64,000 bases of DNA from Clostridia bacterium (GTDB lineage Bacteria; Bacillota; Clostridia; Oscillospirales; Acutalibacteraceae). Both the position numbers and the translations under genes were made by a program. This document shows positions 1 to 64,000 of this stretch, piece by piece (positions within the stretch are counted from its first letter, which is position 1; the number at the start of each line of letters is the position of its first letter). The notes under the pieces were generated by a model. That model saw only the letters and a program-made list of their open reading frames with translations. It did no database searches and had not been told where the DNA came from. The stretch is from NCBI GenBank assembly GCA_017409845.1, contig JAFQRY010000002.1, positions 1 to 64,000 on the forward strand, written 5' to 3'.

Positions 1-1
1 A

Positions 2-1204
2 AGAGAAAAAGAAGTGCGCCACGATGTTATGGCTCATGTTTATGCTTACGGCAAGGTTGCACCCTCTGCGGCAGGCATCATTCATCTCGGCGCAACAAGC
101 TGCTATGTAACCGATAATGCTGATTTGATTATTTACCGTGATGCACTCATTTATCTTCGCAAAGAACTTTTGAGGGTTGTTGCAAACCTTTCGGAATTCG
201 CAGAAAAATATAAAGCTCTGCCGACTCTCGGCTATACCCACTATCAGCCCGCACAGCTTGTAACTGTCGGCAAAAGAGCAACACTCTGGATGCAGGATTT
301 TCTTTCCGACCTCAACGAGATTGATTTTGCGATTGAAAACATAAAATTTCTCGGATGCAGAGGTACAACTGGAACAGAAGCAAGCTTTGTTGACTTGTTT
401 GAGGGCGATACATCAAAAATCGATGAAATGAACCGAATGATTGCATCGGATTTCGGCTTTGATGAATGCTTTGATGTTTGCGGTCAGACATATCCCCGCA
501 AGGTTGACAGCAGGATTCTTAACGCTCTTTCTTCGGTTGCACAGAGCTGTTACAGAATGGCAAATGATATAAGGCTTCTCCAGCACGACAGACAGCTTGA
601 AGAACCGTTTGAAAAGAATCAGATTGGGTCATCTGCCATGGCATATAAGCGTAATCCCATGAGAAGTGAGCGTATTTGCTCGTTGGCTCGTTACCTTATG
701 GCTGATGCAATGAATGCGCCGATGACCGCTTCAACACAGTGGCTTGAGCGTACTCTGGATGATTCCGCAAACCGCCGTATATCAATGCCCGAAGGCTTCC
801 TCTGTGCAGATGCGATTCTCCGTCTTGCACAGAATGTTACCGATGGACTTCATGTAAACGAAAAAATTGTTAAAAAAACAGTAAAAGATTATCTGCCGTT
901 TATTGCAACAGAAAATCTGTTGATGGAAGCGGTCAAAAAAGGAGGAAACCGTCAGCAGCTTCACGAAACAATCCGCAAATGCTCTATGGAGGCAACTGCA
1001 AAAATGAAAAACGGTGAAGAATGCGACCTGCTTTCACGTCTGGCGGCAGAAAAAGAATTCGGTTTAACCGAAGAAGAGATGAATACACTTCTCACCCCGT
1101 CTGCATATATAGGCAGATGTCCCGAACAGGTTGATGCATTTCTCGGCAAGATAAAACCGCTGCTTGTCGGTGTTTCGCACGAAAATACGGAAATAGATTT
1201 ATAA
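2..1204 (+). CDS. purB: Adenylosuccinate lyase (5' end cut by window edge)
   Basis: Catalyses two fumarate-releasing steps: SAICAR to AICAR in purine synthesis, and adenylosuccinate to AMP. The reading frame is open from base 2 ([12 protein letters not shown]..), so the true start lies upstream of the window. The fumarase/aspartase superfamily signature [15 protein letters not shown] is present near bases 625-670 and carries the flexible catalytic serine loop. The upstream [11 protein letters not shown] and TSCYVTDN segments match the substrate-binding regions of the longer PurB type. It is the first visible gene of a plus-strand anabolic operon; guaA starts 17 bases after its stop. Nothing is missing downstream of the truncation. 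Assignment is secure from motif and context. Confidence 0.95.
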
Positions 1205-1221
1205 AAACGGAGGTGAACACG

Positions 1222-5799
<4,578 letters not shown>

Positions 5800-5803
5800 C
5801 GGT

Positions 5804-6901
5804 ATGGTTACACAATATAACAGAAAAATTGTTTTAGAGGACGGAAGTGAACACTACGGCTATGCTTTCGGCGATACATCCGACAAGGTATGCGAAATTG
5901 TTTTTAACACTTCAATGGTCGGTTATCAGGAAATAATTTCCGATCCTTCTTATACGTATCAGGCGGTTGTTATGACTTATCCGCTTATCGGAAATTACGG
6001 AATGGCAGATGATGACTTTGAAACAAAAACACCGACTATAGGTGCACTCATTGTTCGTGAATACAACGATTTGCCTTCAAATTTCAGAAGCACGGCAACT
6101 CTTTCCGAAGTTATGAAAAAGCACGGAATACCGGGCATTTACAGCATTGATACTCGTAAGCTTACCCGCTCTATCAGAGATAACGGAAGCTGTAAGGTAA
6201 TAATAACAGATGCCAATGTTTCCCATGAATATTGTATGGACATACTGAAAAAAGCGGATATCCCGACTAATGCGGTTTCAACCGTGAGCTGTGATAAAAT
6301 ATGGGTTTCACCATGCAAAAACGAAAAATATCATGTTGTTGCCATTGACTGCGGAATGAAAATGAACATCGTACGTTCACTCAACAAAAGAAATTGCAAG
6401 GTAACAATTGTACCTTGGAATACTTCTTCCGATGAAATTGAAAAGCTTTGCCCCGACGGTGTGTTTATTTCAAACGGGCCCGGCGACCCGACTGATGTTC
6501 AACCTGTAGCAGAAACTATCAAAGCTCTTAAGGGCAGATATCCGATTTTTGGAATTTGTTTGGGTCATCAGATTATTTCTCTTGCCTACGGTGCAAAAAC
6601 CTATAAGCTCAAATTCGGTCACAGGGGCGGGAATCATCCCGTTCGTAATCTTGAAACTAATAAAATTGAAATCACCTCGCAGAATCATTCCTATGCGGTT
6701 GACTACGAAAGTGTTAAGTCAACGGAGCTTGAAGTTACCCATATCAATTTGCTTGATAGCACGGTTGAAGGAGTGAAATGCGATAAAGATAAAATATTCA
6801 GTGTGCAATATCATCCCGAGAGTGCACCCGGTCCGCAGGACAGTGCATATCTGTTTGACCGCTTCATAAGGATGATGGAGGAGGAAAAGAGCAATGCCTA
6901 A
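5804..6901 (+). CDS. carA: Carbamoyl-phosphate synthase small chain
   Basis: Glutaminase subunit that feeds ammonia to CarB for carbamoyl phosphate, the precursor of pyrimidines and arginine. N-terminal CPSase small-chain domain contains the [17 protein letters not shown] signature; the C-terminal class I amidotransferase has SNGPGDP, the nucleophile elbow GICLGHQ and [13 protein letters not shown] 5804 follows a GAGAGG ribosome site and yields the typical 365-residue protein; further upstream codons overlap purF. Its last 8 bases overlap carB. No arginine gene is adjacent, so the pyrimidine role, in line with pyrG and the purine genes, is the likely main one (inference). Confidence 0.96.
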
Positions 6902-9900
6902 AAGAACGGATATTAAAAAGGTTCTTGTAATCGGTTCAGGACCTATTGTTATCGGGCAGGCGGCAGAATTTGACTATGCAGGCACTCAGGCTTGCCTTGC
7001 ACTTAAAGAAGAAGGCTATGAGGTTATTCTTTGCAATTCCAATCCCGCAACCATTATGACCGACACAACAGTTGCGGACAAGGTCTATATGGAGCCGCTG
7101 ACACTTGAGTATGTTGCTAAAATTATCCGCTACGAAAGACCCGATGCCGTTCTGCCCGGAATAGGCGGTCAGACAGGTCTTAACATTGCAATGCAGCTTG
7201 AAAAAAAAGGAGTTCTTGCCGAGTGCCGTGTTGAGCTTCTCGGTACAAAGAGCGAAAGCATTGAAAGAGCTGAAGACCGTGAAATGTTCAAAAAACTCTG
7301 CGAAAGTCTGGGTGAACCCGTACTTCCGTCAGATATTGCAAATTCGGTTGAGGAAGGCCTGAAGGTCGCAGAAGAAATCGGTTATCCGGTTGTTCTTCGT
7401 CCTGCATTCACTTTGGGCGGTACAGGTGGCGGATTTGCCGATAATGAGGATGAATTTGTTCCTCTTATGAAACATGCTCTTTCTCTTTCTCCTGTCAGTC
7501 AGGTGCTGATTGAAAAGAGCATCAAAGGCTATAAAGAAATCGAATATGAAGTTATGCGTGACAGCAACGACACGGCAATAACCATCTGTAATATGGAAAA
7601 TATTGACCCCGTCGGAATTCACACAGGAGACTCAATCGTTGTATGTCCGTCACAAACACTTACAAACAAAGAATATCATATGCTGCGCGACAGTGCTCTC
7701 AAAATAATCCGTGCACTTGAAATTGAGGGAGGCTGTAATGTTCAGTTTGCACTTGACCCCAAATCGTTTCAATATTATTTGATTGAGGTCAACCCCAGAG
7801 TCTCACGCTCATCAGCTCTTGCTTCAAAGGCAAGCGGATATCCGATTGCAAGGGTGTCTGCCAAAATCGGAATAGGAATGACGCTTGATGAAATAAGAAT
7901 TGCAAACACACCGGCGTCATTTGAACCGACTCTTGACTATGTTGTAACGAAAATGCCCCGTTTTCCGTTTGATAAGTTTGCAGATGCCAACAATTCTCTC
8001 GGTACTCAGATGAAGGCAACGGGTGAAGTTATGAGCATAGGCAGAACAATAGAGGAAAGCTTGTTAAAAGCAATACGCTCGCTTGAAATCGGTTTGTATC
8101 ACCTCGAAAACAAAAGGTTTGACGGAATGAGCGAAGATGAGCTTACCGAATATATTAAAGTCGGAACGGATGACAGAATCTATGCCATTGCCGAGCTTTT
8201 GCGTATCGGCTGCAGCAAAGAAAAAATTGCACAGGCATCGGGAATTGATGTTCTCTTTATCAACAAGTTAAAAAACATTATTGATAAAGAAACCGAAATC
8301 AAAACCAACCCTTTAAACATGGATGTTTTACGTGTTGCAAAGAAAACGGGCTTTTCTGACAGAGAAATTGCAAAACTGTGGAATTTGAGCGAAACTGAAA
8401 TATTTAAAATCAGAAAATATGCAGGGATAATTCCAGTCTACAAGATGATTGATACCTGTGCTTCGGAATTTGACAGCTATGTTCCTTATTTTTATTCAAC
8501 CTACGAGGAAGAAAATGAGTCGGTCGTATCCGACAATAAAAAGGTTATTGTTCTCGGCTCGGGACCTATCCGAATAGGTCAGGGTGTTGAGTTTGATTAT
8601 TCAACCGTTCACGCAGTCAAAACCATAAAAGCGGCTGGCTATGAAGCAATAATCATTAACAACAACCCTGAAACCGTTTCAACCGATTACACCTGCTCCG
8701 ATAAGCTCTATTTTGAACCGCTTTGCGTTGAAGATGTTATGAATGTCATAGAGCTTGAAAAGCCGATGGGCATTATCGCAACTCTCGGCGGTCAGACAGC
8801 AATCAACCTTGCTCAGCCTCTCCGTGACAGAGGCGTGAATATTATCGGAACAAACTGCGAGGCCATTGAAAAAGCGGAAAACAGAGATGCATTTGAAAAA
8901 TTGCTTTCGGAGCTTGAGATTCCTCAGCCCAAGGGTCGGGCAGTCACAAACATCGAAGCGGGCATACGAGCGGCTGAAGAAATCGGCTATCCCGTGCTTG
9001 TAAGACCCAGCTTTGTTCTTGGTGGCAGAGCTATGCAGATTGTGGCGAAGGAAGAGCATCTGCGCCATTACTTGAAAACCGCCGTTGAGATTGATGAGGA
9101 TAAGCCCGTGCTTGTTGATAGATATATCAGAGGCAAAGAGGTTGAGATTGATGCTGTCTGCGACGGAAAAAAAGTTTTTGTTCCGGGAATAATGGAGCTT
9201 GTTGAAAGAACAGGCATCCATTCCGGTGACTCAATAAGTGTTTATCCCTCTTTCAGCATTTCTCAAAGGGTTAAAGACACTATTCTTGAATATACCGAAA
9301 AACTTGGATTAGGAATCGGAATTATCGGCCTTTTCAACATTCAGTTTATTGTTGATGAAAACGAGAATGTTTATATCATCGAGGTTAACCCGCGTTCGTC
9401 AAGAACAGTTCCGTTTCTTTCAAAAGCAACGGGTTTCAGTCTTGCGGATATTGCAACCTATGCAATTCTCGGTAAAAGCCTTGAAGAGCAGAGAATTACG
9501 GAAATTTATCCAAAAGAAAAAGAATGTTTTTATGTTAAAGTTCCTGCTTTTTCATTCTCAAAGCTTAACGGCATGGATGCTTATCTTTCGCCCGAAATGA
9601 AATCAACAGGTGAAGCAATCGGCTACGATAAAAAGCTCCACCGTGCGATGTATAAAGCAATGACCGCATCGGGAATGAAGCTTCAGAATTACGGAACGGT
9701 TATTGTAACACTTGCCGATGAAGATAAGGAAGAAGCTTTGCCTCTTGTAAGAAGATTTTACGATATGGGCTTTAATATTGAAGCAACGAGCATGACGGCG
9801 GAATTTCTTAAATCAAACGGAATAAGAACACGCTCAAGAGGCAAGCCGAGTGAGGGAAGTTCAGAAATTCTTGACTCTATTAAGGCGGGATATGTCAGCT

Positions 9901-10073
9901 ATGTTATAAACACCCGTGCCGTGCTTTCGGGTGTTCACTATGAGGACGGTGTGGCAATCCGACGCTGTGCGAGCCAAAACAACATCACAATGCTTACTTC
10001 TCTTGATACGGTTAAGGTCCTTCTCGATGTTCTTGAAGAAACAACATTCAGCATATCAACAATAGACTCTTAA
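6894..10073 (+). CDS. carB: Carbamoyl-phosphate synthase large chain
   Basis: Makes carbamoyl phosphate from bicarbonate, two ATP and ammonia delivered by CarA. Two homologous ATP-grasp halves are visible: each starts with [10 protein letters not shown]../[10 protein letters not shown].., and has an IEVNPR metal-binding motif (near residues 300 and 830). A C-terminal MGS-like allosteric domain follows from about residue 930. 1059 residues, the usual length. ATG 6894 overlaps carA by 8 bases and has GGAGG just upstream. dapF starts 12 bases downstream after its own AAGGAGG site, so transcription likely continues into lysine genes. Confidence 0.97.
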
Positions 10074-10085
10074 GGAGGAATTATT

Positions 10086-10874
10086 ATGCGTTTTACCAAA
10101 ATGCACGGCTTAGGCAACGATTATCTGTATCATTACGGAGAAATAGAAAAACCTGCCGATGTGTCAATAAAACTTTCGGAGCGTCATTTCGGAATCGGTT
10201 CTGACGGTATTATTCTTATTACTCCGTCAGATTGTGCGGATTTTAAAATGCGTATTTTCAATGCTGACGGCAGCGAAGCAAAAATGTGCGGCAACGGTAT
10301 ACGCTGTGTCGGTAAATACGTTTTTGATAAAGGGTATACCGACAAAACTCACCTGACTGTTGAAACTCTTTCTGGCATCAAAACGCTGGATTTAAAAACG
10401 GTTGGAGGTAAGGCAGTATATGCAACCGTTGATATGGGTAAGTGCAAAGTAAACAAGGCTGTTACTCTTGAAGCACTTAATCGGGAAGTTACACTTCTTC
10501 CGGTATCCATGGGAAATCCGCATGCCGTTATTTTTGTTAAGGATGCGGAAAATGCACCGCTCACAACTCTCGGTGCAGCTCTTGAACATCACGAATTTTT
10601 CCCCGACGGAGTTAATGTTGAATTCGTTCAGGTGATTGACAGCCTGACATTGAGAATGAGAGTGTGGGAGCGTGGCAGCGGCATAACAATGGCTTGCGGC
10701 ACAGGCTCCTGCGCAAGTGTTGCGGCGGCAGTTGCAATGGGATATTGCCGTGAAAATGAGTTGGTGACCGTTAAGCTTGACGGCGGTGATCTTAGTGTAA
10801 AAATGCTGCCCGATAAAACCGTTATGATGACAGGTCCTGCAAAAACAGTTTGTGAATGTGAGGTTGATATGTGA
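10086..10874 (+). CDS. dapF: Diaminopimelate epimerase
   Basis: Interconverts LL- and meso-diaminopimelate for peptidoglycan and lysine. Both catalytic cysteines are visible: MCGNGIRC (about residue 66) and MACGTGSCAS (about residue 200). The N-terminus MRFTKMHGLGNDY is the family signature. 262 residues, slightly short but normal for clostridia. AAGGAGG at about 10073-10079 precedes the ATG. Its stop overlaps the dapL start, and the two enzymes act consecutively, since DapL supplies LL-diaminopimelate. This argues for co-regulation. Confidence 0.95.
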   Translation: MRFTKMHGLGNDYLYHYGEIEKPADVSIKLSERHFGIGSDGIILITPSDCADFKMRIFNADGSEAKMCGNGIRCVGKYVFDKGYTDKTHLTVETLSGIKTLDLKTVGGKAVYATVDMGKCKVNKAVTLEALNREVTLLPVSMGNPHAVIFVKDAENAPLTTLGAALEHHEFFPDGVNVEFVQVIDSLTLRMRVWERGSGITMACGTGSCASVAAAVAMGYCRENELVTVKLDGGDLSVKMLPDKTVMMTGPAKTVCECEVDM

Positions 10875-12061
10875 TGACACCGAATACAAATTATGCCAAC
10901 TTGAAGGATTCTTATCTTTTCTATAACATAGCTCAAAAAACGAAGGCATATCTTGAAGCAAATCCCGATAAGCATCTTTACCGAATGGGTATCGGCGATG
11001 TTTCTATCCCGCTTTGCGATGCGGTTATAAATGCTTTACACGAAGCTGTTGACGATCAGGCGGTAAAAGAAAATTTTCATGGCTATATGCCTGAATGCGG
11101 TGCACCGTTTCTGCGTAAAGCGATTGCAGATTATTATGCCGTAAACGGAGTAAATGTTTCTGCTGATGAGGTGTTTGTTTCAAGCGGAGCAAGCGACGAG
11201 CTTGGTGATATCCTTGATCTTTTTGACAAGGACAGCTCGGCTCTTGTGATTGAGCCTGCATATCCTGCCTATGTTGATGCAAATATTATGGCAGGCAGAA
11301 ACATAATTCATCTTGCATCAGGTGAAGAAAACGGATTTCTTCCCGAACCCGATGAAAGCACAGTTGCCGACATTATTTATATCTGCTCTCCCAATAATCC
11401 TACCGGAGCGGTGTTCAGCCGAAATCAGCTTCAGGCATGGGTTGATTTTGCGAATGAAAAAGGCTCGGTAATTCTTTTTGATGCGGCCTACGAAGCTTTT
11501 ATTGAAGACGAATCACTGCCTCACAGTATCTTTGAACTTGACGGTGCTGAAACCTGTGCAATAGAAATATGCTCACTTTCAAAAACGGCAGGTTTTACGG
11601 GAACAAGGCTTGGTTATACAGTTATTCCGAAACGTCTTATAAGAAATGGTATGAGCCTTAATGGGATGTGGGTAAGAAACCGTACAACCAAAACAAACGG
11701 TGTATCCTACATTATTCAAAAAGGCGGAGCAGCAGTATTCACTCCCGAAGGACAGGAGCAAATCCACAACAATATTCAAATATATAAGAACAATGCAAAG
11801 GTGCTGACAGAAGCTCTTGACGAGCTTGGTATTTGGTATACGGGCGGCAAAAATGCGCCGTATATCTGGCTTAAGTGCCCGAACGGTATGGGTAGTTGGG
11901 AGTTCTTTGACTATCTTCTCAATGAGGTTCAGGTTGTCGGTACTCCGGGTGAAGGCTTTGGTACCTGCGGCGAAGGGTATTTCAGATTTTCAACCTTCGG
12001 AAGCCCCGAAGATACAAAAGAAGCAGCCCGCCGTCTGGTGAAGCTGCTCGGAAAGAAGTAA
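10874..12061 (+). CDS. dapL: LL-diaminopimelate aminotransferase
   Basis: PLP enzyme that converts tetrahydrodipicolinate directly to LL-diaminopimelate, bypassing the succinylase or acetylase branch. Fold type I aminotransferase of about 395 residues; the PLP lysine lies in SLSKTAGFTGTRLGY and the PNNPTGAVF motif precedes it. The opening TNYANLKDSYLFYNIAQK and RMGIGDVSIPL segments are typical for DapL rather than ordinary aspartate aminotransferases. ATG 10874 overlaps the last base of the dapF stop; GTG 10871 is an equally in-frame alternative. Substrate is inferred from sequence style and the dapF/lysA context. Confidence 0.92.
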   Translation: MTPNTNYANLKDSYLFYNIAQKTKAYLEANPDKHLYRMGIGDVSIPLCDAVINALHEAVDDQAVKENFHGYMPECGAPFLRKAIADYYAVNGVNVSADEVFVSSGASDELGDILDLFDKDSSALVIEPAYPAYVDANIMAGRNIIHLASGEENGFLPEPDESTVADIIYICSPNNPTGAVFSRNQLQAWVDFANEKGSVILFDAAYEAFIEDESLPHSIFELDGAETCAIEICSLSKTAGFTGTRLGYTVIPKRLIRNGMSLNGMWVRNRTTKTNGVSYIIQKGGAAVFTPEGQEQIHNNIQIYKNNAKVLTEALDELGIWYTGGKNAPYIWLKCPNGMGSWEFFDYLLNEVQVVGTPGEGFGTCGEGYFRFSTFGSPEDTKEAARRLVKLLGKK

Positions 12062-12067
12062 TTGGAA

Positions 12068-12796
12068 ATGCGTGATTATAAAAAAGAATTTGAAAACAGA
12101 GTTGAATTCATAAAATCCGTTTTGTCTCAAAGCGGCGCAAAGGGAATTGTTTACGGAAACAGCGGTGGCAAAGATTCTGCCTTGGTCGGTATTCTTTGTA
12201 AAGCTGCCTGTGATAACACGGTAGGCATTATTATGCCGTGCACCTCAAAAAGAAATTATGATGAAGATACCGTCGATGCCGAAACCATTGCAGAGAAATA
12301 CGAAATCGAAACCAGAACGGTTGACTTGACTCCCGTGAAGGAAGCGGAAATTGCGAGTATTACGGATGTAACGGAATTAAATGAATCAGCTCTTGCAAAT
12401 ATGGCACCCCGAATCCGTATGTTGACATTGTATTCTGTCGCAGCTGCTGAAAACAGGCTTGTTGCAGGAACGGGAAACAAGAGTGAAGCCTATGTCGGAT
12501 ATTTCACAAAATGGGGTGACGGTGCTCACGATTTCAACCCCATTGCAGACCTGACTGTTACCGAAATATATGATTTTCTCCGTTTTCTTGATGCACCCAA
12601 ACGCATAATGGAAAAAGCTCCTTCAGCAGCACTGTTTGACGGTCAGACAGATGAAGAAGAAATGGGAGTAACCTATGCAGAACTTGACTCTTTTCTCTCA
12701 GGTGAAAATATTGCAGAGGATAAACGAAAAATAATTGAGCATATGCATAAGCTAAGCGAGCATAAGAGAAAAGGGATAATTACATTTAAGAAATGA
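12068..12796 (+). CDS. nadE: NAD synthetase, ammonia-dependent type
   Basis: Amidates nicotinate adenine dinucleotide to NAD using ATP. The N-type ATP pyrophosphatase P-loop SGGKDSA is near residue 30, followed by MPCTS and the GTGNKSEAYVGYFTKWGDG stretch characteristic of NadE. There is no N-terminal nitrilase domain, so ammonia rather than glutamine is the expected donor. ATG 12068 is preferred over TTG 12062 because the GAAAGAAG ribosome site then has normal spacing. It is inserted between dapL and lysA, a mixed arrangement; no pathway link to lysine is obvious, so shared growth control is the simplest reason. Confidence 0.93.
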   Translation: MRDYKKEFENRVEFIKSVLSQSGAKGIVYGNSGGKDSALVGILCKAACDNTVGIIMPCTSKRNYDEDTVDAETIAEKYEIETRTVDLTPVKEAEIASITDVTELNESALANMAPRIRMLTLYSVAAAENRLVAGTGNKSEAYVGYFTKWGDGAHDFNPIADLTVTEIYDFLRFLDAPKRIMEKAPSAALFDGQTDEEEMGVTYAELDSFLSGENIAEDKRKIIEHMHKLSEHKRKGIITFKK

Positions 12797-12814
12797 AAGA
12801 GAAGGATTGCCGAA

Positions 12815-14116
12815 ATGTTTAATTCAGATAATTTGTCTGTTAACGCAAATAACCATTTAACAGTAGGATGTTATGATAGCGTTGAGCTTGCGAAAGAATT
12901 CGGAACACCGCTTTATGTTCTTGATGAGGATTTAATGAGAAGAAATTGCCGTGAATATAAAACTGCTCTTGAATATCATTATGACGGAAACGGACTTATC
13001 CTTTTTGCAAGCAAGGCTTTATGCACAATGTATACTTCAAAACTTGCTGCCGATGAAGGGCTGGGGGCTGATGCTGTTTCGGGAGGAGAAATTTATACTC
13101 TCTTCAAAGCGGGATTCCCTATGGAAAAAGTGTTTTTTCACGGCAACAACAAAACCCGTGATGAAATCGAGCTTGCAATTAACTGCGGTGTCGGACATTT
13201 TGTTGTCGATAATAAGGAAGAGCTTGAACTGATTAATGAAATTGCAAGAGAGAAAAATTTCGTTCAAAAGATACTGTTCAGAATAAAGCCCGGTATTGAT
13301 GCCCATACCCATGATTTTATAAAAACGGGGCAGATTGATTCAAAATTCGGTGTAGCTCTTGAAAACGGAGAAGCTTTCAAAATTTATGAATATGCAACTA
13401 CTCTCAGCAACATTAAAGTTGACGGAGTTCATTGTCATATCGGCTCGCAGATATTTGATGTTGAACCCTTCTGTGAAGCCGCAAGCGTAATGATGAATTT
13501 TATTGTTGAATTACAAGATAAACTTTCGCTGAAGGTTAATATTCTTAATCTCGGCGGCGGGTTTGGTATAGAATATACATCTGACGATGACCCACTTACT
13601 CCTTCGGAATATATCGGTAAAGTCGCGGAAACCGTAAAATCACTTGCAATGGAAAAGAATGTTGAACTCCCGTTTCTGGTCTTTGAACCCGGTCGCTCCA
13701 TTGTTGCTCCTGCCGGAATAACATTGTATACAGTCGGCAGTATAAAAGAAATCGAGAATGTGAGAACTTATGTGTCGGTTGACGGCGGAATGGGAGATAA
13801 CCCGCGATACATTCTTTATGGGTCAAAATATTCCGTTGTTTTGGCAAACAATGCTGCGGCAAAGCCGGTGGCTCCTGTTACGGTTGCAGGTAAGTGCTGT
13901 GAATCGGGAGATTTGATTCAGGAAAACATACTTATGCCCGAAATCAAAGCAGGAGATACGCTTGCTGTTCTTGCAACGGGTGCTTATAACTATTCTATGG
14001 CGAGCAATTATAACAGAAATCCTCGCCCGCCTATTGTTGCAATAAGAGGTGAGGAAAAGAAGATTATAGTCAAAAGGGAAACATATGACGATATCATAAA
14101 TAATGATTTGATATAA
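12815..14116 (+). CDS. lysA: Diaminopimelate decarboxylase
   Basis: Decarboxylates meso-diaminopimelate to lysine, the last step of the pathway. Alanine-racemase-type TIM barrel with the PLP lysine in ILFASKALC (about residue 67), the glycine-rich LNLGGGFGIEY and the C-terminal beta domain containing GKCCESGDLI, which carries the active-site cysteine. 433 residues, normal. ATG 12815 has a GAGAAGGA site 10 bases upstream. It closes the anabolic operon: the next plus-strand gene is more than 1 kb away and a strong bidirectional terminator lies at 14236-14263. Confidence 0.95.
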   Translation: MFNSDNLSVNANNHLTVGCYDSVELAKEFGTPLYVLDEDLMRRNCREYKTALEYHYDGNGLILFASKALCTMYTSKLAADEGLGADAVSGGEIYTLFKAGFPMEKVFFHGNNKTRDEIELAINCGVGHFVVDNKEELELINEIAREKNFVQKILFRIKPGIDAHTHDFIKTGQIDSKFGVALENGEAFKIYEYATTLSNIKVDGVHCHIGSQIFDVEPFCEAASVMMNFIVELQDKLSLKVNILNLGGGFGIEYTSDDDPLTPSEYIGKVAETVKSLAMEKNVELPFLVFEPGRSIVAPAGITLYTVGSIKEIENVRTYVSVDGGMGDNPRYILYGSKYSVVLANNAAAKPVAPVTVAGKCCESGDLIQENILMPEIKAGDTLAVLATGAYNYSMASNYNRNPRPPIVAIRGEEKKIIVKRETYDDIINNDLI

Positions 14117-14235
14117 ACTATATATGACGGTTTTTGCAAAATGATACGCAAAAATTTTTGTAGAAATATCAATTTCTATGTTTTTTACAAAATCGATAGC
14201 TTGTTTTAGCTCAGAATAACAACTACACAAAACAC

Positions 14236-14263
14236 AAGCCCGCAGGCAAAAACCTGCGGGCTT
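14236..14263. terminator. Bidirectional terminator after lysA
   Basis: An 11-bp perfect stem (AAGCCCGCAGG / CCTGCGGGCTT) with a 6-base A-rich loop. A-rich sequence lies on the left and T-rich on the right, so it can serve lysA on the plus strand and the convergent gene ending at 14269 on the minus strand. Confidence 0.85.
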
Positions 14264-14268
14264 GGTGT

Positions 14269-14844
14269 TTAATACTCGGTTTCGTCGTAATCATCTTCGT
14301 ATTCATCCTCAATAAAATCACGAAAATAGAATTCATCGGGATTACGATATCCGACAAGCTTGCCGAGAAATCTGATTTTATCTGTAAAAACCGTTACAGG
14401 TTGATATGCGTCATCCTCAAAATACAGTTCGCACTTTCCGTCTCTTTCATTTGTAACAAAAGCCGGAATAATAACTCCGTCCAGTTCAATTGCCTGATAA
14501 TCACCGAAATAAACTTCATCAGGCTCATATTTGATTATATATCCCTCTTCAATTCCGTGGTTAGCAAAGCTGCTGTCCCTGATAACAAACTCATTCTTAC
14601 GAAGTGCCACGGGTTCAAGTTCATCATCGAGTAAATAATAACTGCGTTCATACTCGGTGAGAATATCGCTCAAAGATGATGCCCCAAGACTTTTTTGAAT
14701 TGCCGTCATTACGGCATAGGGGAAAATGCAGTTGACATACGGATTTTTGTCAAAGAAACACAGGATTTTTTCTTTCTCAAATCCATATTTCTTTGAAATG
14801 TTTTCGGCAATAATTTCTTGAAGATGATTTTTCAAATGAAACAA
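14269..14844 (-). CDS. Unknown protein with a degenerate LexA/S24-fold-like C-terminal half
   Basis: 191-residue acidic protein, convergent with lysA and alone on its strand. I do not recognise the N-terminal half (residues 1-90), which does not read as a standard helix-turn-helix. Residues about 91-170 can be aligned by eye with the S24 peptidase domain of LexA: SSFANHGIEEGY corresponds to the GDSM..GI.DGD segment with a serine at the nucleophile position, GDYQAIELDG to GD.V.A.ID., and AYQPVTVF..IRFLGKLVGY to the usual domain end. The position of the catalytic lysine (VTVKR in LexA) is occupied by IIPAF. So it would be a non-cleaving fold, if the alignment is right. The C-terminal 20 residues are nearly all D, E and Y. 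Fold assignment is inference. Confidence 0.7.
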   Translation of the reverse strand: MFHLKNHLQEIIAENISKKYGFEKEKILCFFDKNPYVNCIFPYAVMTAIQKSLGASSLSDILTEYERSYYLLDDELEPVALRKNEFVIRDSSFANHGIEEGYIIKYEPDEVYFGDYQAIELDGVIIPAFVTNERDGKCELYFEDDAYQPVTVFTDKIRFLGKLVGYRNPDEFYFRDFIEDEYEDDYDETEY

Positions 14845-15165
14845 CTCCTTGTGTTTTTATTACAGAAGATATATTTCCTCTGCAGAATAATTGTACCAGG
14901 AGTCAATCAGTAACGTCAACGCGTGAAATGTACAAAGATTCGGCTTCATGGCCGGTGAAAGCGCACAAAGCGTATTAATACTACAATTACAAGATAAAAT
15001 CGCAAATTATTGCGATTTTGTCTTGTAAAGTTTTTGTGAGTAGCGTATATTATAAACATTAAACAAGCGGAGGTTGGTCTAATGAGTTTATCTATCAAAG
15101 CTTTATAGTTTACATTAAAATATAGAAAATTTTAAAGAAACGATTCTAATTGAAAGAGTGAGAAT
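14845..15165. other. Intergenic region upstream of the AbiEi-like gene
   Basis: 321 bases without a clear gene. It holds the long inverted repeat at 14988-15027 and an 8-codon reading frame at 15082-15108 (ATG after GGAGG at 15069-15073). That frame could be a leader or the broken start of a lost gene. Nothing else is recognisable. Confidence 0.6.
14988..15027. repeat. 18-bp inverted repeat, possible operator upstream of AbiEi-like gene
   Basis: Two 18-base arms (14988-15005 and 15010-15027) are complementary except for one G-T wobble and are separated by ATTA. A T-run follows. AbiEi-family proteins are known to bind inverted repeats in their own promoter, so an operator role is plausible; a terminator for a lost upstream gene is the alternative. 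Confidence 0.6.
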
Positions 15166-15810
15166 ATGGGCGAATCGGATATAAAAAGACTTGAAGTTGT
15201 TCTTGAAAAGGTCGATTTTTCAAAAGGCTTTGCCACTACACAGGAATTGTATAAAGCGGGTATAAAGGATGTTCGGGAACTGACAAGCCTTTGCCGTGCA
15301 GGTGTTCTCGTAAGATACGCCCGTGGAGTATATAAAAAAAGCAAAACCGACAAGTCTCACAAAATGCGGCTTATTGCCAATAAAATACCCAACGGTGTTT
15401 TTGCCGAAGCAACTATGTTATATATGTATAAGCTGATTGATAAAAGACCTGATTCATATACTCTCGCTGTTCCGAGAAGCTTGTCGCATCACAAGAGAAA
15501 AGAAATAGACGGCATCTCTATCTCCGTCTATTACATAGAAGATGAACGCCTGCTTAAAACAGGCAAGATAAAAATAAATAGTATTGGTGTTTACGGCTAC
15601 AACCTTGAACGAACAATCTGCGATTGCTTCAGCCGCAGAAACAAGCTGAAAAAGAAGCTTGGTGATGATTTTTCATTAGAGGATATCTCCGAAAGATACC
15701 TCAATCATCCGAAGCGTAATATTGAAAGGTTAAAGGAATATACGGACATACTTGATTTATCCGCAGCATCAAGAAAAGAAATTGATAAATATATTTTGAG
15801 CAAGGTATAA
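15166..15810 (+). CDS. AbiEi-type antitoxin/transcriptional regulator, orphan
   Basis: 214 residues resembling type IV toxin-antitoxin AbiEi antitoxins. Residues about 1-60 form the N-terminal winged helix (FATTQELYKAGIKDVRELTSLCRAGVL then RYARGVYKK). The C-terminal part has the conserved FAEATMLYMYKLIDKRPDSYTLAVPRS and the ERTICDCFSRRNKL segment of the family. In an intact AbiE pair the nucleotidyltransferase toxin AbiEii follows directly; here a terminator follows and no such gene is present within the next 650 bases. It may act as a lone regulator or be the surviving half of a decayed defence module. Start ATG 15166 has only a weak GAAAGAGTGA site. Confidence 0.85.
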   Translation: MGESDIKRLEVVLEKVDFSKGFATTQELYKAGIKDVRELTSLCRAGVLVRYARGVYKKSKTDKSHKMRLIANKIPNGVFAEATMLYMYKLIDKRPDSYTLAVPRSLSHHKRKEIDGISISVYYIEDERLLKTGKIKINSIGVYGYNLERTICDCFSRRNKLKKKLGDDFSLEDISERYLNHPKRNIERLKEYTDILDLSAASRKEIDKYILSKV

Positions 15811-15827
15811 AAATTAATAAAAAAAAC

Positions 15828-15865
15828 AACTCCCGGAGTGTGATTTGCCTCACATTTCGGGAGTT
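15828..15865. terminator. Terminator after AbiEi-like gene
   Basis: AACTCCCG / CGGGAGTT stem extended by GTGTGA / TCACAT, small TTTGCC loop, A-run on the left and T-rich sequence on the right. It lies 18 bases after the stop, so the AbiEi-like gene is transcribed alone. Confidence 0.75.
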
Positions 15866-16476
15866 TGATTTTGTGGCTATTAACAGGACACCTTGCCTGA
15901 ATTACATACTTCCATTGAATAACACAGTCAACAGGAGAAATTCCATCAGGCAAATCAGCCTGTGGTCGTGTATGCTCCGATGCACGAAAAAAGCAAGCAT
16001 TTAAACCGCGGCGGGTGCATCAACAGATGAACGGAGATAAATTTGTTGATGTTATGCTGCAGACTTTTTTTGAAAGGATGATGCCTGAAAAGCAAAATCG
16101 CAGCCCCTTGTCATCAGCAGAATTTTTTAAAGCTGATGAGGTGTGATGCGGCGTTTGTTTGTTGCTGAAAAGTTGTATCTTATGAACAAAAGCAATAAAC
16201 AACGCAGCGTCACAACAGACCGTTTTTTCGGTCTGTTTCGTTAGGGGTTATCACGAAAATATCGTGATTTTTACGTGATAACCACCTAACAGGAGTTTTT
16301 TGAGCGAAAAGAGAAAGAATTTCTTGCTCAGAAGCTTTGGTGTGAACAAGACGGCAACCTGTTCAACCGGCCTTTTCTCGGCGACAGAATGTATTTTCTG
16401 TATGGAAATTGAGACATCGCCATTGATTTAACAAACGGGTTGGCAGAAACACCAACAGAAAAAAGTTTCAATATAA
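15866..16476. other. Non-coding or decayed stretch between AbiEi-like gene and recombinase
   Basis: About 610 bases with no complete gene. Short protein-like stretches occur in different frames. One is a segment near 15941-16028 reading QEKFHQANQPVVVYAP.. up to a stop. Another starts MNGDKFVDVMLQTFF at 16027. A third, near 16309-16410, ends ..RPFLGDRMYFLYGN and a stop. They look like remnants of mobile-element genes, but I cannot name them. Two hairpins lie at 16216-16236 and 16240-16290. Confidence 0.5.
16240..16290. repeat. Nested inverted repeat built on ATCACG/CGTGAT
   Basis: GTTAGG-GG-TTATCACG at 16240-16255 is mirrored by CGTGATAACCACCTAAC at 16274-16290 with one indel. A further CGTGAT lies between them (16263-16268), so two alternative hairpins can form. 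An AGGAG follows at 16291. It may be a recombinase/excisionase binding site or an attenuator-like structure. Confidence 0.5.
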
Positions 16477-17472
16477 ATGAAAGGACTGATTAATGCAAAT
16501 AAGCAAAACAAAGTCAGAGGAAAGAGTGTAACGAGACAGCTGCGTGATGAATTTGAGCCGTTTATTCAGACACTCAAAAGCTCTGTAACTCAGAAAAACT
16601 ATCGCAAATGGCTTACCGCATATATCAAATATTGCCGTGAACACCACAGCTGTAAAACACATGGAGAATGTGCCGAACACATTCAAGAATATTCGGACTA
16701 TCTGCAGGAACAAAGTTACTCTGCATCCACAATTCACAATTACCTTGCTGCCGTATGCAGTTTTTATGGTGTGCCGATGAGTTCAATCACAAAGCCTGTA
16801 CGTCATACTGCTGAGTATACAAAATCCCGTTCCGATAACGGCAAAACCATTCGTGCAGACAACAACCCTGATAATCCGAGATATGAGCGGACAATATTAT
16901 TTCAGCGTGTTGTAGGAGTCAGGGCATCCGAACTTGCCAGACTTGAGGGCAGAGATTTGGTTACAGATGAATCGGGACATCTTTGCGTTTTCGTCAAAAA
17001 CGGCAAGGGTGGGAAGGATACCTTGCAGAGAATCCTGCCCGAAGATGAGGAATTTGTAAAAAGCTATTTTGAGGGTCTTGGTGAAAAAGAAAAAGTCTTT
17101 CAGCCAATCGAACTTTCCAATTCTATTGACTATCATCACATCAGAGCAGAGAACGCAAAAAGATGTTATGACTATTATCTGAATAAAATCAACACAGAAG
17201 AAGGATATGCAGAAAAGCTTGCAGATGAAATACGTCTGCGTTGGAAACTGTACTGCACAAAGAAACTTCCTGATGGCACGACAGTTCACAAACCTTTTGA
17301 TGAAAAACTTATCAAAGGTACATACAAAACAAGAGGTAAGAATAAAGCGTTGGCAATCGAATACGGCTTACCAACCGAATACAACAATCTTGCATTGGCT
17401 GCCGTTTCAATTTTCCATCTTGCGCATTGGAGAAATAACGTCACGGTGCAGTCATATCTTTTATCGCACTAA
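16477..17472 (+). CDS. Divergent tyrosine recombinase / site-specific integrase
   Basis: 331 residues. The N-terminal SAM-like core-binding domain (about 20-110: VTQKNYRKWLTAYIKYC, SASTIHNYLAAVCSFYGV) precedes a catalytic domain with the first arginine in VVGVRASELARL (about 150), a lysine in VKNGKGGKDTLQRILP, and HHIR (about 212). After an insertion of about 90 residues come HLAHWRNNVTVQSYLL, which holds the second H/W and the tyrosine nucleophile. This spaced-out architecture is seen in a clostridial integrase subfamily. The start is uncertain: ATG 16477 lacks a good ribosome site. An AAAGGA precedes ATG 16494 in another frame that stops after 12 codons, so a frameshift at the extreme N-terminus is possible. 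Confidence 0.85.
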   Translation: MKGLINANKQNKVRGKSVTRQLRDEFEPFIQTLKSSVTQKNYRKWLTAYIKYCREHHSCKTHGECAEHIQEYSDYLQEQSYSASTIHNYLAAVCSFYGVPMSSITKPVRHTAEYTKSRSDNGKTIRADNNPDNPRYERTILFQRVVGVRASELARLEGRDLVTDESGHLCVFVKNGKGGKDTLQRILPEDEEFVKSYFEGLGEKEKVFQPIELSNSIDYHHIRAENAKRCYDYYLNKINTEEGYAEKLADEIRLRWKLYCTKKLPDGTTVHKPFDEKLIKGTYKTRGKNKALAIEYGLPTEYNNLALAAVSIFHLAHWRNNVTVQSYLLSH

Positions 17473-17580
17473 CCCTGAGGATACGGGAGCGGTTTGATTC
17501 CACCCAATATTATATAAACGAAAGTACGCTTTCTCAGGATGAAAATGAAAACAACTCACTATGAGTTCAGTATAGAAAAT

Positions 17581-17603
17581 CCTCAAAAAATATTTTTATG
17601 AGG
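17581..17603 (+). promoter_or_regulatory. Hairpin masking the ribosome site of the excisionase-like gene
   Basis: CCTCA at 17581-17585 pairs with TGAGG at 17599-17603, and the A-rich and T-rich interiors extend the stem. The TGAGG arm is the only Shine-Dalgarno-like sequence for the ATG at 17612, so the fold would hide it. Role in translational control is inference. Confidence 0.4.
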
Positions 17604-17611
17604 TAACTAAT

Positions 17612-17782
17612 ATGTTTGAAAACAAAGAGCTTCTGACCGTTAAGGAAACGGCAGAGTTTCTCGGAGTTTGTGAAAAAACCATTTACAAACTCATCAACAC
17701 AAAGAAGCTTTTTGCGCTAAAAATAGGCAAAAAACTTCTTGTGCCGAAAAGCAAAATTTATGGTTCGCTCGGCACAAAATAA
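17612..17782 (+). CDS. Small excisionase-type helix-turn-helix protein
   Basis: 56-residue protein of the MerR/excisionase-like DNA-binding family (HTH_17 type): LLTVKETAEFLGVCEKTIYKLI followed by the wing KKLFALKIGKKLLVPKSKI. Such proteins act as recombination directionality factors or repressors next to integrases. It lies between the two recombinase genes and 130 bases before the larger integrase. The ribosome site is TGAGG at 17599-17603, located in a hairpin. Length is typical of Tn916/Tn1549-like Xis proteins. Function as excisionase is inferred from family and position. Confidence 0.82.
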   Translation: MFENKELLTVKETAEFLGVCEKTIYKLINTKKLFALKIGKKLLVPKSKIYGSLGTK

Positions 17783-17788
17783 CAAAAT

Positions 17789-17818
17789 GGCTGAACGGAG
17801 ATTTTTCTTCGTTCAGCC
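17789..17818 (+). terminator. Hairpin after excisionase-like gene
   Basis: Perfect 9-bp stem GGCTGAACG / CGTTCAGCC with a 12-base T-rich loop, 6 bases after the stop. There is no strong T-run after it, so termination may be partial. Confidence 0.5.
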
Positions 17819-17847
17819 GAAAATTCACAATTAATTTACTTTACACA

Positions 17848-17904
17848 GAGCGGTTTGCGCGCTATCCTTAAGTTACCAAAAGGACGGCGTTGTATAAACC
17901 GCTC
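17848..17904. repeat. Inverted GAGCGGTTT / AAACCGCTC pair upstream of the integrase
   Basis: GAGCGGTTT at 17848-17856 faces AAACCGCTC at 17896-17904. A third direct copy is at 17487-17495, just after the first recombinase gene. Repeated short motifs around int and xis may be arm-type integrase or excisionase sites; this is inference from spacing only. Confidence 0.35.
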
Positions 17905-17911
17905 AAAGGAG

Positions 17912-19084
17912 ATGATTTATATAGGCGCTACAATACAGACCAAAGGCAACCACTATTACATTGTTGTAGACACTTATGACGAAAACGGTAAAAGAAAACC
18001 GAAATGGATTGCAACGGGTCTTGAAATTAAAGGTAACAAAAGAAAAGCCGAAGAAAAAAGAAAGGAGATCGAAAGGGAATACGAATTAAAAAGTAAGCTT
18101 GTTCCTTCTGACATCACGCTTGATGAATTGGCACAGAAATGGGTTGACGAGTATAAAAACAAAGTCGATATAATCACATATGGCGGATACGAAAGTATTG
18201 TAAGAGTTCACATCATTCCTTATTTTGAAGAACACAAAATTAAGGTAAACGAGGTTACATATGAAACTATACAGAAATATTTTGATGAGAAGAAGGTATC
18301 CGGAAACAAAATAACCGGCGAGGGACTTTCTCCCAAAACTCTCAAAAGTCATATGACGGTACTCAAGCTGATTTTTAATCTGGCAAGAAAACAAAAAATC
18401 ATTTATGAAGATTGTCTGGAATTCGTAAAAATTCCGACGCTTACTCACGAAAAGGTTAATTTCTATAGTGCAGAAGAAGTTCAGAAGGTTTGGGAAGCAA
18501 TTAAAGATGACAGAATCTTTCATCTGATTTATGCGACAATTTATTTCGGAATGCGCAGAAGCGAAGTGCTCGGACTTCGCTGGGATGCGATAGATTTCGA
18601 AAACAAAATGCTTATCGTCAGACACACGGTTGTTATGTATAACAACAAGGTTGTTGCAAAGGATTCAACCAAAACCGATGCCAGCAACAGAACATACCCT
18701 CTGTCGGATGATATGATTGAATTTTTCAAGTGGCTTAAAGCTCGTGAAGAGGAAGAAAGGGCTGTTTGCGGTAAAGACTATATTGAAAATGATTATATTT
18801 TCAAATGGCCGAACGGCAAAACTTATGACCCTGACTATATTTCAAAACATTTCAAAAAGCTTTTGGAAAAGAATGATTTGAAGCGTATAAGATTTCATGA
18901 TTTGCGTCACAGCTGTGCTGCTTTGCTTTTGTCTGAGGGTCGTGAGCTTTATGACGTTTCGGAATGGCTTGGACATTCCGATGTGAACATCACCGCCAAG
19001 TTTTACGGTCATCTTGATATGAACAGAAAAAAGGCTCTCGGAAACACTTTAGGAAATTCCATAGGCTTCAAAAACGTTGTGTAG
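17912..19084 (+). CDS. Tyrosine integrase next to tRNA-Arg
   Basis: About 390 residues, phage/ICE-type integrase. N-terminal arm-binding region (GNHYYIVVDTYDENGKRKPKW), SAM-like core-binding domain (TLDELAQKWVDEY.. to about residue 170), then the catalytic domain with the full set: arginine in YFGMRRSEVLGLRW, lysine in the KDSTKTDASNRTYPL strand pair, HDLRHSCAALL, WLGHSDVNIT and the tyrosine in AKFYGHLD. ATG 17912 directly abuts AAAGGAG, unusually tight; TTG 17855 is an upstream in-frame option without a ribosome site. The stop is about 110 bases from the 3' end of a tRNA-Arg gene, the usual target type for this family. Confidence 0.92.
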   Translation: MIYIGATIQTKGNHYYIVVDTYDENGKRKPKWIATGLEIKGNKRKAEEKRKEIEREYELKSKLVPSDITLDELAQKWVDEYKNKVDIITYGGYESIVRVHIIPYFEEHKIKVNEVTYETIQKYFDEKKVSGNKITGEGLSPKTLKSHMTVLKLIFNLARKQKIIYEDCLEFVKIPTLTHEKVNFYSAEEVQKVWEAIKDDRIFHLIYATIYFGMRRSEVLGLRWDAIDFENKMLIVRHTVVMYNNKVVAKDSTKTDASNRTYPLSDDMIEFFKWLKAREEEERAVCGKDYIENDYIFKWPNGKTYDPDYISKHFKKLLEKNDLKRIRFHDLRHSCAALLLSEGRELYDVSEWLGHSDVNITAKFYGHLDMNRKKALGNTLGNSIGFKNVV

Positions 19085-19160
19085 CTTGAGTCTGAACAGA
19101 TCTTGTTAGAAATTTGTTAGAAAAACGGTGTTTTGGAGTGGCTTTCCAAAGAATATAAAA

Positions 19161-19197
19161 AAGCCGCAATCCCTTGATATACAAAGGATTGCGGCTT
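19161..19197 (-). terminator. Terminator of tRNA-Arg
   Basis: A 15-bp stem AAGCCGCAATCCCTT / AAAGGATTGCGGCTT (one wobble) with a T-run on the minus-strand exit side (19160 downwards). It directly follows the tRNA CCA end and could also stop integrase transcription from the left. Confidence 0.85.
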
Positions 19198-19273
19198 GGC
19201 GCGCTGCAAGGGATTCGAACCCCTGACCTTTTGGTTCGTAGCCAAACACTCTATCCGGCTGAGCTAGCAGCGC
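19197..19273 (-). tRNA. tRNA-Arg (anticodon ACG)
   Basis: Read on the minus strand it forms a full cloverleaf: acceptor GCGCTGC / GCAGCGC with discriminator G and encoded CCA, D-arm AGCTCAGCCGGATAGAGT, anticodon stem-loop TTGGCTACGAACCAA with anticodon ACG, and T-arm AGGGGTTCGAATCCCT. ACG is expected to be edited to ICG to read CGN codons. The integrase gene abuts its 3' end, marking it as the likely attachment site. Confidence 0.95.
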
Positions 19274-19372
19274 ATATTAACTTTGACAACCGGTGAGTTC
19301 CGATTGCCAAAGTATAGTATCACATCTTTTCAAAAAAATCAATACCTAAATCAAATTTTTTTGAAATATTTT

Positions 19373-20107
19373 TTATTTTGCCTTCTTTGCCTTCATTTCT
19401 GCAAGCTTGGCTTCGATTCTGGGATAAACTGCATCATAAAGCTTTGCGAAAATGAAGTAGCCGATGATTGCATAAAGAATGCCTACGAATGCACCGACGA
19501 TAACGTCTGTGGGATAATGTACGCCTACATAGATTCTTGAAATACCCATGAGGAATGCGAAGATGAATGCTGCAACCGAAACACCTTTTTTCTTGAGTGT
19601 CATTGCGATTGCCATTGCAAAGGTGAATGCCGATGAGGTGTGACCTGAGGGGAATGAAAGCGATTTTGATGACATGTAGTCAACAATTGCGGGCCATTCA
19701 TAGCCTGCATTCCATTTCTCTGCGAAGCCGGGGAAGCGGTCGATAGTCCAGTCAACCTTGCCGAAAAGACCAATCCAATCATATTCTCTGCCATATTCTT
19801 CAAAAGCCTTCTGTGCCGCCTGAGGAAGAATTGTGAGGTTATAGGGTCTGGGTCTTTCCATGATGGGCTTGATAAGCTCGTTGTTGAGAAGAGTCATAAC
19901 AAGGAGTGAGCCGAGGCACACAAGACCTGCTTTTCTTGTTTTCTTGAAGCAAAGCATAACAAGTCCGAGTGCAATAAAAAAGATGCCTTCATCACCCAAA
20001 GTGGTGATAATCTTCATAATGGGGTTGAGCCAATCCATTCTGATGAAATCCCTGAAGACTTCAAATACGGCAAGGTCAAAATTAAGTATGGATTCCAAAA
20101 AAATCAT
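19373..20107 (-). CDS. PAP2-family membrane phosphatase
   Basis: 244-residue integral membrane protein of the type 2 phosphatidic acid phosphatase family, such as undecaprenyl-pyrophosphate or lipid phosphate phosphatases. All three motifs are present: KPIMERPRP (about 80-88), FPSGHTSSA (about 151-159) and SRIYVGVHYPTD (about 190-201) with the catalytic histidine. Five to six hydrophobic segments surround them and the C-terminus is a short Lys/Ala/Glu tail. It stands alone, downstream of the divergent femX-like operon promoter region. Substrate cannot be set from sequence; recycling of the lipid carrier for cell-wall polymers is one reasonable option. Confidence 0.9.
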   Translation of the reverse strand: MIFLESILNFDLAVFEVFRDFIRMDWLNPIMKIITTLGDEGIFFIALGLVMLCFKKTRKAGLVCLGSLLVMTLLNNELIKPIMERPRPYNLTILPQAAQKAFEEYGREYDWIGLFGKVDWTIDRFPGFAEKWNAGYEWPAIVDYMSSKSLSFPSGHTSSAFTFAMAIAMTLKKKGVSVAAFIFAFLMGISRIYVGVHYPTDVIVGAFVGILYAIIGYFIFAKLYDAVYPRIEAKLAEMKAKKAK

Positions 20108-20228
20108 CCTTTCCTATTTTATGATTTATATTATTGCTTTTTCTGCAGAAAATTTCAAGTCTTATTCTAAAGTTTTTTATATATTTTGAATTTTTTGTTT
20201 TTTTGGCACGGGTCAACAGTCGCAACTA

Positions 20229-20257
20229 TTGCAATTCGGATAATATTAGGTTATAAT
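20229..20257 (+). promoter_or_regulatory. Sigma-A-type promoter of the FemAB-like operon
   Basis: TTGCAA (20229-20234), a 17-base spacer and TATAAT (20252-20257), 32 bases upstream of the GTG start at 20290. Confidence 0.75.
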
Positions 20258-20289
20258 AATATTAATTATACAGACTGAGAGGAAACAAT

Positions 20290-21321
20290 GTGAAAACAGA
20301 GATTATTGACATAAATCATGCTGCGAAATTCGATGCGTTTGTTGAGTCACACGCAAACGGTCATTTCCTTCAGACATCTCTATGGGCAAGGGTCAAGGAT
20401 GACTGGAAATGGTTTGGCATCATCTGCAGGGATAACAGCGGAAAGATTACGGGCACAATGGGCGTGCTTCTGCGGAAAATTTCAAAGCTCCCCTATCATA
20501 TGATGTATGCTCCGAGAGGACCCGTTTGCGATTTCAATGATAAAGAAACTTTTTCCGCACTCATTGAAGCCGCAAAGCAGGAAGGAAAAAAATACAACGC
20601 ATATGAGCTCAAAATTGATAAAGACGTTCCCGTTGACAACGAAGAATACCGTGCGATTGCACTTTCGCAGGGCTTTAAGTTCAAGGAACGCACAATCAAT
20701 TTTGAGGACTTCCAGTGCCGTTATGTTATCAGAATTCATCTTAACGGCAGAACGGAGGATGAGGTTTTTGCTGCATTCCATTCTGACCACAGAAGAAAAA
20801 TCCGCATTGCAATAAAGAATAATGTTGAAATAAAGATTCACGGCAGCGAAAAAGCTGAGGTTTTCTATTCGCTGATGAAGGAAACCTGCGAGAGAGACGG
20901 ATTTGAGCTTCGCTCTGCCGCATATTTTGCAAAAATTCTTGATGCATTCGGAGATAAGGCACGGCTTTATCTTGCATATTATGAAGGAGAGCCCATTGCG
21001 GGTGCGATTTCCGTGCTCTGGGGCGACAAGGTGTGGTATTTTTACGGTGCATCCTCAAACTCCAACCGCAAGGTTATGCCGAACTATCTCATGCAATGGG
21101 AAATGATAAAATGGGCAATCGAAGAAGGCTGCAGAATATATGATTTCAGAGGCGTTGCAGGCGTTATTGATGAAAGCAATCCGCTTTTCGGGCTCTACCG
21201 CTTCAAGCACCGATTTGACGGCGATTATGTTGAATTCATGGGAGAAATGGATCTGATCACCAAACCGACCGCAGCAAAAATCGTTGCCGCATCACAGGAA
21301 ATACTCAAGAAATTACGATAA
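20290..21321 (+). CDS. FemAB/FemX-family aminoacyltransferase-like protein
   Basis: 343 residues. FemX-type proteins use aminoacyl-tRNA to add the first residue(s) of the peptidoglycan interpeptide bridge to lipid II. Two GNAT-like halves: QTSLWARVKDDWKW and YMYAPRGP-like segment (HMMYAPRGPVCDF) in the first; SDHRRKIRIAIKNNVEI and YDFRGVAGVIDESNPLFGLYRFKHRFDG in the second, the latter a strong family marker. GTG 20290 follows GAGAGGAAA. The helical coiled arm of classical FemA is short here. It heads an operon with a ThuA-like gene and dut. The added amino acid is unknown. Confidence 0.9.
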   Translation: MKTEIIDINHAAKFDAFVESHANGHFLQTSLWARVKDDWKWFGIICRDNSGKITGTMGVLLRKISKLPYHMMYAPRGPVCDFNDKETFSALIEAAKQEGKKYNAYELKIDKDVPVDNEEYRAIALSQGFKFKERTINFEDFQCRYVIRIHLNGRTEDEVFAAFHSDHRRKIRIAIKNNVEIKIHGSEKAEVFYSLMKETCERDGFELRSAAYFAKILDAFGDKARLYLAYYEGEPIAGAISVLWGDKVWYFYGASSNSNRKVMPNYLMQWEMIKWAIEEGCRIYDFRGVAGVIDESNPLFGLYRFKHRFDGDYVEFMGEMDLITKPTAAKIVAASQEILKKLR

Positions 21322-21335
21322 AGGAGAAAAAAACA

Positions 21336-22079
21336 ATGATAAATGTTACCGTATGGAACGAAGGTGTTCACGAAAAAACAAGCAACGAGGTTGCAGGCGT
21401 TTATCCCGCAGGCATTCACGGCTGCATTAAAAATTTCCTTTCATCTCAGGAGGATTTCAATGTCCGCACCGCCACTCTCGCACAGCGACGCTGCGGTCTT
21501 TCGGATGAAGTTCTTGAATCCACGGATGTTCTTATCTGGTGGGGTCATATGGCACACGATAAGGTTCCCGATAAGCTCGTTGAAAAAATACATAAGAGAG
21601 TGCTTGCAGGCATGGGACTCGTTGTGCTTCATTCGGGTCACCACTCCAAGATTTTCAGATCTCTCATGGGCACAACCTGCAATCTCCGCTGGAGAGACGG
21701 CGACAGAGAAAGAATCTGGAACATCAATCCCACCCATCCCATTGCAAAGGGCATTCCCGCTCATTTCAGTCTTGCAGTTGAAGAAATGTACGGTGAACAG
21801 TTCGATATTCCCAAGCCTGATGAAATAGTATTTCTCGGATGGTTTTCGGGCGGTGAGGTTTTCCGTTCGGGATGCTGCTGGAACAGAGGTCTCGGAAAGA
21901 TTTTCTATTTCCAGCCCGGTCACGAAAGCAACCCCACCTTCCACAACGAAAATGTTCAGAAAATCATCATCAACGCCGTGCGTTGGGCTGAGCCTGCAGT
22001 AAAAATCATTGAGCCCATCCCCTGCCCCCACAAAAAGACTCCTCCCGAAGAAAGATATAAGGAGAGCCTGACAAGATAA
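21336..22079 (+). CDS. ThuA-like domain protein
   Basis: 247-residue protein of the trehalose-utilisation ThuA family, a class I glutamine-amidotransferase-like fold of uncertain chemistry. Visible family features are the start INVTVWNEGVHE, ESTDVLIWWGHMAHDKVP, VVLHSGHHSKIF and the end GKIFYFQPGHESNPTFHN. No signal peptide. It lies 14 bases after the FemX-like gene and overlaps dut by one base, so it is co-transcribed. Family members are often linked to sugar dehydrogenases or oxidoreductases, but none is nearby, so no substrate is assigned. Confidence 0.88.
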   Translation: MINVTVWNEGVHEKTSNEVAGVYPAGIHGCIKNFLSSQEDFNVRTATLAQRRCGLSDEVLESTDVLIWWGHMAHDKVPDKLVEKIHKRVLAGMGLVVLHSGHHSKIFRSLMGTTCNLRWRDGDRERIWNINPTHPIAKGIPAHFSLAVEEMYGEQFDIPKPDEIVFLGWFSGGEVFRSGCCWNRGLGKIFYFQPGHESNPTFHNENVQKIIINAVRWAEPAVKIIEPIPCPHKKTPPEERYKESLTR

Positions 22080-22522
22080 TGGATACTTTCAAGATAAAAA
22101 AGCTGCGTGAAAACGCAAAAATCCCCTTCAGGGCAACTCCCGGAAGTGCAGGAATGGATCTTTACGCCTGCATTGACGAGCCTGTAACTCTCGGCGGCGG
22201 CGAAAAAGCCGTTATTCCAACGGGAATAGCAATTGAGCTTCCCTCAGCGGAGCTCGGTGCATTTGTTTTCGCAAGAAGCGGTCTTGCAATCAAACACGGC
22301 ATAGGTCTGCTCAACTCCGTAGGCGTTATTGACAGCGACTACAGAGGCGAAATCTGCGTGGGAGTTATCAATCAGCTCAAAGAAGCATACACGATCAATC
22401 CTGACGAAAGAATTGCTCAGCTTGTTATCATGCCCGTTTCGCTTATAACACCCGTTGAAGCGGATGAGCTTGACGAAACAGAAAGAGGCGAAGGCGGCTT
22501 CGGTTCAACAGGAAAAAACTGA
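22079..22522 (+). CDS. dut: dUTP diphosphatase
   Basis: Hydrolyses dUTP to dUMP and pyrophosphate, keeping uracil out of DNA. 147 residues, trimeric dUTPase type. Conserved motifs are in order: GSAGMDLYA (motif 1), ARSGLA (motif 2), NSVGVIDSDYRGEI (motif 3 with the catalytic aspartate), RIAQLVI (motif 4) and the flexible C-terminal GEGGFGSTGKN (motif 5). ATG overlaps the last base of the ThuA stop. A transposase gene follows after one base. Confidence 0.95.
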   Translation: MDTFKIKKLRENAKIPFRATPGSAGMDLYACIDEPVTLGGGEKAVIPTGIAIELPSAELGAFVFARSGLAIKHGIGLLNSVGVIDSDYRGEICVGVINQLKEAYTINPDERIAQLVIMPVSLITPVEADELDETERGEGGFGSTGKN

Positions 22523-22523
22523 T

Positions 22524-23033
22524 ATGGAATTACCTGAAAGAAAACACCCCAGATTAAAAGATTATGATTACAGTTCCAGCGGATATTACCATATTGTCAT
22601 AAACACACAAGACAATCTTCCGATTTTGTCAGGAGTAGGGCGGGGGCTTGCTCCCGCCGAAGAAATAACCGTTCACCTCTCTTCAATCGGTAAGATTGCA
22701 GAAAAACAGCTTTATGAACTGAAAGAACGGTTCCCATATGTTGAGATTGACAATTACGCGATTATGCCCAATCACATCCACGCTATAATCATTCTGAAGG
22801 AAGATGAAACGGCGGGAGCAAGCCCCCGCCCTACCGTTCCCGATATAATCTGCGCATATAAATCACTTGTAACCAGGCTGGCTAATAAAGCAGACAATAC
22901 TCCGGGAAGAAAAATTTTCCAGACATCTTTTTTTGATTCCGTTATCAGAAACGACAAAAACTATCTTGAAGCCCTTCGCTACATAGACGAAAATCCTCTT
23001 AAGCATCATTTGAAGAAAAACAAACTTCTTTAA
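22524..23033 (+). CDS. REP-associated tyrosine transposase (RAYT, IS200-like)
   Basis: 169 residues, Y1-transposase (HUH) fold: RLKDYDYSSSGYYHIVINT opening strand, NYAIMPNHIHAIIIL with the metal-binding HIH pair, and the ending EALRYIDENPLKHH typical of RAYTs. RAYTs are single-copy domesticated transposases that act on REP palindromes. ATG 22524 follows the dut stop directly; no terminal IS repeats or target duplications are visible. Most striking, two 25-base arms of a perfect inverted repeat lie inside the coding sequence (22635-22659 and 22810-22834), flanking the HUH motif and translated as GVGRGLAPAE and AGASPRPTV. Confidence 0.9.
   Translation: MELPERKHPRLKDYDYSSSGYYHIVINTQDNLPILSGVGRGLAPAEEITVHLSSIGKIAEKQLYELKERFPYVEIDNYAIMPNHIHAIIILKEDETAGASPRPTVPDIICAYKSLVTRLANKADNTPGRKIFQTSFFDSVIRNDKNYLEALRYIDENPLKHHLKKNKLL
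22635..22659 (+). repeat. REP-like palindrome, left copy inside RAYT gene
   Basis: GTAGGGC followed by a GC-rich hairpin (8-bp stem with one G-T wobble and CTTG loop). Perfectly complementary to 22810-22834. Tag plus hairpin is the layout of REP elements recognised by RAYTs. Confidence 0.8.
22810..22834 (-). repeat. REP-like palindrome, right copy (inverted) inside RAYT gene
   Basis: Exact reverse complement of 22635-22659, 150 bases apart. The pair has the inverted layout of a BIME. I noticed no further copy in this window. Confidence 0.8.
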
Positions 23034-23045
23034 GAAGGTAAAATT

Positions 23046-23360
23046 ATGAAAAAAACATTAAACATTCTTTCGGTAACCGATCTTGCGGTGATTGGAATCT
23101 GGGCGATTGCCCTTGCTGTTTCAAGGCTCACCGCTGAAACTGCATATGCAAACCACATTGCCGCAGCATTTGTTATTATCTATGCAATTGCGATTATCGC
23201 GGTTGCTGCATACACGGTTGCATCAATCATTCTTCTTATAAAAAAGAAGGAATTTTCTCTTCCTCTTCTGCTTTTCACTTACATAACAAACATTGCATGG
23301 GTTGCAATTATTTTTATGGTAATTGATTATGCAGGTGAGTTCATTTCAAAATTAGGGTGA
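23046..23360 (+). CDS. Small three-helix membrane protein, unknown
   Basis: 104 residues with three predicted membrane segments (about 10-27, 38-64 and 73-97) and a short positively charged loop KKKE between the second and third. No family recognised. It starts 12 bases after the RAYT stop with an AAGAAGGT site and ends 4 bases before the alpha/beta hydrolase, so it is likely co-transcribed with that gene. Confidence 0.75.
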   Translation: MKKTLNILSVTDLAVIGIWAIALAVSRLTAETAYANHIAAAFVIIYAIAIIAVAAYTVASIILLIKKKEFSLPLLLFTYITNIAWVAIIFMVIDYAGEFISKLG

Positions 23361-23364
23361 TAAA

Positions 23365-24285
23365 ATGAAAAAATTCATAAGCATTATCTGCATTATTGCC
23401 GTTGTCTTTTCCGCACTGACGGTTTTTTCGTTTGCAGAAAATGAAAATTTCAAGCCGTATGACGACAGCAGATTTTTTGAATACGGAGATTATGAAATCC
23501 ACTACAGAATTGTTCCCGCAAAAGGTGAAATGAAGGGCAGAATAATGATGCTTCACGGCTTTCTCTGCTCTACATATGCGTGGCGTAACATGGCTTCGAT
23601 TCTTTCGGAGGAAGGCTATGAATGCGTTATGGCGGACCTTCCGAATTTCGGCTTCAGCACAAGAGAATCCGATGACATTGAAATTATTGACCGTGAAATT
23701 CTTATTGCGGAGCTGATGAAAAGCATTGCACCCATGGATGAATGGATTATCGCAGGTCACTCAATGGGCGGCGGTGTTGCGGTCAACATTGCAATCAGCA
23801 ATCCCGTTGAAAATCTTCTTCTCTACTGCCCCGCACCGCAGAGCGAATTTCCCGACGCAATGGAAGGTCTTATGACCTCGGATTTTATGAAATGGTTTAT
23901 GAATATCTTCTTTAATTACGGCACACGCTGCGAGCCGCTTGTAAAGATGATTATCTATGCCGCAACCATGGATTGGGATTTTGCAATGGATTATGATGTT
24001 ACGGGCGTTACCGATGCCACTCAGTATAACGGCTTCGGCGGCGGACTTTGCGAAATGATGTTCAATGTCAGAGCAACAGACCTTGAAAACGCATCAGAGG
24101 TCGACTGCCCCGTGCTCCTTGTCAACGCAAGCAAGGATATCATAATCAACGACACGATGAAAACTCAGATGACAGAAGCCTTCCCCGATGCCGAAGCTTA
24201 TATCGTTGAGGGCGGCGGACACCAGTGCATAGAAAACAGAGCAGAGGAAATCTGCGATGTTACTCTTGATTTTATTAAAAAATAA
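23365..24285 (+). CDS. Secreted alpha/beta hydrolase
   Basis: 306 residues with an N-terminal signal peptide (MKKFISIICIIAVVFSALTVFSFA, about 24 residues). Alpha/beta-hydrolase fold: oxyanion segment MMLHGFLCSTYAW, nucleophile elbow AGHSMGGG (serine about 131), acid residue in LLVNASKDIII and the catalytic histidine in EGGGHQC near the C-terminus. The full triad is therefore present. Substrate unknown; esterase or lipase are the usual roles. The stop abuts the stop of the convergent DegV gene with no spare bases. Confidence 0.88.
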   Translation: MKKFISIICIIAVVFSALTVFSFAENENFKPYDDSRFFEYGDYEIHYRIVPAKGEMKGRIMMLHGFLCSTYAWRNMASILSEEGYECVMADLPNFGFSTRESDDIEIIDREILIAELMKSIAPMDEWIIAGHSMGGGVAVNIAISNPVENLLLYCPAPQSEFPDAMEGLMTSDFMKWFMNIFFNYGTRCEPLVKMIIYAATMDWDFAMDYDVTGVTDATQYNGFGGGLCEMMFNVRATDLENASEVDCPVLLVNASKDIIINDTMKTQMTEAFPDAEAYIVEGGGHQCIENRAEEICDVTLDFIKK

Positions 24286-25128
24286 TCATTTCTCCAAAAA
24301 ATGAATTCCTATCGCGTTTCTGCCGCTGTGAAGGCTTATCATACAGCCCGTATATGCGGTTATGACCTGCCTGAAGCCTTTGTTTTTCAGCATTTCCGAG
24401 ATTTCGGCAAGCTCAGCATCGGAAGCTCCCGAGTGATAAATAAACGCGGTTTCATAATCAATATTTTTATGCTTTTCAAGCTGTTCTTCTGCATATTGCA
24501 GTCGGGCAGCTTTTGTTTTTCCCCGATACTTCTTTATAACATCAATCTTACCGTCAATCATGGCGGCACAAGGCTTGATTGACAGCAGATTTGCACCGAA
24601 TGCCGCTGCAGCCGAGCATCTGCCCGAGCGGCGGAGAAAATCAATGCTGTCAAGAAGATAGCTGACATTTGTTTTCGATATAAGCGATGATAAAACGGAA
24701 TATATTTCTTCGGCACTCATGCCCTCATCACGCATTTTGCAGCCCTTCAGTGCAAGCAGAGAAATTCCGCCCGCAAGAGAGCGTGTGTCAACAACATAAA
24801 CCTCCTTCAGCCTTGCAGAGGCTATTTTTGCATTTCTGCAGGTTGATGAAAGCTCCGAGCAAAACGAGAGATGAACAACCGATTTGTTTTCTTTTACAAA
24901 CGCTCCGAAAAAATCAATGTATTCTCCCGGAGAAACGGCGGAGGTTTTGGGAATAACGCCCGTTTTATCAACATAATCAAAGATTTCGGGAGCGGTTATG
25001 TCAACCCCGTCATTTCTTTCTTCACCGCCGATAATAACATGCATGGGCATGATTTTTACTGAGTATTTTTCCGCAATATCCTTCGGAATATCCGCTGCAC
25101 TGTCTGCGGTAATAACAACCTGCTTCAT
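24286..25128 (-). CDS. DegV-family fatty-acid-binding protein
   Basis: 280 residues. DegV/FakB proteins bind a fatty acid and present it to a kinase. Start MKQVVITADSAADIP is the family N-terminus with the phosphate-site region; KTSAVSPGEY and the VHLSFCSELSSTCRNA segment hold conserved serines and threonine lining the fatty acid head group, and RRSGRCSAAAAFGANLLSIKP is the second signature. The last part IYHSGASDAELAEISEML and AIGIHFLEK close the second domain. No FakA kinase is adjacent. Transcribed after spoIID on the minus strand with a 45-base gap. Confidence 0.92.
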   Translation of the reverse strand: MKQVVITADSAADIPKDIAEKYSVKIMPMHVIIGGEERNDGVDITAPEIFDYVDKTGVIPKTSAVSPGEYIDFFGAFVKENKSVVHLSFCSELSSTCRNAKIASARLKEVYVVDTRSLAGGISLLALKGCKMRDEGMSAEEIYSVLSSLISKTNVSYLLDSIDFLRRSGRCSAAAAFGANLLSIKPCAAMIDGKIDVIKKYRGKTKAARLQYAEEQLEKHKNIDYETAFIYHSGASDAELAEISEMLKNKGFRQVITAYTGCMISLHSGRNAIGIHFLEK

Positions 25129-25173
25129 TTAAAACCCTCCGTTTTTCCGTATTTTTACACCGAAGCGGGTAAA

Positions 25174-26151
25174 TTATACAATCTCTGTGCCCGGATAATA
25201 GTGCAGCAATATTTCTCTCCACGAAAAGCCCTGCCGTGCCATATAGTCCGCTCCGTACTGGCTCATTCCGACCCCGTGACCGTAGCCGCGGCAGGTAAAA
25301 ACAAATTCTCCTTCAATGTATTCCGCATCAAAGCACTGGGAGCGAAGGCCGAATTCCTCCCTGATTTTTGAGCCGCTTATTTTTTCATCTCCCAAAGTCA
25401 GGCTCTTTGTGTAGCCGTATTCGTCTTTTTCGTTTTTCTTCAGCCAGCCGTCGGCATCGCCCGTAAGCTTCACTCCGCATGATTTAGCAGCCTTTCTGAA
25501 TTCTTCCTTACTGAGCACGGTTTTGCTTTCATAATCGGGAGAAAGCTTGTCGCCCGGACTTTCAACGCTTATCAGATAAGGAATCACGCTGCCCCACATG
25601 CTTTCCGCACTCTGCGTAGCTCCTGCACTTATTGCATGGTAAAGAGCAAGGGCTGTTTCACCGTCATGCGACAAATAATATCCGAAAACCTCATCAACCG
25701 CTTCTGTTATTTTAGCCTCGTATTCATCATATTTCTCACCCCATTTTTCTTTCCGTTGCTTCTTACCGAGATAGCCCTGATGAGTGTCGGGGCTGTCGGT
25801 TATATCCGCTGCTCCGAGAGAGGAATCCTTATGCTTTCCGTTCTGCTCACACGTCTTTTTTGCATATGTATAGCATGCAACCGCCTGAGCCTTAAGAGCT
25901 TCCGTATGATACAGTGCCGATATTTCAGCCGCAACGCAGCCGACAACATATTCACGCATTCCGACCTTTTCGATTTTTCCCGTTGATGATGACATAACGG
26001 AAATGAAATCCCCTTCCGCTTCGGAATCCGCCGCTTTATCTTCCGACGGTATTTCGGGGATTTTTTCATCAGGGGCACTTCCGAGAGCAGCAACGGGGCA
26101 AAGAATCATTGCAATTGCAATTATGATGCATATAATCAGATTAATCCGCAT
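25174..26151 (-). CDS. spoIID: Stage II sporulation protein D (peptidoglycan lytic transglycosylase)
   Basis: SpoIID cleaves glycan strands during forespore engulfment, working with SpoIIP and SpoIIM. 325 residues with an N-terminal membrane anchor or signal (about 1-24), then MREYVVGCVAAEISALYHTEALKAQAVA with the catalytic glutamate, and the C-terminal CRGYGHGVGMSQYGADYMA. Both are hallmark motifs. Its presence suggests a spore-forming or recently spore-forming lineage, though SpoIID-like proteins occur in some non-sporulators. Its start faces the citrate synthase promoter. A sigma-E type promoter was not confidently seen. Confidence 0.93.
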   Translation of the reverse strand: MRINLIICIIIAIAMILCPVAALGSAPDEKIPEIPSEDKAADSEAEGDFISVMSSSTGKIEKVGMREYVVGCVAAEISALYHTEALKAQAVACYTYAKKTCEQNGKHKDSSLGAADITDSPDTHQGYLGKKQRKEKWGEKYDEYEAKITEAVDEVFGYYLSHDGETALALYHAISAGATQSAESMWGSVIPYLISVESPGDKLSPDYESKTVLSKEEFRKAAKSCGVKLTGDADGWLKKNEKDEYGYTKSLTLGDEKISGSKIREEFGLRSQCFDAEYIEGEFVFTCRGYGHGVGMSQYGADYMARQGFSWREILLHYYPGTEIV

Positions 26152-26185
26152 AAATCCGGTCTCTCCTTTGTTACAAATTGTTTAC

Positions 26186-26215
26186 TTGACTTTTATATAT
26201 AAACTGATATATAAT
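26186..26215 (+). promoter_or_regulatory. Sigma-A-type promoter of citrate synthase
   Basis: TTGACT (26186-26191), an 18-base A/T-rich spacer and TATAAT (26210-26215), 52 bases upstream of the start at 26268. Confidence 0.75.
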
Positions 26216-26267
26216 AAATTAATTATAGAATGGATGATTATATATTTTTAGTTGGAGGAAAAATACC

Positions 26268-27632
26268 ATGTCCACTATCGAATCACGAATCAAACGTGAA
26301 TATATAGAAAAATTATGCGATCAGATACGCAAATATAACTATATTGAGCCCTCGGATTTTGACCGCTTCAACATCAAAAGAGGTCTGAGAAATTCAGACG
26401 GTACCGGCGTTATGGCAGGTATCACAAGCGTTTGCTCCGTTGAAGGCTACTTCATTGATGACGGTGAAAAAATTCCCAGAGAAGGTCATCTTTATTTCCG
26501 AGGCATCAACATGGAGGATATAGTCAACGCCTGCATAACCGAAGACCGTTTCGGCTTTGAAGAGGTTGTTTATCTTCTTCTTTTCGGAACGCTTCCCACC
26601 AAGGAGCAGCTTGATAATTTCTGCAATACGCTTTCGGTATGCCGTGAGCTCCCCGACGATTTCATCGAGGATATGATTATGAAGGCACCCTCGCCTGACA
26701 TAATGAATAAGCTCTCCCGTTCGGTGCTTGCTCTTTATTCATATGACAATAATCCCGATGACACCTCGGTTGAAAACATTCTCCGTCAATGCGTTCACCT
26801 CATTGCTCAGATTCCCGCAATCATGGTTTATGCATATCAGGTAAAACGCAGACACTACTACAAAAAGAGCATGTATATCCACCAGATGAAGCCCGAGCAC
26901 AGAACGGCTGAATCAATTCTCCGCTCAATAAGAGCCGATAAAACCTTCACCGATAAGGAAGCAAAGCTTCTTGACATCTGTCTCATGCTTCATGCCGAGC
27001 ACGGCGGCGGTAACAATTCAACCTTCACAACAAGAGTTCTTTCATCAAGCGGAACCGACACCTATGCTTCCATGGCAGCAAGCATCGGCTCTCTCAAGGG
27101 TCCCAAGCACGGCGGTGCAAACATCAAGGTTTCTCAGATGGTTGATCACTTCAAAGAAAACATCACCGATATCACAAACGAAGGTCAGGTTGCCGATTTC
27201 ATCAATAAAATCATAAAAAAAGAAGCAGGCGACGGCTCAGGTCTTATTTACGGTATGGGTCATGCGATTTATACTCTTTCTGACCCGAGAGCAAAAATAC
27301 TTCGTCAGAAGGCAGAGGAATTTTCCGTCAACACGGAATTTGAAGATGAATTCAGACTTCTCAGCCTTATCGAACAGCTTACCCCCGAAATCTTCAACGC
27401 ACACAAGGGCACAAACAAAGCAATGTGTGCAAACGTTGACCTCTATTCGGGTCTTGTTTATAAAATGCTCGATATTCCGCCAGACCTTTTCACTCCGATT
27501 TTCACAATTGCGAGAATTGCGGGCTGGTCGGCACACAGAATTGAAGAATCTCTCACGGGAGGCAAGATTATCCGTCCCGCTTACAAGAGCAACATAACAA
27601 GAATCCCCTACACCAACATCAACAACAGATAA
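26268..27632 (+). CDS. gltA: Citrate synthase
   Basis: Condenses oxaloacetate and acetyl-CoA to citrate. 454 residues. Catalytic residues are recognisable: histidine in LHAEHGGGNNSTF (oxaloacetate side), histidine in YGMGHAIYTLSDPRA and the aspartate in NVDLYSGLVYKML. The N-terminal extension of about 60 residues before SVEGYFIDDGEKIPREGHLYFRG is typical of the clostridial type I form. In anaerobes the enzyme usually feeds glutamate synthesis by a partial TCA branch. GTTGGAGG precedes the ATG. A membrane protein follows 12 bases after the stop; no aconitase or isocitrate dehydrogenase is nearby. Confidence 0.95.
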   Translation: MSTIESRIKREYIEKLCDQIRKYNYIEPSDFDRFNIKRGLRNSDGTGVMAGITSVCSVEGYFIDDGEKIPREGHLYFRGINMEDIVNACITEDRFGFEEVVYLLLFGTLPTKEQLDNFCNTLSVCRELPDDFIEDMIMKAPSPDIMNKLSRSVLALYSYDNNPDDTSVENILRQCVHLIAQIPAIMVYAYQVKRRHYYKKSMYIHQMKPEHRTAESILRSIRADKTFTDKEAKLLDICLMLHAEHGGGNNSTFTTRVLSSSGTDTYASMAASIGSLKGPKHGGANIKVSQMVDHFKENITDITNEGQVADFINKIIKKEAGDGSGLIYGMGHAIYTLSDPRAKILRQKAEEFSVNTEFEDEFRLLSLIEQLTPEIFNAHKGTNKAMCANVDLYSGLVYKMLDIPPDLFTPIFTIARIAGWSAHRIEESLTGGKIIRPAYKSNITRIPYTNINNR

Positions 27633-27644
27633 GAGGTTAAAATA

Positions 27645-28526
27645 ATGAACAAAAAATCCGTTACAAGCGGTTTCGGCACGGGCTGCATCATTTTTGCCGC
27701 CGCCGCAATTATTGCACTTCCCCTGCGTGTTTTTCATTCCTTCACTCTCATTGAGGGAACAACCGGATTTTACTCCGACACCGACTGGAGCGTAACCGCT
27801 CTTTATGCCGTGCTCGTGATTGCCGTGCTTGCAATTCTCGTCTTCGGCTTCCTTAAAAGAAAAAAGCTTGATTTCTCGCTTGAAGCTGTAAAGCGTCCCG
27901 GCCTTTCATGGCTTTCGCTTATTGCAGCATGCGGAATCCTGATTGACGCATACAGCAGCTTTACGGCTTTTATGTCGACCGATACCGATATGATAACCGG
28001 CAAGCCCGAATCTTCAGGAATTGTTTTTCTTGTTCAGAGCATCTTTGCCGTTCTTTCGGCGATATATTTTATCATGCTCTGGTTAACCTATTTAAAAGGG
28101 AAAACAAGCGGCTCCGAAATCCGTCTGCTTGCTCTTGCTCCCGTTATCTGGAATATTCTCAGACTCGTTGCAAGATTCATGCGTACCATCAGCTATATAA
28201 GAGTACCCGAGCTCTTGTTTGAAATGATTGCAATTTCATTCATAATTCTCTTTTTCAACTCTTTTGCCCAGGTCAATGCAGGCCTCGGCGAAAAAAACAG
28301 CGAATGGAAAATCGGTGCATACGGTCTTCCCGCCGCTCTCATGGCTCTTATCTGCTTCATACCCCGTCTTGTTATTACCCTCAGCGGCAATACAGACTTA
28401 CTTTACGCTCAGTCCTCTCTCCAGTTCTGCGACCTTGGAATTGCCCTCTTCATTATTGCTGCAGTGCTCACAAGAGTCACAGACAGACTCCCTGAAGAAA
28501 ATACAGAAACGCCAAAGGAACAGTAA
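27645..28526 (+). CDS. Multi-pass membrane protein, unknown
   Basis: 293 residues with about seven hydrophobic segments distributed over the whole length (near 14-28, 48-66, 82-100, 122-142, 158-172, 190-210, 225-245, 262-280). No soluble domain and no motif I recognise. The start ATG follows GAGG at normal spacing, 12 bases after citrate synthase; the AEC transporter begins 3 bases after the stop. The tight packing suggests a shared transcript, but its role cannot be stated. Confidence 0.8.
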   Translation: MNKKSVTSGFGTGCIIFAAAAIIALPLRVFHSFTLIEGTTGFYSDTDWSVTALYAVLVIAVLAILVFGFLKRKKLDFSLEAVKRPGLSWLSLIAACGILIDAYSSFTAFMSTDTDMITGKPESSGIVFLVQSIFAVLSAIYFIMLWLTYLKGKTSGSEIRLLALAPVIWNILRLVARFMRTISYIRVPELLFEMIAISFIILFFNSFAQVNAGLGEKNSEWKIGAYGLPAALMALICFIPRLVITLSGNTDLLYAQSSLQFCDLGIALFIIAAVLTRVTDRLPEENTETPKEQ

Positions 28527-28529
28527 CCG

Positions 28530-29474
28530 ATGTTTTTTCAGAATGTTATGGTCGCTGCCGAGCAGGTTGCGATTCTTTATATCCTTGTTGCCGTCGGTGC
28601 GATATCCGACAAAATCGGAATTTATACCGAAAAGGTTGCCAAAAGCTGCACCGATCTTCTCTTTTACATTATAACCCCTGCAGTTATAATCGAGAGCTTC
28701 TACAGCCTTGAATACAATCCCGAAACCGCAAAAAGCCTTTTCATTGCAATGGGCTGCGGCTTTGTGCTTCATGTTGTTTCGGCAGGAATATCCTCTCTTG
28801 TTTTCAATAAGGTTGATATTGAGCAGGGCTGTATCTATAAATACTCCTGTGCATACGGCAACTGCGGCTATATGGCTCTGCCGCTTGCAAATGCCGTTCT
28901 CGGTGATGAAGGCGTATTCTACTGCTCTGCGGTTATTATTTCCTTCCAGATTTTCAGCTTCACCCACGGTATCCACACCATCACCAAAGGCAAGCAGGGT
29001 GAAAAGGTTAAGTTTGATATCAAAAAGCTCATTCTTAACCCGGGCGTTATATCCGTTATCATCGGTCTGCCCATTTTTCTGCTTTCGCTTAAGCTGCCTG
29101 AAATCATTTCATCACCGATAAACTACATTGCAAGCCTCAACACTCCCGTTGCAATGCTGATTTTCGGCACATATATTGCAAACACCGATTTCAGAAGCAT
29201 ATTTAAAAACTGGCGTATTTTCTGCGTTGCACTTGTGAAGCTCATTATTCTTCCGCTCCTGCTGATTGCGGCATTCAGAGCAGTCGGAATAACCGGTCCG
29301 CTTCTCGTTGCCCTTTCGATTTCCGCAGGTGCTCCGACCGCCAACAACACGGTTATGTTTTCTGCAAAATATGACCGCAACACAGGTCTTGCGTCTCAGA
29401 CGGTCGCCGTGGTAAGCTTCATTTCTATTATTACCCTTCCCGTAATGATAGCACTTGCTCAGGCGGTGGGGTGA
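28530..29474 (+). CDS. AEC-family (auxin efflux carrier-like) transporter
   Basis: 314-residue membrane protein with about ten hydrophobic segments. Family features are the N-terminal AILYILVAVGAISDKIGIYT, LLFYIITPAVIIESF, the central CAYGNCGYMALPLANAVLG, and near the end LSISAGAPTANNTVMFSAKYDRN. Bacterial members export or import small organic acids such as malate. Given citrate synthase two genes upstream, a di- or tricarboxylate is possible, but that is inference. Stop is 4 bases before the QueG-like gene's TTG start. Confidence 0.88.
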   Translation: MFFQNVMVAAEQVAILYILVAVGAISDKIGIYTEKVAKSCTDLLFYIITPAVIIESFYSLEYNPETAKSLFIAMGCGFVLHVVSAGISSLVFNKVDIEQGCIYKYSCAYGNCGYMALPLANAVLGDEGVFYCSAVIISFQIFSFTHGIHTITKGKQGEKVKFDIKKLILNPGVISVIIGLPIFLLSLKLPEIISSPINYIASLNTPVAMLIFGTYIANTDFRSIFKNWRIFCVALVKLIILPLLLIAAFRAVGITGPLLVALSISAGAPTANNTVMFSAKYDRNTGLASQTVAVVSFISIITLPVMIALAQAVG

Positions 29475-29478
29475 TAAA

Positions 29479-30270
29479 TTGAGCCTTAATGAAATAATGA
29501 ACGGAATATCTCCGCTCTGGGGAATCTGCCCCTTTGATGAAATAAAAAACAATCTTATTCCGTGCAGGGCAAAAAGCCGTCTGCCCGAAAAGAGTAAAAC
29601 GGTTATCGTTGCATGCTTCCCGTATCTTCTTGATGAAGCAGCATACAAAAACAGAAACATCTCAAAATATGCTGTTGTAACCGATTACCACGAGGTTGCA
29701 CATGCAAGACTCGGAAAAGCGGCAGACAGCCTCCGCACACTTTATCCGAAAAATAAATTTGAAGTGTTTGCTGATAACTCACCGATTCCCGAGGTAAGGG
29801 CTGCCTGTGCGGCAGGTCTCGGAATTCGCGGCATCAATTCTCTTCTGATAACAGAAAAATACGGTTCATATGTTTTTATAGGAGAGATTGTTACCGACCT
29901 TGAAGCCGACTTTGATTCAGTTGAATATAAAGCCTGCATCGGCTGCGGAAAATGCATTGATGCATGCCCCGCAAAAGCTGTCGGCAAATCGGATTTCAGC
30001 GTTGAAAAATGTCTTTCCGCCATCACTCAGAGGAAGGGTGAGCTTTCCGTAGAGGAAGAAAGGCTTATGAAGGAATGCGGCTGTGTCTGGGGCTGCGACA
30101 TCTGCCAGGATGTCTGCCCGATGAATAAAAATGCCGCCGTAACAGAAATCGAAGAATTCCTTTCATCCCCCGTTGCACATGTTTCTTCGGGCTGTGAGCT
30201 TGAGGGGCGTGCCTACGAATGGAGAGGAAGAAAGGTTATTGAAAGAAATATAGCCATACAAACAAAATGA
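29479..30270 (+). CDS. QueG-like protein with two 4Fe-4S clusters (short form)
   Basis: Epoxyqueuosine-reductase-like protein of 263 residues. The C-terminal half has the 8-iron ferredoxin-like arrangement CIGCGKCIDACP (about 155-166) and CGCVWGCDICQDVCP (about 202-216), plus the QueG-type N-terminal domain (DYHEVAHARLGKAADSL). Classical QueG is about 380 residues with HEAT repeats at its C-terminus; these are absent, so it belongs to the shorter 4Fe-4S double-cluster group and queuosine activity is not certain. TTG 29479 is chosen because GGTGGGGTGAT lies at proper spacing; the frame further upstream overlaps the AEC gene. Confidence 0.85.
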   Translation: MSLNEIMNGISPLWGICPFDEIKNNLIPCRAKSRLPEKSKTVIVACFPYLLDEAAYKNRNISKYAVVTDYHEVAHARLGKAADSLRTLYPKNKFEVFADNSPIPEVRAACAAGLGIRGINSLLITEKYGSYVFIGEIVTDLEADFDSVEYKACIGCGKCIDACPAKAVGKSDFSVEKCLSAITQRKGELSVEEERLMKECGCVWGCDICQDVCPMNKNAAVTEIEEFLSSPVAHVSSGCELEGRAYEWRGRKVIERNIAIQTK

Positions 30271-30299
30271 TAAAATAAAGCAAAAAGGAGTTTTCGGTT

Positions 30300-30623
30300 A
30301 TGAAACTTATCGTTGCAATTATCAACAATGATGACTGCCCCAGCGTACTCAGCGAGCTTTCCAAAAAAGAATTCGGTGCAACACGACTTTCAACCTCGGG
30401 AGGCTTTCTCAGAGCAGGCAACTCAACCCTTCTCATCGGCACCGAGGACGAAAAGGTTGATGAGGTTATTGCCGTATTTAACGAATTCTCTCGCAAACGC
30501 ACCCAGATGGTTTCACCGTCACCCTCATTTATGACCGAAGGCTTCATTTCAAGAGCGGTTGAAGTCACGGTCGGCGGAGCAACAATATTTGTGCTCGATG
30601 TTGATAAATTTATCAAGCTTTAA
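30300..30623 (+). CDS. darA: Cyclic-di-AMP receptor, PII-like
   Basis: 107 residues, DUF970 family (DarA/PstA/YaaQ), a trimeric PII-like c-di-AMP sensor. The N-terminal MKLIVAIINNDDCPSVLSEL, the FGATRLSTSGGFLRAGNSTLLIG loop and the C-terminal GGATIFVLDVDKF match the family closely. AAAGGAG precedes ATG 30300. Its position just before holB and ricT repeats the Bacillus order yaaQ-yaaR-holB-yaaT with yaaR missing, which supports the call. It implies c-di-AMP signalling, although the cyclase lies outside the window. Confidence 0.93.
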   Translation: MKLIVAIINNDDCPSVLSELSKKEFGATRLSTSGGFLRAGNSTLLIGTEDEKVDEVIAVFNEFSRKRTQMVSPSPSFMTEGFISRAVEVTVGGATIFVLDVDKFIKL

Positions 30624-30638
30624 GGCAGTGTTACAATA

Positions 30639-31517
30639 ATGAAAATCGAACCCTTCAACACAGAAAATCCGGTTGAAAAATCACTTTTTTCCGCTCTTTG
30701 CACACGAAGATTTCCTCATGCCGTCATTCTCGAGGGTGCTTCTCCCGACGAAAGGATGAAGCTTGCAAAAAAGATTGCGGCAGCACTTGTCTGCACGGGT
30801 GCCGAGGTACCCTGCGGAGTCTGCCCTGACTGCATAAAAGCCGCTGCAGACTCTCATGCGGACATCCTCATCCATTCCGTTGAGGATAAGCCCAGAGCCT
30901 TCAAGGTCGGAATGGTCAGGGACATACGCAGCAATGCATACATCGTGCCTAACGAAGCGGACAGAAAGGTTTTTATTCTTGAAAACTCTCATACAATGGG
31001 CGTTGAGGGTCAGAATGCCATTCTGAAAATTCTCGAAGAACCGCCCTCATATGTTAATTTTATTCTGCTCTGTTCATCAAAATCGGGATTTTTGCCGACG
31101 GTGCTTTCTCGCTCCGCCGTATATAACCTCGGTCAGTCTTCCTCATCGGATGATGACTCCGTGCCGAGAGAAAAAATCCTTGAAGCGGCAAAAAGCGTTG
31201 CACTTTCGCTCACTTCCTACAGTGACTATGAAACAGTCAGGGCTGCTGCGGTTTTTGAAAAGGATGCAAAGCTGCTGCGTGAAGCACTCCCCGTTATTCA
31301 GGAGATTTTTGCGGCAGCACTCAGGATAAAATATAATGCCGCCGAAGAAACGGAATTCGACGATATTCCGTCTGAGCTTTCTCAAAAGCTCAGCAGGCGT
31401 TCTCTGCTTGAGCTGATTGAAGCGGCAGATACAATTATGAGCTCACTGAAGCTCAACGCAAACCACAATCTTACCGTAACAACTCTTTGCACAAGATTCC
31501 GCAGAGCGGTTGTTTAA
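30639..31517 (+). CDS. holB: DNA polymerase III delta' subunit (clamp loader)
   Basis: 292 residues. Delta' is part of the clamp loader that opens the beta clamp. Features: FPHAVILEGASPDERMKLAKKIAAALVC at the N-terminus, a zinc-binding module CGVCPDC (third cysteine pair member upstream, AEVPCGVCPDC), the EGQNAILKILEEPP segment and LLCSSKSGFLPTVLSRS, which is the SRC-like sensor region. The usual P-loop GxxGxGK is replaced by GASPDERMK, so ATP binding is probably lost, as in E. coli delta'. Sits between darA and ricT. Confidence 0.9.
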   Translation: MKIEPFNTENPVEKSLFSALCTRRFPHAVILEGASPDERMKLAKKIAAALVCTGAEVPCGVCPDCIKAAADSHADILIHSVEDKPRAFKVGMVRDIRSNAYIVPNEADRKVFILENSHTMGVEGQNAILKILEEPPSYVNFILLCSSKSGFLPTVLSRSAVYNLGQSSSSDDDSVPREKILEAAKSVALSLTSYSDYETVRAAAVFEKDAKLLREALPVIQEIFAAALRIKYNAAEETEFDDIPSELSQKLSRRSLLELIEAADTIMSSLKLNANHNLTVTTLCTRFRRAVV

Positions 31518-31534
31518 AACTCATGGAGGTAAAT

Positions 31535-32401
31535 ATGGCAGAAGTTATAGGAGTCCGTTTCAAAGAGGTCGGCAAGGTCTATTACTTTGACCCGGACGGA
31601 CAGACACTGAAAAAAGGTGACAGAGTTATCGTTGAAACCGTACGCGGCATTGAATGCGGCGAGGTTGCAATGGATAACAGAGAAATAAATGAAGAAGAAA
31701 TCGTCAAGCCCCTCAAGAAGCTTATCAGAATCGCTTCGGAGGAGGATATTGCACAGTTCAACGCAAATAAGGCAAAAGAAAAAGAAGCCTTTGCGATTTG
31801 TCAGGAAAAAATCACCAATCACAAGCTTGAAATGAAGCTGGTTGATGTTGAATATACCTTTGACGGCGGAAAGGTGCTCTTCTATTTCACGGCTGACGGC
31901 AGAGTTGATTTCCGTGAGCTTGTAAAGGACCTTGCGAGCGTTTTCAGAACGAGAATCGAGCTTCGTCAGATAGGTGTCAGAGACGAATCAAAGATGCTCG
32001 GCGGTCTCGGCATGTGCGGCAGACCCTTCTGCTGCAGCAGCTTCCTCGGCGAATTCCAGCCCGTTTCAATCAAAATGGCAAAGGAACAAGGACTTTCACT
32101 CAACCCCACAAAAATCAGCGGTGCATGCGGCAGACTTATGTGCTGTCTCAAATATGAGCAGAATGCCTATGAGCATCTTCTCAGAATCACACCCAAGCCC
32201 GGTGCTATCGTTGAAACAAAAGAAGGTGCGGGAACCGTTGTTGATTTCAGTCTTATGACGGGCGTTCTTAAAATTCAGCTTCACAACAATCCCGATGCCC
32301 CGCCCAAAAGCTTCCACAGAAGAGAAGTCAAGCTTGTCAAGGATTCAAAAATCAGAGTTGAAAAAGCCGAAATTGAAGCTCTTAAAGATATTGAAGGCTA
32401 A
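31535..32401 (+). CDS. ricT: PSP1-domain protein RicT (YaaT)
   Basis: 288 residues. RicT joins RicA and RicF in an Fe-S complex that promotes RNase Y-dependent mRNA maturation and affects sporulation and competence in Bacillus. The PSP1 domain is clear: MLGGLGMCGRPFCCSSFLGEF and KISGACGRLMCCLKYEQ supply the cysteines. ATG 31535 after CATGGAGG is the start; the open frame continues upstream into holB but lacks a ribosome site. The start is 17 bases after the holB stop, continuing the conserved gene order. The final 40 residues are charged. Confidence 0.94.
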   Translation: MAEVIGVRFKEVGKVYYFDPDGQTLKKGDRVIVETVRGIECGEVAMDNREINEEEIVKPLKKLIRIASEEDIAQFNANKAKEKEAFAICQEKITNHKLEMKLVDVEYTFDGGKVLFYFTADGRVDFRELVKDLASVFRTRIELRQIGVRDESKMLGGLGMCGRPFCCSSFLGEFQPVSIKMAKEQGLSLNPTKISGACGRLMCCLKYEQNAYEHLLRITPKPGAIVETKEGAGTVVDFSLMTGVLKIQLHNNPDAPPKSFHRREVKLVKDSKIRVEKAEIEALKDIEG

Positions 32402-32436
32402 AATTTTTATTAAAATATAATTTACACAAAAACCTC

Positions 32437-32464
32437 TTGCAATTTTTTTATTATGTGTTACAAT
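32437..32464 (+). promoter_or_regulatory. Promoter of the ferredoxin gene
   Basis: TTGCAA (32437-32442), a 16-base spacer and TACAAT (32459-32464), 32 bases before the ATG at 32497. Confidence 0.7.
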
Positions 32465-32496
32465 ATACTCGAAAAATGTTAAGGAGGACGAACATA

Positions 32497-32667
32497 ATGG
32501 CTTATATCATCAATGACGATTGCATCTCCTGCGGCGCATGTGCAGCAGAATGCCCCGTTGAAGCTATCTCCGAAGGCGACGGCAAGTATGTTATCGATGC
32601 TGATGCTTGCATCGAATGCGGTGCTTGTGCTGACGCTTGCCCCGTTGAAGCTCCCAAGGCTGAATAA
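32497..32667 (+). CDS. 2[4Fe-4S] ferredoxin
   Basis: 56-residue clostridial-type ferredoxin, an electron carrier for pyruvate:ferredoxin oxidoreductase, hydrogenase and similar enzymes. Two CxxCxxCxxxCP motifs are intact: CISCGACAAECP and CIECGACADACP. AAGGAGG at 32481-32487 precedes ATG 32497. The gene has its own promoter and terminator, so it is monocistronic. Codon choice (GCT, GAA, CCC, TGC) looks like that of highly expressed genes here such as gap. It supports an anaerobic fermentative host. Confidence 0.96.
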   Translation: MAYIINDDCISCGACAAECPVEAISEGDGKYVIDADACIECGACADACPVEAPKAE

Positions 32668-32680
32668 TTAACGTGGCTTA

Positions 32681-32714
32681 AACCGCTCCCTGCAATGGTA
32701 GGGGGCGGTTTTTT
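32681..32714 (+). terminator. Terminator after ferredoxin gene
   Basis: 11-bp stem AACCGCTCCCT / AGGGGGCGGTT with one wobble, 8-base loop and TTTTTT. Starts 13 bases after the stop. Confidence 0.88.
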
Positions 32715-32734
32715 CTTAACAAGGAGAAAGTAAG

Positions 32735-34117
32735 ATGAAAATATCATTAAACAAAAATAAAACATATCAGACCTTTGAGGGCTTCGGTGCAAGCGGAGCG
32801 TGGTGGGCTCAGCTCGTGGGCGGTTGGGATAATTGCGACTGTGAAAGCGGTATTGCCGTTCGTGATCGCATTGCTCAGCTTCTCTGGAGCAAAACAGACG
32901 GCATCGGTCTGAGAACCTACAGATATAACATCGGTGCAGGCTCCGCCGAATCGGGCAAGGGCGATTATTCCGATAAATACCGCAGAGCCGAATGCTTTGA
33001 AGAGAAAAACGGGAGCTATGATTTTTCAAAAGATAAAAATGCCGTTTATATGATGAAAAAAGCAGCGGAATACGGTGCGGATGAAATTATACTTTTTGTC
33101 AATTCTCCGATTGAAAGACTCACCAAAAACGGCAAGGGGCATCTCAACAGACATGCGTATTTCCGTACCAATCTGAGCAAAAAGAATTATCCTGCCTTTG
33201 CAAAATACTGCGTTGATGTTACGGAGCATTTTGTTGATGCGGGGCTGCCGATAAAATATCTCTCCCCCGTCAACGAACCTCTTTGGATATGGAACGGCGG
33301 TCAGGAGGGCTGCCACTACAGTCCGCGTCAGGCGGCAAGGGTTATGAAAAGCGTTGCCGCAGAGCTCAGAAAACGCGACAAGCTCAATTCCGTTATGCTC
33401 TCGGGCGTTGAAAACGGCGATATAAGGTGGTTCAACAAATCCTACACCCGTGAAATGCTTCGTCTGCCTGAGGTCAGGAAATGCGTTGACAGCGTTGATG
33501 TTCACTCCTATTTCCTGCACTCCCCCCTGCCCTTTACCAATGACAGACCCGCTTTTCTCCGCCGATACAGAAGGTGGATGGACAGACACTATCCCGATAT
33601 ACCTGTCAAAATGAGCGAATGGTGTCACATGAAGGGCGGCAAGGATACGGGCATGGAGTCGGCACTTGAAACCGCAAGGGTTATTTATGAGGATATCTCC
33701 ATTCTCAATGTCACATCATGGCAGCACTGGATCGCCTGCTCGATTTATGACTACTGCGACGGTCTCATCTACATAAATCCCGACTATAAATCCTTTGAAA
33801 TGACAAAGCGTTATTATGTGACGGGTAATTTTTCAAAATATATTCCGTTCGGTGCGGTGCGTTTTGAGGCTTCATGCGATGACGGCGATATTATGCTTCT
33901 CGGCTTTAAAAAAGACGGCAAAACCGTTCTTGTTATCATTAATCCCACCGAAAAAGAGAAAGAATATTATCCCGGCCGCAACTGCATGATTTCAGTAACA
34001 GATGAAAAGTTCAGCCTTGCCGAGAAAAACATTACCAAAGACGAAGCCGCAAAAATCGCCCCCCGTTCCGTTACCACCGTTATTATTAAGGAGGATAGTT
34101 TTGAAGATAACAAATAA
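32735..34117 (+). CDS. Intracellular glycoside hydrolase, GH30-like
   Basis: 460 residues with a retaining (beta/alpha)8 barrel of the GH30 type. YQTFEGFGASGAWWA is the typical barrel start, LSPVNEPLWIW carries the acid/base glutamate (about 190) and PVKMSEWCHM the nucleophile glutamate (about 293); WQHWIACSIYDYCDGLIYI follows. A beta-sandwich tail of about 90 residues ends the protein. There is no signal peptide, so it acts on imported oligosaccharides. It is coupled to a GPH sugar transporter overlapping its last 17 bases. Beta-1,6-galactanase or glucosylceramidase-like activities are known in the family; the substrate here is not determinable. Confidence 0.88.
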   Translation: MKISLNKNKTYQTFEGFGASGAWWAQLVGGWDNCDCESGIAVRDRIAQLLWSKTDGIGLRTYRYNIGAGSAESGKGDYSDKYRRAECFEEKNGSYDFSKDKNAVYMMKKAAEYGADEIILFVNSPIERLTKNGKGHLNRHAYFRTNLSKKNYPAFAKYCVDVTEHFVDAGLPIKYLSPVNEPLWIWNGGQEGCHYSPRQAARVMKSVAAELRKRDKLNSVMLSGVENGDIRWFNKSYTREMLRLPEVRKCVDSVDVHSYFLHSPLPFTNDRPAFLRRYRRWMDRHYPDIPVKMSEWCHMKGGKDTGMESALETARVIYEDISILNVTSWQHWIACSIYDYCDGLIYINPDYKSFEMTKRYYVTGNFSKYIPFGAVRFEASCDDGDIMLLGFKKDGKTVLVIINPTEKEKEYYPGRNCMISVTDEKFSLAEKNITKDEAAKIAPRSVTTVIIKEDSFEDNK

Positions 34118-36320
34118 AATCAGAAGCCTTCTTTCCTCGTTCAGAGAAAACTGGAAAACTCCTCCCAAGGGCAGATATATGTCCTTTAAAGAAATCGCTT
34201 CTCTTTCGGGCGGCGGCATCGGTGTGCGTTTTGTTGTTTACTGCTTTGCCCAGATGATGCTTTCAACAACAAATACCCTTATCGGCAATACCATAGGCAT
34301 TGATCCGACCGCACTTTATATCATTTATATCATCAGCCTGCTTTCGGGTTTTCCTCTCACGGCACTCAGGGCAAGGATGATTGACAATACCCGCAGCATG
34401 AAGGGCAAATACCGCCCCTATATCATCTCAATGGGCATTCCCACGGTTATCCTCGGTGCAGCATTCATATGGATGCCCTACGAAAGCATGGGCCTTGCCG
34501 CAAAATGCATTGTTGTTCTTCTTTTCAATATAGGTTTTCAGTTTTTCTATAATTTCTATTTCGATGCATACGACAGCCTCATCAATGTTCTTTCGCCTGA
34601 CAGCATTGAACGCTCCGATGTACTTTCGGTTAGATCGGTTATCGAAAATCTTTCACCTTCAATCGTTAATATCATCTTCCCCCTCCTTGCAAAGATGATA
34701 ACCGGCGAAAACACCCTCTATGACCTTAAGATTTACCGCATACTTTTTCCGCCGATGCTTTTCTTCGGTTTTCTAATTTCGGTTATCGTTTATGTCAATA
34801 CCGAAGAAAAAATCGTGCGTGCAAAATCGCATTTCATAAAAGTCCGCTTCTGGGATGCACTCAGGGCGGTTGCGAAAAATAAATATTTCTGGATTATCTC
34901 ACTTGCAGGCTGGATAGGCTTTCTTGAGGGCTCCTTCAACAACATTATGCAATGGATGTATAACTATCAGGGTGCCTGCTCTGCAGGTCAGTTTTCAATT
35001 ATTACCGCCATTGCAGGCAACGCCTCCTTCTGGCCCAATCTTGTTGCGCCCTTTCTTATCAGAAAATACGGTAAGAAAAAAATACTTATTTTCACCAACA
35101 TTCTCAATGTCGGTCTTATTGCAATTATGCTTCCCGTTGTCAGAATGACAGGCAGACCCAACGTCATCTGGTTAATGCTTGCCTGCAATTTTGTCAACAC
35201 CTTCATTTCCGCACTCGGTCACCTTCTCACGCCCGGCATCAACGCCGATATCAGGGATTATCAGCAATATATAAGCGGCGAGAGGATTGACGGTATGTTT
35301 GCCGCTGTCGGACTTATCGGAAATGTTATAACAATGTTCACGGGACTCGCACTTCCCGTTATTTATGAACGCTCGGGTCTTAACCGTGAGGTTGCATTAT
35401 CTCTCGGATATGACGGCTCAAATGTTTATGATGTTCTTTTTAACCGTGATTATTTCATCAGCATAAGCACGGTGCTTATCTTTGCATCCATCATAGGTGC
35501 AGCACTCAACGTTATTCCTTATTTCTTCTTTGATTTCACGGAAGTAAAACAGAAAGCTGTTGTAAAGGTTCTGAAAATCCGGGCAATGTTTGAGGATTAC
35601 GGCAACGGTACTCTGACAGACGATGCTCTCGCCGAAGCAGTTGATATCATCACGGAAGCAAGGGAATACAGCGGCAAATCTCCCGTAATTCTGAAATCGG
35701 TGCCAAAATCTCTGCGTAATCAGGTCAGGCTTGAAAACGAACGGATTGAAATTGCAGATTTCGTTGCAGGCGAGCTCAACCGATTCAACACTCCGGATGG
35801 CATTGCCGAGCTTGAATATGCACAACTCATTGCTGCCGCAGGGCTTGAAAGCTTTCTTGAAGCTCCGCTGCCGACAATGTCAGATGTGAAAAACATGCCG
35901 TGCAGCACCAAAGAAGAAAAGCAAAGAAGAAAAATCGTTATCGGACACATAAGAGATATCCGTGATGCAAAAAAAGCGGCTTTGAAATTCTTTCCTGACG
36001 GCATAAAAGAATTTGACACCTCAGTTCCCGAAGCTCTTTTCAGCAGCGAAAACGAAACAGAAGCAAGACTTCTTGAGCTTTCAAAGAAAATGAAAAATGC
36101 CAAAGAGGAAGGCAGAACGGATAAAGTTTCCGACATCAACTCTCAGATTAAAGAGCTGAGAAAAGAAAAATCAAAAATCAAAGCCGACATCAAAAAAGCC
36201 GAAGCGGATTATTCAAACTACAGAAAAGCCGCCAAACCTTATCTTGATGCGGTAAAAACAATAAAGCAAGCCGAAAACTACGGCAGACTTGATGAGATTG
36301 AAGCTTTATGCAGGGCATAA
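34101..36320 (+). CDS. GPH/MelB-type sugar symporter with long cytoplasmic tail
   Basis: 739 residues. Residues about 35-490 form a 12-helix glycoside-pentoside-hexuronide symporter (RARMIDNTRSMKGKYRPYI between helices 2 and 3 and GINADIRDYQQYISGERIDG late in the sequence are typical). After the last helix (IPYFFFDFTE) comes an unusual tail of about 240 residues, rich in helix and ending in a Lys/Glu coiled coil (about 640-700). TTG 34101 is the start because AAGGAGGAT lies 7 bases upstream and the family N-terminus follows; other starts lie deep inside the glycosidase gene. Overlap with the GH30 gene implies translational coupling and uptake of its substrate. Confidence 0.88.
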   Translation: MKITNKIRSLLSSFRENWKTPPKGRYMSFKEIASLSGGGIGVRFVVYCFAQMMLSTTNTLIGNTIGIDPTALYIIYIISLLSGFPLTALRARMIDNTRSMKGKYRPYIISMGIPTVILGAAFIWMPYESMGLAAKCIVVLLFNIGFQFFYNFYFDAYDSLINVLSPDSIERSDVLSVRSVIENLSPSIVNIIFPLLAKMITGENTLYDLKIYRILFPPMLFFGFLISVIVYVNTEEKIVRAKSHFIKVRFWDALRAVAKNKYFWIISLAGWIGFLEGSFNNIMQWMYNYQGACSAGQFSIITAIAGNASFWPNLVAPFLIRKYGKKKILIFTNILNVGLIAIMLPVVRMTGRPNVIWLMLACNFVNTFISALGHLLTPGINADIRDYQQYISGERIDGMFAAVGLIGNVITMFTGLALPVIYERSGLNREVALSLGYDGSNVYDVLFNRDYFISISTVLIFASIIGAALNVIPYFFFDFTEVKQKAVVKVLKIRAMFEDYGNGTLTDDALAEAVDIITEAREYSGKSPVILKSVPKSLRNQVRLENERIEIADFVAGELNRFNTPDGIAELEYAQLIAAAGLESFLEAPLPTMSDVKNMPCSTKEEKQRRKIVIGHIRDIRDAKKAALKFFPDGIKEFDTSVPEALFSSENETEARLLELSKKMKNAKEEGRTDKVSDINSQIKELRKEKSKIKADIKKAEADYSNYRKAAKPYLDAVKTIKQAENYGRLDEIEALCRA

Positions 36321-36324
36321 AAAT

Positions 36325-36354
36325 TCCCATATCGGAGCAGTTTCCGATATGGGA
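36325..36354. terminator. Bidirectional terminator between transporter and metallophosphoesterase
   Basis: Perfect 12-bp stem TCCCATATCGGA / TCCGATATGGGA, 6-base loop, A-rich left and T-rich right flanks, between two convergent genes. Confidence 0.88.
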
Positions 36355-36361
36355 TTATTAT

Positions 36362-37771
36362 TTATGCAAACATTCTTACAAGCGTATCAATCTTCGTATA
36401 AACAAATCCAACAAACTCAACAATTTTATAAGCAAGTCTTTTGACAACATTTTTTGCTGAATTATCATTGCGTTCATCGGTTGTTCTTTCAATTGTAACA
36501 GTATCAATAAGCTCGCTGTTATCGCCTTTTCTTGTTTCAAGTATCAGCTTATTGCCGATAAATTCAATCGTTGAATAGGCCGGAGTCTCGTTTCTGTAGG
36601 TATAAGCAAGATGCTCTGCATCGGTATCGAGAACAAGGGTACTTGTGGCACAGCTTGCGTTAAGATACATAACTCCTTCGGGGTCGGTGTAGGTTTTTCC
36701 GCCCTCTGCAGCCGCAACAACCTTTCTATCCTCCATAAAGTGTGAACGGCCCTGCGAATGAGTATGACCCGTGATAACAAGGTCAAAATCGTAGGTTTCA
36801 AAAATGGGAGCAAAAATCGTTGTGAGAAGAAGCTCTGTTTCAAGATCGCCGATTGCGTCGCCCGCACCGTAAATTCCGTGATGCACAACACCGATTCTCC
36901 ACTTTGCATCCTGATTGAGTGCAACCGCCTCCTTGGTCATCGCCATATGGTCAGGAGCATCGCCCGATGTTGAATCATAGAAAAGATAAAGCACATCGCC
37001 GTAACGGAACCAGAAATCACGGTCAAGTCCTCTGAAATGCTTGCCGTAGTATTCGTTGGGCATATTAGTGAAATAATTATAGGTCATGCCTTTTTTATCG
37101 TGATTGCCGATTGCCATTGCCATGGGAAGACTTCTGAGTGCCTTGGGCATAAGAAGTGTCTGCCATTCGCCGTCGGTACAGCCCGAAGAGGTATTATCAC
37201 CGGGAGTAACAAAATAACTGACATCGGGATTTTTTTCAAGAGCCTCGGCAAGCATGTTATTCCATATATAGCCTTCTCTTATCTGATTGGCATCATTACC
37301 GTCATCATAAATCTCGGTAATCTGAATATCGCCCATAACAAGAACCTTGTGATCTCCGAAGGACCTTGTAGTGTATTCACAGATTTCGCTCCAGTCCTTG
37401 CCTGTATGCCACTGATAATAATAGGTTGTGTTTTCTTCAAGGTCTGTTATTGTGACACGGCAGACAAGCTGACTGTCATTCTCTGCAGGCGTTGTTTTTC
37501 CGCTGAAAAGCCTTGCATCGCTCATATCCGCATTTTTTGAAACACGAACCTCGGCTTTTGCTTCAGCCTTATCCGCATGCCAGCAAAGGCTTACCTGAGT
37601 TTCATCCGCACCGACATTAAGGGTCGGGAGTGTGTTTTCATCACGCAAAGACATATAATACTCCTTCCATTCTTCATTTGTGAGTCTCGGTGCATTGAAA
37701 TCCGCAAACGAAACAACGCCGATACTCAGCAGCATTGCAACACTGAGAATTGCCGCAATAATCCTTTTCAT
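36362..37771 (-). CDS. Secreted purple-acid-phosphatase-like metallophosphoesterase
   Basis: 469 residues with a signal peptide (MKRIIAAILSVAMLLSIGVV.., cut near FA-DF). A fibronectin-like N-terminal domain (about 55-135, ETQVSLCWH..YYYQWHTG) precedes a calcineurin-type phosphoesterase whose metal ligands are visible: VMGDIQI, TPGDNTSSG, AIGNHDKKG, VVHHGIYG and VITGHTHSQGRSH. ATG 37771 has GGAGGT at good spacing on the minus strand; the frame extends 12 codons upstream without a ribosome site. Probably releases phosphate from extracellular organic esters. Monocistronic. Confidence 0.9.
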   Translation of the reverse strand: MKRIIAAILSVAMLLSIGVVSFADFNAPRLTNEEWKEYYMSLRDENTLPTLNVGADETQVSLCWHADKAEAKAEVRVSKNADMSDARLFSGKTTPAENDSQLVCRVTITDLEENTTYYYQWHTGKDWSEICEYTTRSFGDHKVLVMGDIQITEIYDDGNDANQIREGYIWNNMLAEALEKNPDVSYFVTPGDNTSSGCTDGEWQTLLMPKALRSLPMAMAIGNHDKKGMTYNYFTNMPNEYYGKHFRGLDRDFWFRYGDVLYLFYDSTSGDAPDHMAMTKEAVALNQDAKWRIGVVHHGIYGAGDAIGDLETELLLTTIFAPIFETYDFDLVITGHTHSQGRSHFMEDRKVVAAAEGGKTYTDPEGVMYLNASCATSTLVLDTDAEHLAYTYRNETPAYSTIEFIGNKLILETRKGDNSELIDTVTIERTTDERNDNSAKNVVKRLAYKIVEFVGFVYTKIDTLVRMFA

Positions 37772-37919
37772 TGTGTTTACCTCCAAAAAAATCAAACGGA
37801 AGCTCATGCGGCATTCCGTTTGTTAAAATTTTATAATGATATATTATAACAAAACTTTTCCAAAAAGTAAAGTATATTTGGACAATTTGTATGAATAAAT
37901 TTTATGTGAGGTGATATTT

Positions 37920-38393
37920 ATGAAAGAAAAAATCAAAAACTATGCCGTTTCCATCGCAATTGCACTTGCCGTTGGCGTATTTTCCGCACTGCTGACGGCA
38001 GGAAACATGGATTTATATTCCGAAATAACCAAGCCTCCCCTTGCACCGCCGTCAATCCTCTTTCCGATAGTATGGACCTTGCTTTACATACTCATGGGTA
38101 TCGGTGCGGCAATGATTTACGGCGAAAAAGCTTCAAAGCCCGATGAAGTCAGACATGCATTGACTGTTTACGGAATTAACCTCTTTCTTAATTTCTTCTG
38201 GAGCATAATTTTCTTTAATGCGAGGGCATTTCTTTTTTCGTTTATATGGCTCATCGCACTTTGGATTACAATTCTCATTATGATAATAAAATTTTATAAA
38301 ATCAAGCCCACTGCGGGAATACTGCAGATCCCCTATCTTCTGTGGGTCACCTTTGCGGGATATCTTAATCTTTCAATTTATCTTATCAACTGA
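37920..38393 (+). CDS. TspO/MBR-family membrane protein
   Basis: 157 residues with five membrane helices, TspO/peripheral benzodiazepine receptor homologue that binds tetrapyrroles such as protoporphyrin. Family signatures: ITKPPLAPPSILFPIVWTLLYILMGIGAAM after helix 1 and the FLNFFWSIIFFNARAF stretch in helix 3, with conserved W and N residues. ATG 37920 after GTGAGGTGAT is favoured over GTG 37911. Monocistronic, with its own terminator. Function in anaerobes is unclear; stress-linked porphyrin handling is the usual idea. Confidence 0.93.
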   Translation: MKEKIKNYAVSIAIALAVGVFSALLTAGNMDLYSEITKPPLAPPSILFPIVWTLLYILMGIGAAMIYGEKASKPDEVRHALTVYGINLFLNFFWSIIFFNARAFLFSFIWLIALWITILIMIIKFYKIKPTAGILQIPYLLWVTFAGYLNLSIYLIN

Positions 38394-38396
38394 AAA

Positions 38397-38433
38397 ATGC
38401 CGCGATGCAAAATCTCCCTTTGCACCGCGGCAT
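38397..38433. terminator. Bidirectional terminator between tspO-like and lipase genes
   Basis: ATGCCGCG / CGCGGCAT (8 bp), one A-C mismatch, then TGCAAA / TTTGCA (6 bp). Located between convergent stops at 38393 and 38439. Confidence 0.85.
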
Positions 38434-38438
38434 ATAAC

Positions 38439-40016
38439 TTATCTGAACAAAGCTTTGAATTTTCCCATAACGGTTGTTTCTTCGTAAGGAAGAATTTCGC
38501 CTGCGTTTTCCTTAGTTAAAGGCACAAGCTTTTCTCCGTCAAGGTTAACCATAAACTGAGGATATTCGGCGTAATCCCAAACGGTAATCTGACGGTCGCT
38601 GTAAATTATGAGATTCACAAGCTCCGCAACATAATTATCCGCACATGTATGTCTGAGATACTTTCCGAACCAGGTGATATCAGGGAATTCGCAGGTTGAT
38701 GCGTCAATCTGATTATCGGCGGAAACATGATTTCTTCCGCAGGCACATTCCTCAGCCTGCCTGTAGCCTTTGCCGAGAGTTCCGTCAACATGTGAGCAGG
38801 TTGCACCGAAGCTTTCGGGTGAGGTTCCGATTGTGCCGTCAGTCATTCTGTCGTTATCCGATGTAAGAGGCATGAAGGAATAACCGTATTCGGCAATGAT
38901 TGCGGTGTTGACCCCGTCTTCAATAAGTGAACGGATTATGTTTGCACCGTTTGCCTGAACATTGTCGTGATAATAATCTCCCATGCGGATAATCTCTGCA
39001 TACTTTGCCTTCTTTTCGGGAGTATTGAAGATAAAATCAACAGTTTCTCTGTAGCGTTCGCCTGACATAAGGGTATAGAATCCGGGGATTGTTGCAAGAG
39101 AATCAGTCATAGCTTCATTGAATCCGTGATCAAAGAGCTGCTGTGTAAGATTATTTGCAAAATCAACAAGGCAGTCAACCGCACCAAGAACATAAAGACC
39201 CTCAAGCATATAATAAAGAGCCTCCGTGCCGGAATTTCCCTTCATAACCTCGGAAAGAAAACGCATAAGCGAAACGCTGTCAATATTGATGTTACCCGAA
39301 AACGGGTCTTCACAGCAACCGACACCGTTCATTGCACCCGCAACAAATACTGCGGCAGCAATATGATTTCTCTCGGAATAATCATCCGCAGCATAATAAT
39401 ACTCGTGAAGATAAGTCATCATTATTGCCGTGCCCATGCTCATTGAAACAAGAGCAACCTTATCTGAGCCGGTCAGCTCCATAACATAATTAATGTATTC
39501 ATCAAGCTGTTCGGCAATTGTTACCGCATCAAGCCGCCAGTCATAAACAAATCTGTAGCAGTTTTCGTAGCAGTCTGATTCTTCCTTCTCATAATCCGAT
39601 GTTTCTTTTTTGCCGGTATCGGGATTCGGAATTCCTTTTTCATCACAAACGAAGTCACCGAAAATAGGATCAACAAGATTTCCGAGAACAGAAGCAAGCT
39701 TATCATAATCCTTTATAAAAAGATTCCAGAGTATTGAACCGAGATTTTCAAAAACCGCAGAAACTATGGGTCCTGCCTGAGGCCCCCAGATACGGACATC
39801 ATCCTCTTCCGTTTTGGTTGAAAGACCCTTATAATATTCGCCTTCAAGTCCGGTAACAAAAACAACAGGAACATCATATTCAAGGTTCGCAAGGTCTGCT
39901 GCACATGAAACGGTAACAGTTTCGGGCTTTTCCTCGGCAAATCCGACAGCAGATACAGTAAAAATCATGCTTGCACAAAGAAAAATGCTGATGAGCTTTT
40001 TAAGTTTTTTCTTCAT
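38439..40016 (-). CDS. Secreted LCAT-like alpha/beta hydrolase (lipase/acyltransferase)
   Basis: 525 residues with a clear signal peptide (about 1-27, ..VSAVGFA). LCAT-like family: DVPVVFVTGLEGEYY oxyanion region, FVYDWRLDAVTIAEQLDEYI (the YDWR hallmark) and the nucleophile elbow VALVSMSMGTAI, where the usual G-x-S-x-G begins with serine. The acid and histidine are probably in the C-terminal part (DGTIGTSPESFGATCSHVDG, WFGKYLRHTC). Cysteine-rich segments such as CCEDP and ECACG suggest disulfides. Likely acts on host or dietary lipids outside the cell; substrate is unknown. Alone on its strand. Confidence 0.85.
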   Translation of the reverse strand: MKKKLKKLISIFLCASMIFTVSAVGFAEEKPETVTVSCAADLANLEYDVPVVFVTGLEGEYYKGLSTKTEEDDVRIWGPQAGPIVSAVFENLGSILWNLFIKDYDKLASVLGNLVDPIFGDFVCDEKGIPNPDTGKKETSDYEKEESDCYENCYRFVYDWRLDAVTIAEQLDEYINYVMELTGSDKVALVSMSMGTAIMMTYLHEYYYAADDYSERNHIAAAVFVAGAMNGVGCCEDPFSGNINIDSVSLMRFLSEVMKGNSGTEALYYMLEGLYVLGAVDCLVDFANNLTQQLFDHGFNEAMTDSLATIPGFYTLMSGERYRETVDFIFNTPEKKAKYAEIIRMGDYYHDNVQANGANIIRSLIEDGVNTAIIAEYGYSFMPLTSDNDRMTDGTIGTSPESFGATCSHVDGTLGKGYRQAEECACGRNHVSADNQIDASTCEFPDITWFGKYLRHTCADNYVAELVNLIIYSDRQITVWDYAEYPQFMVNLDGEKLVPLTKENAGEILPYEETTVMGKFKALFR

Positions 40017-40080
40017 ATCTTTCCCTCCGGAATTAAATTACATATAAAAGTTAACATATAACTTATTTATTGTCAACAAA

Positions 40081-40338
40081 TTATTTGTAGCTGAACAGTT
40101 CTCTGCAGCCCTCGTGAGGTTCATAATAGCTTTTCAGATATTCCGCCGTTTCAACCGTATCTCTGTATTGCGAATACAGGTTTTTAAGCTCTCTTTTTAG
40201 TGCAAAGGCTTCATTTGAACATATCGCATTTTTTAGCTTCCTGAGCTCACCTCTTTTTTTAACTATTATTTCCTTCAGCTTTTCCGCCTCTCTCTCATAT
40301 TCAAGACCAAGCTCATGCAATGATTTAGTTTTCTTCAT
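40081..40338 (-). CDS. Small coiled-coil protein downstream of the sigma/XRE regulator
   Basis: 85 residues, almost wholly charged helix (EYEREAEKLKEIIVKKRGELRKLKN.. ), a likely coiled coil; no family recognised. ATG at 40338 overlaps the end of the upstream regulator by 14 bases, so it is translated from the same SOS-box-containing promoter. A partner or modulator of the regulator is possible, from position alone. Confidence 0.7.
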   Translation of the reverse strand: MKKTKSLHELGLEYEREAEKLKEIIVKKRGELRKLKNAICSNEAFALKRELKNLYSQYRDTVETAEYLKSYYEPHEGCRELFSYK

Positions 40339-40957
40339 TCTTTTCTCCTTTCAGAATATAATCGGTTGTTACAGAAAAAAATTCGCTCAATGCAACAAGC
40401 TCTGCACCGTCAGCATCTCCGCAATTCTCAATTTTTTTAAGCCGATACGGATTTATCCCCGTTGCTGCACAAAGTGAATCGGCAGTCAGACCCTGACTAT
40501 GACGAAGATTTCTTATTCTTTCGCCGCAATTACTGCCTGAAGAATTTTTTGCCGCCGCAATAACTCTTGCTCTTCCGACAGCAAGCGGAATAATGCTTTC
40601 ATCCATAATATTCTGCTGATAACAAACAGCATAGCCAAGCACCTTTTCAAGCTTTTCCTGAGCTCTGTCAAGAGTTGCTCTGACCGCCGCAGGAGTTATT
40701 CCCTTCTTTTGTGCAATTCCGGTAACACTTTCTCCGTTAAACCAATGAAGGGTTATGGCAGAGCGTTCGTGAAAAGTCAACTCTTTTTTTATTGCACGCT
40801 CAAGAAGCAACGCCATATCAACATCACGCTTCCGCCATGCATACTCGGCAGGCGTTTCACACTCGGTGCAGACTCTTCCGCAGCAAGCAAGCTGAGCAGC
40901 CGTTATTTCATCCTTATCCGGATAAGAAATCACCCTCACAACCTTTTCTTCTTTCAT
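40325..40957 (-). CDS. Sigma-region-4-like / XRE helix-turn-helix fusion regulator
   Basis: 210 residues carrying two DNA-binding modules. Residues about 55-115 look like sigma-70 region 4 (LTFHERSAITLHWFNGESVTGIAQKKGITPAAVRATLDRAQEKL); residues about 140-205 are an XRE-type HTH (CGERIRNLRHSQGLTADSLCAATGINPYRLKKIE). No region 2 is present, so it is not a complete sigma factor. ATG has GGAGGTG just upstream. The promoter is perfect (TTGACA-17-TATAAT) with a LexA-box-like palindrome inside the spacer, and the gene diverges from an XRE-S24 gene. A DNA-damage-responsive role is inferred from this. Confidence 0.82.
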   Translation of the reverse strand: MKEEKVVRVISYPDKDEITAAQLACCGRVCTECETPAEYAWRKRDVDMALLLERAIKKELTFHERSAITLHWFNGESVTGIAQKKGITPAAVRATLDRAQEKLEKVLGYAVCYQQNIMDESIIPLAVGRARVIAAAKNSSGSNCGERIRNLRHSQGLTADSLCAATGINPYRLKKIENCGDADGAELVALSEFFSVTTDYILKGEKNEEN

Positions 40958-40990
40958 TGTGCACCTCCATTTTTAATAGTTATGCTATTG

Positions 40991-41019
40991 ATTATAGTGA
41001 ACATTCGTTCGATTGTCAA
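40991..41019 (-). promoter_or_regulatory. Perfect sigma-A promoter of the sigma/XRE regulator
   Basis: Read on the minus strand: TTGACA (41019-41014), 17-base spacer, TATAAT (40996-40991). The start codon is at 40957. Confidence 0.85.
40998..41011 (-). promoter_or_regulatory. LexA/SOS-box-like operator inside promoter spacer
   Basis: Minus strand reads CGAACGAATGTTCA, matching 13 of 14 positions of the Bacillus-type LexA box (CGAAC-RNRY-GTTYC). It occupies the spacer between -35 and -10, an ideal repression site. Confidence 0.75.
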
Positions 41020-41048
41020 TAGTTTTTTATGATTTTTTCAAGTTTGTA

Positions 41049-41077
41049 TTGACATTTTTAATAGTTTAACTAATAAT
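41049..41077 (+). promoter_or_regulatory. Promoter of the XRE-S24 gene with repeated operator motif
   Basis: TTGACA (41049-41054) and TAATAAT (41071-41077). The 14-base CATTTTTAATAGTT at 41053-41066 overlaps the -35 and spacer and is repeated exactly at 40968-40981, just before the divergent gene. Shared autoregulatory operator is inferred. Confidence 0.6.
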
Positions 41078-41114
41078 AGCATTATGAAGATTTAACGATG
41101 GGAGAAGATAATAA

Positions 41115-41663
41115 ATGAATCTTATAAGAGAATTAAGAAGGCAGAAGGGTTTATCTCAAAGCGAGCTTGCACAGGCATGCTGTGTTCATCAGACAGCTGT
41201 CAGTCAATGGGAAAAAGGAAGAACAACGCCTGATGTAAACAGTCTTAAGCTTCTTTCATCTGTGCTCGGGGTTTCGGTCGAAGAGCTGATCGGAACGGAA
41301 AAACCAAAGGATGAAAACAGAATTCAGGGCTTCGGAAAGATTGATGCCGAAAGTGCATCACAAAAGCTCGGAAAAAGCGAATACTTTGCTCTGACGGTTT
41401 CGGATGACAGCATGTCGCCTGTCATTCAACCCGGCGACACAGTTATTGTAAGCCGCAATAAGCCCTATGACAGCGGTGATATTGTTGCGGTTGCTATCGG
41501 TTCAGGCGATATCACTTTAAAAAGGATAATAAAAAAAGACACAAGCATATTGCTTGTGCCTGAAAATTCCGTATATGAGCCGATGATTTTCGGCTACGGT
41601 GAATTTTATAATCTGCCCGTCACCGTTTTTGGCAGAGTTGTTGAGCTGAGAAGAAGATTTTAA
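41115..41663 (+). CDS. XRE-HTH repressor with S24 (LexA/CI-type) self-cleavage domain
   Basis: 182 residues. N-terminal XRE helix-turn-helix (ELRRQKGLSQSELAQACCVHQTAVSQWEKGRTTPD, about 6-60), then an S24 peptidase domain with the catalytic serine in VSDDSMSPVIQPGD (about 102) and lysine in GDITLKRIIKK (about 140). Both dyad residues are intact, so RecA-stimulated self-cleavage is plausible, as for phage CI or HdiR-type repressors. It diverges from the sigma/XRE regulator and shares its intergenic operators. Its stop overlaps the convergent S41 gene by 4 bases. No phage genes accompany it, so it may be a chromosomal SOS regulator or a prophage leftover. Confidence 0.9.
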   Translation: MNLIRELRRQKGLSQSELAQACCVHQTAVSQWEKGRTTPDVNSLKLLSSVLGVSVEELIGTEKPKDENRIQGFGKIDAESASQKLGKSEYFALTVSDDSMSPVIQPGDTVIVSRNKPYDSGDIVAVAIGSGDITLKRIIKKDTSILLVPENSVYEPMIFGYGEFYNLPVTVFGRVVELRRRF

Positions 41664-42859
41664 GCGGCAAGCATATTGAGTGCCGTTGAAAGCTGATTAT
41701 CTTCTTCAACAGTAAGAAGAGAGAGGTTGACGGTATATCCTGCGTTAAGGCTGACCTCAACAGTAGGTTCAATTCCCTTTTCGTTATAGACCGCTGCCTC
41801 ACCGCCCTTCGGAACAACGAGGGCTACAGTAAGAAGAACGGCGCCTCCGTCTTCGAGGGCGAAAAGCTCCTGCATTGTGCCGACACCTGCAGTTCTTGTG
41901 CCTACAATCTGTGCCTGGCTGATATCACGCAGGTCACAGGCAAAAAGCTCCGCAGGTCCGCTGGTTGACCCGTTTACAAGAACAACAAACGGCATGGTCA
42001 CGCTGTTATTTTCCGCAGTAAAAACTTTTTTGTTTTCGCCGTTCTTGCCCTTTGCAACGGCAATATTTTCCGAAATGGCAGGAACGATAACATCTATGAC
42101 CTGAGCTGCGTATTCGATGGTGCCGCTGTAGGTGTTTCTGACATCGAAAATCATGCTTTCAGCACCCTTTTCAATGAGCTTTTCAACCGTCTCCTTAAAT
42201 TCGGAGGCGGTATTTTTATAAAAACCGTTGATTTTGATATATCCTACATTGCTTTCAAGTCTGCCGCTGACACCGGGAATGGAAAAGCCTCTCATCGGCT
42301 CAACCTCTTTTGTTTCACCGTCGCGCTCATATTCAATCTTTACCGCAGAAAGCATTGAGCCGTAAAGCTCTTCGCTGAGAATATTGTAATTTGACATCGT
42401 AACCGCATTATTATTGATTGCTGTTATAACATCAAGTGCATTAAGTCCCGCCTTCTCCGCAGGAGAGCCTTCATAAACATGGGTTATGACAAAGCTGCTC
42501 TTCTGATAATTATATGCGGTTTCAACACCGATTCCCGTCAGACCGCCTTCAAGCATCGCAGTATATTCAGCATAATCAGCCGCATTAAGATAAAGACTGT
42601 TTGAATCGCCGAGACCTTCAACATAACCGTTGACAAGCGATGCATTTATTCTGCTTCTGTCTTCATCCGAGCCGTAATAATAGCTGTTAACAAGTCCGCT
42701 TATTTCTTCAAGCGAATCATAGGTCTGTGAACGCTGAGAGATATTTCCGATTATGCCGTTATAGATTTGCTTTGAAACAACCATTGTTACGGCAAAGGTC
42801 GCAGTTACGGATATGATTATTAATGAAATACACAGACCGAGTGAAATTTTTTTATTCAT
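41660..42859 (-). CDS. S41 peptidase-like protein (CtpA type) lacking the catalytic lysine
   Basis: 399 residues with an N-terminal membrane anchor (about 6-30), a helical region, a PDZ domain (about 105-190, GIGVETAYNYQKSSFVITHVYEGSPAEKAGL) and an S41 catalytic fold. The serine region VLVNGSTSGPAELFA is present, but the usual G.(S/T).GKG..Q lysine motif reads GTRTAGVGTMQ, with valine (GTC codon) where the base lysine belongs. It may be inactive or use another residue. It is the last gene of the ftsEX-hydrolase run and sits after a terminator hairpin, so it may be transcribed partly independently. Confidence 0.9.
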   Translation of the reverse strand: MNKKISLGLCISLIIISVTATFAVTMVVSKQIYNGIIGNISQRSQTYDSLEEISGLVNSYYYGSDEDRSRINASLVNGYVEGLGDSNSLYLNAADYAEYTAMLEGGLTGIGVETAYNYQKSSFVITHVYEGSPAEKAGLNALDVITAINNNAVTMSNYNILSEELYGSMLSAVKIEYERDGETKEVEPMRGFSIPGVSGRLESNVGYIKINGFYKNTASEFKETVEKLIEKGAESMIFDVRNTYSGTIEYAAQVIDVIVPAISENIAVAKGKNGENKKVFTAENNSVTMPFVVLVNGSTSGPAELFACDLRDISQAQIVGTRTAGVGTMQELFALEDGGAVLLTVALVVPKGGEAAVYNEKGIEPTVEVSLNAGYTVNLSLLTVEEDNQLSTALNMLAA

Positions 42860-42882
42860 AAACGGCCGTCCTTTCTTTTGAA

Positions 42883-42907
42883 AAAAGGAGGCATTCCGCC
42901 TCCTTTT
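42883..42907 (-). terminator. Terminator/attenuator between M23 hydrolase and S41 gene
   Basis: Perfect 10-bp stem AAAAGGAGGC / GCCTCCTTTT with 5-base loop; on the minus strand it is followed by T residues. It lies between the M23 stop and the S41 ribosome site. Confidence 0.8.
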
Positions 42908-42915
42908 ATTTATTT

Positions 42916-44301
42916 TTATGGCTTTGAAACATAGTTCAGAGGATTAACTCTGCTGACCGAACCGTCAGCCTTCTTGATTCTTACTTCAAAATGAAGGTGA
43001 GGGCCGGTTGTGTTTCCGGTGTCACCGATTTCGCCTATCTGCTGACCCTTCTGAACAATATCTCCCTTTTTGACAAGCAGACGCTTTGAATGAGCATAGA
43101 GAGTATGCTTACCGTCGCCGTGGTCAATGATGCAATAATTACCAAAGCCTGAATTCCAGTTTCCGTCATTATATGCATGAATAACCTCGCCGCCCTGAGC
43201 CGCATAATAAGGCTGTCCGTATGAATAACTCTTACCGTTTTCATCTCTCGTGCCGCCGGTTGCACCGACAACACAGATGTCAATGCCCCAGTGGGGACTG
43301 CCGTCGGAATAAGAAGGATAGCCTGCGGTTACGGTGGTTTTTCCCTTGACGGGCCACATCATTTCACCGTCATTGTTATATTCCTCATCGGGCACATCAT
43401 TTTCTGTTGAACCCTGAGCCTTGATGACCTCTTCGATTTCAGCCTCAAGAGCAGCACGCTCTTTTTCCTGACGCTTGATAGCAGCTTTATATTCTTCACT
43501 GTCTTTATCAAGGTCCTCAAGAAGATATTTCACTTCATTCTTCTTGCTTGTTGCACTGTTCTTTTTATTCTGCTGAGCATCCTTGCTGCTCTGAAGATCA
43601 TTCTGCTTGGCATTGAGTGATGTCATCTGGGTATCAAGCTCGGTTTTTTTAGCTTCAAGCTGAGCTTTCTGCTCTTCGCTCTGCTTCTTAAGCTCTTCAA
43701 GCTTGATAAGCTTTTCGGAAAGCTCCGCAATAAGCTCGTTATCATTTTCGGAAACTCTTGTCACAAGCTCTTTTCTTGCAAAGAATGAAGAAATATCATC
43801 GCTTGTGAGAAGCAGCTCAAGAGTTGAACCGGAACCGCCCGACATATAGTTTTCACGGATTCTTGCAAGAAGAAGCTCTTTTGTTTCTTCCATAAGAGTT
43901 TCTGTTGCAGCCTGCTGAGCCTCAAGGCTTGCAATCTGTGCATTGATTTCGTTGATATCCTCGGTTGTCAGGTCGATATTCCCCTGCAAATCGTCGATAT
44001 CACCGTTAAGAATATCAATGCTTTCGTTGAGAAGGTCAAGCTGCTCCTCAATCTTATCAATCTGACCGTTAAGATCATCAAGCTTCTGCTCGTTTGTCTT
44101 GATATCCTGCTCAACATCCTCGAGCTTTTCCTGATTTTCCTGAATATCCTTTTCGAGCTCCTCATATCTCTGATTAAGCTCGTCGAGGGATTTATCTTCT
44201 TCTGTTGCGTAGGAAACGGGAATGCATGCCGAGATTGCACAGACAAGAGCCATAACAAAGCTCAGGAGCTTTCTTTTTTTGCCCGCTATCTTAGTCTTCA
44301 A
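42916..44301 (-). CDS. Secreted coiled-coil M23 endopeptidase (EnvC/PcsB-like)
   Basis: About 461 residues. Signal peptide MKTKIAGKKRKLLSFVMALV.. ; then a long coiled coil (about 35-330, repeated DLNGQIDKIEEQLDLL-type heptads) and a C-terminal M23 domain with HWGIDICVVG, the GDGKHTLYAHSKRLLV and TGPHLHFEVR motifs for zinc binding. FtsEX is known to activate such hydrolases through their coiled coil at the septum. TTG 44301 is chosen because GGAAG at 44312-44316 then has good spacing and a proper signal peptide results. It overlaps ftsX by 11 bases, implying coupling. Confidence 0.92.
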   Translation of the reverse strand: MKTKIAGKKRKLLSFVMALVCAISACIPVSYATEEDKSLDELNQRYEELEKDIQENQEKLEDVEQDIKTNEQKLDDLNGQIDKIEEQLDLLNESIDILNGDIDDLQGNIDLTTEDINEINAQIASLEAQQAATETLMEETKELLLARIRENYMSGGSGSTLELLLTSDDISSFFARKELVTRVSENDNELIAELSEKLIKLEELKKQSEEQKAQLEAKKTELDTQMTSLNAKQNDLQSSKDAQQNKKNSATSKKNEVKYLLEDLDKDSEEYKAAIKRQEKERAALEAEIEEVIKAQGSTENDVPDEEYNNDGEMMWPVKGKTTVTAGYPSYSDGSPHWGIDICVVGATGGTRDENGKSYSYGQPYYAAQGGEVIHAYNDGNWNSGFGNYCIIDHGDGKHTLYAHSKRLLVKKGDIVQKGQQIGEIGDTGNTTGPHLHFEVRIKKADGSVSRVNPLNYVSKP

Positions 44302-45205
44302 GCTCAACAAACTTCCTTTCCTTAAGATATTTTCTGATTGATGTAGCACTTCCGAAAACGGCAGTAAACACACCGATTCCGATAAATGCCGCAAGAAGAT
44401 ACGGTGCATAGTCGATAAATTCAACCTGAACACCTGTGCCGAGACCCGAAAGCATGGTTGTAAGCGAGCTGAGTCCGAATTCATAGATTCCCCAGACTGC
44501 CGCAGATGCAAGCAGACCCGCGATGATACCGATGGTGATGCCTTCGATCATAAACGGCCAGCGTATGAATGAATTTGTTGCACCGACGCTCTTCATAATA
44601 CTGATTTCAAGGCGGCGGCTGAACATCGTTACTTTGATTGTATTTGAGATAATGAACAACGAAACAACAAGAAGAAGCGCAATCATGCCGAGACTTATGT
44701 ATGTCACGGAATTTCTGATACCTTCAAGCTGACTTGCCAGAGTGCTGTTTTCGTAAACACGCTCTATGCTGCTCAGATGCTTTATTTCGTTAACAACATC
44801 ATTGAATTTCGACATATCGCTTACGGTTACTCTGTATGCATCGGGAAGAGGATTTTCTTCAAGACCGCTGAGATAGGTTCTGAGACCTTCGTCAAGCTCC
44901 GAGAGAATTTCTTCGTAAGCAGGCTCCTTGTCAACATTTTCAACTGCGGCAACATTATCAAGAGAACGCAGATCATTGCCAAGCTTTATATAGTCAACAT
45001 CAGTTGCTTCCATATCAACATAAACCATTATAACGTTTTCGGATTCTATACCCGAAATAAAAGCCTCGATATTGACAAGAAGCATGAATGCAATACCGAT
45101 AAGCATAAGACAGCTGAAAAGCACGGTTACCGAAGCAACCGACATGAGCTTGTTGACCTTAAGGTTGCGGAAGCCTTCTTTTGTCAGATATCCTAAATTA
45201 CCCAT
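44291..45205 (-). CDS. ftsX: Cell-division ABC-type permease FtsX
   Basis: 304 residues, four membrane helices: one near the N-terminus (about 22-45), an extracellular domain of about 120 residues that contacts the hydrolase, and three near 170-190, 220-245 and 270-290. MGNLGYLTKEGFRNLKVNKLMSVASV and FIISNTIKVTMFSRRLEISIMKSVGATNSFIRWPFMIEG are FtsX signatures. The start overlaps the ftsE stop by one base; the end overlaps the M23 hydrolase. With FtsE it transmits ATP hydrolysis to murein cleavage during division. Confidence 0.95.
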   Translation of the reverse strand: MGNLGYLTKEGFRNLKVNKLMSVASVTVLFSCLMLIGIAFMLLVNIEAFISGIESENVIMVYVDMEATDVDYIKLGNDLRSLDNVAAVENVDKEPAYEEILSELDEGLRTYLSGLEENPLPDAYRVTVSDMSKFNDVVNEIKHLSSIERVYENSTLASQLEGIRNSVTYISLGMIALLLVVSLFIISNTIKVTMFSRRLEISIMKSVGATNSFIRWPFMIEGITIGIIAGLLASAAVWGIYEFGLSSLTTMLSGLGTGVQVEFIDYAPYLLAAFIGIGVFTAVFGSATSIRKYLKERKFVELED

Positions 45206-46050
45206 TATTCATCGCCTCCCGCTACACTGAAATCTTCCTGAATCTCAAGAGGCTCGCTGTCTTCCTGTGATTCGGGAGTCTGTCGGCTCTGAGTATATGC
45301 CGAATAATCCTCCTCGGGAGGAACAACATATTCGTTTGAAACCTCGCTGACTGCGTTGATATGTGAGGTTGCGGCTTCCCTGATGAGTGCTCCGCCGTCT
45401 GAAACAACGGTGCCCTTATCAAGAATAATAACGCGCTTATCGAAGCAGCGGACAAGACTGTGCTCATGGGTAACCATGATAACCGTAGTTCCCGATTCAT
45501 TGAGTCGCATAAGAAGGTCAACGATTTCATAGCTCATCTGAGGGTCAACATTACCCGTGGGCTCGTCCGCAATTATGATTTCGGCATTGTTGGCAAGAGC
45601 TCTTGCAAGTGCAACTCTCTGCTGCTCGCCGCCGGAAAGCTCCTGAGGATAGTTTCTCGCCTTTTCATTGAGACCCATAAGGCTGAGAACATAGGGAACC
45701 CTTCTGCGGATTTTCTTTTCCTTGGTTCCGATAACACGCATGGCAAACGCAACATTATCAAAAACAGTCATATTGGGGATAAGTCTGAAATCCTGAAAAA
45801 CGATGCCGAGTCTGCGACGGAATTTCGGGATATCCCTTTTTTTGATTTTAGTCAAATCTGTATCTTCAACGGTTATACTTCCCGTTGAAGGAACTTCCTC
45901 TCTCATCATAAGCTTGAGAAAGGTGCTCTTACCTGCACCCGACGAACCTACCACAAAAACAAATTCGCCCTTGTCGATGGTAAGATTTATATCTTTTAAA
46001 GCATGTGTGCCGTTATCATACTTTTTTGATACGTTTTCAAATTTAATCAC
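45205..46050 (-). CDS. ftsE: Cell-division ATP-binding protein FtsE with C-terminal extension
   Basis: 281 residues. ABC ATPase with Walker A GSSGAGKST, signature LSGGEQQRVALARAL, Walker B IIIADEPTGNVD and H-loop MVTHEH. The core ends near residue 225, where typical FtsE stops; about 55 further residues follow, rich in S, E, D and Q (TPESQEDSEPLEIQED), probably disordered. Works with FtsX on the septal hydrolase. It follows the PucR-type gene by 59 bases on the same strand. Confidence 0.95.
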   Translation of the reverse strand: MIKFENVSKKYDNGTHALKDINLTIDKGEFVFVVGSSGAGKSTFLKLMMREEVPSTGSITVEDTDLTKIKKRDIPKFRRRLGIVFQDFRLIPNMTVFDNVAFAMRVIGTKEKKIRRRVPYVLSLMGLNEKARNYPQELSGGEQQRVALARALANNAEIIIADEPTGNVDPQMSYEIVDLLMRLNESGTTVIMVTHEHSLVRCFDKRVIILDKGTVVSDGGALIREAATSHINAVSEVSNEYVVPPEEDYSAYTQSRQTPESQEDSEPLEIQEDFSVAGGDE

Positions 46051-46109
46051 AGTATCATACCCTTAAAAATTAATATGTAGATATCGAAACATGATTACCC
46101 GAGCGGCAA

Positions 46110-47192
46110 TTAATACTTAACCGGCTTTGCATCAAGATACTTTTTAACCATAAGAGCTACCTTGAACACAATAGCATCATCGAATTCTCTCAGGTCAAGA
46201 CCGGTAAGCTTCTTGATTTTTTCGAGTCTGTAAACAAGCGTGTTTCTGTGAACAAAAAGCTTTCTTGACGTTTCGGAAACGTTAAGATTGTTTTCAAAGA
46301 AACGCTGAATTGTGAATAATGTTTCGTGGTCGAGGCTGTCAATTGAGCCTCTCTTGAACACTTCTCTGAGGAACATGTCACAAAGAGTTGTGGGCAGCTG
46401 ATAAATAATACGGGCAATGCCGAGATTTTCATAGCTGACAATTGTTTTTTCGGTATCGAACACCTTGCCGACTTCAAGAGCAATCTGTGCCTCTTTGAAG
46501 GAGCGAGCAAGATCCTTTATTCCTTCGATGGTTGTGCCTATGCCGACGAGGACATGGGTATAAAGCTCTGTGCTCAGTGAATCGGAAATGGAGCGTGCGA
46601 GCTTTTCGAGGTCTTTGATTTCGATATTGCTCTTGACTTCCTTGACAATGGCAATATCATGCTCGTTGATGTTAATAACAAAATCCTTGCTCTTGTCAGG
46701 GAAAAGATTCTGAACCGCATCAAATACCGATGCGTCGTTGTGGTCAGTGATTCTGATAAGAAGTACTACTCTTGTAGCCTCGGAATTAAAACGGAGCTCT
46801 CTTGATTTAAGATAGATATCACCGGGAAGAATATTATCAAGAATAACATTTTTGATAAAGTTACCCCTGTCAAACTTTTCTTCATAGTATTGCTTGAGGT
46901 TTTCAAGGGAAACGCAGCAGACTGCCGCAAATCTGCCTGCAAGCTCATCTGTTCCTTCAACAAATACAGCGTATTCGGTCTGGATATGAGCACCGAAATT
47001 GCAGAAGGTGTTGCCGTTGATATAGTGAAGCTCATTATCAGCAAAAATATCGCTTGCGGTTGAAATAACCTCACCGATTTTGCTCAGCTCACTGCATGCG
47101 ATAATGGTTCCGGTTTCGTCAATTACGCCCAGAGTTCTGCCTACAGCTTCTCTCATCTGATGGACTAAACCCTGAAAAATTCTGTTTGACAT
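46110..47192 (-). CDS. PucR/CdaR-type transcriptional regulator
   Basis: 360 residues. N-terminal sugar-diacid-recognition-like region (about 1-100, with RTLGVIDETGTIIACSE), a central GGDEF-like domain typical of the family (VGIGTTIEGIKDLARSFKEAQIALEVGK) and a C-terminal PucR helix-turn-helix: TIQRFFENNLNVSETSRKLFVHRNTLVYRLEKIKKLTGLDLREFDDA, the best-conserved part. It has its own promoter and lies directly before ftsE, an unexpected partner. Ligand and targets are unknown; influence on ftsEX is possible through read-through or regulation. Confidence 0.9.
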   Translation of the reverse strand: MSNRIFQGLVHQMREAVGRTLGVIDETGTIIACSELSKIGEVISTASDIFADNELHYINGNTFCNFGAHIQTEYAVFVEGTDELAGRFAAVCCVSLENLKQYYEEKFDRGNFIKNVILDNILPGDIYLKSRELRFNSEATRVVLLIRITDHNDASVFDAVQNLFPDKSKDFVININEHDIAIVKEVKSNIEIKDLEKLARSISDSLSTELYTHVLVGIGTTIEGIKDLARSFKEAQIALEVGKVFDTEKTIVSYENLGIARIIYQLPTTLCDMFLREVFKRGSIDSLDHETLFTIQRFFENNLNVSETSRKLFVHRNTLVYRLEKIKKLTGLDLREFDDAIVFKVALMVKKYLDAKPVKY

Positions 47193-47265
47193 AATTATTA
47201 CCCCTCATCTGATTTGTTTTTGCATCATTTGGTGTTTTATACAAAATGACCATTGGGACATCTAC

Positions 47266-47294
47266 ATTTTACACAATAAACTCTCTTTTTGCAA
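47266..47294 (-). promoter_or_regulatory. Promoter of the PucR/CdaR-type gene
   Basis: Minus strand: TTGCAA (47294-47289), 17-base spacer, TAAAAT (47271-47266), about 75 bases before the ATG at 47192. Confidence 0.65.
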
Positions 47295-47742
47295 TAGAAA
47301 TCTGCGTTTTTTTTCAATAATTTTTTGAATTTATTGTGAATTATGCTTTGTTTTTATGCTTTTTTAACAAATTTTTCGTTTTTACGCTTCGTAAAATCCC
47401 TTTGTGTAACTTTTTTCAATCAAAAAGTTTTTTTGGTTGAAACTAACATTTTATTGCATCTGAATTTGGTTATAATTTCCAAACAAGCTTGCTGCGGAAT
47501 AATTTATCACAAAAATCTTCTGCAGTTTTTGTTTAAAAAGCCACTGTTAAATATAACCTATTTCTTCGTTTCGATTTTGTGCATATTATTCAAATAAATA
47601 ACTATATATATACTTCCGTAATTCAGACATACTATATCTGCAGCTGTTGCAAAAAAAGCATCGCTGCCAAAAAAATCGGTAAAAGTATCAAAAATATTAC
47701 AGATTTCAAACAAAAATATGACATATTTTTTTATTAAAAGAC
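47295..47742. other. A/T-rich intergenic region between regulator and murA
   Basis: About 450 bases, very A/T-rich, with poly-T and poly-A runs. A phenylalanine/leucine-rich frame at 47343-47597 has neither ribosome site nor protein-like composition. No RNA gene recognised. Confidence 0.55.
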
Positions 47743-47780
47743 TTTTCAAAATAAAAAAAGCATGATATAATCATTATATC
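47743..47780 (+). promoter_or_regulatory. murA promoter with palindrome over the -10
   Basis: TTTTCA (47743-47748), 17 bases, TATAAT (47766-47771). The perfect palindrome GATATAAT-C-ATTATATC spans 47764-47780, covering the -10; it may be an operator or chance in A/T-rich DNA. Confidence 0.5.
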
Positions 47781-47833
47781 TGTGAATTTTATTTTTTTAT
47801 TTATCGAATATATTTTTGAAAGAGGGAGAATCA

Positions 47834-49126
47834 TTGGAAAAATTTGTTATCAACGGCGGCACTCCCCTAAAAGGTGAAGTTGAAGTCAGCGGAGCCAAAA
47901 ATGCTGCCCTTGCAATTATTCCCGCTGCGATTCTTTCGCAGGATGTGTGCACAATCGAAAATCTTCCGTGCTCAATAAGCGATATCGGATATATGATGAA
48001 GATTCTCAGACAAATCGGTGCACAAATCAGAGTAATCAACAAAAACACAATTGAAATAGATTCCCGCAATGTTAACTCATATGTCATCTCCCACGATATG
48101 ACGAAGCATCTGAGGGCATCATATTATTTCATCGGTGCTCTTCTCGGCAGATTTTCAAGAGCGAAGGTTTCAATGCCCGGCGGCTGCTACCTTGGTCCGA
48201 GACCTATTGACCAGCACATCAAGGGCTTTGAGCTTCTCGGTGCAACGGTTTCGGTTGATGACAATGCAATTGTTGATGCCAGGGCAGACAAGCTTATCGG
48301 CAGCCCGATTTATCTTGACATGGTTTCGGTCGGTGCAACGGTCAACATCATGCTCGCCGCAGTCAAGGCAAGCGGTCTTACCGTTATTGAAAACGCTGCA
48401 AAAGAGCCCCATATAGTTGACCTTGCAAACTTCCTCAACTCCATGGGTGCGGATGTAAGAGGTGCAGGCACAGACGTTATCAAAATCCGCGGCGTTGAAC
48501 AGCTTCACGGATGCACATATTCAATAATTCCCGATCAGATTGAGGCGGGCACATTCATGGTTGCCGCCGCCGCAACAAAGGGCGATGTTCTTATCAAGAA
48601 TGTCATCCCCAAGCATCTTGAATCAATTTCAAAAAAGCTTATTGAATGCGGTGCAACAGTTGAAGAATTTGACGATGCCGTCAGAGTATCTCTCAACAAA
48701 AGACCCGATAAATGCAACATCAAAACAATGCCCCATCCCGGTTTTCCCACCGATATGCAGTCACAGATGGCTGTTCTGCTTGCAATTGCAGACGGAACAA
48801 GCATCATTTCCGAGAGCATCTGGTCAAACCGCTTCAAATACACGGAGCAGCTTAACCGCATGGGTGCCAACATCAAGGCAGACGGGCAGCTTGCCGTTGT
48901 TCAGGGTGTTGAACGTCTCAAGGGTGCTCCTGTCAAGGCAGATGACCTTCGTGCGGGTGCGGCAATGATTATTGCAGGTCTCTGTGCAAGCGGCACAACC
49001 GAAATCGAGGATATCTACCATATCGACAGAGGATATGAGGATGTTGTTGAAAAATTCAGCGGCATCGGTGCACAGATAAAAAGAGTTTACTGCCCCGACC
49101 CCGACTGTCTTACAAACGCAGGCTGA
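47834..49126 (+). CDS. murA: UDP-N-acetylglucosamine 1-carboxyvinyltransferase
   Basis: Transfers enolpyruvate from PEP to UDP-GlcNAc, the first committed step of peptidoglycan synthesis and the fosfomycin target. 430 residues, EPSP-synthase fold. SGAKNAALAIIPAAIL at the N-terminus holds the lysine-asparagine pair; the mobile loop reads MPGGCYLGPRPIDQHI, with the active-site cysteine retained; PHPGFPTDMQSQMAVL and DLRAGAAMIIAGL are further signatures. TTG 47834 with AGGGAG upstream is the best start; another TTG at 47816 lacks a site. Followed by a terminator. Confidence 0.95.
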   Translation: MEKFVINGGTPLKGEVEVSGAKNAALAIIPAAILSQDVCTIENLPCSISDIGYMMKILRQIGAQIRVINKNTIEIDSRNVNSYVISHDMTKHLRASYYFIGALLGRFSRAKVSMPGGCYLGPRPIDQHIKGFELLGATVSVDDNAIVDARADKLIGSPIYLDMVSVGATVNIMLAAVKASGLTVIENAAKEPHIVDLANFLNSMGADVRGAGTDVIKIRGVEQLHGCTYSIIPDQIEAGTFMVAAAATKGDVLIKNVIPKHLESISKKLIECGATVEEFDDAVRVSLNKRPDKCNIKTMPHPGFPTDMQSQMAVLLAIADGTSIISESIWSNRFKYTEQLNRMGANIKADGQLAVVQGVERLKGAPVKADDLRAGAAMIIAGLCASGTTEIEDIYHIDRGYEDVVEKFSGIGAQIKRVYCPDPDCLTNAG

Positions 49127-49154
49127 TTTCACAATATATAATGTATATAAAATA

Positions 49155-49184
49155 AGGGGCTGTCTTTAAGAACAGCCCTTTTTT
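49155..49184 (+). terminator. Terminator after murA
   Basis: GGGCTGT / ACAGCCC core stem, extendable at both ends, followed by TTTTTT. It lies just before the ribosome site of the next gene. Confidence 0.85.
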
Positions 49185-49200
49185 GTTGAAGGATATTACT

Positions 49201-49986
49201 ATGGCAAAATTTTGTTCTCTTTATTCGTCAAGCGACGGAAACTGCACCTACATCGGCTGCTCTCAGGGCGGCATTCTGATTGATGTCGGAATAAGTGCAA
49301 AGCGAACCGAGCTTGCATTAAACGACATCGGTGTTGACCCCCGTTCGCTTGCTGCAATTTTTGTTACACACGAACACAATGACCACGTTAAGGGTATAAG
49401 GGTTTTTGCAGAACGTTACGGTATAAAAGTTTTCTCTTCCGAGGGTACACTTCTCGGCATGGAGGATATCAATGCGATTACCGCAAAAACAAAAACGGAA
49501 ATCATCCCCGAATGCGGCATTGAAGCGGGCGGAATGTTTGTCAGAGCATTCCGTACTCCCCACGACAGCCGGGAAAGCACGGGCTACAGCATCGTTACGC
49601 CCGACGGCAAAAGACTTGCCGTTGCAACGGATATCGGCACCGTTACCGACACGGTTATGAATGCAGTTTACGGCAGCGACCTTATACTGCTCGAATCCAA
49701 CCATGATATCGGAATGCTGCAAAACGGACCATATCCTTATTTTCTCAAGCAGAGAATTCTTTCAAATCACGGTCACCTTTCAAACGAAAAATGTGCCGAG
49801 ACAGCGGTAAAGCTCATGGAATCTGGAACAACACGTTTTGTCCTCGGTCACCTGAGCAAAGAGAACAACATACCCTCCCTTGCCTTCGAAACAACCCGTT
49901 CCGCAATGACGATGGCGGGTGCAACCGAAAATACGGACTATCTTCTCAGCGTTGCAGGCAGCAGCAATCCCGTTATTGCTCTGTGA
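49201..49986 (+). CDS. Metallo-beta-lactamase-fold hydrolase, WalJ/YycJ-like
   Basis: 261 residues. Start MAKFCSLYSSSDGNCTYIG and the metal motif THEHNDHVKG (about 60-70) identify the YycJ/WalJ group; further metal ligands are in DIGTVTD and LESNHD, and SNHGHLSNEKCAE and LGHLSKENN close the fold. In Bacillus the homologue is in the walRK operon and has 5'-exonuclease-type activity on DNA. Here no walRK genes are adjacent. ATG 49201 has AAGGAT upstream. Its end overlaps the convergent M23 gene by 14 bases. Confidence 0.9.
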   Translation: MAKFCSLYSSSDGNCTYIGCSQGGILIDVGISAKRTELALNDIGVDPRSLAAIFVTHEHNDHVKGIRVFAERYGIKVFSSEGTLLGMEDINAITAKTKTEIIPECGIEAGGMFVRAFRTPHDSRESTGYSIVTPDGKRLAVATDIGTVTDTVMNAVYGSDLILLESNHDIGMLQNGPYPYFLKQRILSNHGHLSNEKCAETAVKLMESGTTRFVLGHLSKENNIPSLAFETTRSAMTMAGATENTDYLLSVAGSSNPVIAL

Positions 49987-51061
49987 TTTCAGAAGGAGGA
50001 AGAGTTGTGATATGCTTCATTTCATCGGGATATGAGTCATCAAAAACATCGTAAACCCGTTGATATTCACCGCTTTTTGTGTTTTTTACCACGGTTGCTT
50101 TGTTTCTTTTCAGAAGCTCAACAATCGGATACATATCAATCCAGATCTGGTTATCCCCCTCTTTCTGAACCTCGTTGAAAACAAGCTGCATTCCGAGGTG
50201 AAGATGCGGAACCTTCATTCCGTTGATATTTTCTTCTTCGGAATATCCCGTCATTCCGAGATAACCGATAACCTCCCCCGCTTTAACCGTTGACCCGATT
50301 TCAAGACCCTCTTTATAGGGTCTGTTTCTTCTTAAATGAGCATAATAATATGACCTTCTGCCGTCGAAGCTGCGGATCGCAATTCTCCAGCCGCCGTAGC
50401 GGTTCCAGCCCAGTGCTTCAACCGTTCCGCCCTCAATTGCAACAATCGGGGTACCGATTGAGCCCATGAGATCATTGCCGAGGTGACGCCTTTTGTAGCC
50501 ATAGGAACGCGACACACCGAAATCATCATAATGGCTGAAGCTGAAGCCCTCCGCAATCGGAGAATACGCTTTCAGACCGTAGCCTTCAACGATTTTTATT
50601 CCGCCGTTTCCGTCGGGTGCAGCCTTAGTATATTCTCCGAGGAATCCCGAAAGCACCGCACCGTAGGCTTCCTTATAAAAAGCATAATATTTGTTGGTTT
50701 TCATAAGATCATCAACTGTCATTCCTTCGCCGAGAGCTTCAACAAGACCGTCAAGCTGAGAATGCTTGTAGCCGCCGAAATCTCCCCCGTTTTTGCAGGC
50801 AAGAAACGAAAGCGTATCAATCCACGACAGATGCCTTTCGCTTCCGTGGGTTGAAATATCAAGCTCCATAGCATCCGAAAGTGCGTGGTACGGCACAGAA
50901 AAATCCACCCATTTTATATATTTTTCCGTTGTTGTTTCCCGTGCTTCGGCAACAGCACGCCTACTGCCGTTTTCCTGCATTCCGACAGCAAAAATGCCGC
51001 TGATCACAACCAGGGCACATGCCGCCAGTATTATCAATCGGTTTTTCAATAAATTCAACAT
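49973..51061 (-). CDS. Membrane-anchored M23-family peptidase
   Basis: About 362 residues, with an N-terminal membrane helix (about 9-28) and an extracellular M23 domain: YKRRHLGNDLMGSIGTPIVAIEGGTVEALGWNRYGGWRIAI (first zinc ligands H and D), YYYAHL and VPHLHLGMQL (last ligands). A helical region of about 100 residues (about 70-170) precedes it. GTGGAGTG stands before two adjacent ATGs, 51064 and 51061; the latter is used. Family context suggests peptidoglycan remodelling, possibly spore-related. Its promoter region is shared with rlmH. Confidence 0.88.
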   Translation of the reverse strand: MLNLLKNRLIILAACALVVISGIFAVGMQENGSRRAVAEARETTTEKYIKWVDFSVPYHALSDAMELDISTHGSERHLSWIDTLSFLACKNGGDFGGYKHSQLDGLVEALGEGMTVDDLMKTNKYYAFYKEAYGAVLSGFLGEYTKAAPDGNGGIKIVEGYGLKAYSPIAEGFSFSHYDDFGVSRSYGYKRRHLGNDLMGSIGTPIVAIEGGTVEALGWNRYGGWRIAIRSFDGRRSYYYAHLRRNRPYKEGLEIGSTVKAGEVIGYLGMTGYSEEENINGMKVPHLHLGMQLVFNEVQKEGDNQIWIDMYPIVELLKRNKATVVKNTKSGEYQRVYDVFDDSYPDEMKHITTLPPSEITEQ

Positions 51062-51101
51062 CATCACTCCACTGTTCAGAATATATGACGGAGGTATAAA
51101 A

Positions 51102-51584
51102 ATGATTAATATAAATATCATATGCATCGGCAAGCTGAAGGAGGATTATCTTCGCTCGGCATGTGCCGAATACGAAAAAAGGCTCGGTGCCTTCTGCAAG
51201 CTTAAAATAACAGAGCTCACCCCTGCAAGACTTCCCGAAAACCCTAACGAAGCACAGATTGAAGCTGCACTCGCCGACGAAAGCGAAAGGATTCTTTCTA
51301 AAATTTCAAATTCCGATGCCGTTTTTGCCCTCTGCATCGAAGGCAAGGAATTATCATCTGAAAGCTTCTCTGCAGAGATTGAAAAATGTGCCGTTTCAGG
51401 CTTCGGCTCTCTTTGTTTTATAATCGGTGGCTCTCACGGACTTGCACCGTCTGTCAAGAGCAGGGCAAAATTCAGGCTCTCAATGAGTCCGATGACATTC
51501 CCTCATCAGCTTGCAAGAGTCATGCTTCTTGAGCAGATTTACCGTGCATTTATGATTTCAAGCGGCGGAAAATACCATAAATAG
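51102..51584 (+). CDS. rlmH: 23S rRNA pseudouridine-1915 N3-methyltransferase
   Basis: 160-residue SPOUT methyltransferase that methylates pseudouridine 1915 in helix 69. Start MININIICIGKLKEDYLRSACAEY and the knot region LCFIIGGSHGLAPSVKSRA..LSMSPMTFPHQLARVMLLEQIYRA with the terminal GGKYHK are diagnostic. ATG 51102 follows GGAGGT; the frame is open upstream but antisense to the M23 gene, so those starts are ignored. Monocistronic by position. Confidence 0.96.
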   Translation: MININIICIGKLKEDYLRSACAEYEKRLGAFCKLKITELTPARLPENPNEAQIEAALADESERILSKISNSDAVFALCIEGKELSSESFSAEIEKCAVSGFGSLCFIIGGSHGLAPSVKSRAKFRLSMSPMTFPHQLARVMLLEQIYRAFMISSGGKYHK

Positions 51585-51688
51585 GCAAAAATCATTCGGC
51601 AGTTTTACACCCTTTTCGCCCAAGTTTTTTATATTTTTGTTCAGAATACCAAAACTTTGAAAAATAAGAAAAATTAATCAAAAAACTG

Positions 51689-51717
51689 TTGCATATTTCC
51701 TTGAAAATGTATAAAAT
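51689..51717 (+). promoter_or_regulatory. Likely gap promoter
   Basis: TTGCAT (51689-51694), 17-base spacer, TAAAAT (51712-51717), 45 bases before the ATG at 51762. Site choice is approximate; TATAAA at 51710 is an alternative. Confidence 0.55.
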
Positions 51718-51761
51718 AAATACGGTCAAAAATTAAAAATTATTTTTGGAGGTAATTTACC

Positions 51762-52778
51762 ATGGCAGTTAAAGTTGCAATCAATGGCTTCGGTCGTATC
51801 GGCCGTCTTGCATTCCGTCAGATGTTCGGTGCAGAAGGCTACGAAATCGTTGCTATCAACGACCTTACAAATCCCGCAATGCTCGCTCACCTTCTCAAGT
51901 ACGATACAGCTCAGGGCAGATACGCTCTTGCTGATACAGTAGTTGCAGGCGAAGACAGCATCACAGTTGACGGCAAAGAAATCAAAATCTATGCTAAGGC
52001 TAACGCTGCAGAGCTCCCCTGGGGCGAAATCGGTGTTGACGTTGTTCTCGAATGCACAGGCTTCTACACCTCAAAGGCTAAGAGCCAGGCTCACATCGAC
52101 GCAGGTGCAAAGAAAGTTGTTATTTCTGCTCCCGCAGGCAACGACCTTCCCACAATCGTTTACAGCGTAAACGAAGGCACTCTCACAGCTGATGACACAA
52201 TCATCTCAGCTGCATCATGCACAACAAACTGCCTTGCTCCCATGGCTAAGGCTCTCAACGACTATGCTCCCATCCAGAGCGGTATCATGACAACTGTTCA
52301 TGCTTACACAGGCGACCAGATGGTTCTTGACGGTCCCCACAGAAAGGGCGACTTCAGAAGAGCAAGAGCAGCTGCTGCAAACATCGTTCCCAACTCAACA
52401 GGTGCTGCAAAGGCTATCGGTCTTGTTATCCCCGAGCTCAACGGCAAGCTTATCGGTTCAGCTCAGAGAGTTCCCGTTCCCACAGGCTCAACAACTATCC
52501 TTGTTGCAGTTGTTAAGGGCAACGACATCACCAAGGAAGGCATCAATGCTGCTATGAAGGCTGCTTCATCAGCTTCATTCGGCTACACAGAAGAAGAACT
52601 CGTTTCAAGCGATATCATCGGTATCACTTACGGCTCACTCTTCGATGCTACTCAGACAATGGTTACCAAGATTGAAGACGGTCTCTATCAGGTTCAGGTT
52701 GTTTCATGGTATGACAATGAAAACAGCTACACAAGCCAGATGGTTCGTACAATCAAGTACTTCGCAGAGCTTGCATAA
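51762..52778 (+). CDS. gap: Glyceraldehyde-3-phosphate dehydrogenase
   Basis: Glycolytic NAD-dependent enzyme, 338 residues. NAD-binding [12 protein letters not shown], catalytic cysteine in [15 protein letters not shown] (about 152), substrate region HAYTGDQ and the ending [16 protein letters not shown] are all present. The aspartate after beta-2 (AINDLTN) favours NAD over NADP. The ribosome site TTTTTGGAGGTAA is strong, and codon choice is clearly biased (GCT, GTT, AAG, GGC), as expected of a highly expressed gene. Monocistronic with its own terminator. Confidence 0.97.
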
Positions 52779-52798
52779 TTTAAGCTATCGTGATTTTC

Positions 52799-52827
52799 AA
52801 GGGTCGGCTAACCACCGACCCTTTTTT
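52799..52827 (+). terminator. Terminator after gap
   Basis: AAGGGTCGG / CCGACCCTT stem with 7-base loop and T run, ending before the next ribosome site. Confidence 0.9.
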
Positions 52828-52843
52828 CTTAACGGGTGATTTT

Positions 52844-53569
52844 ATGGGATTAAAGCGACTTGACAAGTTAATAGCACTCAACTGCAACGTTTCCAGAAAA
52901 GATGCGAGAAAGCTCATAAAGGATGCGGCGGTAACGGTTAATTCAAGGGTCGTTCTTCGTGCCGAAGAGCTTGTTGATGCAGATGTCGATGACATTAATG
53001 TAAAGGGTTATAACTTTACAGCGAAAGAGCATGTTTATATCATGCTCAACAAGCCTCAGGGTGTTATCAGTGCAACCGCCGACCCCAAGAAAAAGACGGT
53101 TATCGACATTATTCCCGACGAGCTGAAAAGACGCAGCCTTTTTCCTGCGGGAAGGCTTGACAGAGACACCACAGGTCTTTTGATTATAACGGATGACGGT
53201 GCTTTTTCTCACAGAATAATGAGCCCCGCACACCATGTTTTCAAAACCTATCAGGCGGTTTTATCCTATCCGATTGATGAAAATGACATCAGAAAATTAG
53301 AGGAGGGCATCACCCTCGGAGATGGCACCGAATGTCTGCCTGCAAAGGTTAAATCCTTTACAACTTCCGACGGTCTGCCTGCCGCCGAAATATGCATCCG
53401 TGAGGGAAAATATCATCAGGTAAAACGGATGTTTCATGCACTCGGCAACAACGTTGAGCAGCTTCGCAGAATACGGATAGGCGCTTTAAAGCTTGATACG
53501 GCTCTTGCAGAAGGAGAATGCCGTGAGCTGACCTCCGAAGAGCTTGAGCTGGTTTTCAAAGACGAATAG
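52844..53569 (+). CDS. RsuA/RluB-family rRNA pseudouridine synthase
   Basis: 241 residues. N-terminal S4 RNA-binding domain (MGLKRLDKLIALNCNVSRKDARKLIKDAAVTVN, about 1-60), then the pseudouridine synthase fold with the catalytic aspartate in AGRLDRDTTGLLIIT and the KYHQVKRMFHALGN motif. Members modify 16S U516 (RsuA) or 23S U2605 (RluB); the short length and GDGTECLPAKV domain favour an RsuA type, but I do not fix it. ATG 52844 follows GGGTGAT. It begins 17 bases beyond the gap terminator, so read-through transcription is possible. Confidence 0.92.
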   Translation: MGLKRLDKLIALNCNVSRKDARKLIKDAAVTVNSRVVLRAEELVDADVDDINVKGYNFTAKEHVYIMLNKPQGVISATADPKKKTVIDIIPDELKRRSLFPAGRLDRDTTGLLIITDDGAFSHRIMSPAHHVFKTYQAVLSYPIDENDIRKLEEGITLGDGTECLPAKVKSFTTSDGLPAAEICIREGKYHQVKRMFHALGNNVEQLRRIRIGALKLDTALAEGECRELTSEELELVFKDE

Positions 53570-53647
53570 ATATTCCGCAAAACACATTATCACGGCTTTT
53601 TTTGCATAGTTTGTCATTACAGATTATGTTTTGAAAGGCGAGATAAT

Positions 53648-54475
53648 GTGTTTATTGTTTTAAAAACCAACCAACCAGCCAAAGGATTTATCAAAAAATA
53701 CAGGCAACAAAGAATTCTCGGAAAAAGCGAGCCAGTTGCACACCCTACTGAAAACGGTCTGCCGTTTTTTATTCTCGACATTCCCGATGATCCGAAGAAA
53801 TTATCACTTGCCGCAACAGAAGAAAAATGCGGCAGATATGTTTCGAGGGTCGTCGCTCCGAGAAATCTGCATTTACCCGACAGCAAGAGAGTGAAACGCT
53901 TCACACCCGTCAGCTCAGGCGGTATTTTTCTTTTTAACACCGCACTCGAAGTGATAAAAAATGCCGGTCTGAAGCCCGACGGAATCTGCATAACTGTTAC
54001 GGACCGCAATGCACGCATGAGCGGTGAAATCTGCCGTCTTCTGCCGTATGCATCATCGGTCAGAGCCGTTACTTCACGTCCCGAAAGATATTCCGCAGCA
54101 TGTAACAAAATTTATAAAGACTGCGGCGCATCCGTTATGGTGCGTCCCGATTACCGACCCGCCGGCAAAAAAGAAATCATCATAAGCTGCGACGGTGCGG
54201 CAACTGCGGAAATGAACAATTCCGCAGTTTTTTCTTACAAACGGAGCAGTCACGGAAAGCTCCGCTTTCTTTCGGACGAAATTATGCTTTCGGAAAATCA
54301 CAGAAAAATCATTCCGCCGAATATTGATACGGTTGACTTTGCAGCGGCAGTCACGGAGCTTTGCTCGGGCACCGAATACAGATTTTCCGCCTTTTCCGAC
54401 ACGGAAACAAGCTGCCAAAAATGCACAGGTGCTGCTCCGTCCGAATGCCTCAGTTGCTATGTCCGCGAAAAATAA
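53648..54475 (+). CDS. Unknown protein with cysteine-pair C-terminus
   Basis: 275 residues, family not recognised. Mixed alpha/beta composition without membrane segments; the N-terminal part (MFIVLKTNQPAKGFIKKYRQQ) is basic. Residues about 95-150 alternate strands and helices (GIFLFNTALEVIKNAGL, GICITVTDRNARMSGEICRLL), suggesting a Rossmann-like nucleotide or metabolite domain. The C-terminus has CQKCTGAAPSECLSCY, two CxxC pairs that could bind zinc or Fe-S. Start is GTG 53648 after GAAAGGCGAG; an ATG two bases upstream is in another frame. Upstream is the pseudouridine synthase; a separate greA promoter follows. Confidence 0.75.
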   Translation: MFIVLKTNQPAKGFIKKYRQQRILGKSEPVAHPTENGLPFFILDIPDDPKKLSLAATEEKCGRYVSRVVAPRNLHLPDSKRVKRFTPVSSGGIFLFNTALEVIKNAGLKPDGICITVTDRNARMSGEICRLLPYASSVRAVTSRPERYSAACNKIYKDCGASVMVRPDYRPAGKKEIIISCDGAATAEMNNSAVFSYKRSSHGKLRFLSDEIMLSENHRKIIPPNIDTVDFAAAVTELCSGTEYRFSAFSDTETSCQKCTGAAPSECLSCYVREK

Positions 54476-54482
54476 TAAATGC

Positions 54483-54511
54483 TTGACATAATTATTTCTA
54501 TTTTATATAAT
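54483..54511 (+). promoter_or_regulatory. Consensus promoter of greA-lysS
   Basis: TTGACA (54483-54488), 17-base spacer, TATAAT (54506-54511), both perfect; ATG of greA is at 54560. Confidence 0.85.
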
Positions 54512-54559
54512 ATAACGGAAAATGGATTTTTATAATCAATTAAAAGGAGATAGACCGAA

Positions 54560-55030
54560 ATGGAAAAACAGACAATCTTTACCCGTGAGGATTATGAAAA
54601 GCTCAGTGCCCAGCTTAACAAGCTTAAAACAGAGGGCAGAGATGATATCGCAGAAAAAATCAAGGAAGCCCGCTCACACGGTGACCTTTCGGAAAATGCA
54701 GAATATGATGAGGCGATGAACGAGCAGGCTAAAATGGAAGCCGAAATCGCAAAGCTTGAGGCTGACCTTCGCAACGCAAAGATTCTTGATGAAGAAGAGC
54801 TCACAACAGAAGCCATCCACATCGGCTCAAAAGTTACTCTTTATGATATGGACTTTGAGGAAGAGGTTGAATATAAAATTCTCGGTAAGAGCGACATTGA
54901 AAACGGTGTTATTTCCGACCTCTCACCCGTCGGCTCAGCTATCATGGGCAAAAAGGTAGGCGACATTGCCGAGGTTCATACTCCCGGCGGAAAAATCATC
55001 AAGATGAAGGTTCTTGCAATCTCCAAATAA
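54560..55030 (+). CDS. greA: Transcription elongation factor GreA
   Basis: 156 residues. GreA inserts its N-terminal coiled coil into the RNA polymerase secondary channel to stimulate cleavage of backtracked RNA. The coiled coil (about 10-75) carries the acidic tip segment RSHGDLSENAEYDEA, and the C-terminal FKBP-like domain includes SPVGSAIMGKKVGD. AAGGAG precedes the ATG. It is followed after 53 bases by lysS, an arrangement common in clostridia, and shares its promoter. Confidence 0.97.
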   Translation: MEKQTIFTREDYEKLSAQLNKLKTEGRDDIAEKIKEARSHGDLSENAEYDEAMNEQAKMEAEIAKLEADLRNAKILDEEELTTEAIHIGSKVTLYDMDFEEEVEYKILGKSDIENGVISDLSPVGSAIMGKKVGDIAEVHTPGGKIIKMKVLAISK

Positions 55031-55083
55031 AATAAAGTGCGGTGCATCACCGCTTTCCGATAAAGAAAGGAAATATAAAATTT

Positions 55084-56592
55084 ATGGCTGAAGAAAAGAT
55101 TATAAATGCCGCTCCCGAAGAGGAGCAGGTGCAGGACGTTAACGAACTCAGACAGATTCGTGTTGAAAAGCTTGAAGCCCTTCAGGCTGCAGGCAAAGAC
55201 CCGTTTCAGATAACAACCGCAGAGCAGTCAATCCACAATGCGGAAATCGTTGAACGCTTTGAAGAGCTCGAAAACAGCGATGTATGCATCAGCGGCCGTA
55301 TGATGAGCCGCCGCGATATGGGTAAGGCAAACTTCATTGATATCAGAGACCGCAGCGGAAGAATGCAGGTTTATGTCAAGATCGACGAAATCGGCGAAGA
55401 AAGCTTTGCTGAATTCAAAAAATGGGATATCGGCGATATCGTTGAAGTAAAGGGCTTTGTTTTCAGAACAAGAAGAGGCGAAGTTTCCGTTCACGCAAAG
55501 GAAATCAGACTTCTCACAAAGTCGCTTCTTCCTCTCCCCGAAAAATTCCACGGTCTTACCAATACCGACACACGCTACAGAAGACGTTATCTTGACCTCA
55601 TTATGAATCCCGATGTCAAGGATACCTTCATCAAGCGTTCACTTATCATCAGAGAAATCAGAAATTATCTTGATTCACAGGGCTTTATTGAGGTTGAAAC
55701 ACCCATTCTTGTTTCAAACGCAGGCGGTGCAGCCGCAAGACCCTTTGAAACTCATCATAACGCTCTCAACGAGGATTTCAAGCTTCGCATTTCTCTTGAG
55801 CTTTATCTCAAGAGACTTATTGTCGGCGGCATGGAAAAGGTTTATGAAATCGGCAGAGTTTTCAGAAACGAAGGCGTTGATACCCGTCACAACCCCGAAT
55901 TCACCCTCATGGAGCTCTATCAGGCATTCACCGACTACAACGGCATGATGGATCTTACCGAAAACCTCTACCGCCATGTTGCTCAGGCTGTTCTCGGCAC
56001 AACAACAATCAGCTTCAACGGCGTTGAAATGGATCTCGGCAAGCCTTTTGAGAGAATCACCATGGTTGATGCAGTCAAGAAATACGCAAATGTTGACTGG
56101 AACGAGGTTGAAACTCTCGAGGATGCAAGAGCACTTGCAGACAAGCACCATATCGAATACGAAAAGAGACACGGCAAGGGCGATATCCTTGCAATGTTCT
56201 TTGAAGAATATGCAGAAGAGCATCTCATCCAGCCCACATTTGTCACGGATCATCCCATCGAGATTTCTCCTCTCACAAAGAAGAAGCCCGAAGACCCCAA
56301 CTATGTTGAGCGTTTCGAGTTCTTTATGAACGGCTGGGAAATGGCAAATGCTTATTCCGAGCTCAATGACCCCATCGACCAGAGAGAGCGTTTCAAGGCT
56401 CAGGAGGCTCAGCTTGCTCAGGGTGACGATGAGGCAAACACAACAGACGAAGACTTCCTCATGGCTCTTGAATACGGTATGCCTCCCACAGGCGGTATCG
56501 GCTTCGGAATCGACAGAATGTGCATGCTTCTTACCGATTCGCAGGCTATCAGAGACGTTCTTCTCTTCCCGACAATGAAATCAATTGATTAA
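55084..56592 (+). CDS. lysS: Lysyl-tRNA synthetase, class II
   Basis: 502 residues. An OB-fold anticodon-binding domain (about 55-165, GRMMSRRDMGKANFIDIRDRSGRMQVYV) precedes the class II catalytic core with motif 1 near FIEVETPILV, motif 2 FRNEGVDTRHNPEFTLMELY and motif 3 GGIGFGIDRMCMLL. The short acidic N-terminal stretch (EEKIINAAPEEEQVQDVNEL) is usual. ATG 55084 follows AAAGGAAA. The terminator at 56597-56620 ends the greA-lysS unit. Confidence 0.97.
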   Translation: MAEEKIINAAPEEEQVQDVNELRQIRVEKLEALQAAGKDPFQITTAEQSIHNAEIVERFEELENSDVCISGRMMSRRDMGKANFIDIRDRSGRMQVYVKIDEIGEESFAEFKKWDIGDIVEVKGFVFRTRRGEVSVHAKEIRLLTKSLLPLPEKFHGLTNTDTRYRRRYLDLIMNPDVKDTFIKRSLIIREIRNYLDSQGFIEVETPILVSNAGGAAARPFETHHNALNEDFKLRISLELYLKRLIVGGMEKVYEIGRVFRNEGVDTRHNPEFTLMELYQAFTDYNGMMDLTENLYRHVAQAVLGTTTISFNGVEMDLGKPFERITMVDAVKKYANVDWNEVETLEDARALADKHHIEYEKRHGKGDILAMFFEEYAEEHLIQPTFVTDHPIEISPLTKKKPEDPNYVERFEFFMNGWEMANAYSELNDPIDQRERFKAQEAQLAQGDDEANTTDEDFLMALEYGMPPTGGIGFGIDRMCMLLTDSQAIRDVLLFPTMKSID

Positions 56593-56596
56593 TCAT

Positions 56597-56624
56597 AAGG
56601 CACTCCGCAAGGGGTGCCTTCTCT
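56597..56624 (+). terminator. Terminator after lysS
   Basis: AAGGCACTCC / GGGGTGCCTT stem with one wobble, tetraloop GCAA, then T-rich CTCTGTTTT; starts 5 bases after the stop. Confidence 0.85.
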
Positions 56625-56647
56625 GTTTTCGCCTGCACCGTCATTTG

Positions 56648-56676
56648 TTGACATTCTATATATAATATGTTACAAT
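56648..56676 (+). promoter_or_regulatory. Promoter of the radical SAM cluster
   Basis: TTGACA (56648-56653), 17-base spacer, TACAAT (56671-56676), 32 bases before the ATG at 56708. One mismatch to consensus in total. Confidence 0.85.
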
Positions 56677-56707
56677 AATAAACTGAAAAATTGCGGAGGT
56701 GAGTGTG

Positions 56708-58630
56708 ATGGAAAAGAAAAACATATATCTTGTTCAGCCGACTTTTATGAGCACATCGTCGGTCTATTTTCCGTATGCAATCGGTGCACTTGCTTCCTAT
56801 GCTTTCAATTTCAGGGATATCGAGGAAAATTACGAGCTGAAAGAAGTGTTTTTTCTTCGCGACAAAATTACTGACATCGTTTCCTCTCTTAAAAATCCCT
56901 TCCTTGTCGGTTTTTCAAACTACATATGGAATTATGAATATAACAAAATTCTTGCCTTTGAAGTAAAAAAAGCTTTCCCCGACTGCATAATTCTTTTCGG
57001 AGGTCAGCAGATTACCGAAAGCACCGACCTTCTCACGGAATGCCCGTTTATCGACATTCTTATGCATTTTGAAGGTGAGGTTCCTTTCAGAGATCTTCTC
57101 AGGGCATACATAAATAACACTTCGCTTGAAAGCGTTTCGAATATTTCTTTCCGCACATCTGAAAATGAAATTGTCACCACACCTTTTAAAGTATATGATG
57201 TTGCGGATTTCCCCTCCCCCTTTGCAAGCGGCTTTTTTGATATGCTTTGCGAAAAGCACCCGGAAATTGATTTTGTACCCCTTGTTGAAACAAACAGAGG
57301 CTGCCCCAACCGCTGTGCCTATTGCAGCTGGGGAATGATAAAATCAAAGGTGAGATTCTTTCCTCTTGAAAGAGTTTTTGCCGATATCGAATGGGCAAGC
57401 CGCAGGAAGCCGGGCTTTCTCGGAATTGCAGATGCTAATTTCGGCATGTTTGAAAGAGATGAAATCATAGCCGATAAAATTATCGAATGCAACAAAAAAT
57501 ACGGCTACCCGAAAAAATTCCAGGTTTCCTATTCAAAAGGCAACAAAGAAAGAGTTTTCCGCATAAGCAAAAAGCTCAATGAAATGGGAATGGATAAGGG
57601 TGTTACCCTTTCGTTTCAATCAATGTCGCCCGAGGTTCAGAAAAACATAGGCAGGTCAAACCTTGATATAGATGCCTACACGGCACTCCAGAAAAAATAC
57701 TCCGAAGAAGGTATTCCGACCTATACCGACCTTATTCTCGGTCTGCCGGGCGAAACCGTCGAAAGCTTCCGTAACGGAATTGACCGCCTTCTTGAGCTCG
57801 GTCAGCATAACTCGCTTTTCGTTCACCTGTGTGAATGGCTTCCGCTTGCCGAAATGGGCAGACGGGATTATATGGATAAACATAAAATCAGCTACAGCAG
57901 GATTCCGCTGAATCAGCCCCATGTCAGTGCACCGGAAAAAGACGATATATGCGAATATTCAAGAATCGTTACCTCCACCGCATCAATGACAACCGACGAC
58001 TGGAAAGAGATGGTTTTGTTTTCAACCTGCGTTCTTTGCTTTCATCATCTCGGTCTGCTTCAGTATGTTGCAATTTATCTTCACTTTGAAAACGGCATAC
58101 CCTACAGTGAGTTTTACGGCAATCTTCTGAGCTTTTTGCTCAACGAAGCCGAAAGTGATGTTTTCAGGGATATCAGAAACAGAATAAGCAGTGTCATAGA
58201 ATGCAACGCCGAGGCGGTTGTTTATGACGAAACCTTCGGCGATGCGGCATGGCCGTTTGAAGAATACGCATTTCTCAGAACCGTTTATGATATAGACAGC
58301 TTCTATAATGACATCAGACGGTTTATCGCAAGATATATAACTGATTCCGCTTTGCTCGGAGATTTGCTCTCATATCAGAAATTCGTTATAAAATCCGTAA
58401 ACGACAAGCCGCGTTCCGTTATGGCGGAGCATGACTGGAAAAGCTATTTCAGCAATATTCTTGCAGGCTCGGAATGCAGACCGCTTGAAACCAAAAAAGT
58501 CTGCTACAGCCTTCACGAACCGCAGGCCGTTCATTCATGGGCAGAATATGCACGCGAGGTTTTGTGGTATGGCAGAAGAGGCGGAAAAAACATATACACA
58601 TCAGAGATAAAAGAAGAAAAACAGAGTTGA
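56708..58630 (+). CDS. Cobalamin-binding-type radical SAM protein, paralogue 1
   Basis: 640 residues. N-terminal region (about 1-150) has a Rossmann-like B12-binding-domain pattern ending IILFGGQQ, without the DxHxxG motif. The radical SAM core starts at ETNRGCPNRCAYCSWG (Cys199, 203 and 206 for the 4Fe-4S cluster), followed by KSKVRFFPLERVFADIEW and ILGLPGETVESF. A C-terminal domain of about 200 residues (TSTASMTTDDWKEM, PFEEYAFLRTVY, WAEYAREVLWYGR) is shared with the neighbours. Family members often methylate or rearrange unactivated carbons; the substrate is unknown. ATG 56708 after GGAGGTG is chosen over GTG 56699. First gene of the cluster. Confidence 0.9.
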   Translation: MEKKNIYLVQPTFMSTSSVYFPYAIGALASYAFNFRDIEENYELKEVFFLRDKITDIVSSLKNPFLVGFSNYIWNYEYNKILAFEVKKAFPDCIILFGGQQITESTDLLTECPFIDILMHFEGEVPFRDLLRAYINNTSLESVSNISFRTSENEIVTTPFKVYDVADFPSPFASGFFDMLCEKHPEIDFVPLVETNRGCPNRCAYCSWGMIKSKVRFFPLERVFADIEWASRRKPGFLGIADANFGMFERDEIIADKIIECNKKYGYPKKFQVSYSKGNKERVFRISKKLNEMGMDKGVTLSFQSMSPEVQKNIGRSNLDIDAYTALQKKYSEEGIPTYTDLILGLPGETVESFRNGIDRLLELGQHNSLFVHLCEWLPLAEMGRRDYMDKHKISYSRIPLNQPHVSAPEKDDICEYSRIVTSTASMTTDDWKEMVLFSTCVLCFHHLGLLQYVAIYLHFENGIPYSEFYGNLLSFLLNEAESDVFRDIRNRISSVIECNAEAVVYDETFGDAAWPFEEYAFLRTVYDIDSFYNDIRRFIARYITDSALLGDLLSYQKFVIKSVNDKPRSVMAEHDWKSYFSNILAGSECRPLETKKVCYSLHEPQAVHSWAEYAREVLWYGRRGGKNIYTSEIKEEKQS

Positions 58631-58637
58631 TTCAGAT

Positions 58638-59357
58638 ATGAAGGATGAATACAGGCTGTCGGTGGTCTTCTGTGCCGTTGACGAAACCTATTCCCTTATT
58701 GATACCCATAAAAAAATCAGCAGCTTTGCTCTTGCGGATGAATATATTTTTATTCTTTCAAAAAAAGCAACCGAAGGCTGCATTGAAACCGTCAGAAATA
58801 TATGCGAAAAAAACAGCAATTGCAGCTTCCGTTTCCAGAGCGGAGCAGGTCTCGGTAATGCGATAAGAGACGGAATCCGGGCTGTCAGCGGAACACACAT
58901 GATAGTCTGGCCCGCAGATGACGGAATGGATACCTCAGCTTTCCCCGAAATGGTGCGTCTTTCAAAAGAAAACCCCGAAAAAATAATTTCGGTCAGCCGT
59001 TGGCTTGAAGACGGATGCTTTGAGGGCTACGGCAGAGTGCGTAAAATAATAAACTACTTTTCCCAAAAGCTGTTTGCTCTGCTTTATAACGCAAAGCTGA
59101 CAGATTTCACAAATCCCACGCAGATTGCTCCCGTGAATGTTTACCGAAAAATAAAATGGCAGGGTGAAAGATTCGATTTTGTGCCCGAAATGACCTTCAA
59201 GCCTCTGAGGCTCGGATGCGAATTCACGGAAGTGCCCTGCAAATATCAGAAAAGGCAGGAAGGCTCCTCCAACACAGTTATTACGGAACTGATTAAATAT
59301 TATTTTGTAATTTTCAAAATTCGTTGCATGGATGAAAGTGATTTGACTGTAAAATGA
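58638..59357 (+). CDS. Small GT2-like glycosyltransferase
   Basis: 239 residues resembling the dolichyl-phosphate-mannose-synthase group of family 2 glycosyltransferases. Visible features are LSVVFCAVDETYSL at the N-terminus, SGAGLGNAIRDGIRAVSGTHMIVWPADDGMD with the metal-binding ADD, and FDFVPEMTFKPLRLGCEFTEVPCKYQKRQEGSS, similar to the C-terminal end of the GT-A domain. There is no C-terminal membrane anchor. It starts 7 bases after paralogue 1 and its stop overlaps the start of paralogue 2 (ATGA). So a sugar-transfer step is embedded in the radical SAM operon; donor and acceptor are unknown. Confidence 0.85.
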   Translation: MKDEYRLSVVFCAVDETYSLIDTHKKISSFALADEYIFILSKKATEGCIETVRNICEKNSNCSFRFQSGAGLGNAIRDGIRAVSGTHMIVWPADDGMDTSAFPEMVRLSKENPEKIISVSRWLEDGCFEGYGRVRKIINYFSQKLFALLYNAKLTDFTNPTQIAPVNVYRKIKWQGERFDFVPEMTFKPLRLGCEFTEVPCKYQKRQEGSSNTVITELIKYYFVIFKIRCMDESDLTVK

Positions 59358-61285
59358 AAAATGTATATTTCATACAAGCGAATAATGTTTACGGCACCGA
59401 TAAAAAGAGTGCCTATATTCCCTATGCCGCAGGCTGCATTCAGGCCTACTGCCAAAAAAACGAAACAATCTCCGCCGAATACAATTTCGGCAGAATCATA
59501 TATAAAAGAGAAAATGCTCAGGCTGTTATTTCTCAGCTTGACAACCCGTATATGGTCCTTTTTTCATGCTCGGTATGGAACAAAGAATATAACAAGGTTA
59601 CTGCAGAGGCGATAAAGAAAGCCTTCCCCGACTGTTACATAACCTTCGGAGGTCACAGCGTTTCATCAGACGGAAAAGACCTTGAGGAATGCGGATATGT
59701 TGATTTCATAACCCACCGCTTCGGCGAAGAGCCGACCGAAGGTCTGCTCGAAAGCCTTGCAACGGGCAAGCCGCTGAGTGAGGTTGCAAATATTTCATTC
59801 AGAAACGAAAACGGTGAAATAATAACAACCGCCTTTGAGCCTCAGACGGGTACAGACTACCCCTCACCCTATCTTGAGGGCGTTTTTGATGATATCATGG
59901 ATGACGGAATAAGCTTTTCTGTTCTTCTTGAAACCAACAGAGGATGCCCGAATTCATGCTCCTTCTGCGACTGGGGCTCTCTCAAATCGAAGGTAAGACT
60001 CTTCCCTCTCGAAAGAGTTTTTGCCGAGATTGATTGGTTTGTTGAGCATAAAATCGAATTCATTTTCTGTGCAGACGGAAATTTCTGCCTTTTCAACCGC
60101 GATGCCGATATTGCGAATTACATAGTTTCCTGCAAGGAAAAATACGGCTATCCAAAGGTTTTCCGTGTGTGCTTCACCAAAAACAGATTTGATTTTGTTT
60201 TTGATATCGGAACGAAATTCTTCAGAAAAGGTCTTAACAAAGCTCAGACCATATCCTTTCAGAGTCTTGATGAGCAAGTGCTCGCAAATGTCGGAAGAAA
60301 GAATATTCCCATAGAATTTTTCAAAGACCTGATGAAAAAATATCAGGAAATGAATATCGCAACCTTCTCGGAGCTTATTCTCGGTCTGCCCGGTGAAACC
60401 TATGAAAGCTTCTGCAAAGGTGTGAGCATTCTTATTGAAAACGGCCAGCATTTTGCAATGAGTATTTATCCCTGCGACCTGCTGCCGAATTCATTGATGG
60501 GGCAGAAGGAATACAAGGAAAAATTTTCGATAGAGAGCACAAAGGTTCCCTTCAGGCTTATTCATTCAAACAGCTTTTATGACAACGAAGAAATAACGGA
60601 ATATAACGAGGTTGTCACCTCAACATATTCCATGAGCCGTGAGGAATGGGTTAAAGCCCTCATTTTCTCATATTATATTCAGGGGCTTCACAATCTCGGG
60701 CTGCTCCGCTGCGTTGCGGTTTATTGCTGTAACGAATACGCAGTCAGCTACGGTGATTTTTACAACATGCTTCTTGAATATTCCCGTAAAAACAAAAATA
60801 CCCTTCTCAACCGTGTTTTTTCAAAAACCGAAAAGCTCTGCACGGGTGTTGCGGAAAGCAAAAATGAATTCGTAACGGAATACGAAGGCACCGAGGGCAC
60901 TCTCTGGGGCTTTGATGAAGTTCTGTATCTCGATTTCTATAAAGAGCTTGATTTATTTTATAACGAAACAAAAGCTTTTGTCGAAGAAAGCTTCGGCACA
61001 AATGAGATTATCGGTCCGCTTTTCCGTTATCAGCATGATACAGTCAAAAAAATAAACCTGCCCGTGGTTGAAATCACTTCGGATTATGATTTTTATTCCT
61101 ATTTCAACGCAGTTTATTCAAATTCATACATGCCTCTTGAAAAGAAAAGCACCGCTTTGAAAATCCGTGACGATGCACCCGTTTCTTCCTTCTTTGAGTT
61201 TGCAAGAGAGGTTGTGTGGTACGGACGGAACACAAGAGCAAGCGATTACACAAGCACAAATTATGATATCGAAATTCTGAAATAA
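59354..61285 (+). CDS. Cobalamin-binding-type radical SAM protein, paralogue 2
   Basis: 643 residues with the same architecture as the other three: N-terminal YIPYAAGCIQAYC and CYITFGGHSVS (B12-domain-like), cluster motif CPNSCSFCDWG (Cys198, 202, 205), KSKVRLFPLERVFAEIDW, ELILGLPGETYESF, then VVTSTYSMSREEWVKAL and FFEFAREVVWYGR at the end. It departs most in details: the stretch HHLGL is HNLGL here and the substrate-side segment IYPCDLLPNSLMG replaces the CEWLPxxxMG of paralogues 1 and 3. That suggests a different substrate or reaction. The start overlaps the glycosyltransferase stop by 4 bases. Confidence 0.9.
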   Translation: MKNVYFIQANNVYGTDKKSAYIPYAAGCIQAYCQKNETISAEYNFGRIIYKRENAQAVISQLDNPYMVLFSCSVWNKEYNKVTAEAIKKAFPDCYITFGGHSVSSDGKDLEECGYVDFITHRFGEEPTEGLLESLATGKPLSEVANISFRNENGEIITTAFEPQTGTDYPSPYLEGVFDDIMDDGISFSVLLETNRGCPNSCSFCDWGSLKSKVRLFPLERVFAEIDWFVEHKIEFIFCADGNFCLFNRDADIANYIVSCKEKYGYPKVFRVCFTKNRFDFVFDIGTKFFRKGLNKAQTISFQSLDEQVLANVGRKNIPIEFFKDLMKKYQEMNIATFSELILGLPGETYESFCKGVSILIENGQHFAMSIYPCDLLPNSLMGQKEYKEKFSIESTKVPFRLIHSNSFYDNEEITEYNEVVTSTYSMSREEWVKALIFSYYIQGLHNLGLLRCVAVYCCNEYAVSYGDFYNMLLEYSRKNKNTLLNRVFSKTEKLCTGVAESKNEFVTEYEGTEGTLWGFDEVLYLDFYKELDLFYNETKAFVEESFGTNEIIGPLFRYQHDTVKKINLPVVEITSDYDFYSYFNAVYSNSYMPLEKKSTALKIRDDAPVSSFFEFAREVVWYGRNTRASDYTSTNYDIEILK

Positions 61286-61303
61286 TCGAAAGGAGTGCGG
61301 ATT

Positions 61304-63214
61304 TTGAAAAAAAGGCTTTATTTCTTTCAGGTTAATTATCCCTACGGCAAATCCGCACATATTCCTTATACTGCGGGTCAGCTTGCCGCATACGCCTTTG
61401 AGGATAAAGATATATCCGAAAACTATACCCTTGAGGATATATTCTTTCTGAGAGAAAATCCCGCAAAGGTCATGGCAAAAATCGAAAATCCGTTTATGGT
61501 TGCATTTTCAACATATATCTGGAACTGCAACTATAACAAAACACTTGCAAGACTTATCAAAGAAAAATATCCTGCCTGCATCATCGTTTTCGGCGGACAT
61601 CATGTTTCGCCCGAAGGCGATATGCTTGAAGAGTGTCCGTATATCGACTACCTTCTTCACGGTGAGGGTGAAATCATTTTCAGACGGCTGATGCGTGCCG
61701 CAATCGGTCTTGAGAATGCCTGTGCAATTCCCGGAATATCGCTCCGCACGGAAAACGGAATTCTTACCAATCCCGAAATGATATCGGAGGAATGCAATTT
61801 TCCCTCTCCTTATCTCGGCGGATATTTTGACAAGCTTTTAAAAGAAAATCCCGACACCGAGTTTCTCGGTCTTATCGAAACTTCACGCGGCTGCCCGAAT
61901 TCATGTGCATACTGTGACTGGAGCAACATGAAATCAAAAATCCGCAAGTTCCCCATCGAACGCATTTACGGCGAAATCGACTGGATGAAGGATAACAAGA
62001 TATTCATATTCGGCTCGGCAGATTCCAATTTCGGCATGTTTGAGCGTGATGAAGAAATAACCGACAGAATCGTTGCCGCAAAAAAAGAAACTGGCTACCC
62101 CGCAAGATTTCAGACCTCCTATGCAAAAAACAGCACAAAAAGAGTTTTTGATATCGGACTTAAGCTCGAAAGAAATGACCTCAACAGAGGCATCACCCTT
62201 TCGTTTCAGTCGATGAGCGACGAGGTTCTGAAAAACATATGCAGAGAAAACATCAGCATTGAATATTATTCCGAGCTTATGAAGCTTTACAACGATGCGG
62301 GCATCGCAACCTATACAGAGCTTATTCTCGGTTTGCCCGGTGAAACAACAGAAAGCATCGTTGACGGCATTGACAAGCTTCTCATGCTCGGTCAGCATAA
62401 TTCAATTTATATCCACAACTGCGAATGGCTCCCCTGCTCTATCATGGGCAGAAAGGATTATGTTGAGCGATTCGGAATAAAAACAAGCCGCATTCCTCTC
62501 AACCAGCCTCACCGCGAGCCTGACGAGGATGACATTATTCCCGAGCAGTCAATGGTTGTTACATCAACCTGTTCCATGAGCAGCGAGGATTGGAAAAGCA
62601 TGAATCTTTTCTGCTGCACGGTGCAGGCATTCCATCACATGGGACTCCTCATGTTTTTCGCCCTTTATCTTTACGGCGAAGGACTTTGTTCATATAAAAA
62701 ATTCTACACCGCCCTTCTCTCTCATTTTCTTTCAGACCCCGACACGGTTGCGGGAAAAGCAATAAAATCCGTTGACGGTTTTCTCAATTCCGTTCTGAGA
62801 GAAGAGGGCACTCTCAGCTGTGCAGACAAAAGATTCGGCAATGTTCAATGGCCGTTTGAAGAATACGCTTACCTCTGCACGGTCTATGAGCTCGACAAAT
62901 TCTACGACGAAATATCGGATTTTCTCTCAGGCTTCGGCATAGAGAAAGAAATTTTTACAGAGCTTATGAATTTCCAGAAAAACATGATGAAAAGACCCTT
63001 TGATGACAAAAAAGAAATCAGGGTCGGCTATAATTTCATCGGATATTTCAACGATATAATGAACGGCAGAAAAGCTGTTCTCAGAAAAGAAGAATCCGTT
63101 ATCCGAATCAACGCAAAGGCATTTGAAAGCTGGAGCGAATTTGCAAGAGTCATTGCATGGTACGGAAGAAAAAACGGAGCGGCAACCTATCTTAAAGAAG
63201 CGGAAAAGGAGTGA
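61304..63214 (+). CDS. Cobalamin-binding-type radical SAM protein, paralogue 3
   Basis: 636 residues, same layout: HIPYTAGQLAAYAF, IIVFGGHHVSP, CPNSCAYCDWS (Cys197, 201, 204), KSKIRKFPIERIYGEIDW, ELILGLPGETTESI, CEWLPCSIMGRKDYVERFG, TSTCSMSSEDWKSM and SEFARVIAWYGRKNG. Closest by eye to paralogue 1 (both have FSxYIWNxxYNKxLA and IPLNQPH). TTG 61304 is used as start because AAAGGAG at 61289-61295 then has 8-base spacing; GTG 61295 overlaps that site. Gap to paralogue 2 is 18 bases, to paralogue 4 only 5 bases. Confidence 0.9.
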   Translation: MKKRLYFFQVNYPYGKSAHIPYTAGQLAAYAFEDKDISENYTLEDIFFLRENPAKVMAKIENPFMVAFSTYIWNCNYNKTLARLIKEKYPACIIVFGGHHVSPEGDMLEECPYIDYLLHGEGEIIFRRLMRAAIGLENACAIPGISLRTENGILTNPEMISEECNFPSPYLGGYFDKLLKENPDTEFLGLIETSRGCPNSCAYCDWSNMKSKIRKFPIERIYGEIDWMKDNKIFIFGSADSNFGMFERDEEITDRIVAAKKETGYPARFQTSYAKNSTKRVFDIGLKLERNDLNRGITLSFQSMSDEVLKNICRENISIEYYSELMKLYNDAGIATYTELILGLPGETTESIVDGIDKLLMLGQHNSIYIHNCEWLPCSIMGRKDYVERFGIKTSRIPLNQPHREPDEDDIIPEQSMVVTSTCSMSSEDWKSMNLFCCTVQAFHHMGLLMFFALYLYGEGLCSYKKFYTALLSHFLSDPDTVAGKAIKSVDGFLNSVLREEGTLSCADKRFGNVQWPFEEYAYLCTVYELDKFYDEISDFLSGFGIEKEIFTELMNFQKNMMKRPFDDKKEIRVGYNFIGYFNDIMNGRKAVLRKEESVIRINAKAFESWSEFARVIAWYGRKNGAATYLKEAEKE

Positions 63215-63219
63215 ATGAA

Positions 63220-64000
63220 ATGAGCAAAAAGAAAATATATCCCGTTCAGATTGCCATATCATATTCATCCCCATGCTTTCTGCCCTATTCAATGGGCTGC
63301 ATCGCCGCATATCTGAAAAACGATACGGAAATCATGCAGGAATACGAAATCTGTGATGTTACCGTCATGCGTGAAACCATCCCCGATATCATAAAGCGGT
63401 TTGATAATCCTTATATTGTAGCCTTCACCAATTTTGTCTGGAATCTTGAATATAACAAAGCCCTTGCAAAAGAGCTCAAAAAGCTTTATCCCGAGGTGAA
63501 AATCATCTTCGGCGGTCACAGCGTACCTCCGGATGCATCATTCCTCGAAAAATATGATTTTATTGATTATCTCATGCACAACGAAGGCGAAGAAACCTTT
63601 TCACTTTTGCTCAAGGCACTTGCAAGCGGCGAAGATTTGAACTCTGTGCCAAACCTTTCATTCAGAAGCGGTGAAGAATATGTAACAACCGCAGAATATC
63701 ATCCTGCAGACATTTCATCCTATCCCTCACCGTATACAGAAGGCATTTTCGACCATCTTCTCGAAGAATTCCCGGACATTGAATTTCATGCAACCCTTGA
63801 AACAAACAGAGGCTGTCCCTATGCGTGTGCCTATTGTGAATGGTGCTTCACACGCAGAATCAGAGAATTCCCCATCGAGAAAATCAAAGCGGAAATTGAA
63901 TGGATTGCAAAAAACAAAATCAGATACTGCTACTGTGCCGATGCGAATTTCGGTATTCTTGAAAGAGATGTTGAAATCGCGGAATATGTTGCAAAGCAGA
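63220..64000 (+). CDS. Cobalamin-binding-type radical SAM protein, paralogue 4 (3' end cut by window)
   Basis: 260 codons visible, then the window ends. Same family: FLPYSMGCIAAYL, VKIIFGGHSVPP, and CPYACAYCEWC (Cys199, 203, 206) followed by TRRIREFPIEKIKAEIEW, which lacks the KSK triplet found in the other three and has an extra cysteine after the cluster motif. These differences mark it as the most divergent of the four. ATG 63220 has AAAAGGAG upstream at normal spacing. The cluster therefore continues beyond the window and may hold more members. Confidence 0.88.
   Translation, partial: MSKKKIYPVQIAISYSSPCFLPYSMGCIAAYLKNDTEIMQEYEICDVTVMRETIPDIIKRFDNPYIVAFTNFVWNLEYNKALAKELKKLYPEVKIIFGGHSVPPDASFLEKYDFIDYLMHNEGEETFSLLLKALASGEDLNSVPNLSFRSGEEYVTTAEYHPADISSYPSPYTEGIFDHLLEEFPDIEFHATLETNRGCPYACAYCEWCFTRRIREFPIEKIKAEIEWIAKNKIRYCYCADANFGILERDVEIAEYVAKQ

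Follow-up and report, generated by a model that had tools for sequence, protein, structure and literature searches.

Cobalamin-dependent radical SAM paralogues of TokK/CysS type in an array with polyprenyl-phosphate-type glycosyltransferases: candidate C-methylases of a surface sugar

Background

Antibiotics, hopanoids and methanogens are the main contexts in which cobalamin-dependent radical SAM (rSAM) methylases are known. One of these enzymes, MoeK5, has a lipid-linked sugar unit as its substrate. Glycans are also decorated by three-component systems composed of an Und-P-sugar GT2, a flippase and a GT-C. The passages on cobalamin rSAM enzymes in PMC8992657 describe several chemistries for the group. 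In TokK, roles are assigned to two tryptophans, the lower-axial W76 and W215, the latter placed after the cluster loop (relevant sections of PMC13331322, PMC12846815 and PMC9692996).

The array analysed here is made of enzymes that themselves belong to this known kind; limited literature searching brought up no description of such an array system.

Anatomy of the array

The window is the whole 64,000-nucleotide stretch that was analysed, positions 1-64000 of contig C8 of the query genome (G000); the contig continues downstream. The array begins near the end of the window and runs past it (L001 coordinates are those of the array locus):

56597..56620 (L001:598-621), + strand: terminator-like stem-loop after lysS, ahead of the array (consensus only)
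56648..56676, + strand: promoter-like site TTGACA-17-TACAAT ahead of the array (consensus only)
56708..58630, + strand: rSAM paralogue C8a, 640 aa, lineage OG9, TokK/CysS-like cobalamin radical SAM
58638..59357, + strand: GT2, 239 aa, dolichol-phosphate-mannose-synthase/ArnC-like
59354..61285, + strand: rSAM paralogue C8b, 643 aa, lineage OG4
61295..63214, + strand: rSAM paralogue C8c, 639 aa, lineage OG5
63211..64000, + strand: rSAM paralogue C8d, 643 aa, lineage OG2, of which the window encodes the first 263 residues; gene end at L001:9143
L001:9154-9894, outside the window: second GT2, after C8d

The initial annotation read at least four rSAM paralogues lying head to tail. With the contig extended downstream, there are exactly four on it, 36.9-45.0% identical in pairs, and a second GT2, which shares 31% identity with the window GT2, is added. 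The six genes are spaced by +7, -4, +9, -4 and +10 bases, matching the few-base gaps and overlaps first described; the first -4 is the overlap by which the window GT2 had been said to be coupled to the second rSAM. The CxxxCxxC motifs, originally placed at residues 197-206, start at 199, 198, 200 and 202, close to that range. The proposed promoter is likewise present as a consensus match, with 1 occurrence where 0.01 would be expected in a window; a looser promoter scan of the array region gives 22 sites, with no excess over shuffled sequence (22.8).

Farther downstream are Wzm/Wzt-like genes, a D-ribitol-5-phosphate cytidylyltransferase scoring 362 bits (cut-off 166) and TarL/TarF-like transferases. 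Between these teichoic-type genes and the array lie 427 bases that contain a further promoter-like site; the gap after the second GT2 contains 8 short ORFs of 19-47 aa.

The rSAM enzymes

By profile, the array rSAMs are related over their full length to TokK and CysS, enzymes that methylate unactivated carbons. A profile of all eight paralogues of the query genome matches TokK at E 3e-139 (profile positions 21-587 of 641 on TokK residues 21-609 of 681), extending through the C-terminal domain, and CysS at E 5.7e-78, only to residue 476 of 645. Pfam Radical_SAM scores 52.1, 51.5 and 52.2 bits in C8a-c (E 1e-13 to 1.7e-13) and 38 bits in the whole C8d gene, against a cut-off of 29.5. The Pfam B12-binding domain (cut-off 32.1) is above threshold in C8c (38.5) and C8d (43.2), and below it in C8a (22.3) and C8b (19.5). 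CxxxCxxC is present in all eight paralogues. Among 214 homologues the three cluster cysteines are conserved in every one, the equivalent of TokK W76 is kept in 212, and the equivalent of W215, two residues past the last cluster cysteine, in 211. The query genome also has two cobalamin riboswitches.

Other enzymes with the same two domains, such as OxsB and AprD4, carry out different radical chemistry, so that ring contraction, dehydration, epimerisation or C-C coupling on a sugar might be envisaged. AprD4 and OxsB do match the eight-paralogue profile, weakly (E 8.5e-9 and 4.9e-8). The far stronger TokK and CysS matches and the retention of both TokK tryptophan positions make such chemistry distinctly improbable. 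The annotation had suggested a glycan or a lipid-linked sugar as substrate, with C-methylations or ring changes as the reactions. Ring chemistry is less likely than methylation because the closest solved relatives, TokK and CysS, are C-methylases; GT2 co-occurrence and GDP-heptose linkage (below) fit the rest of that suggestion.

The best NCBIfam model for all four array proteins is NF033712 (KedN5 family), at 134.9-244.5 bits, the lowest score being that of the window-cut fourth protein. Membership of this family is rejected, the cut-off being 700 and the match ending at residue 361-392 in the three complete proteins. RiPP methylases are among the nearest NCBIfam models, and TokK, ThnK and CysS are natural-product enzymes; the asparenomycin cluster, as outlined in part of PMC8992657, contains TokK along with two further genes of this type. 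The array might accordingly be thought to serve a small diffusible natural product, or to methylate a lipid or peptide, with the sugar genes providing glycosylation only. Against this, array gaps of at most 10 bases leave no space for a precursor peptide inside it, and no NRPS, PKS or carrier protein is recognised in the recurrent neighbour clusters (10 of the 17 clusters were scanned against families, and the large proteins of L008, L020, L050 and L053 lie outside the scan). This reading is very unlikely. In the loci examined, the relatives are neither single genes beside a RiPP or tRNA-modifying pathway nor part of a standard known cluster, the two findings that the annotation had named as fatal to its reading.

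Lineages and paralogue sets

The eight rSAM copies of the query genome (four on C8, three on C4, one on C10) belong to eight different old lineages, the copy of the heptose-associated OG1 being C4c. For each, the best orthologue is 63-86% identical, while its own paralogues reach at most 47%. From the scan of genome contigs, the best 80 of 346 places encoding a relative were kept. Lineages were counted from all reading frames of L001-L100, fragments below 520 profile columns being excluded; 226 full domains, less 6 copies at least 97% identical, left 220, which form 56 TokK-like groups at 50% identity. (The residue counts, contact-column tests and tree use the 214-homologue set, which omits some genes overlapping longer frames.) Within 96 loci, none of 223 same-locus pairs shares a lineage, whereas label shuffles give a mean of 10.9 and a minimum of 3 in 1000; for 180 of the 182 array members the closest relative belongs to a different locus. 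Locus counts are not fully independent because some loci are pieces of the same contigs (L025/L087, L029/L088-L089, L027/L034, L057/L064). FastTree support is 93-100 for OG1, 4, 5, 6, 7, 8, 9 and 10, and only 8 for OG2; among the 25 largest groups OG3, 14, 18 and 20 are not single clades.

Residues at positions that map to CysS contacts are also lineage-specific. Lineage-specific columns include residues 190 and 272-274 in C8a numbering. For the four direct contact columns, specificity exceeds that of random columns (0.00035 of random sets reach it); for all six mapped columns the fraction is 0.011, the six including the column aligned with CysS W206, which is invariant between lineages.

That these sets serve gene dosage, or consist of duplicates drifting apart with no distinct roles, is hardly credible. 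A true local triplication of one lineage does occur in G552 (60-73% identity) and contradicts a strict one-copy rule. The lack of same-lineage pairs, the gulf between orthologue and paralogue identity and the lineage-specific contact residues nonetheless largely refute dosage, and they sustain the suggestion, made at the outset, of successive reactions in its place. In G584, too, there is perhaps a duplication.

Lineage sets vary among species. The 27 rSAM-positive congeners have 14 distinct sets, and the 7 most complete have 7. Only 7 of the 27 reach the marks of 90% completeness and 5% contamination; an absent lineage may be an absent contig because the other 20 fall below them. Naturally fused OG8-OG4 pairs are found in L044, L050 and L052. 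In a phylum sample of 398 genomes (2 of them family members; at most 3 candidates scored per genome), the profile is found in one, the query.

The glycosyltransferase and the heptose genes

The window GT2 is, as judged from profile similarity, a polyprenyl-phosphate-type relative of dolichol-phosphate mannose synthase (DPMS) dedicated to the rSAM set. A 26-row GT2 profile matches DPMS 5mlz over residues 5-233 at E 7.7e-25, and hydropathy predicts no membrane helix in the window GT2. The second Asp of the DxD motif is present in all 26 rows; the first is absent from 23, the window GT2 included, and present in L017, L032 and L046. The activity of the window GT2 is not certain because of this missing Asp. 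Dedication is apparent from occurrence (one genome per species; the Fisher tests ignore kinship): in the genus, GT2 accompanies 27/27 rSAM-positive and 0/18 rSAM-negative genomes, and in the family 14/15 and 0/135. (The family scan scored at most 8 candidates per genome, so that its rSAM copy numbers are lower bounds.)

An HddC-GmhB fusion is matched in 23/27 rSAM-positive and 0/18 rSAM-negative genomes of the genus, and, once G552 with its doubtful half-length match is set aside, its carriers coincide exactly with the 22 genomes that have lineage OG1. HddA is found in 10/15 rSAM-positive genomes of the family against 2/135 rSAM-negative ones. Each of the four window lineages shares a locus with heptose genes in at least one relative (2/6, 5/14, 6/13 and 7/22 loci), and in five congeners (G556, G560, G561, G564, G569) a single contig carries six of the eight lineages (OG1, 5, 2, 6, 7 and 10) together with GT2 and heptose genes; in the query genome the heptose genes are on a different contig from the array. 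HddA/HddC-like genes flank rSAM relatives as far afield as a Planctomycetota locus (L070) and a Betaproteobacteria locus (L080).

The clostridial representatives of HddA, HddC and GmhB score below their NCBIfam cut-offs, at 136.8 (600), 72.6 (300) and 136.4 (149.6) bits; GmhB of L080 is above its own (203.7 against 178). The HddA-like kinase profile matches solved proteins named heptose kinase (3k85, E 7.5e-55; 4n3o, E 3.8e-53), and two entries called putative sugar kinase outscore both. A dehydrogenase matches PDB 6vo6/6vo8 (E 6.3e-106), which we take to be Cj1427. A multi-helix membrane family (TM7) also recurs near rSAM loci of relatives; it has no Pfam or PDB match, which makes any role for it a guess.

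The same enzymes could act on a sugar other than heptose, for example that of the downstream ribitol-phosphate teichoic-type polymer, the heptose linkage then being only partly relevant. The Wzm/Wzt-like, cytidylyltransferase and TarL/TarF-like genes speak for this, as do five rSAM-positive congeners (G551, G552, G558, G580, G584) that lack both OG1 and any convincing HddC-GmhB fusion; since these genomes, and the 5/15 of the family lacking HddA, carry rSAM genes, some other sugar must serve in them. Among the 17 neighbour clusters present in at least 4 loci (10 of the 17 scanned against families), heptose and not teichoic genes are recognised, and this, with the 427-base gap and its own promoter-like site, leaves a non-heptose substrate for the array unlikely. 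The neighbour-cluster and promoter results also lead to rejection of the teichoic-type genes as part of the conserved system.

Proposed function

From the anatomy, homology, lineage structure, co-occurrence and linkage we infer that a surface sugar, derived from GDP-heptose and polyprenyl-linked, is C-methylated step by step at specific sites by an enzyme set that is reshuffled between species (probability roughly 0.55). The array probably gives an unusual sugar of the cell surface extra carbon branches, because relatives mix and match the set beside seven-carbon-sugar genes. It would be a non-redundant set of cobalamin-dependent C-methylases of TokK/CysS type. Kinase, phosphatase and guanylyltransferase would make GDP-D-glycero-manno-heptose, which the Cj1427-like dehydrogenase probably converts to the 4-keto form. 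Each array member would then methylate a position of its own, either while the sugar is still nucleotide-bound or once the dedicated GT2 has linked it to polyprenyl phosphate, and the product would be incorporated into a surface glycan. On the mechanism transferred from TokK and CysS, cobalamin would be held above a tryptophan (C8a residue 74), a methyl group would pass from one SAM to cob(I)alamin, and a second SAM, at the [4Fe-4S] cluster of the CxxxCxxC motif, would abstract hydrogen from an unactivated carbon, where the methyl is placed.

More tentatively, GT2 and three to eight methylases swapped among species may constitute a combinatorial C-methylation code on surface glycans. Gut Clostridia would draw on dozens of old TokK-like lineages, acting on heptose or, in some species, another sugar, and methylase swaps would write different carbon-branch patterns on the same sugar, much as glycosyltransferase swaps change serotype in other bacteria. 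The fused OG8-OG4 proteins might then represent two successive steps in one chain.

If methylation of heptose is what these arrays do, methylating the unactivated carbons of a heptose at the cell surface would be new glycan chemistry, and the lineages would offer many natural enzyme variants for regiospecific C-H methylation, with active sites that differ by lineage. Rumen and gut bacteria would also have a surface trait that depends on vitamin B12 and may be read by phages and hosts.

Comparison with known systems

The soluble DPMS/ArnC-like GT2 and, in relatives, a multi-helix family nearby are reminiscent of three-component decoration systems; the difference lies in that membrane family, which is without a Pfam or PDB match. 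With the capsular heptose pathway of Campylobacter jejuni (HddA, HddC, GmhB, Cj1427, Cj1430, Cj1428) the relatives' loci share an HddA-like kinase, an HddC-GmhB-like fusion and the dehydrogenase; the description of that pathway in the pertinent part of PMC10680097 contains no radical SAM step. MoeK5 (moenomycin) and GenK/GenD1 (gentamicin) are cobalamin rSAM methylases of sugar-containing antibiotics, and the likeness is one of description (from part of PMC8992657); unlike the array, they sit in antibiotic clusters.

TokK and CysS have in common with the array enzymes CxxxCxxC, the C-terminal domain, the W76/W215 equivalents and a Cbl domain, which scores above the Pfam cut-off in C8c and C8d and below it in C8a and C8b (sections of PMC12846815, PMC13331322 and PMC9692996). 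TokK and ThnK are carbapenem C6 methylases and CysS serves cystobactamid; their substrates are carbapenam or pantetheine-tailed and not sugars, unlike the substrate proposed here. The array differs from TokK, ThnK and CysS (the sequence comparison being with TokK and CysS, not ThnK) in that several lineages occur together with a polyprenyl-type GT2 and GDP-heptose genes.

Anatomy of the array

Contig C8 of the query genome (a draft of 2.53 Mb, 96% complete) is 168,939 bases long, and the window is its first 64 kb. The cobalamin-type radical SAM (rSAM) paralogues and their surroundings are as follows, with OG numbers denoting lineages of 50% identity.

Genes of the array and further rSAM copies of the query genome
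lysS (+), then a terminator-like stem-loop
C8a (+), rSAM, OG9
58638..59357 (+), GT2 glycosyltransferase, 239 residues
C8b (+), rSAM, OG4
C8c (+), rSAM, OG5
63211 to beyond the window end (+), C8d, rSAM, OG2
past the window end (+), second GT2
contig C4: C4a, OG7; C4b, OG10; C4c, OG1
contig C10: one rSAM, OG6

Successive genes of the six-gene array are spaced by +7, -4, +9, -4 and +10 bases. A gap of ~427 bases containing a promoter-like site separates the array from the next, different gene group, which comprises two GT2s, a Wzm/Wzt- or TagGH-type pair of ABC-2 permease and ATPase, a D-ribitol-5-phosphate cytidylyltransferase that scores 362 bits (cut-off 166), a gene resembling alcohol dehydrogenases, one more GT2 and TarL/TarF/TarB-like transferases. 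With the four paralogues elsewhere, the genome has eight rSAM copies, pairwise 36-47% identical.

Relation to known C-methylases

A profile of the eight copies matches the carbapenem C-methylase TokK (PDB 7kdx, E 3e-139) and the cystobactamid C-methylase CysS (PDB 9n1b, E 5.7e-78); AprD4, OxsB and the unnamed rSAM protein 9ccb come next, near 1e-8. The TokK alignment passes through the C-terminal domain, up to residue 609 of 681, and that with CysS stops at residue 476. The residue beneath the cobalt, according to excerpts of the structural reports (PMC13331322, PMC12846815), is Trp76 in TokK and Trp75 in CysS; its aligned counterpart in C8a is Trp 74. A second Trp, two residues past the final Cys of the cluster motif, corresponds to TokK W215, which is reported, in the excerpted account, to hold SAM and cobalamin together (PMC9692996). 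Among homologues the Trp76 equivalent is kept in 212 of 214, the W215 equivalent in 211 of 214 and the three cluster Cys in all 214.

Separate lineages and contact residues

The 226 full rSAM domains in loci L001-L100, less 6 near-identical copies, were clustered (220 domains, 50% average identity) into 56 lineages; these are identity groups, most large ones also being well supported clades, OG2 and OG3 excepted. The eight own copies fall into eight separate lineages, each with a closest relative 63-86% identical, as against at most 47% between own paralogues. No same-locus pair shares a lineage (0/223; mean 10.9 and minimum 3 in 1000 label shuffles), and for 180 of 182 array members the nearest relative lies in another locus. 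The array paralogues are old, separate lineages. The counter-example, from outside these hundred loci, is genome G552, with three adjacent OG18 copies of 60-73% identity (L117:1671-7900), the sole clear recent tandem duplication seen; a possible further case, in G584, is truncated at the end of its contig. The 27 rSAM-positive congeners have 14 different lineage sets, and the 7 best genomes have 7. Natural OG8-OG4 fusions also occur, as single ORFs of 1271-1290 residues (L044:10864-14724, L050:12632-16504, L052:1-3816); compared half by half, the three fusions are 53-83% identical to each other.

Substrate contacts of CysS are given, in an excerpt of its description, as Trp188, Trp271, Leu272 and Ser273; Trp206 and Phe238 are described as crowding the substrate (PMC12846815). 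Residues at the columns for 188, 238, 271, 272 and 273 (placed via profile alignment, not via structure) differ between lineages in the first set of 214 sequences, and in each of these columns 7 to 11 of the 12 larger lineages show a single residue in 90% or more of their sequences. Column 271, for example, is Arg in 28/28 OG1, Lys in 21/21 OG2 and Gln in 12/12 OG5 and 6/6 OG9 sequences; column 206 is Trp in all twelve larger lineages. The four direct contacts are more lineage-informative than random columns (fraction of random sets: 0.00035 when drawn from the whole alignment, 0.00005 when drawn from the rSAM domain); for all six mapped columns, W206 included, the values are 0.011 and 0.0024. 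The lineages thus look as if they differ in specificity, and the result, at the level of sequence, supports separate substrates or separate positions without naming either.

Distribution and the GT2 partner

In the family sample 15 of 150 genomes, the query counted, carry an rSAM at E <= 1e-60; in the phylum sample the query genome is the only one of 398. Of the 45 genus members sampled, 18 lack the rSAM and the other 27 carry three to eight copies each. A profile search of genome contigs gave at least 74 loci with rSAM relatives, mostly in Clostridia MAGs; among the matches listed, many source titles point to ruminant guts, and distant relatives (30-35% identity) come from Desulfobacteraceae, Omnitrophota, Planctomycetota, Patescibacteria, Proteobacteria, a Kuenenia-named record and Streptomyces.

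The GT2 is a dedicated partner of the array rSAMs. It occurs in 14 of the 150 family genomes, every one among the 15 rSAM-positive (the exception, G013, is 82% complete and in 280 contigs), and in the genus in exactly the 27 rSAM-positive genomes, in 24 of which it lies <400 bases from an rSAM of the array family. The GT2 family profile (26 rows) matches dolichol-phosphate mannose synthase (E 7.7e-25) and ArnC (3.7e-13). The window GT2 has no membrane-type hydrophobic stretch (none over 1.6 in 22/26 rows) and lacks the first Asp of the DxD metal motif, as do 23/26 rows.

A membrane protein family of ~390-450 residues (L007:16510-21550, four copies in tandem; L003:5791-7014) has no match in Pfam or PDB; with D52, G56, D138, D360 and R363 invariant (L040 numbering), it is possibly a GT-C-type transferase.

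Linkage to heptose genes

Among the genes that recur beside the rSAMs are an HddA-like heptose kinase, a fusion of HddC-like guanylyltransferase and GmhB-like phosphatase, a small cupin, a nucleotide-sugar dehydrogenase/epimerase, an RmlD-like reductase and two more B12 rSAM families (~610 and ~493 residues). The fusion is found at 16/28 OG1 loci versus 2/68 other rSAM loci, HddA at 16/28 versus 6/68, and the cupin at 18/28 versus 2/68. In the family, HddA is present in 10/15 rSAM-positive versus 2/135 rSAM-negative genomes. By genome, the fusion is matched in 23/27 rSAM-positive versus 0/18 rSAM-negative congeners. Three of these 23 matches cover the first half only: two (G573, G574) adjoin OG1, and the third, inside an 801-residue frame of G552, is probably a different protein. 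Without G552 the 22 genomes are exactly those carrying OG1. The remaining five rSAM-positive congeners carry lineages such as OG11, 12, 18, 46 and 47 and presumably act on another sugar.

The heptose kinase profile matches PDB 3k85 and 4n3o. Clostridial representatives fall below the NCBIfam cut-offs for HddA, HddC and GmhB, so these names are by similarity. Contig C4 encodes an epimerase-like protein whose PDB match is 6vo6/6vo8 (E 6.3e-106; labelled putative epimerase/dehydratase), an entry that we take to be Cj1427. Excerpts of the work on Cj1427 describe a GDP-heptose C4-dehydrogenase that forms a 4-keto sugar in Campylobacter capsule synthesis (PMC10680097, PMC7949155). At several loci a D-2-hydroxyacid dehydrogenase (L032:4447-5391 and orthologues) precedes the heptose kinase and might serve the 2-oxoglutarate/2-hydroxyglutarate couple of Cj1427-type enzymes. 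Two distant loci in other phyla, the only ones scanned and chosen for look-alike neighbourhoods, support the heptose link, each with one TokK-like gene inside a cluster of similar make-up: Planctomycetota L070 (HddA 411 bits, HddC 251 bits, split transketolase) and Betaproteobacteria L080 (GmhB above cut-off, HddC 166 bits).

In the query genome the heptose genes lie on contig C4, alongside OG1, 7 and 10. In G564 (L032, L133) one stretch holds the kinase, cupin, HddC-GmhB, OG1, 5, 2, 6, GT2, a Cj1427-like gene, OG7 and OG10; in G556, G560, G561 and G569, too, these six lineages share a single contig with the GT2 and heptose genes. Loci L008 and L040 run Cj1427-like gene, cupin, OG9, GT2, OG8, OG4, OG1, membrane protein, then HddA. 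Because relatives join window lineages, GT2 and heptose genes in this way, the window array is taken to belong to the heptose system; heptose genes lie beside each window lineage somewhere (2/6, 5/14, 6/13 and 7/22 loci, many of them short).

Other arrays of B12 rSAM genes were seen. A four-gene row of an ApyD/BchE-like family (~490 residues; L029:3736-9855 and L088:4804-10923, same contig) adjoins two multi-helix TM7 membrane proteins, and a third, TIGR03975-like family (~610 residues) flanks the GT2 on both sides (RS610-GT-RS610; L034, L036, L058, L065, L090). Arrays of OG11, 12, 17 and 18 (L023, L033, L045, L093; L016 in part) adjoin a protein of 816-829 residues that the HddA profile matches weakly and that may be fucokinase-like, suggesting that these species use a different sugar.

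Proposed function and comparison with known systems

Gene anatomy, homology, conservation, co-occurrence and linkage are what the analysis shows; the function is inferred from them. By analogy with TokK and CysS, the array rSAMs would act as methylases (probability about 0.8), and the sugar that they methylate would probably be one of the heptose pathway. The GT2 may well place that sugar or its product on polyprenyl phosphate, a step slightly less secure than the identity of the substrate, and a surface glycan would be the likely end product.

Broad word searches confined to the open-licence literature turned up no description of a GT2-coupled rSAM array, nor of any radical SAM methylase that takes part in making heptoses or surface glycans. 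The enzyme type is already known. The asparenomycin cluster, in an excerpt of its description, has TokK and two more genes of the TokK kind with no role assigned (PMC8992657), so that several such genes per cluster are not new in themselves.
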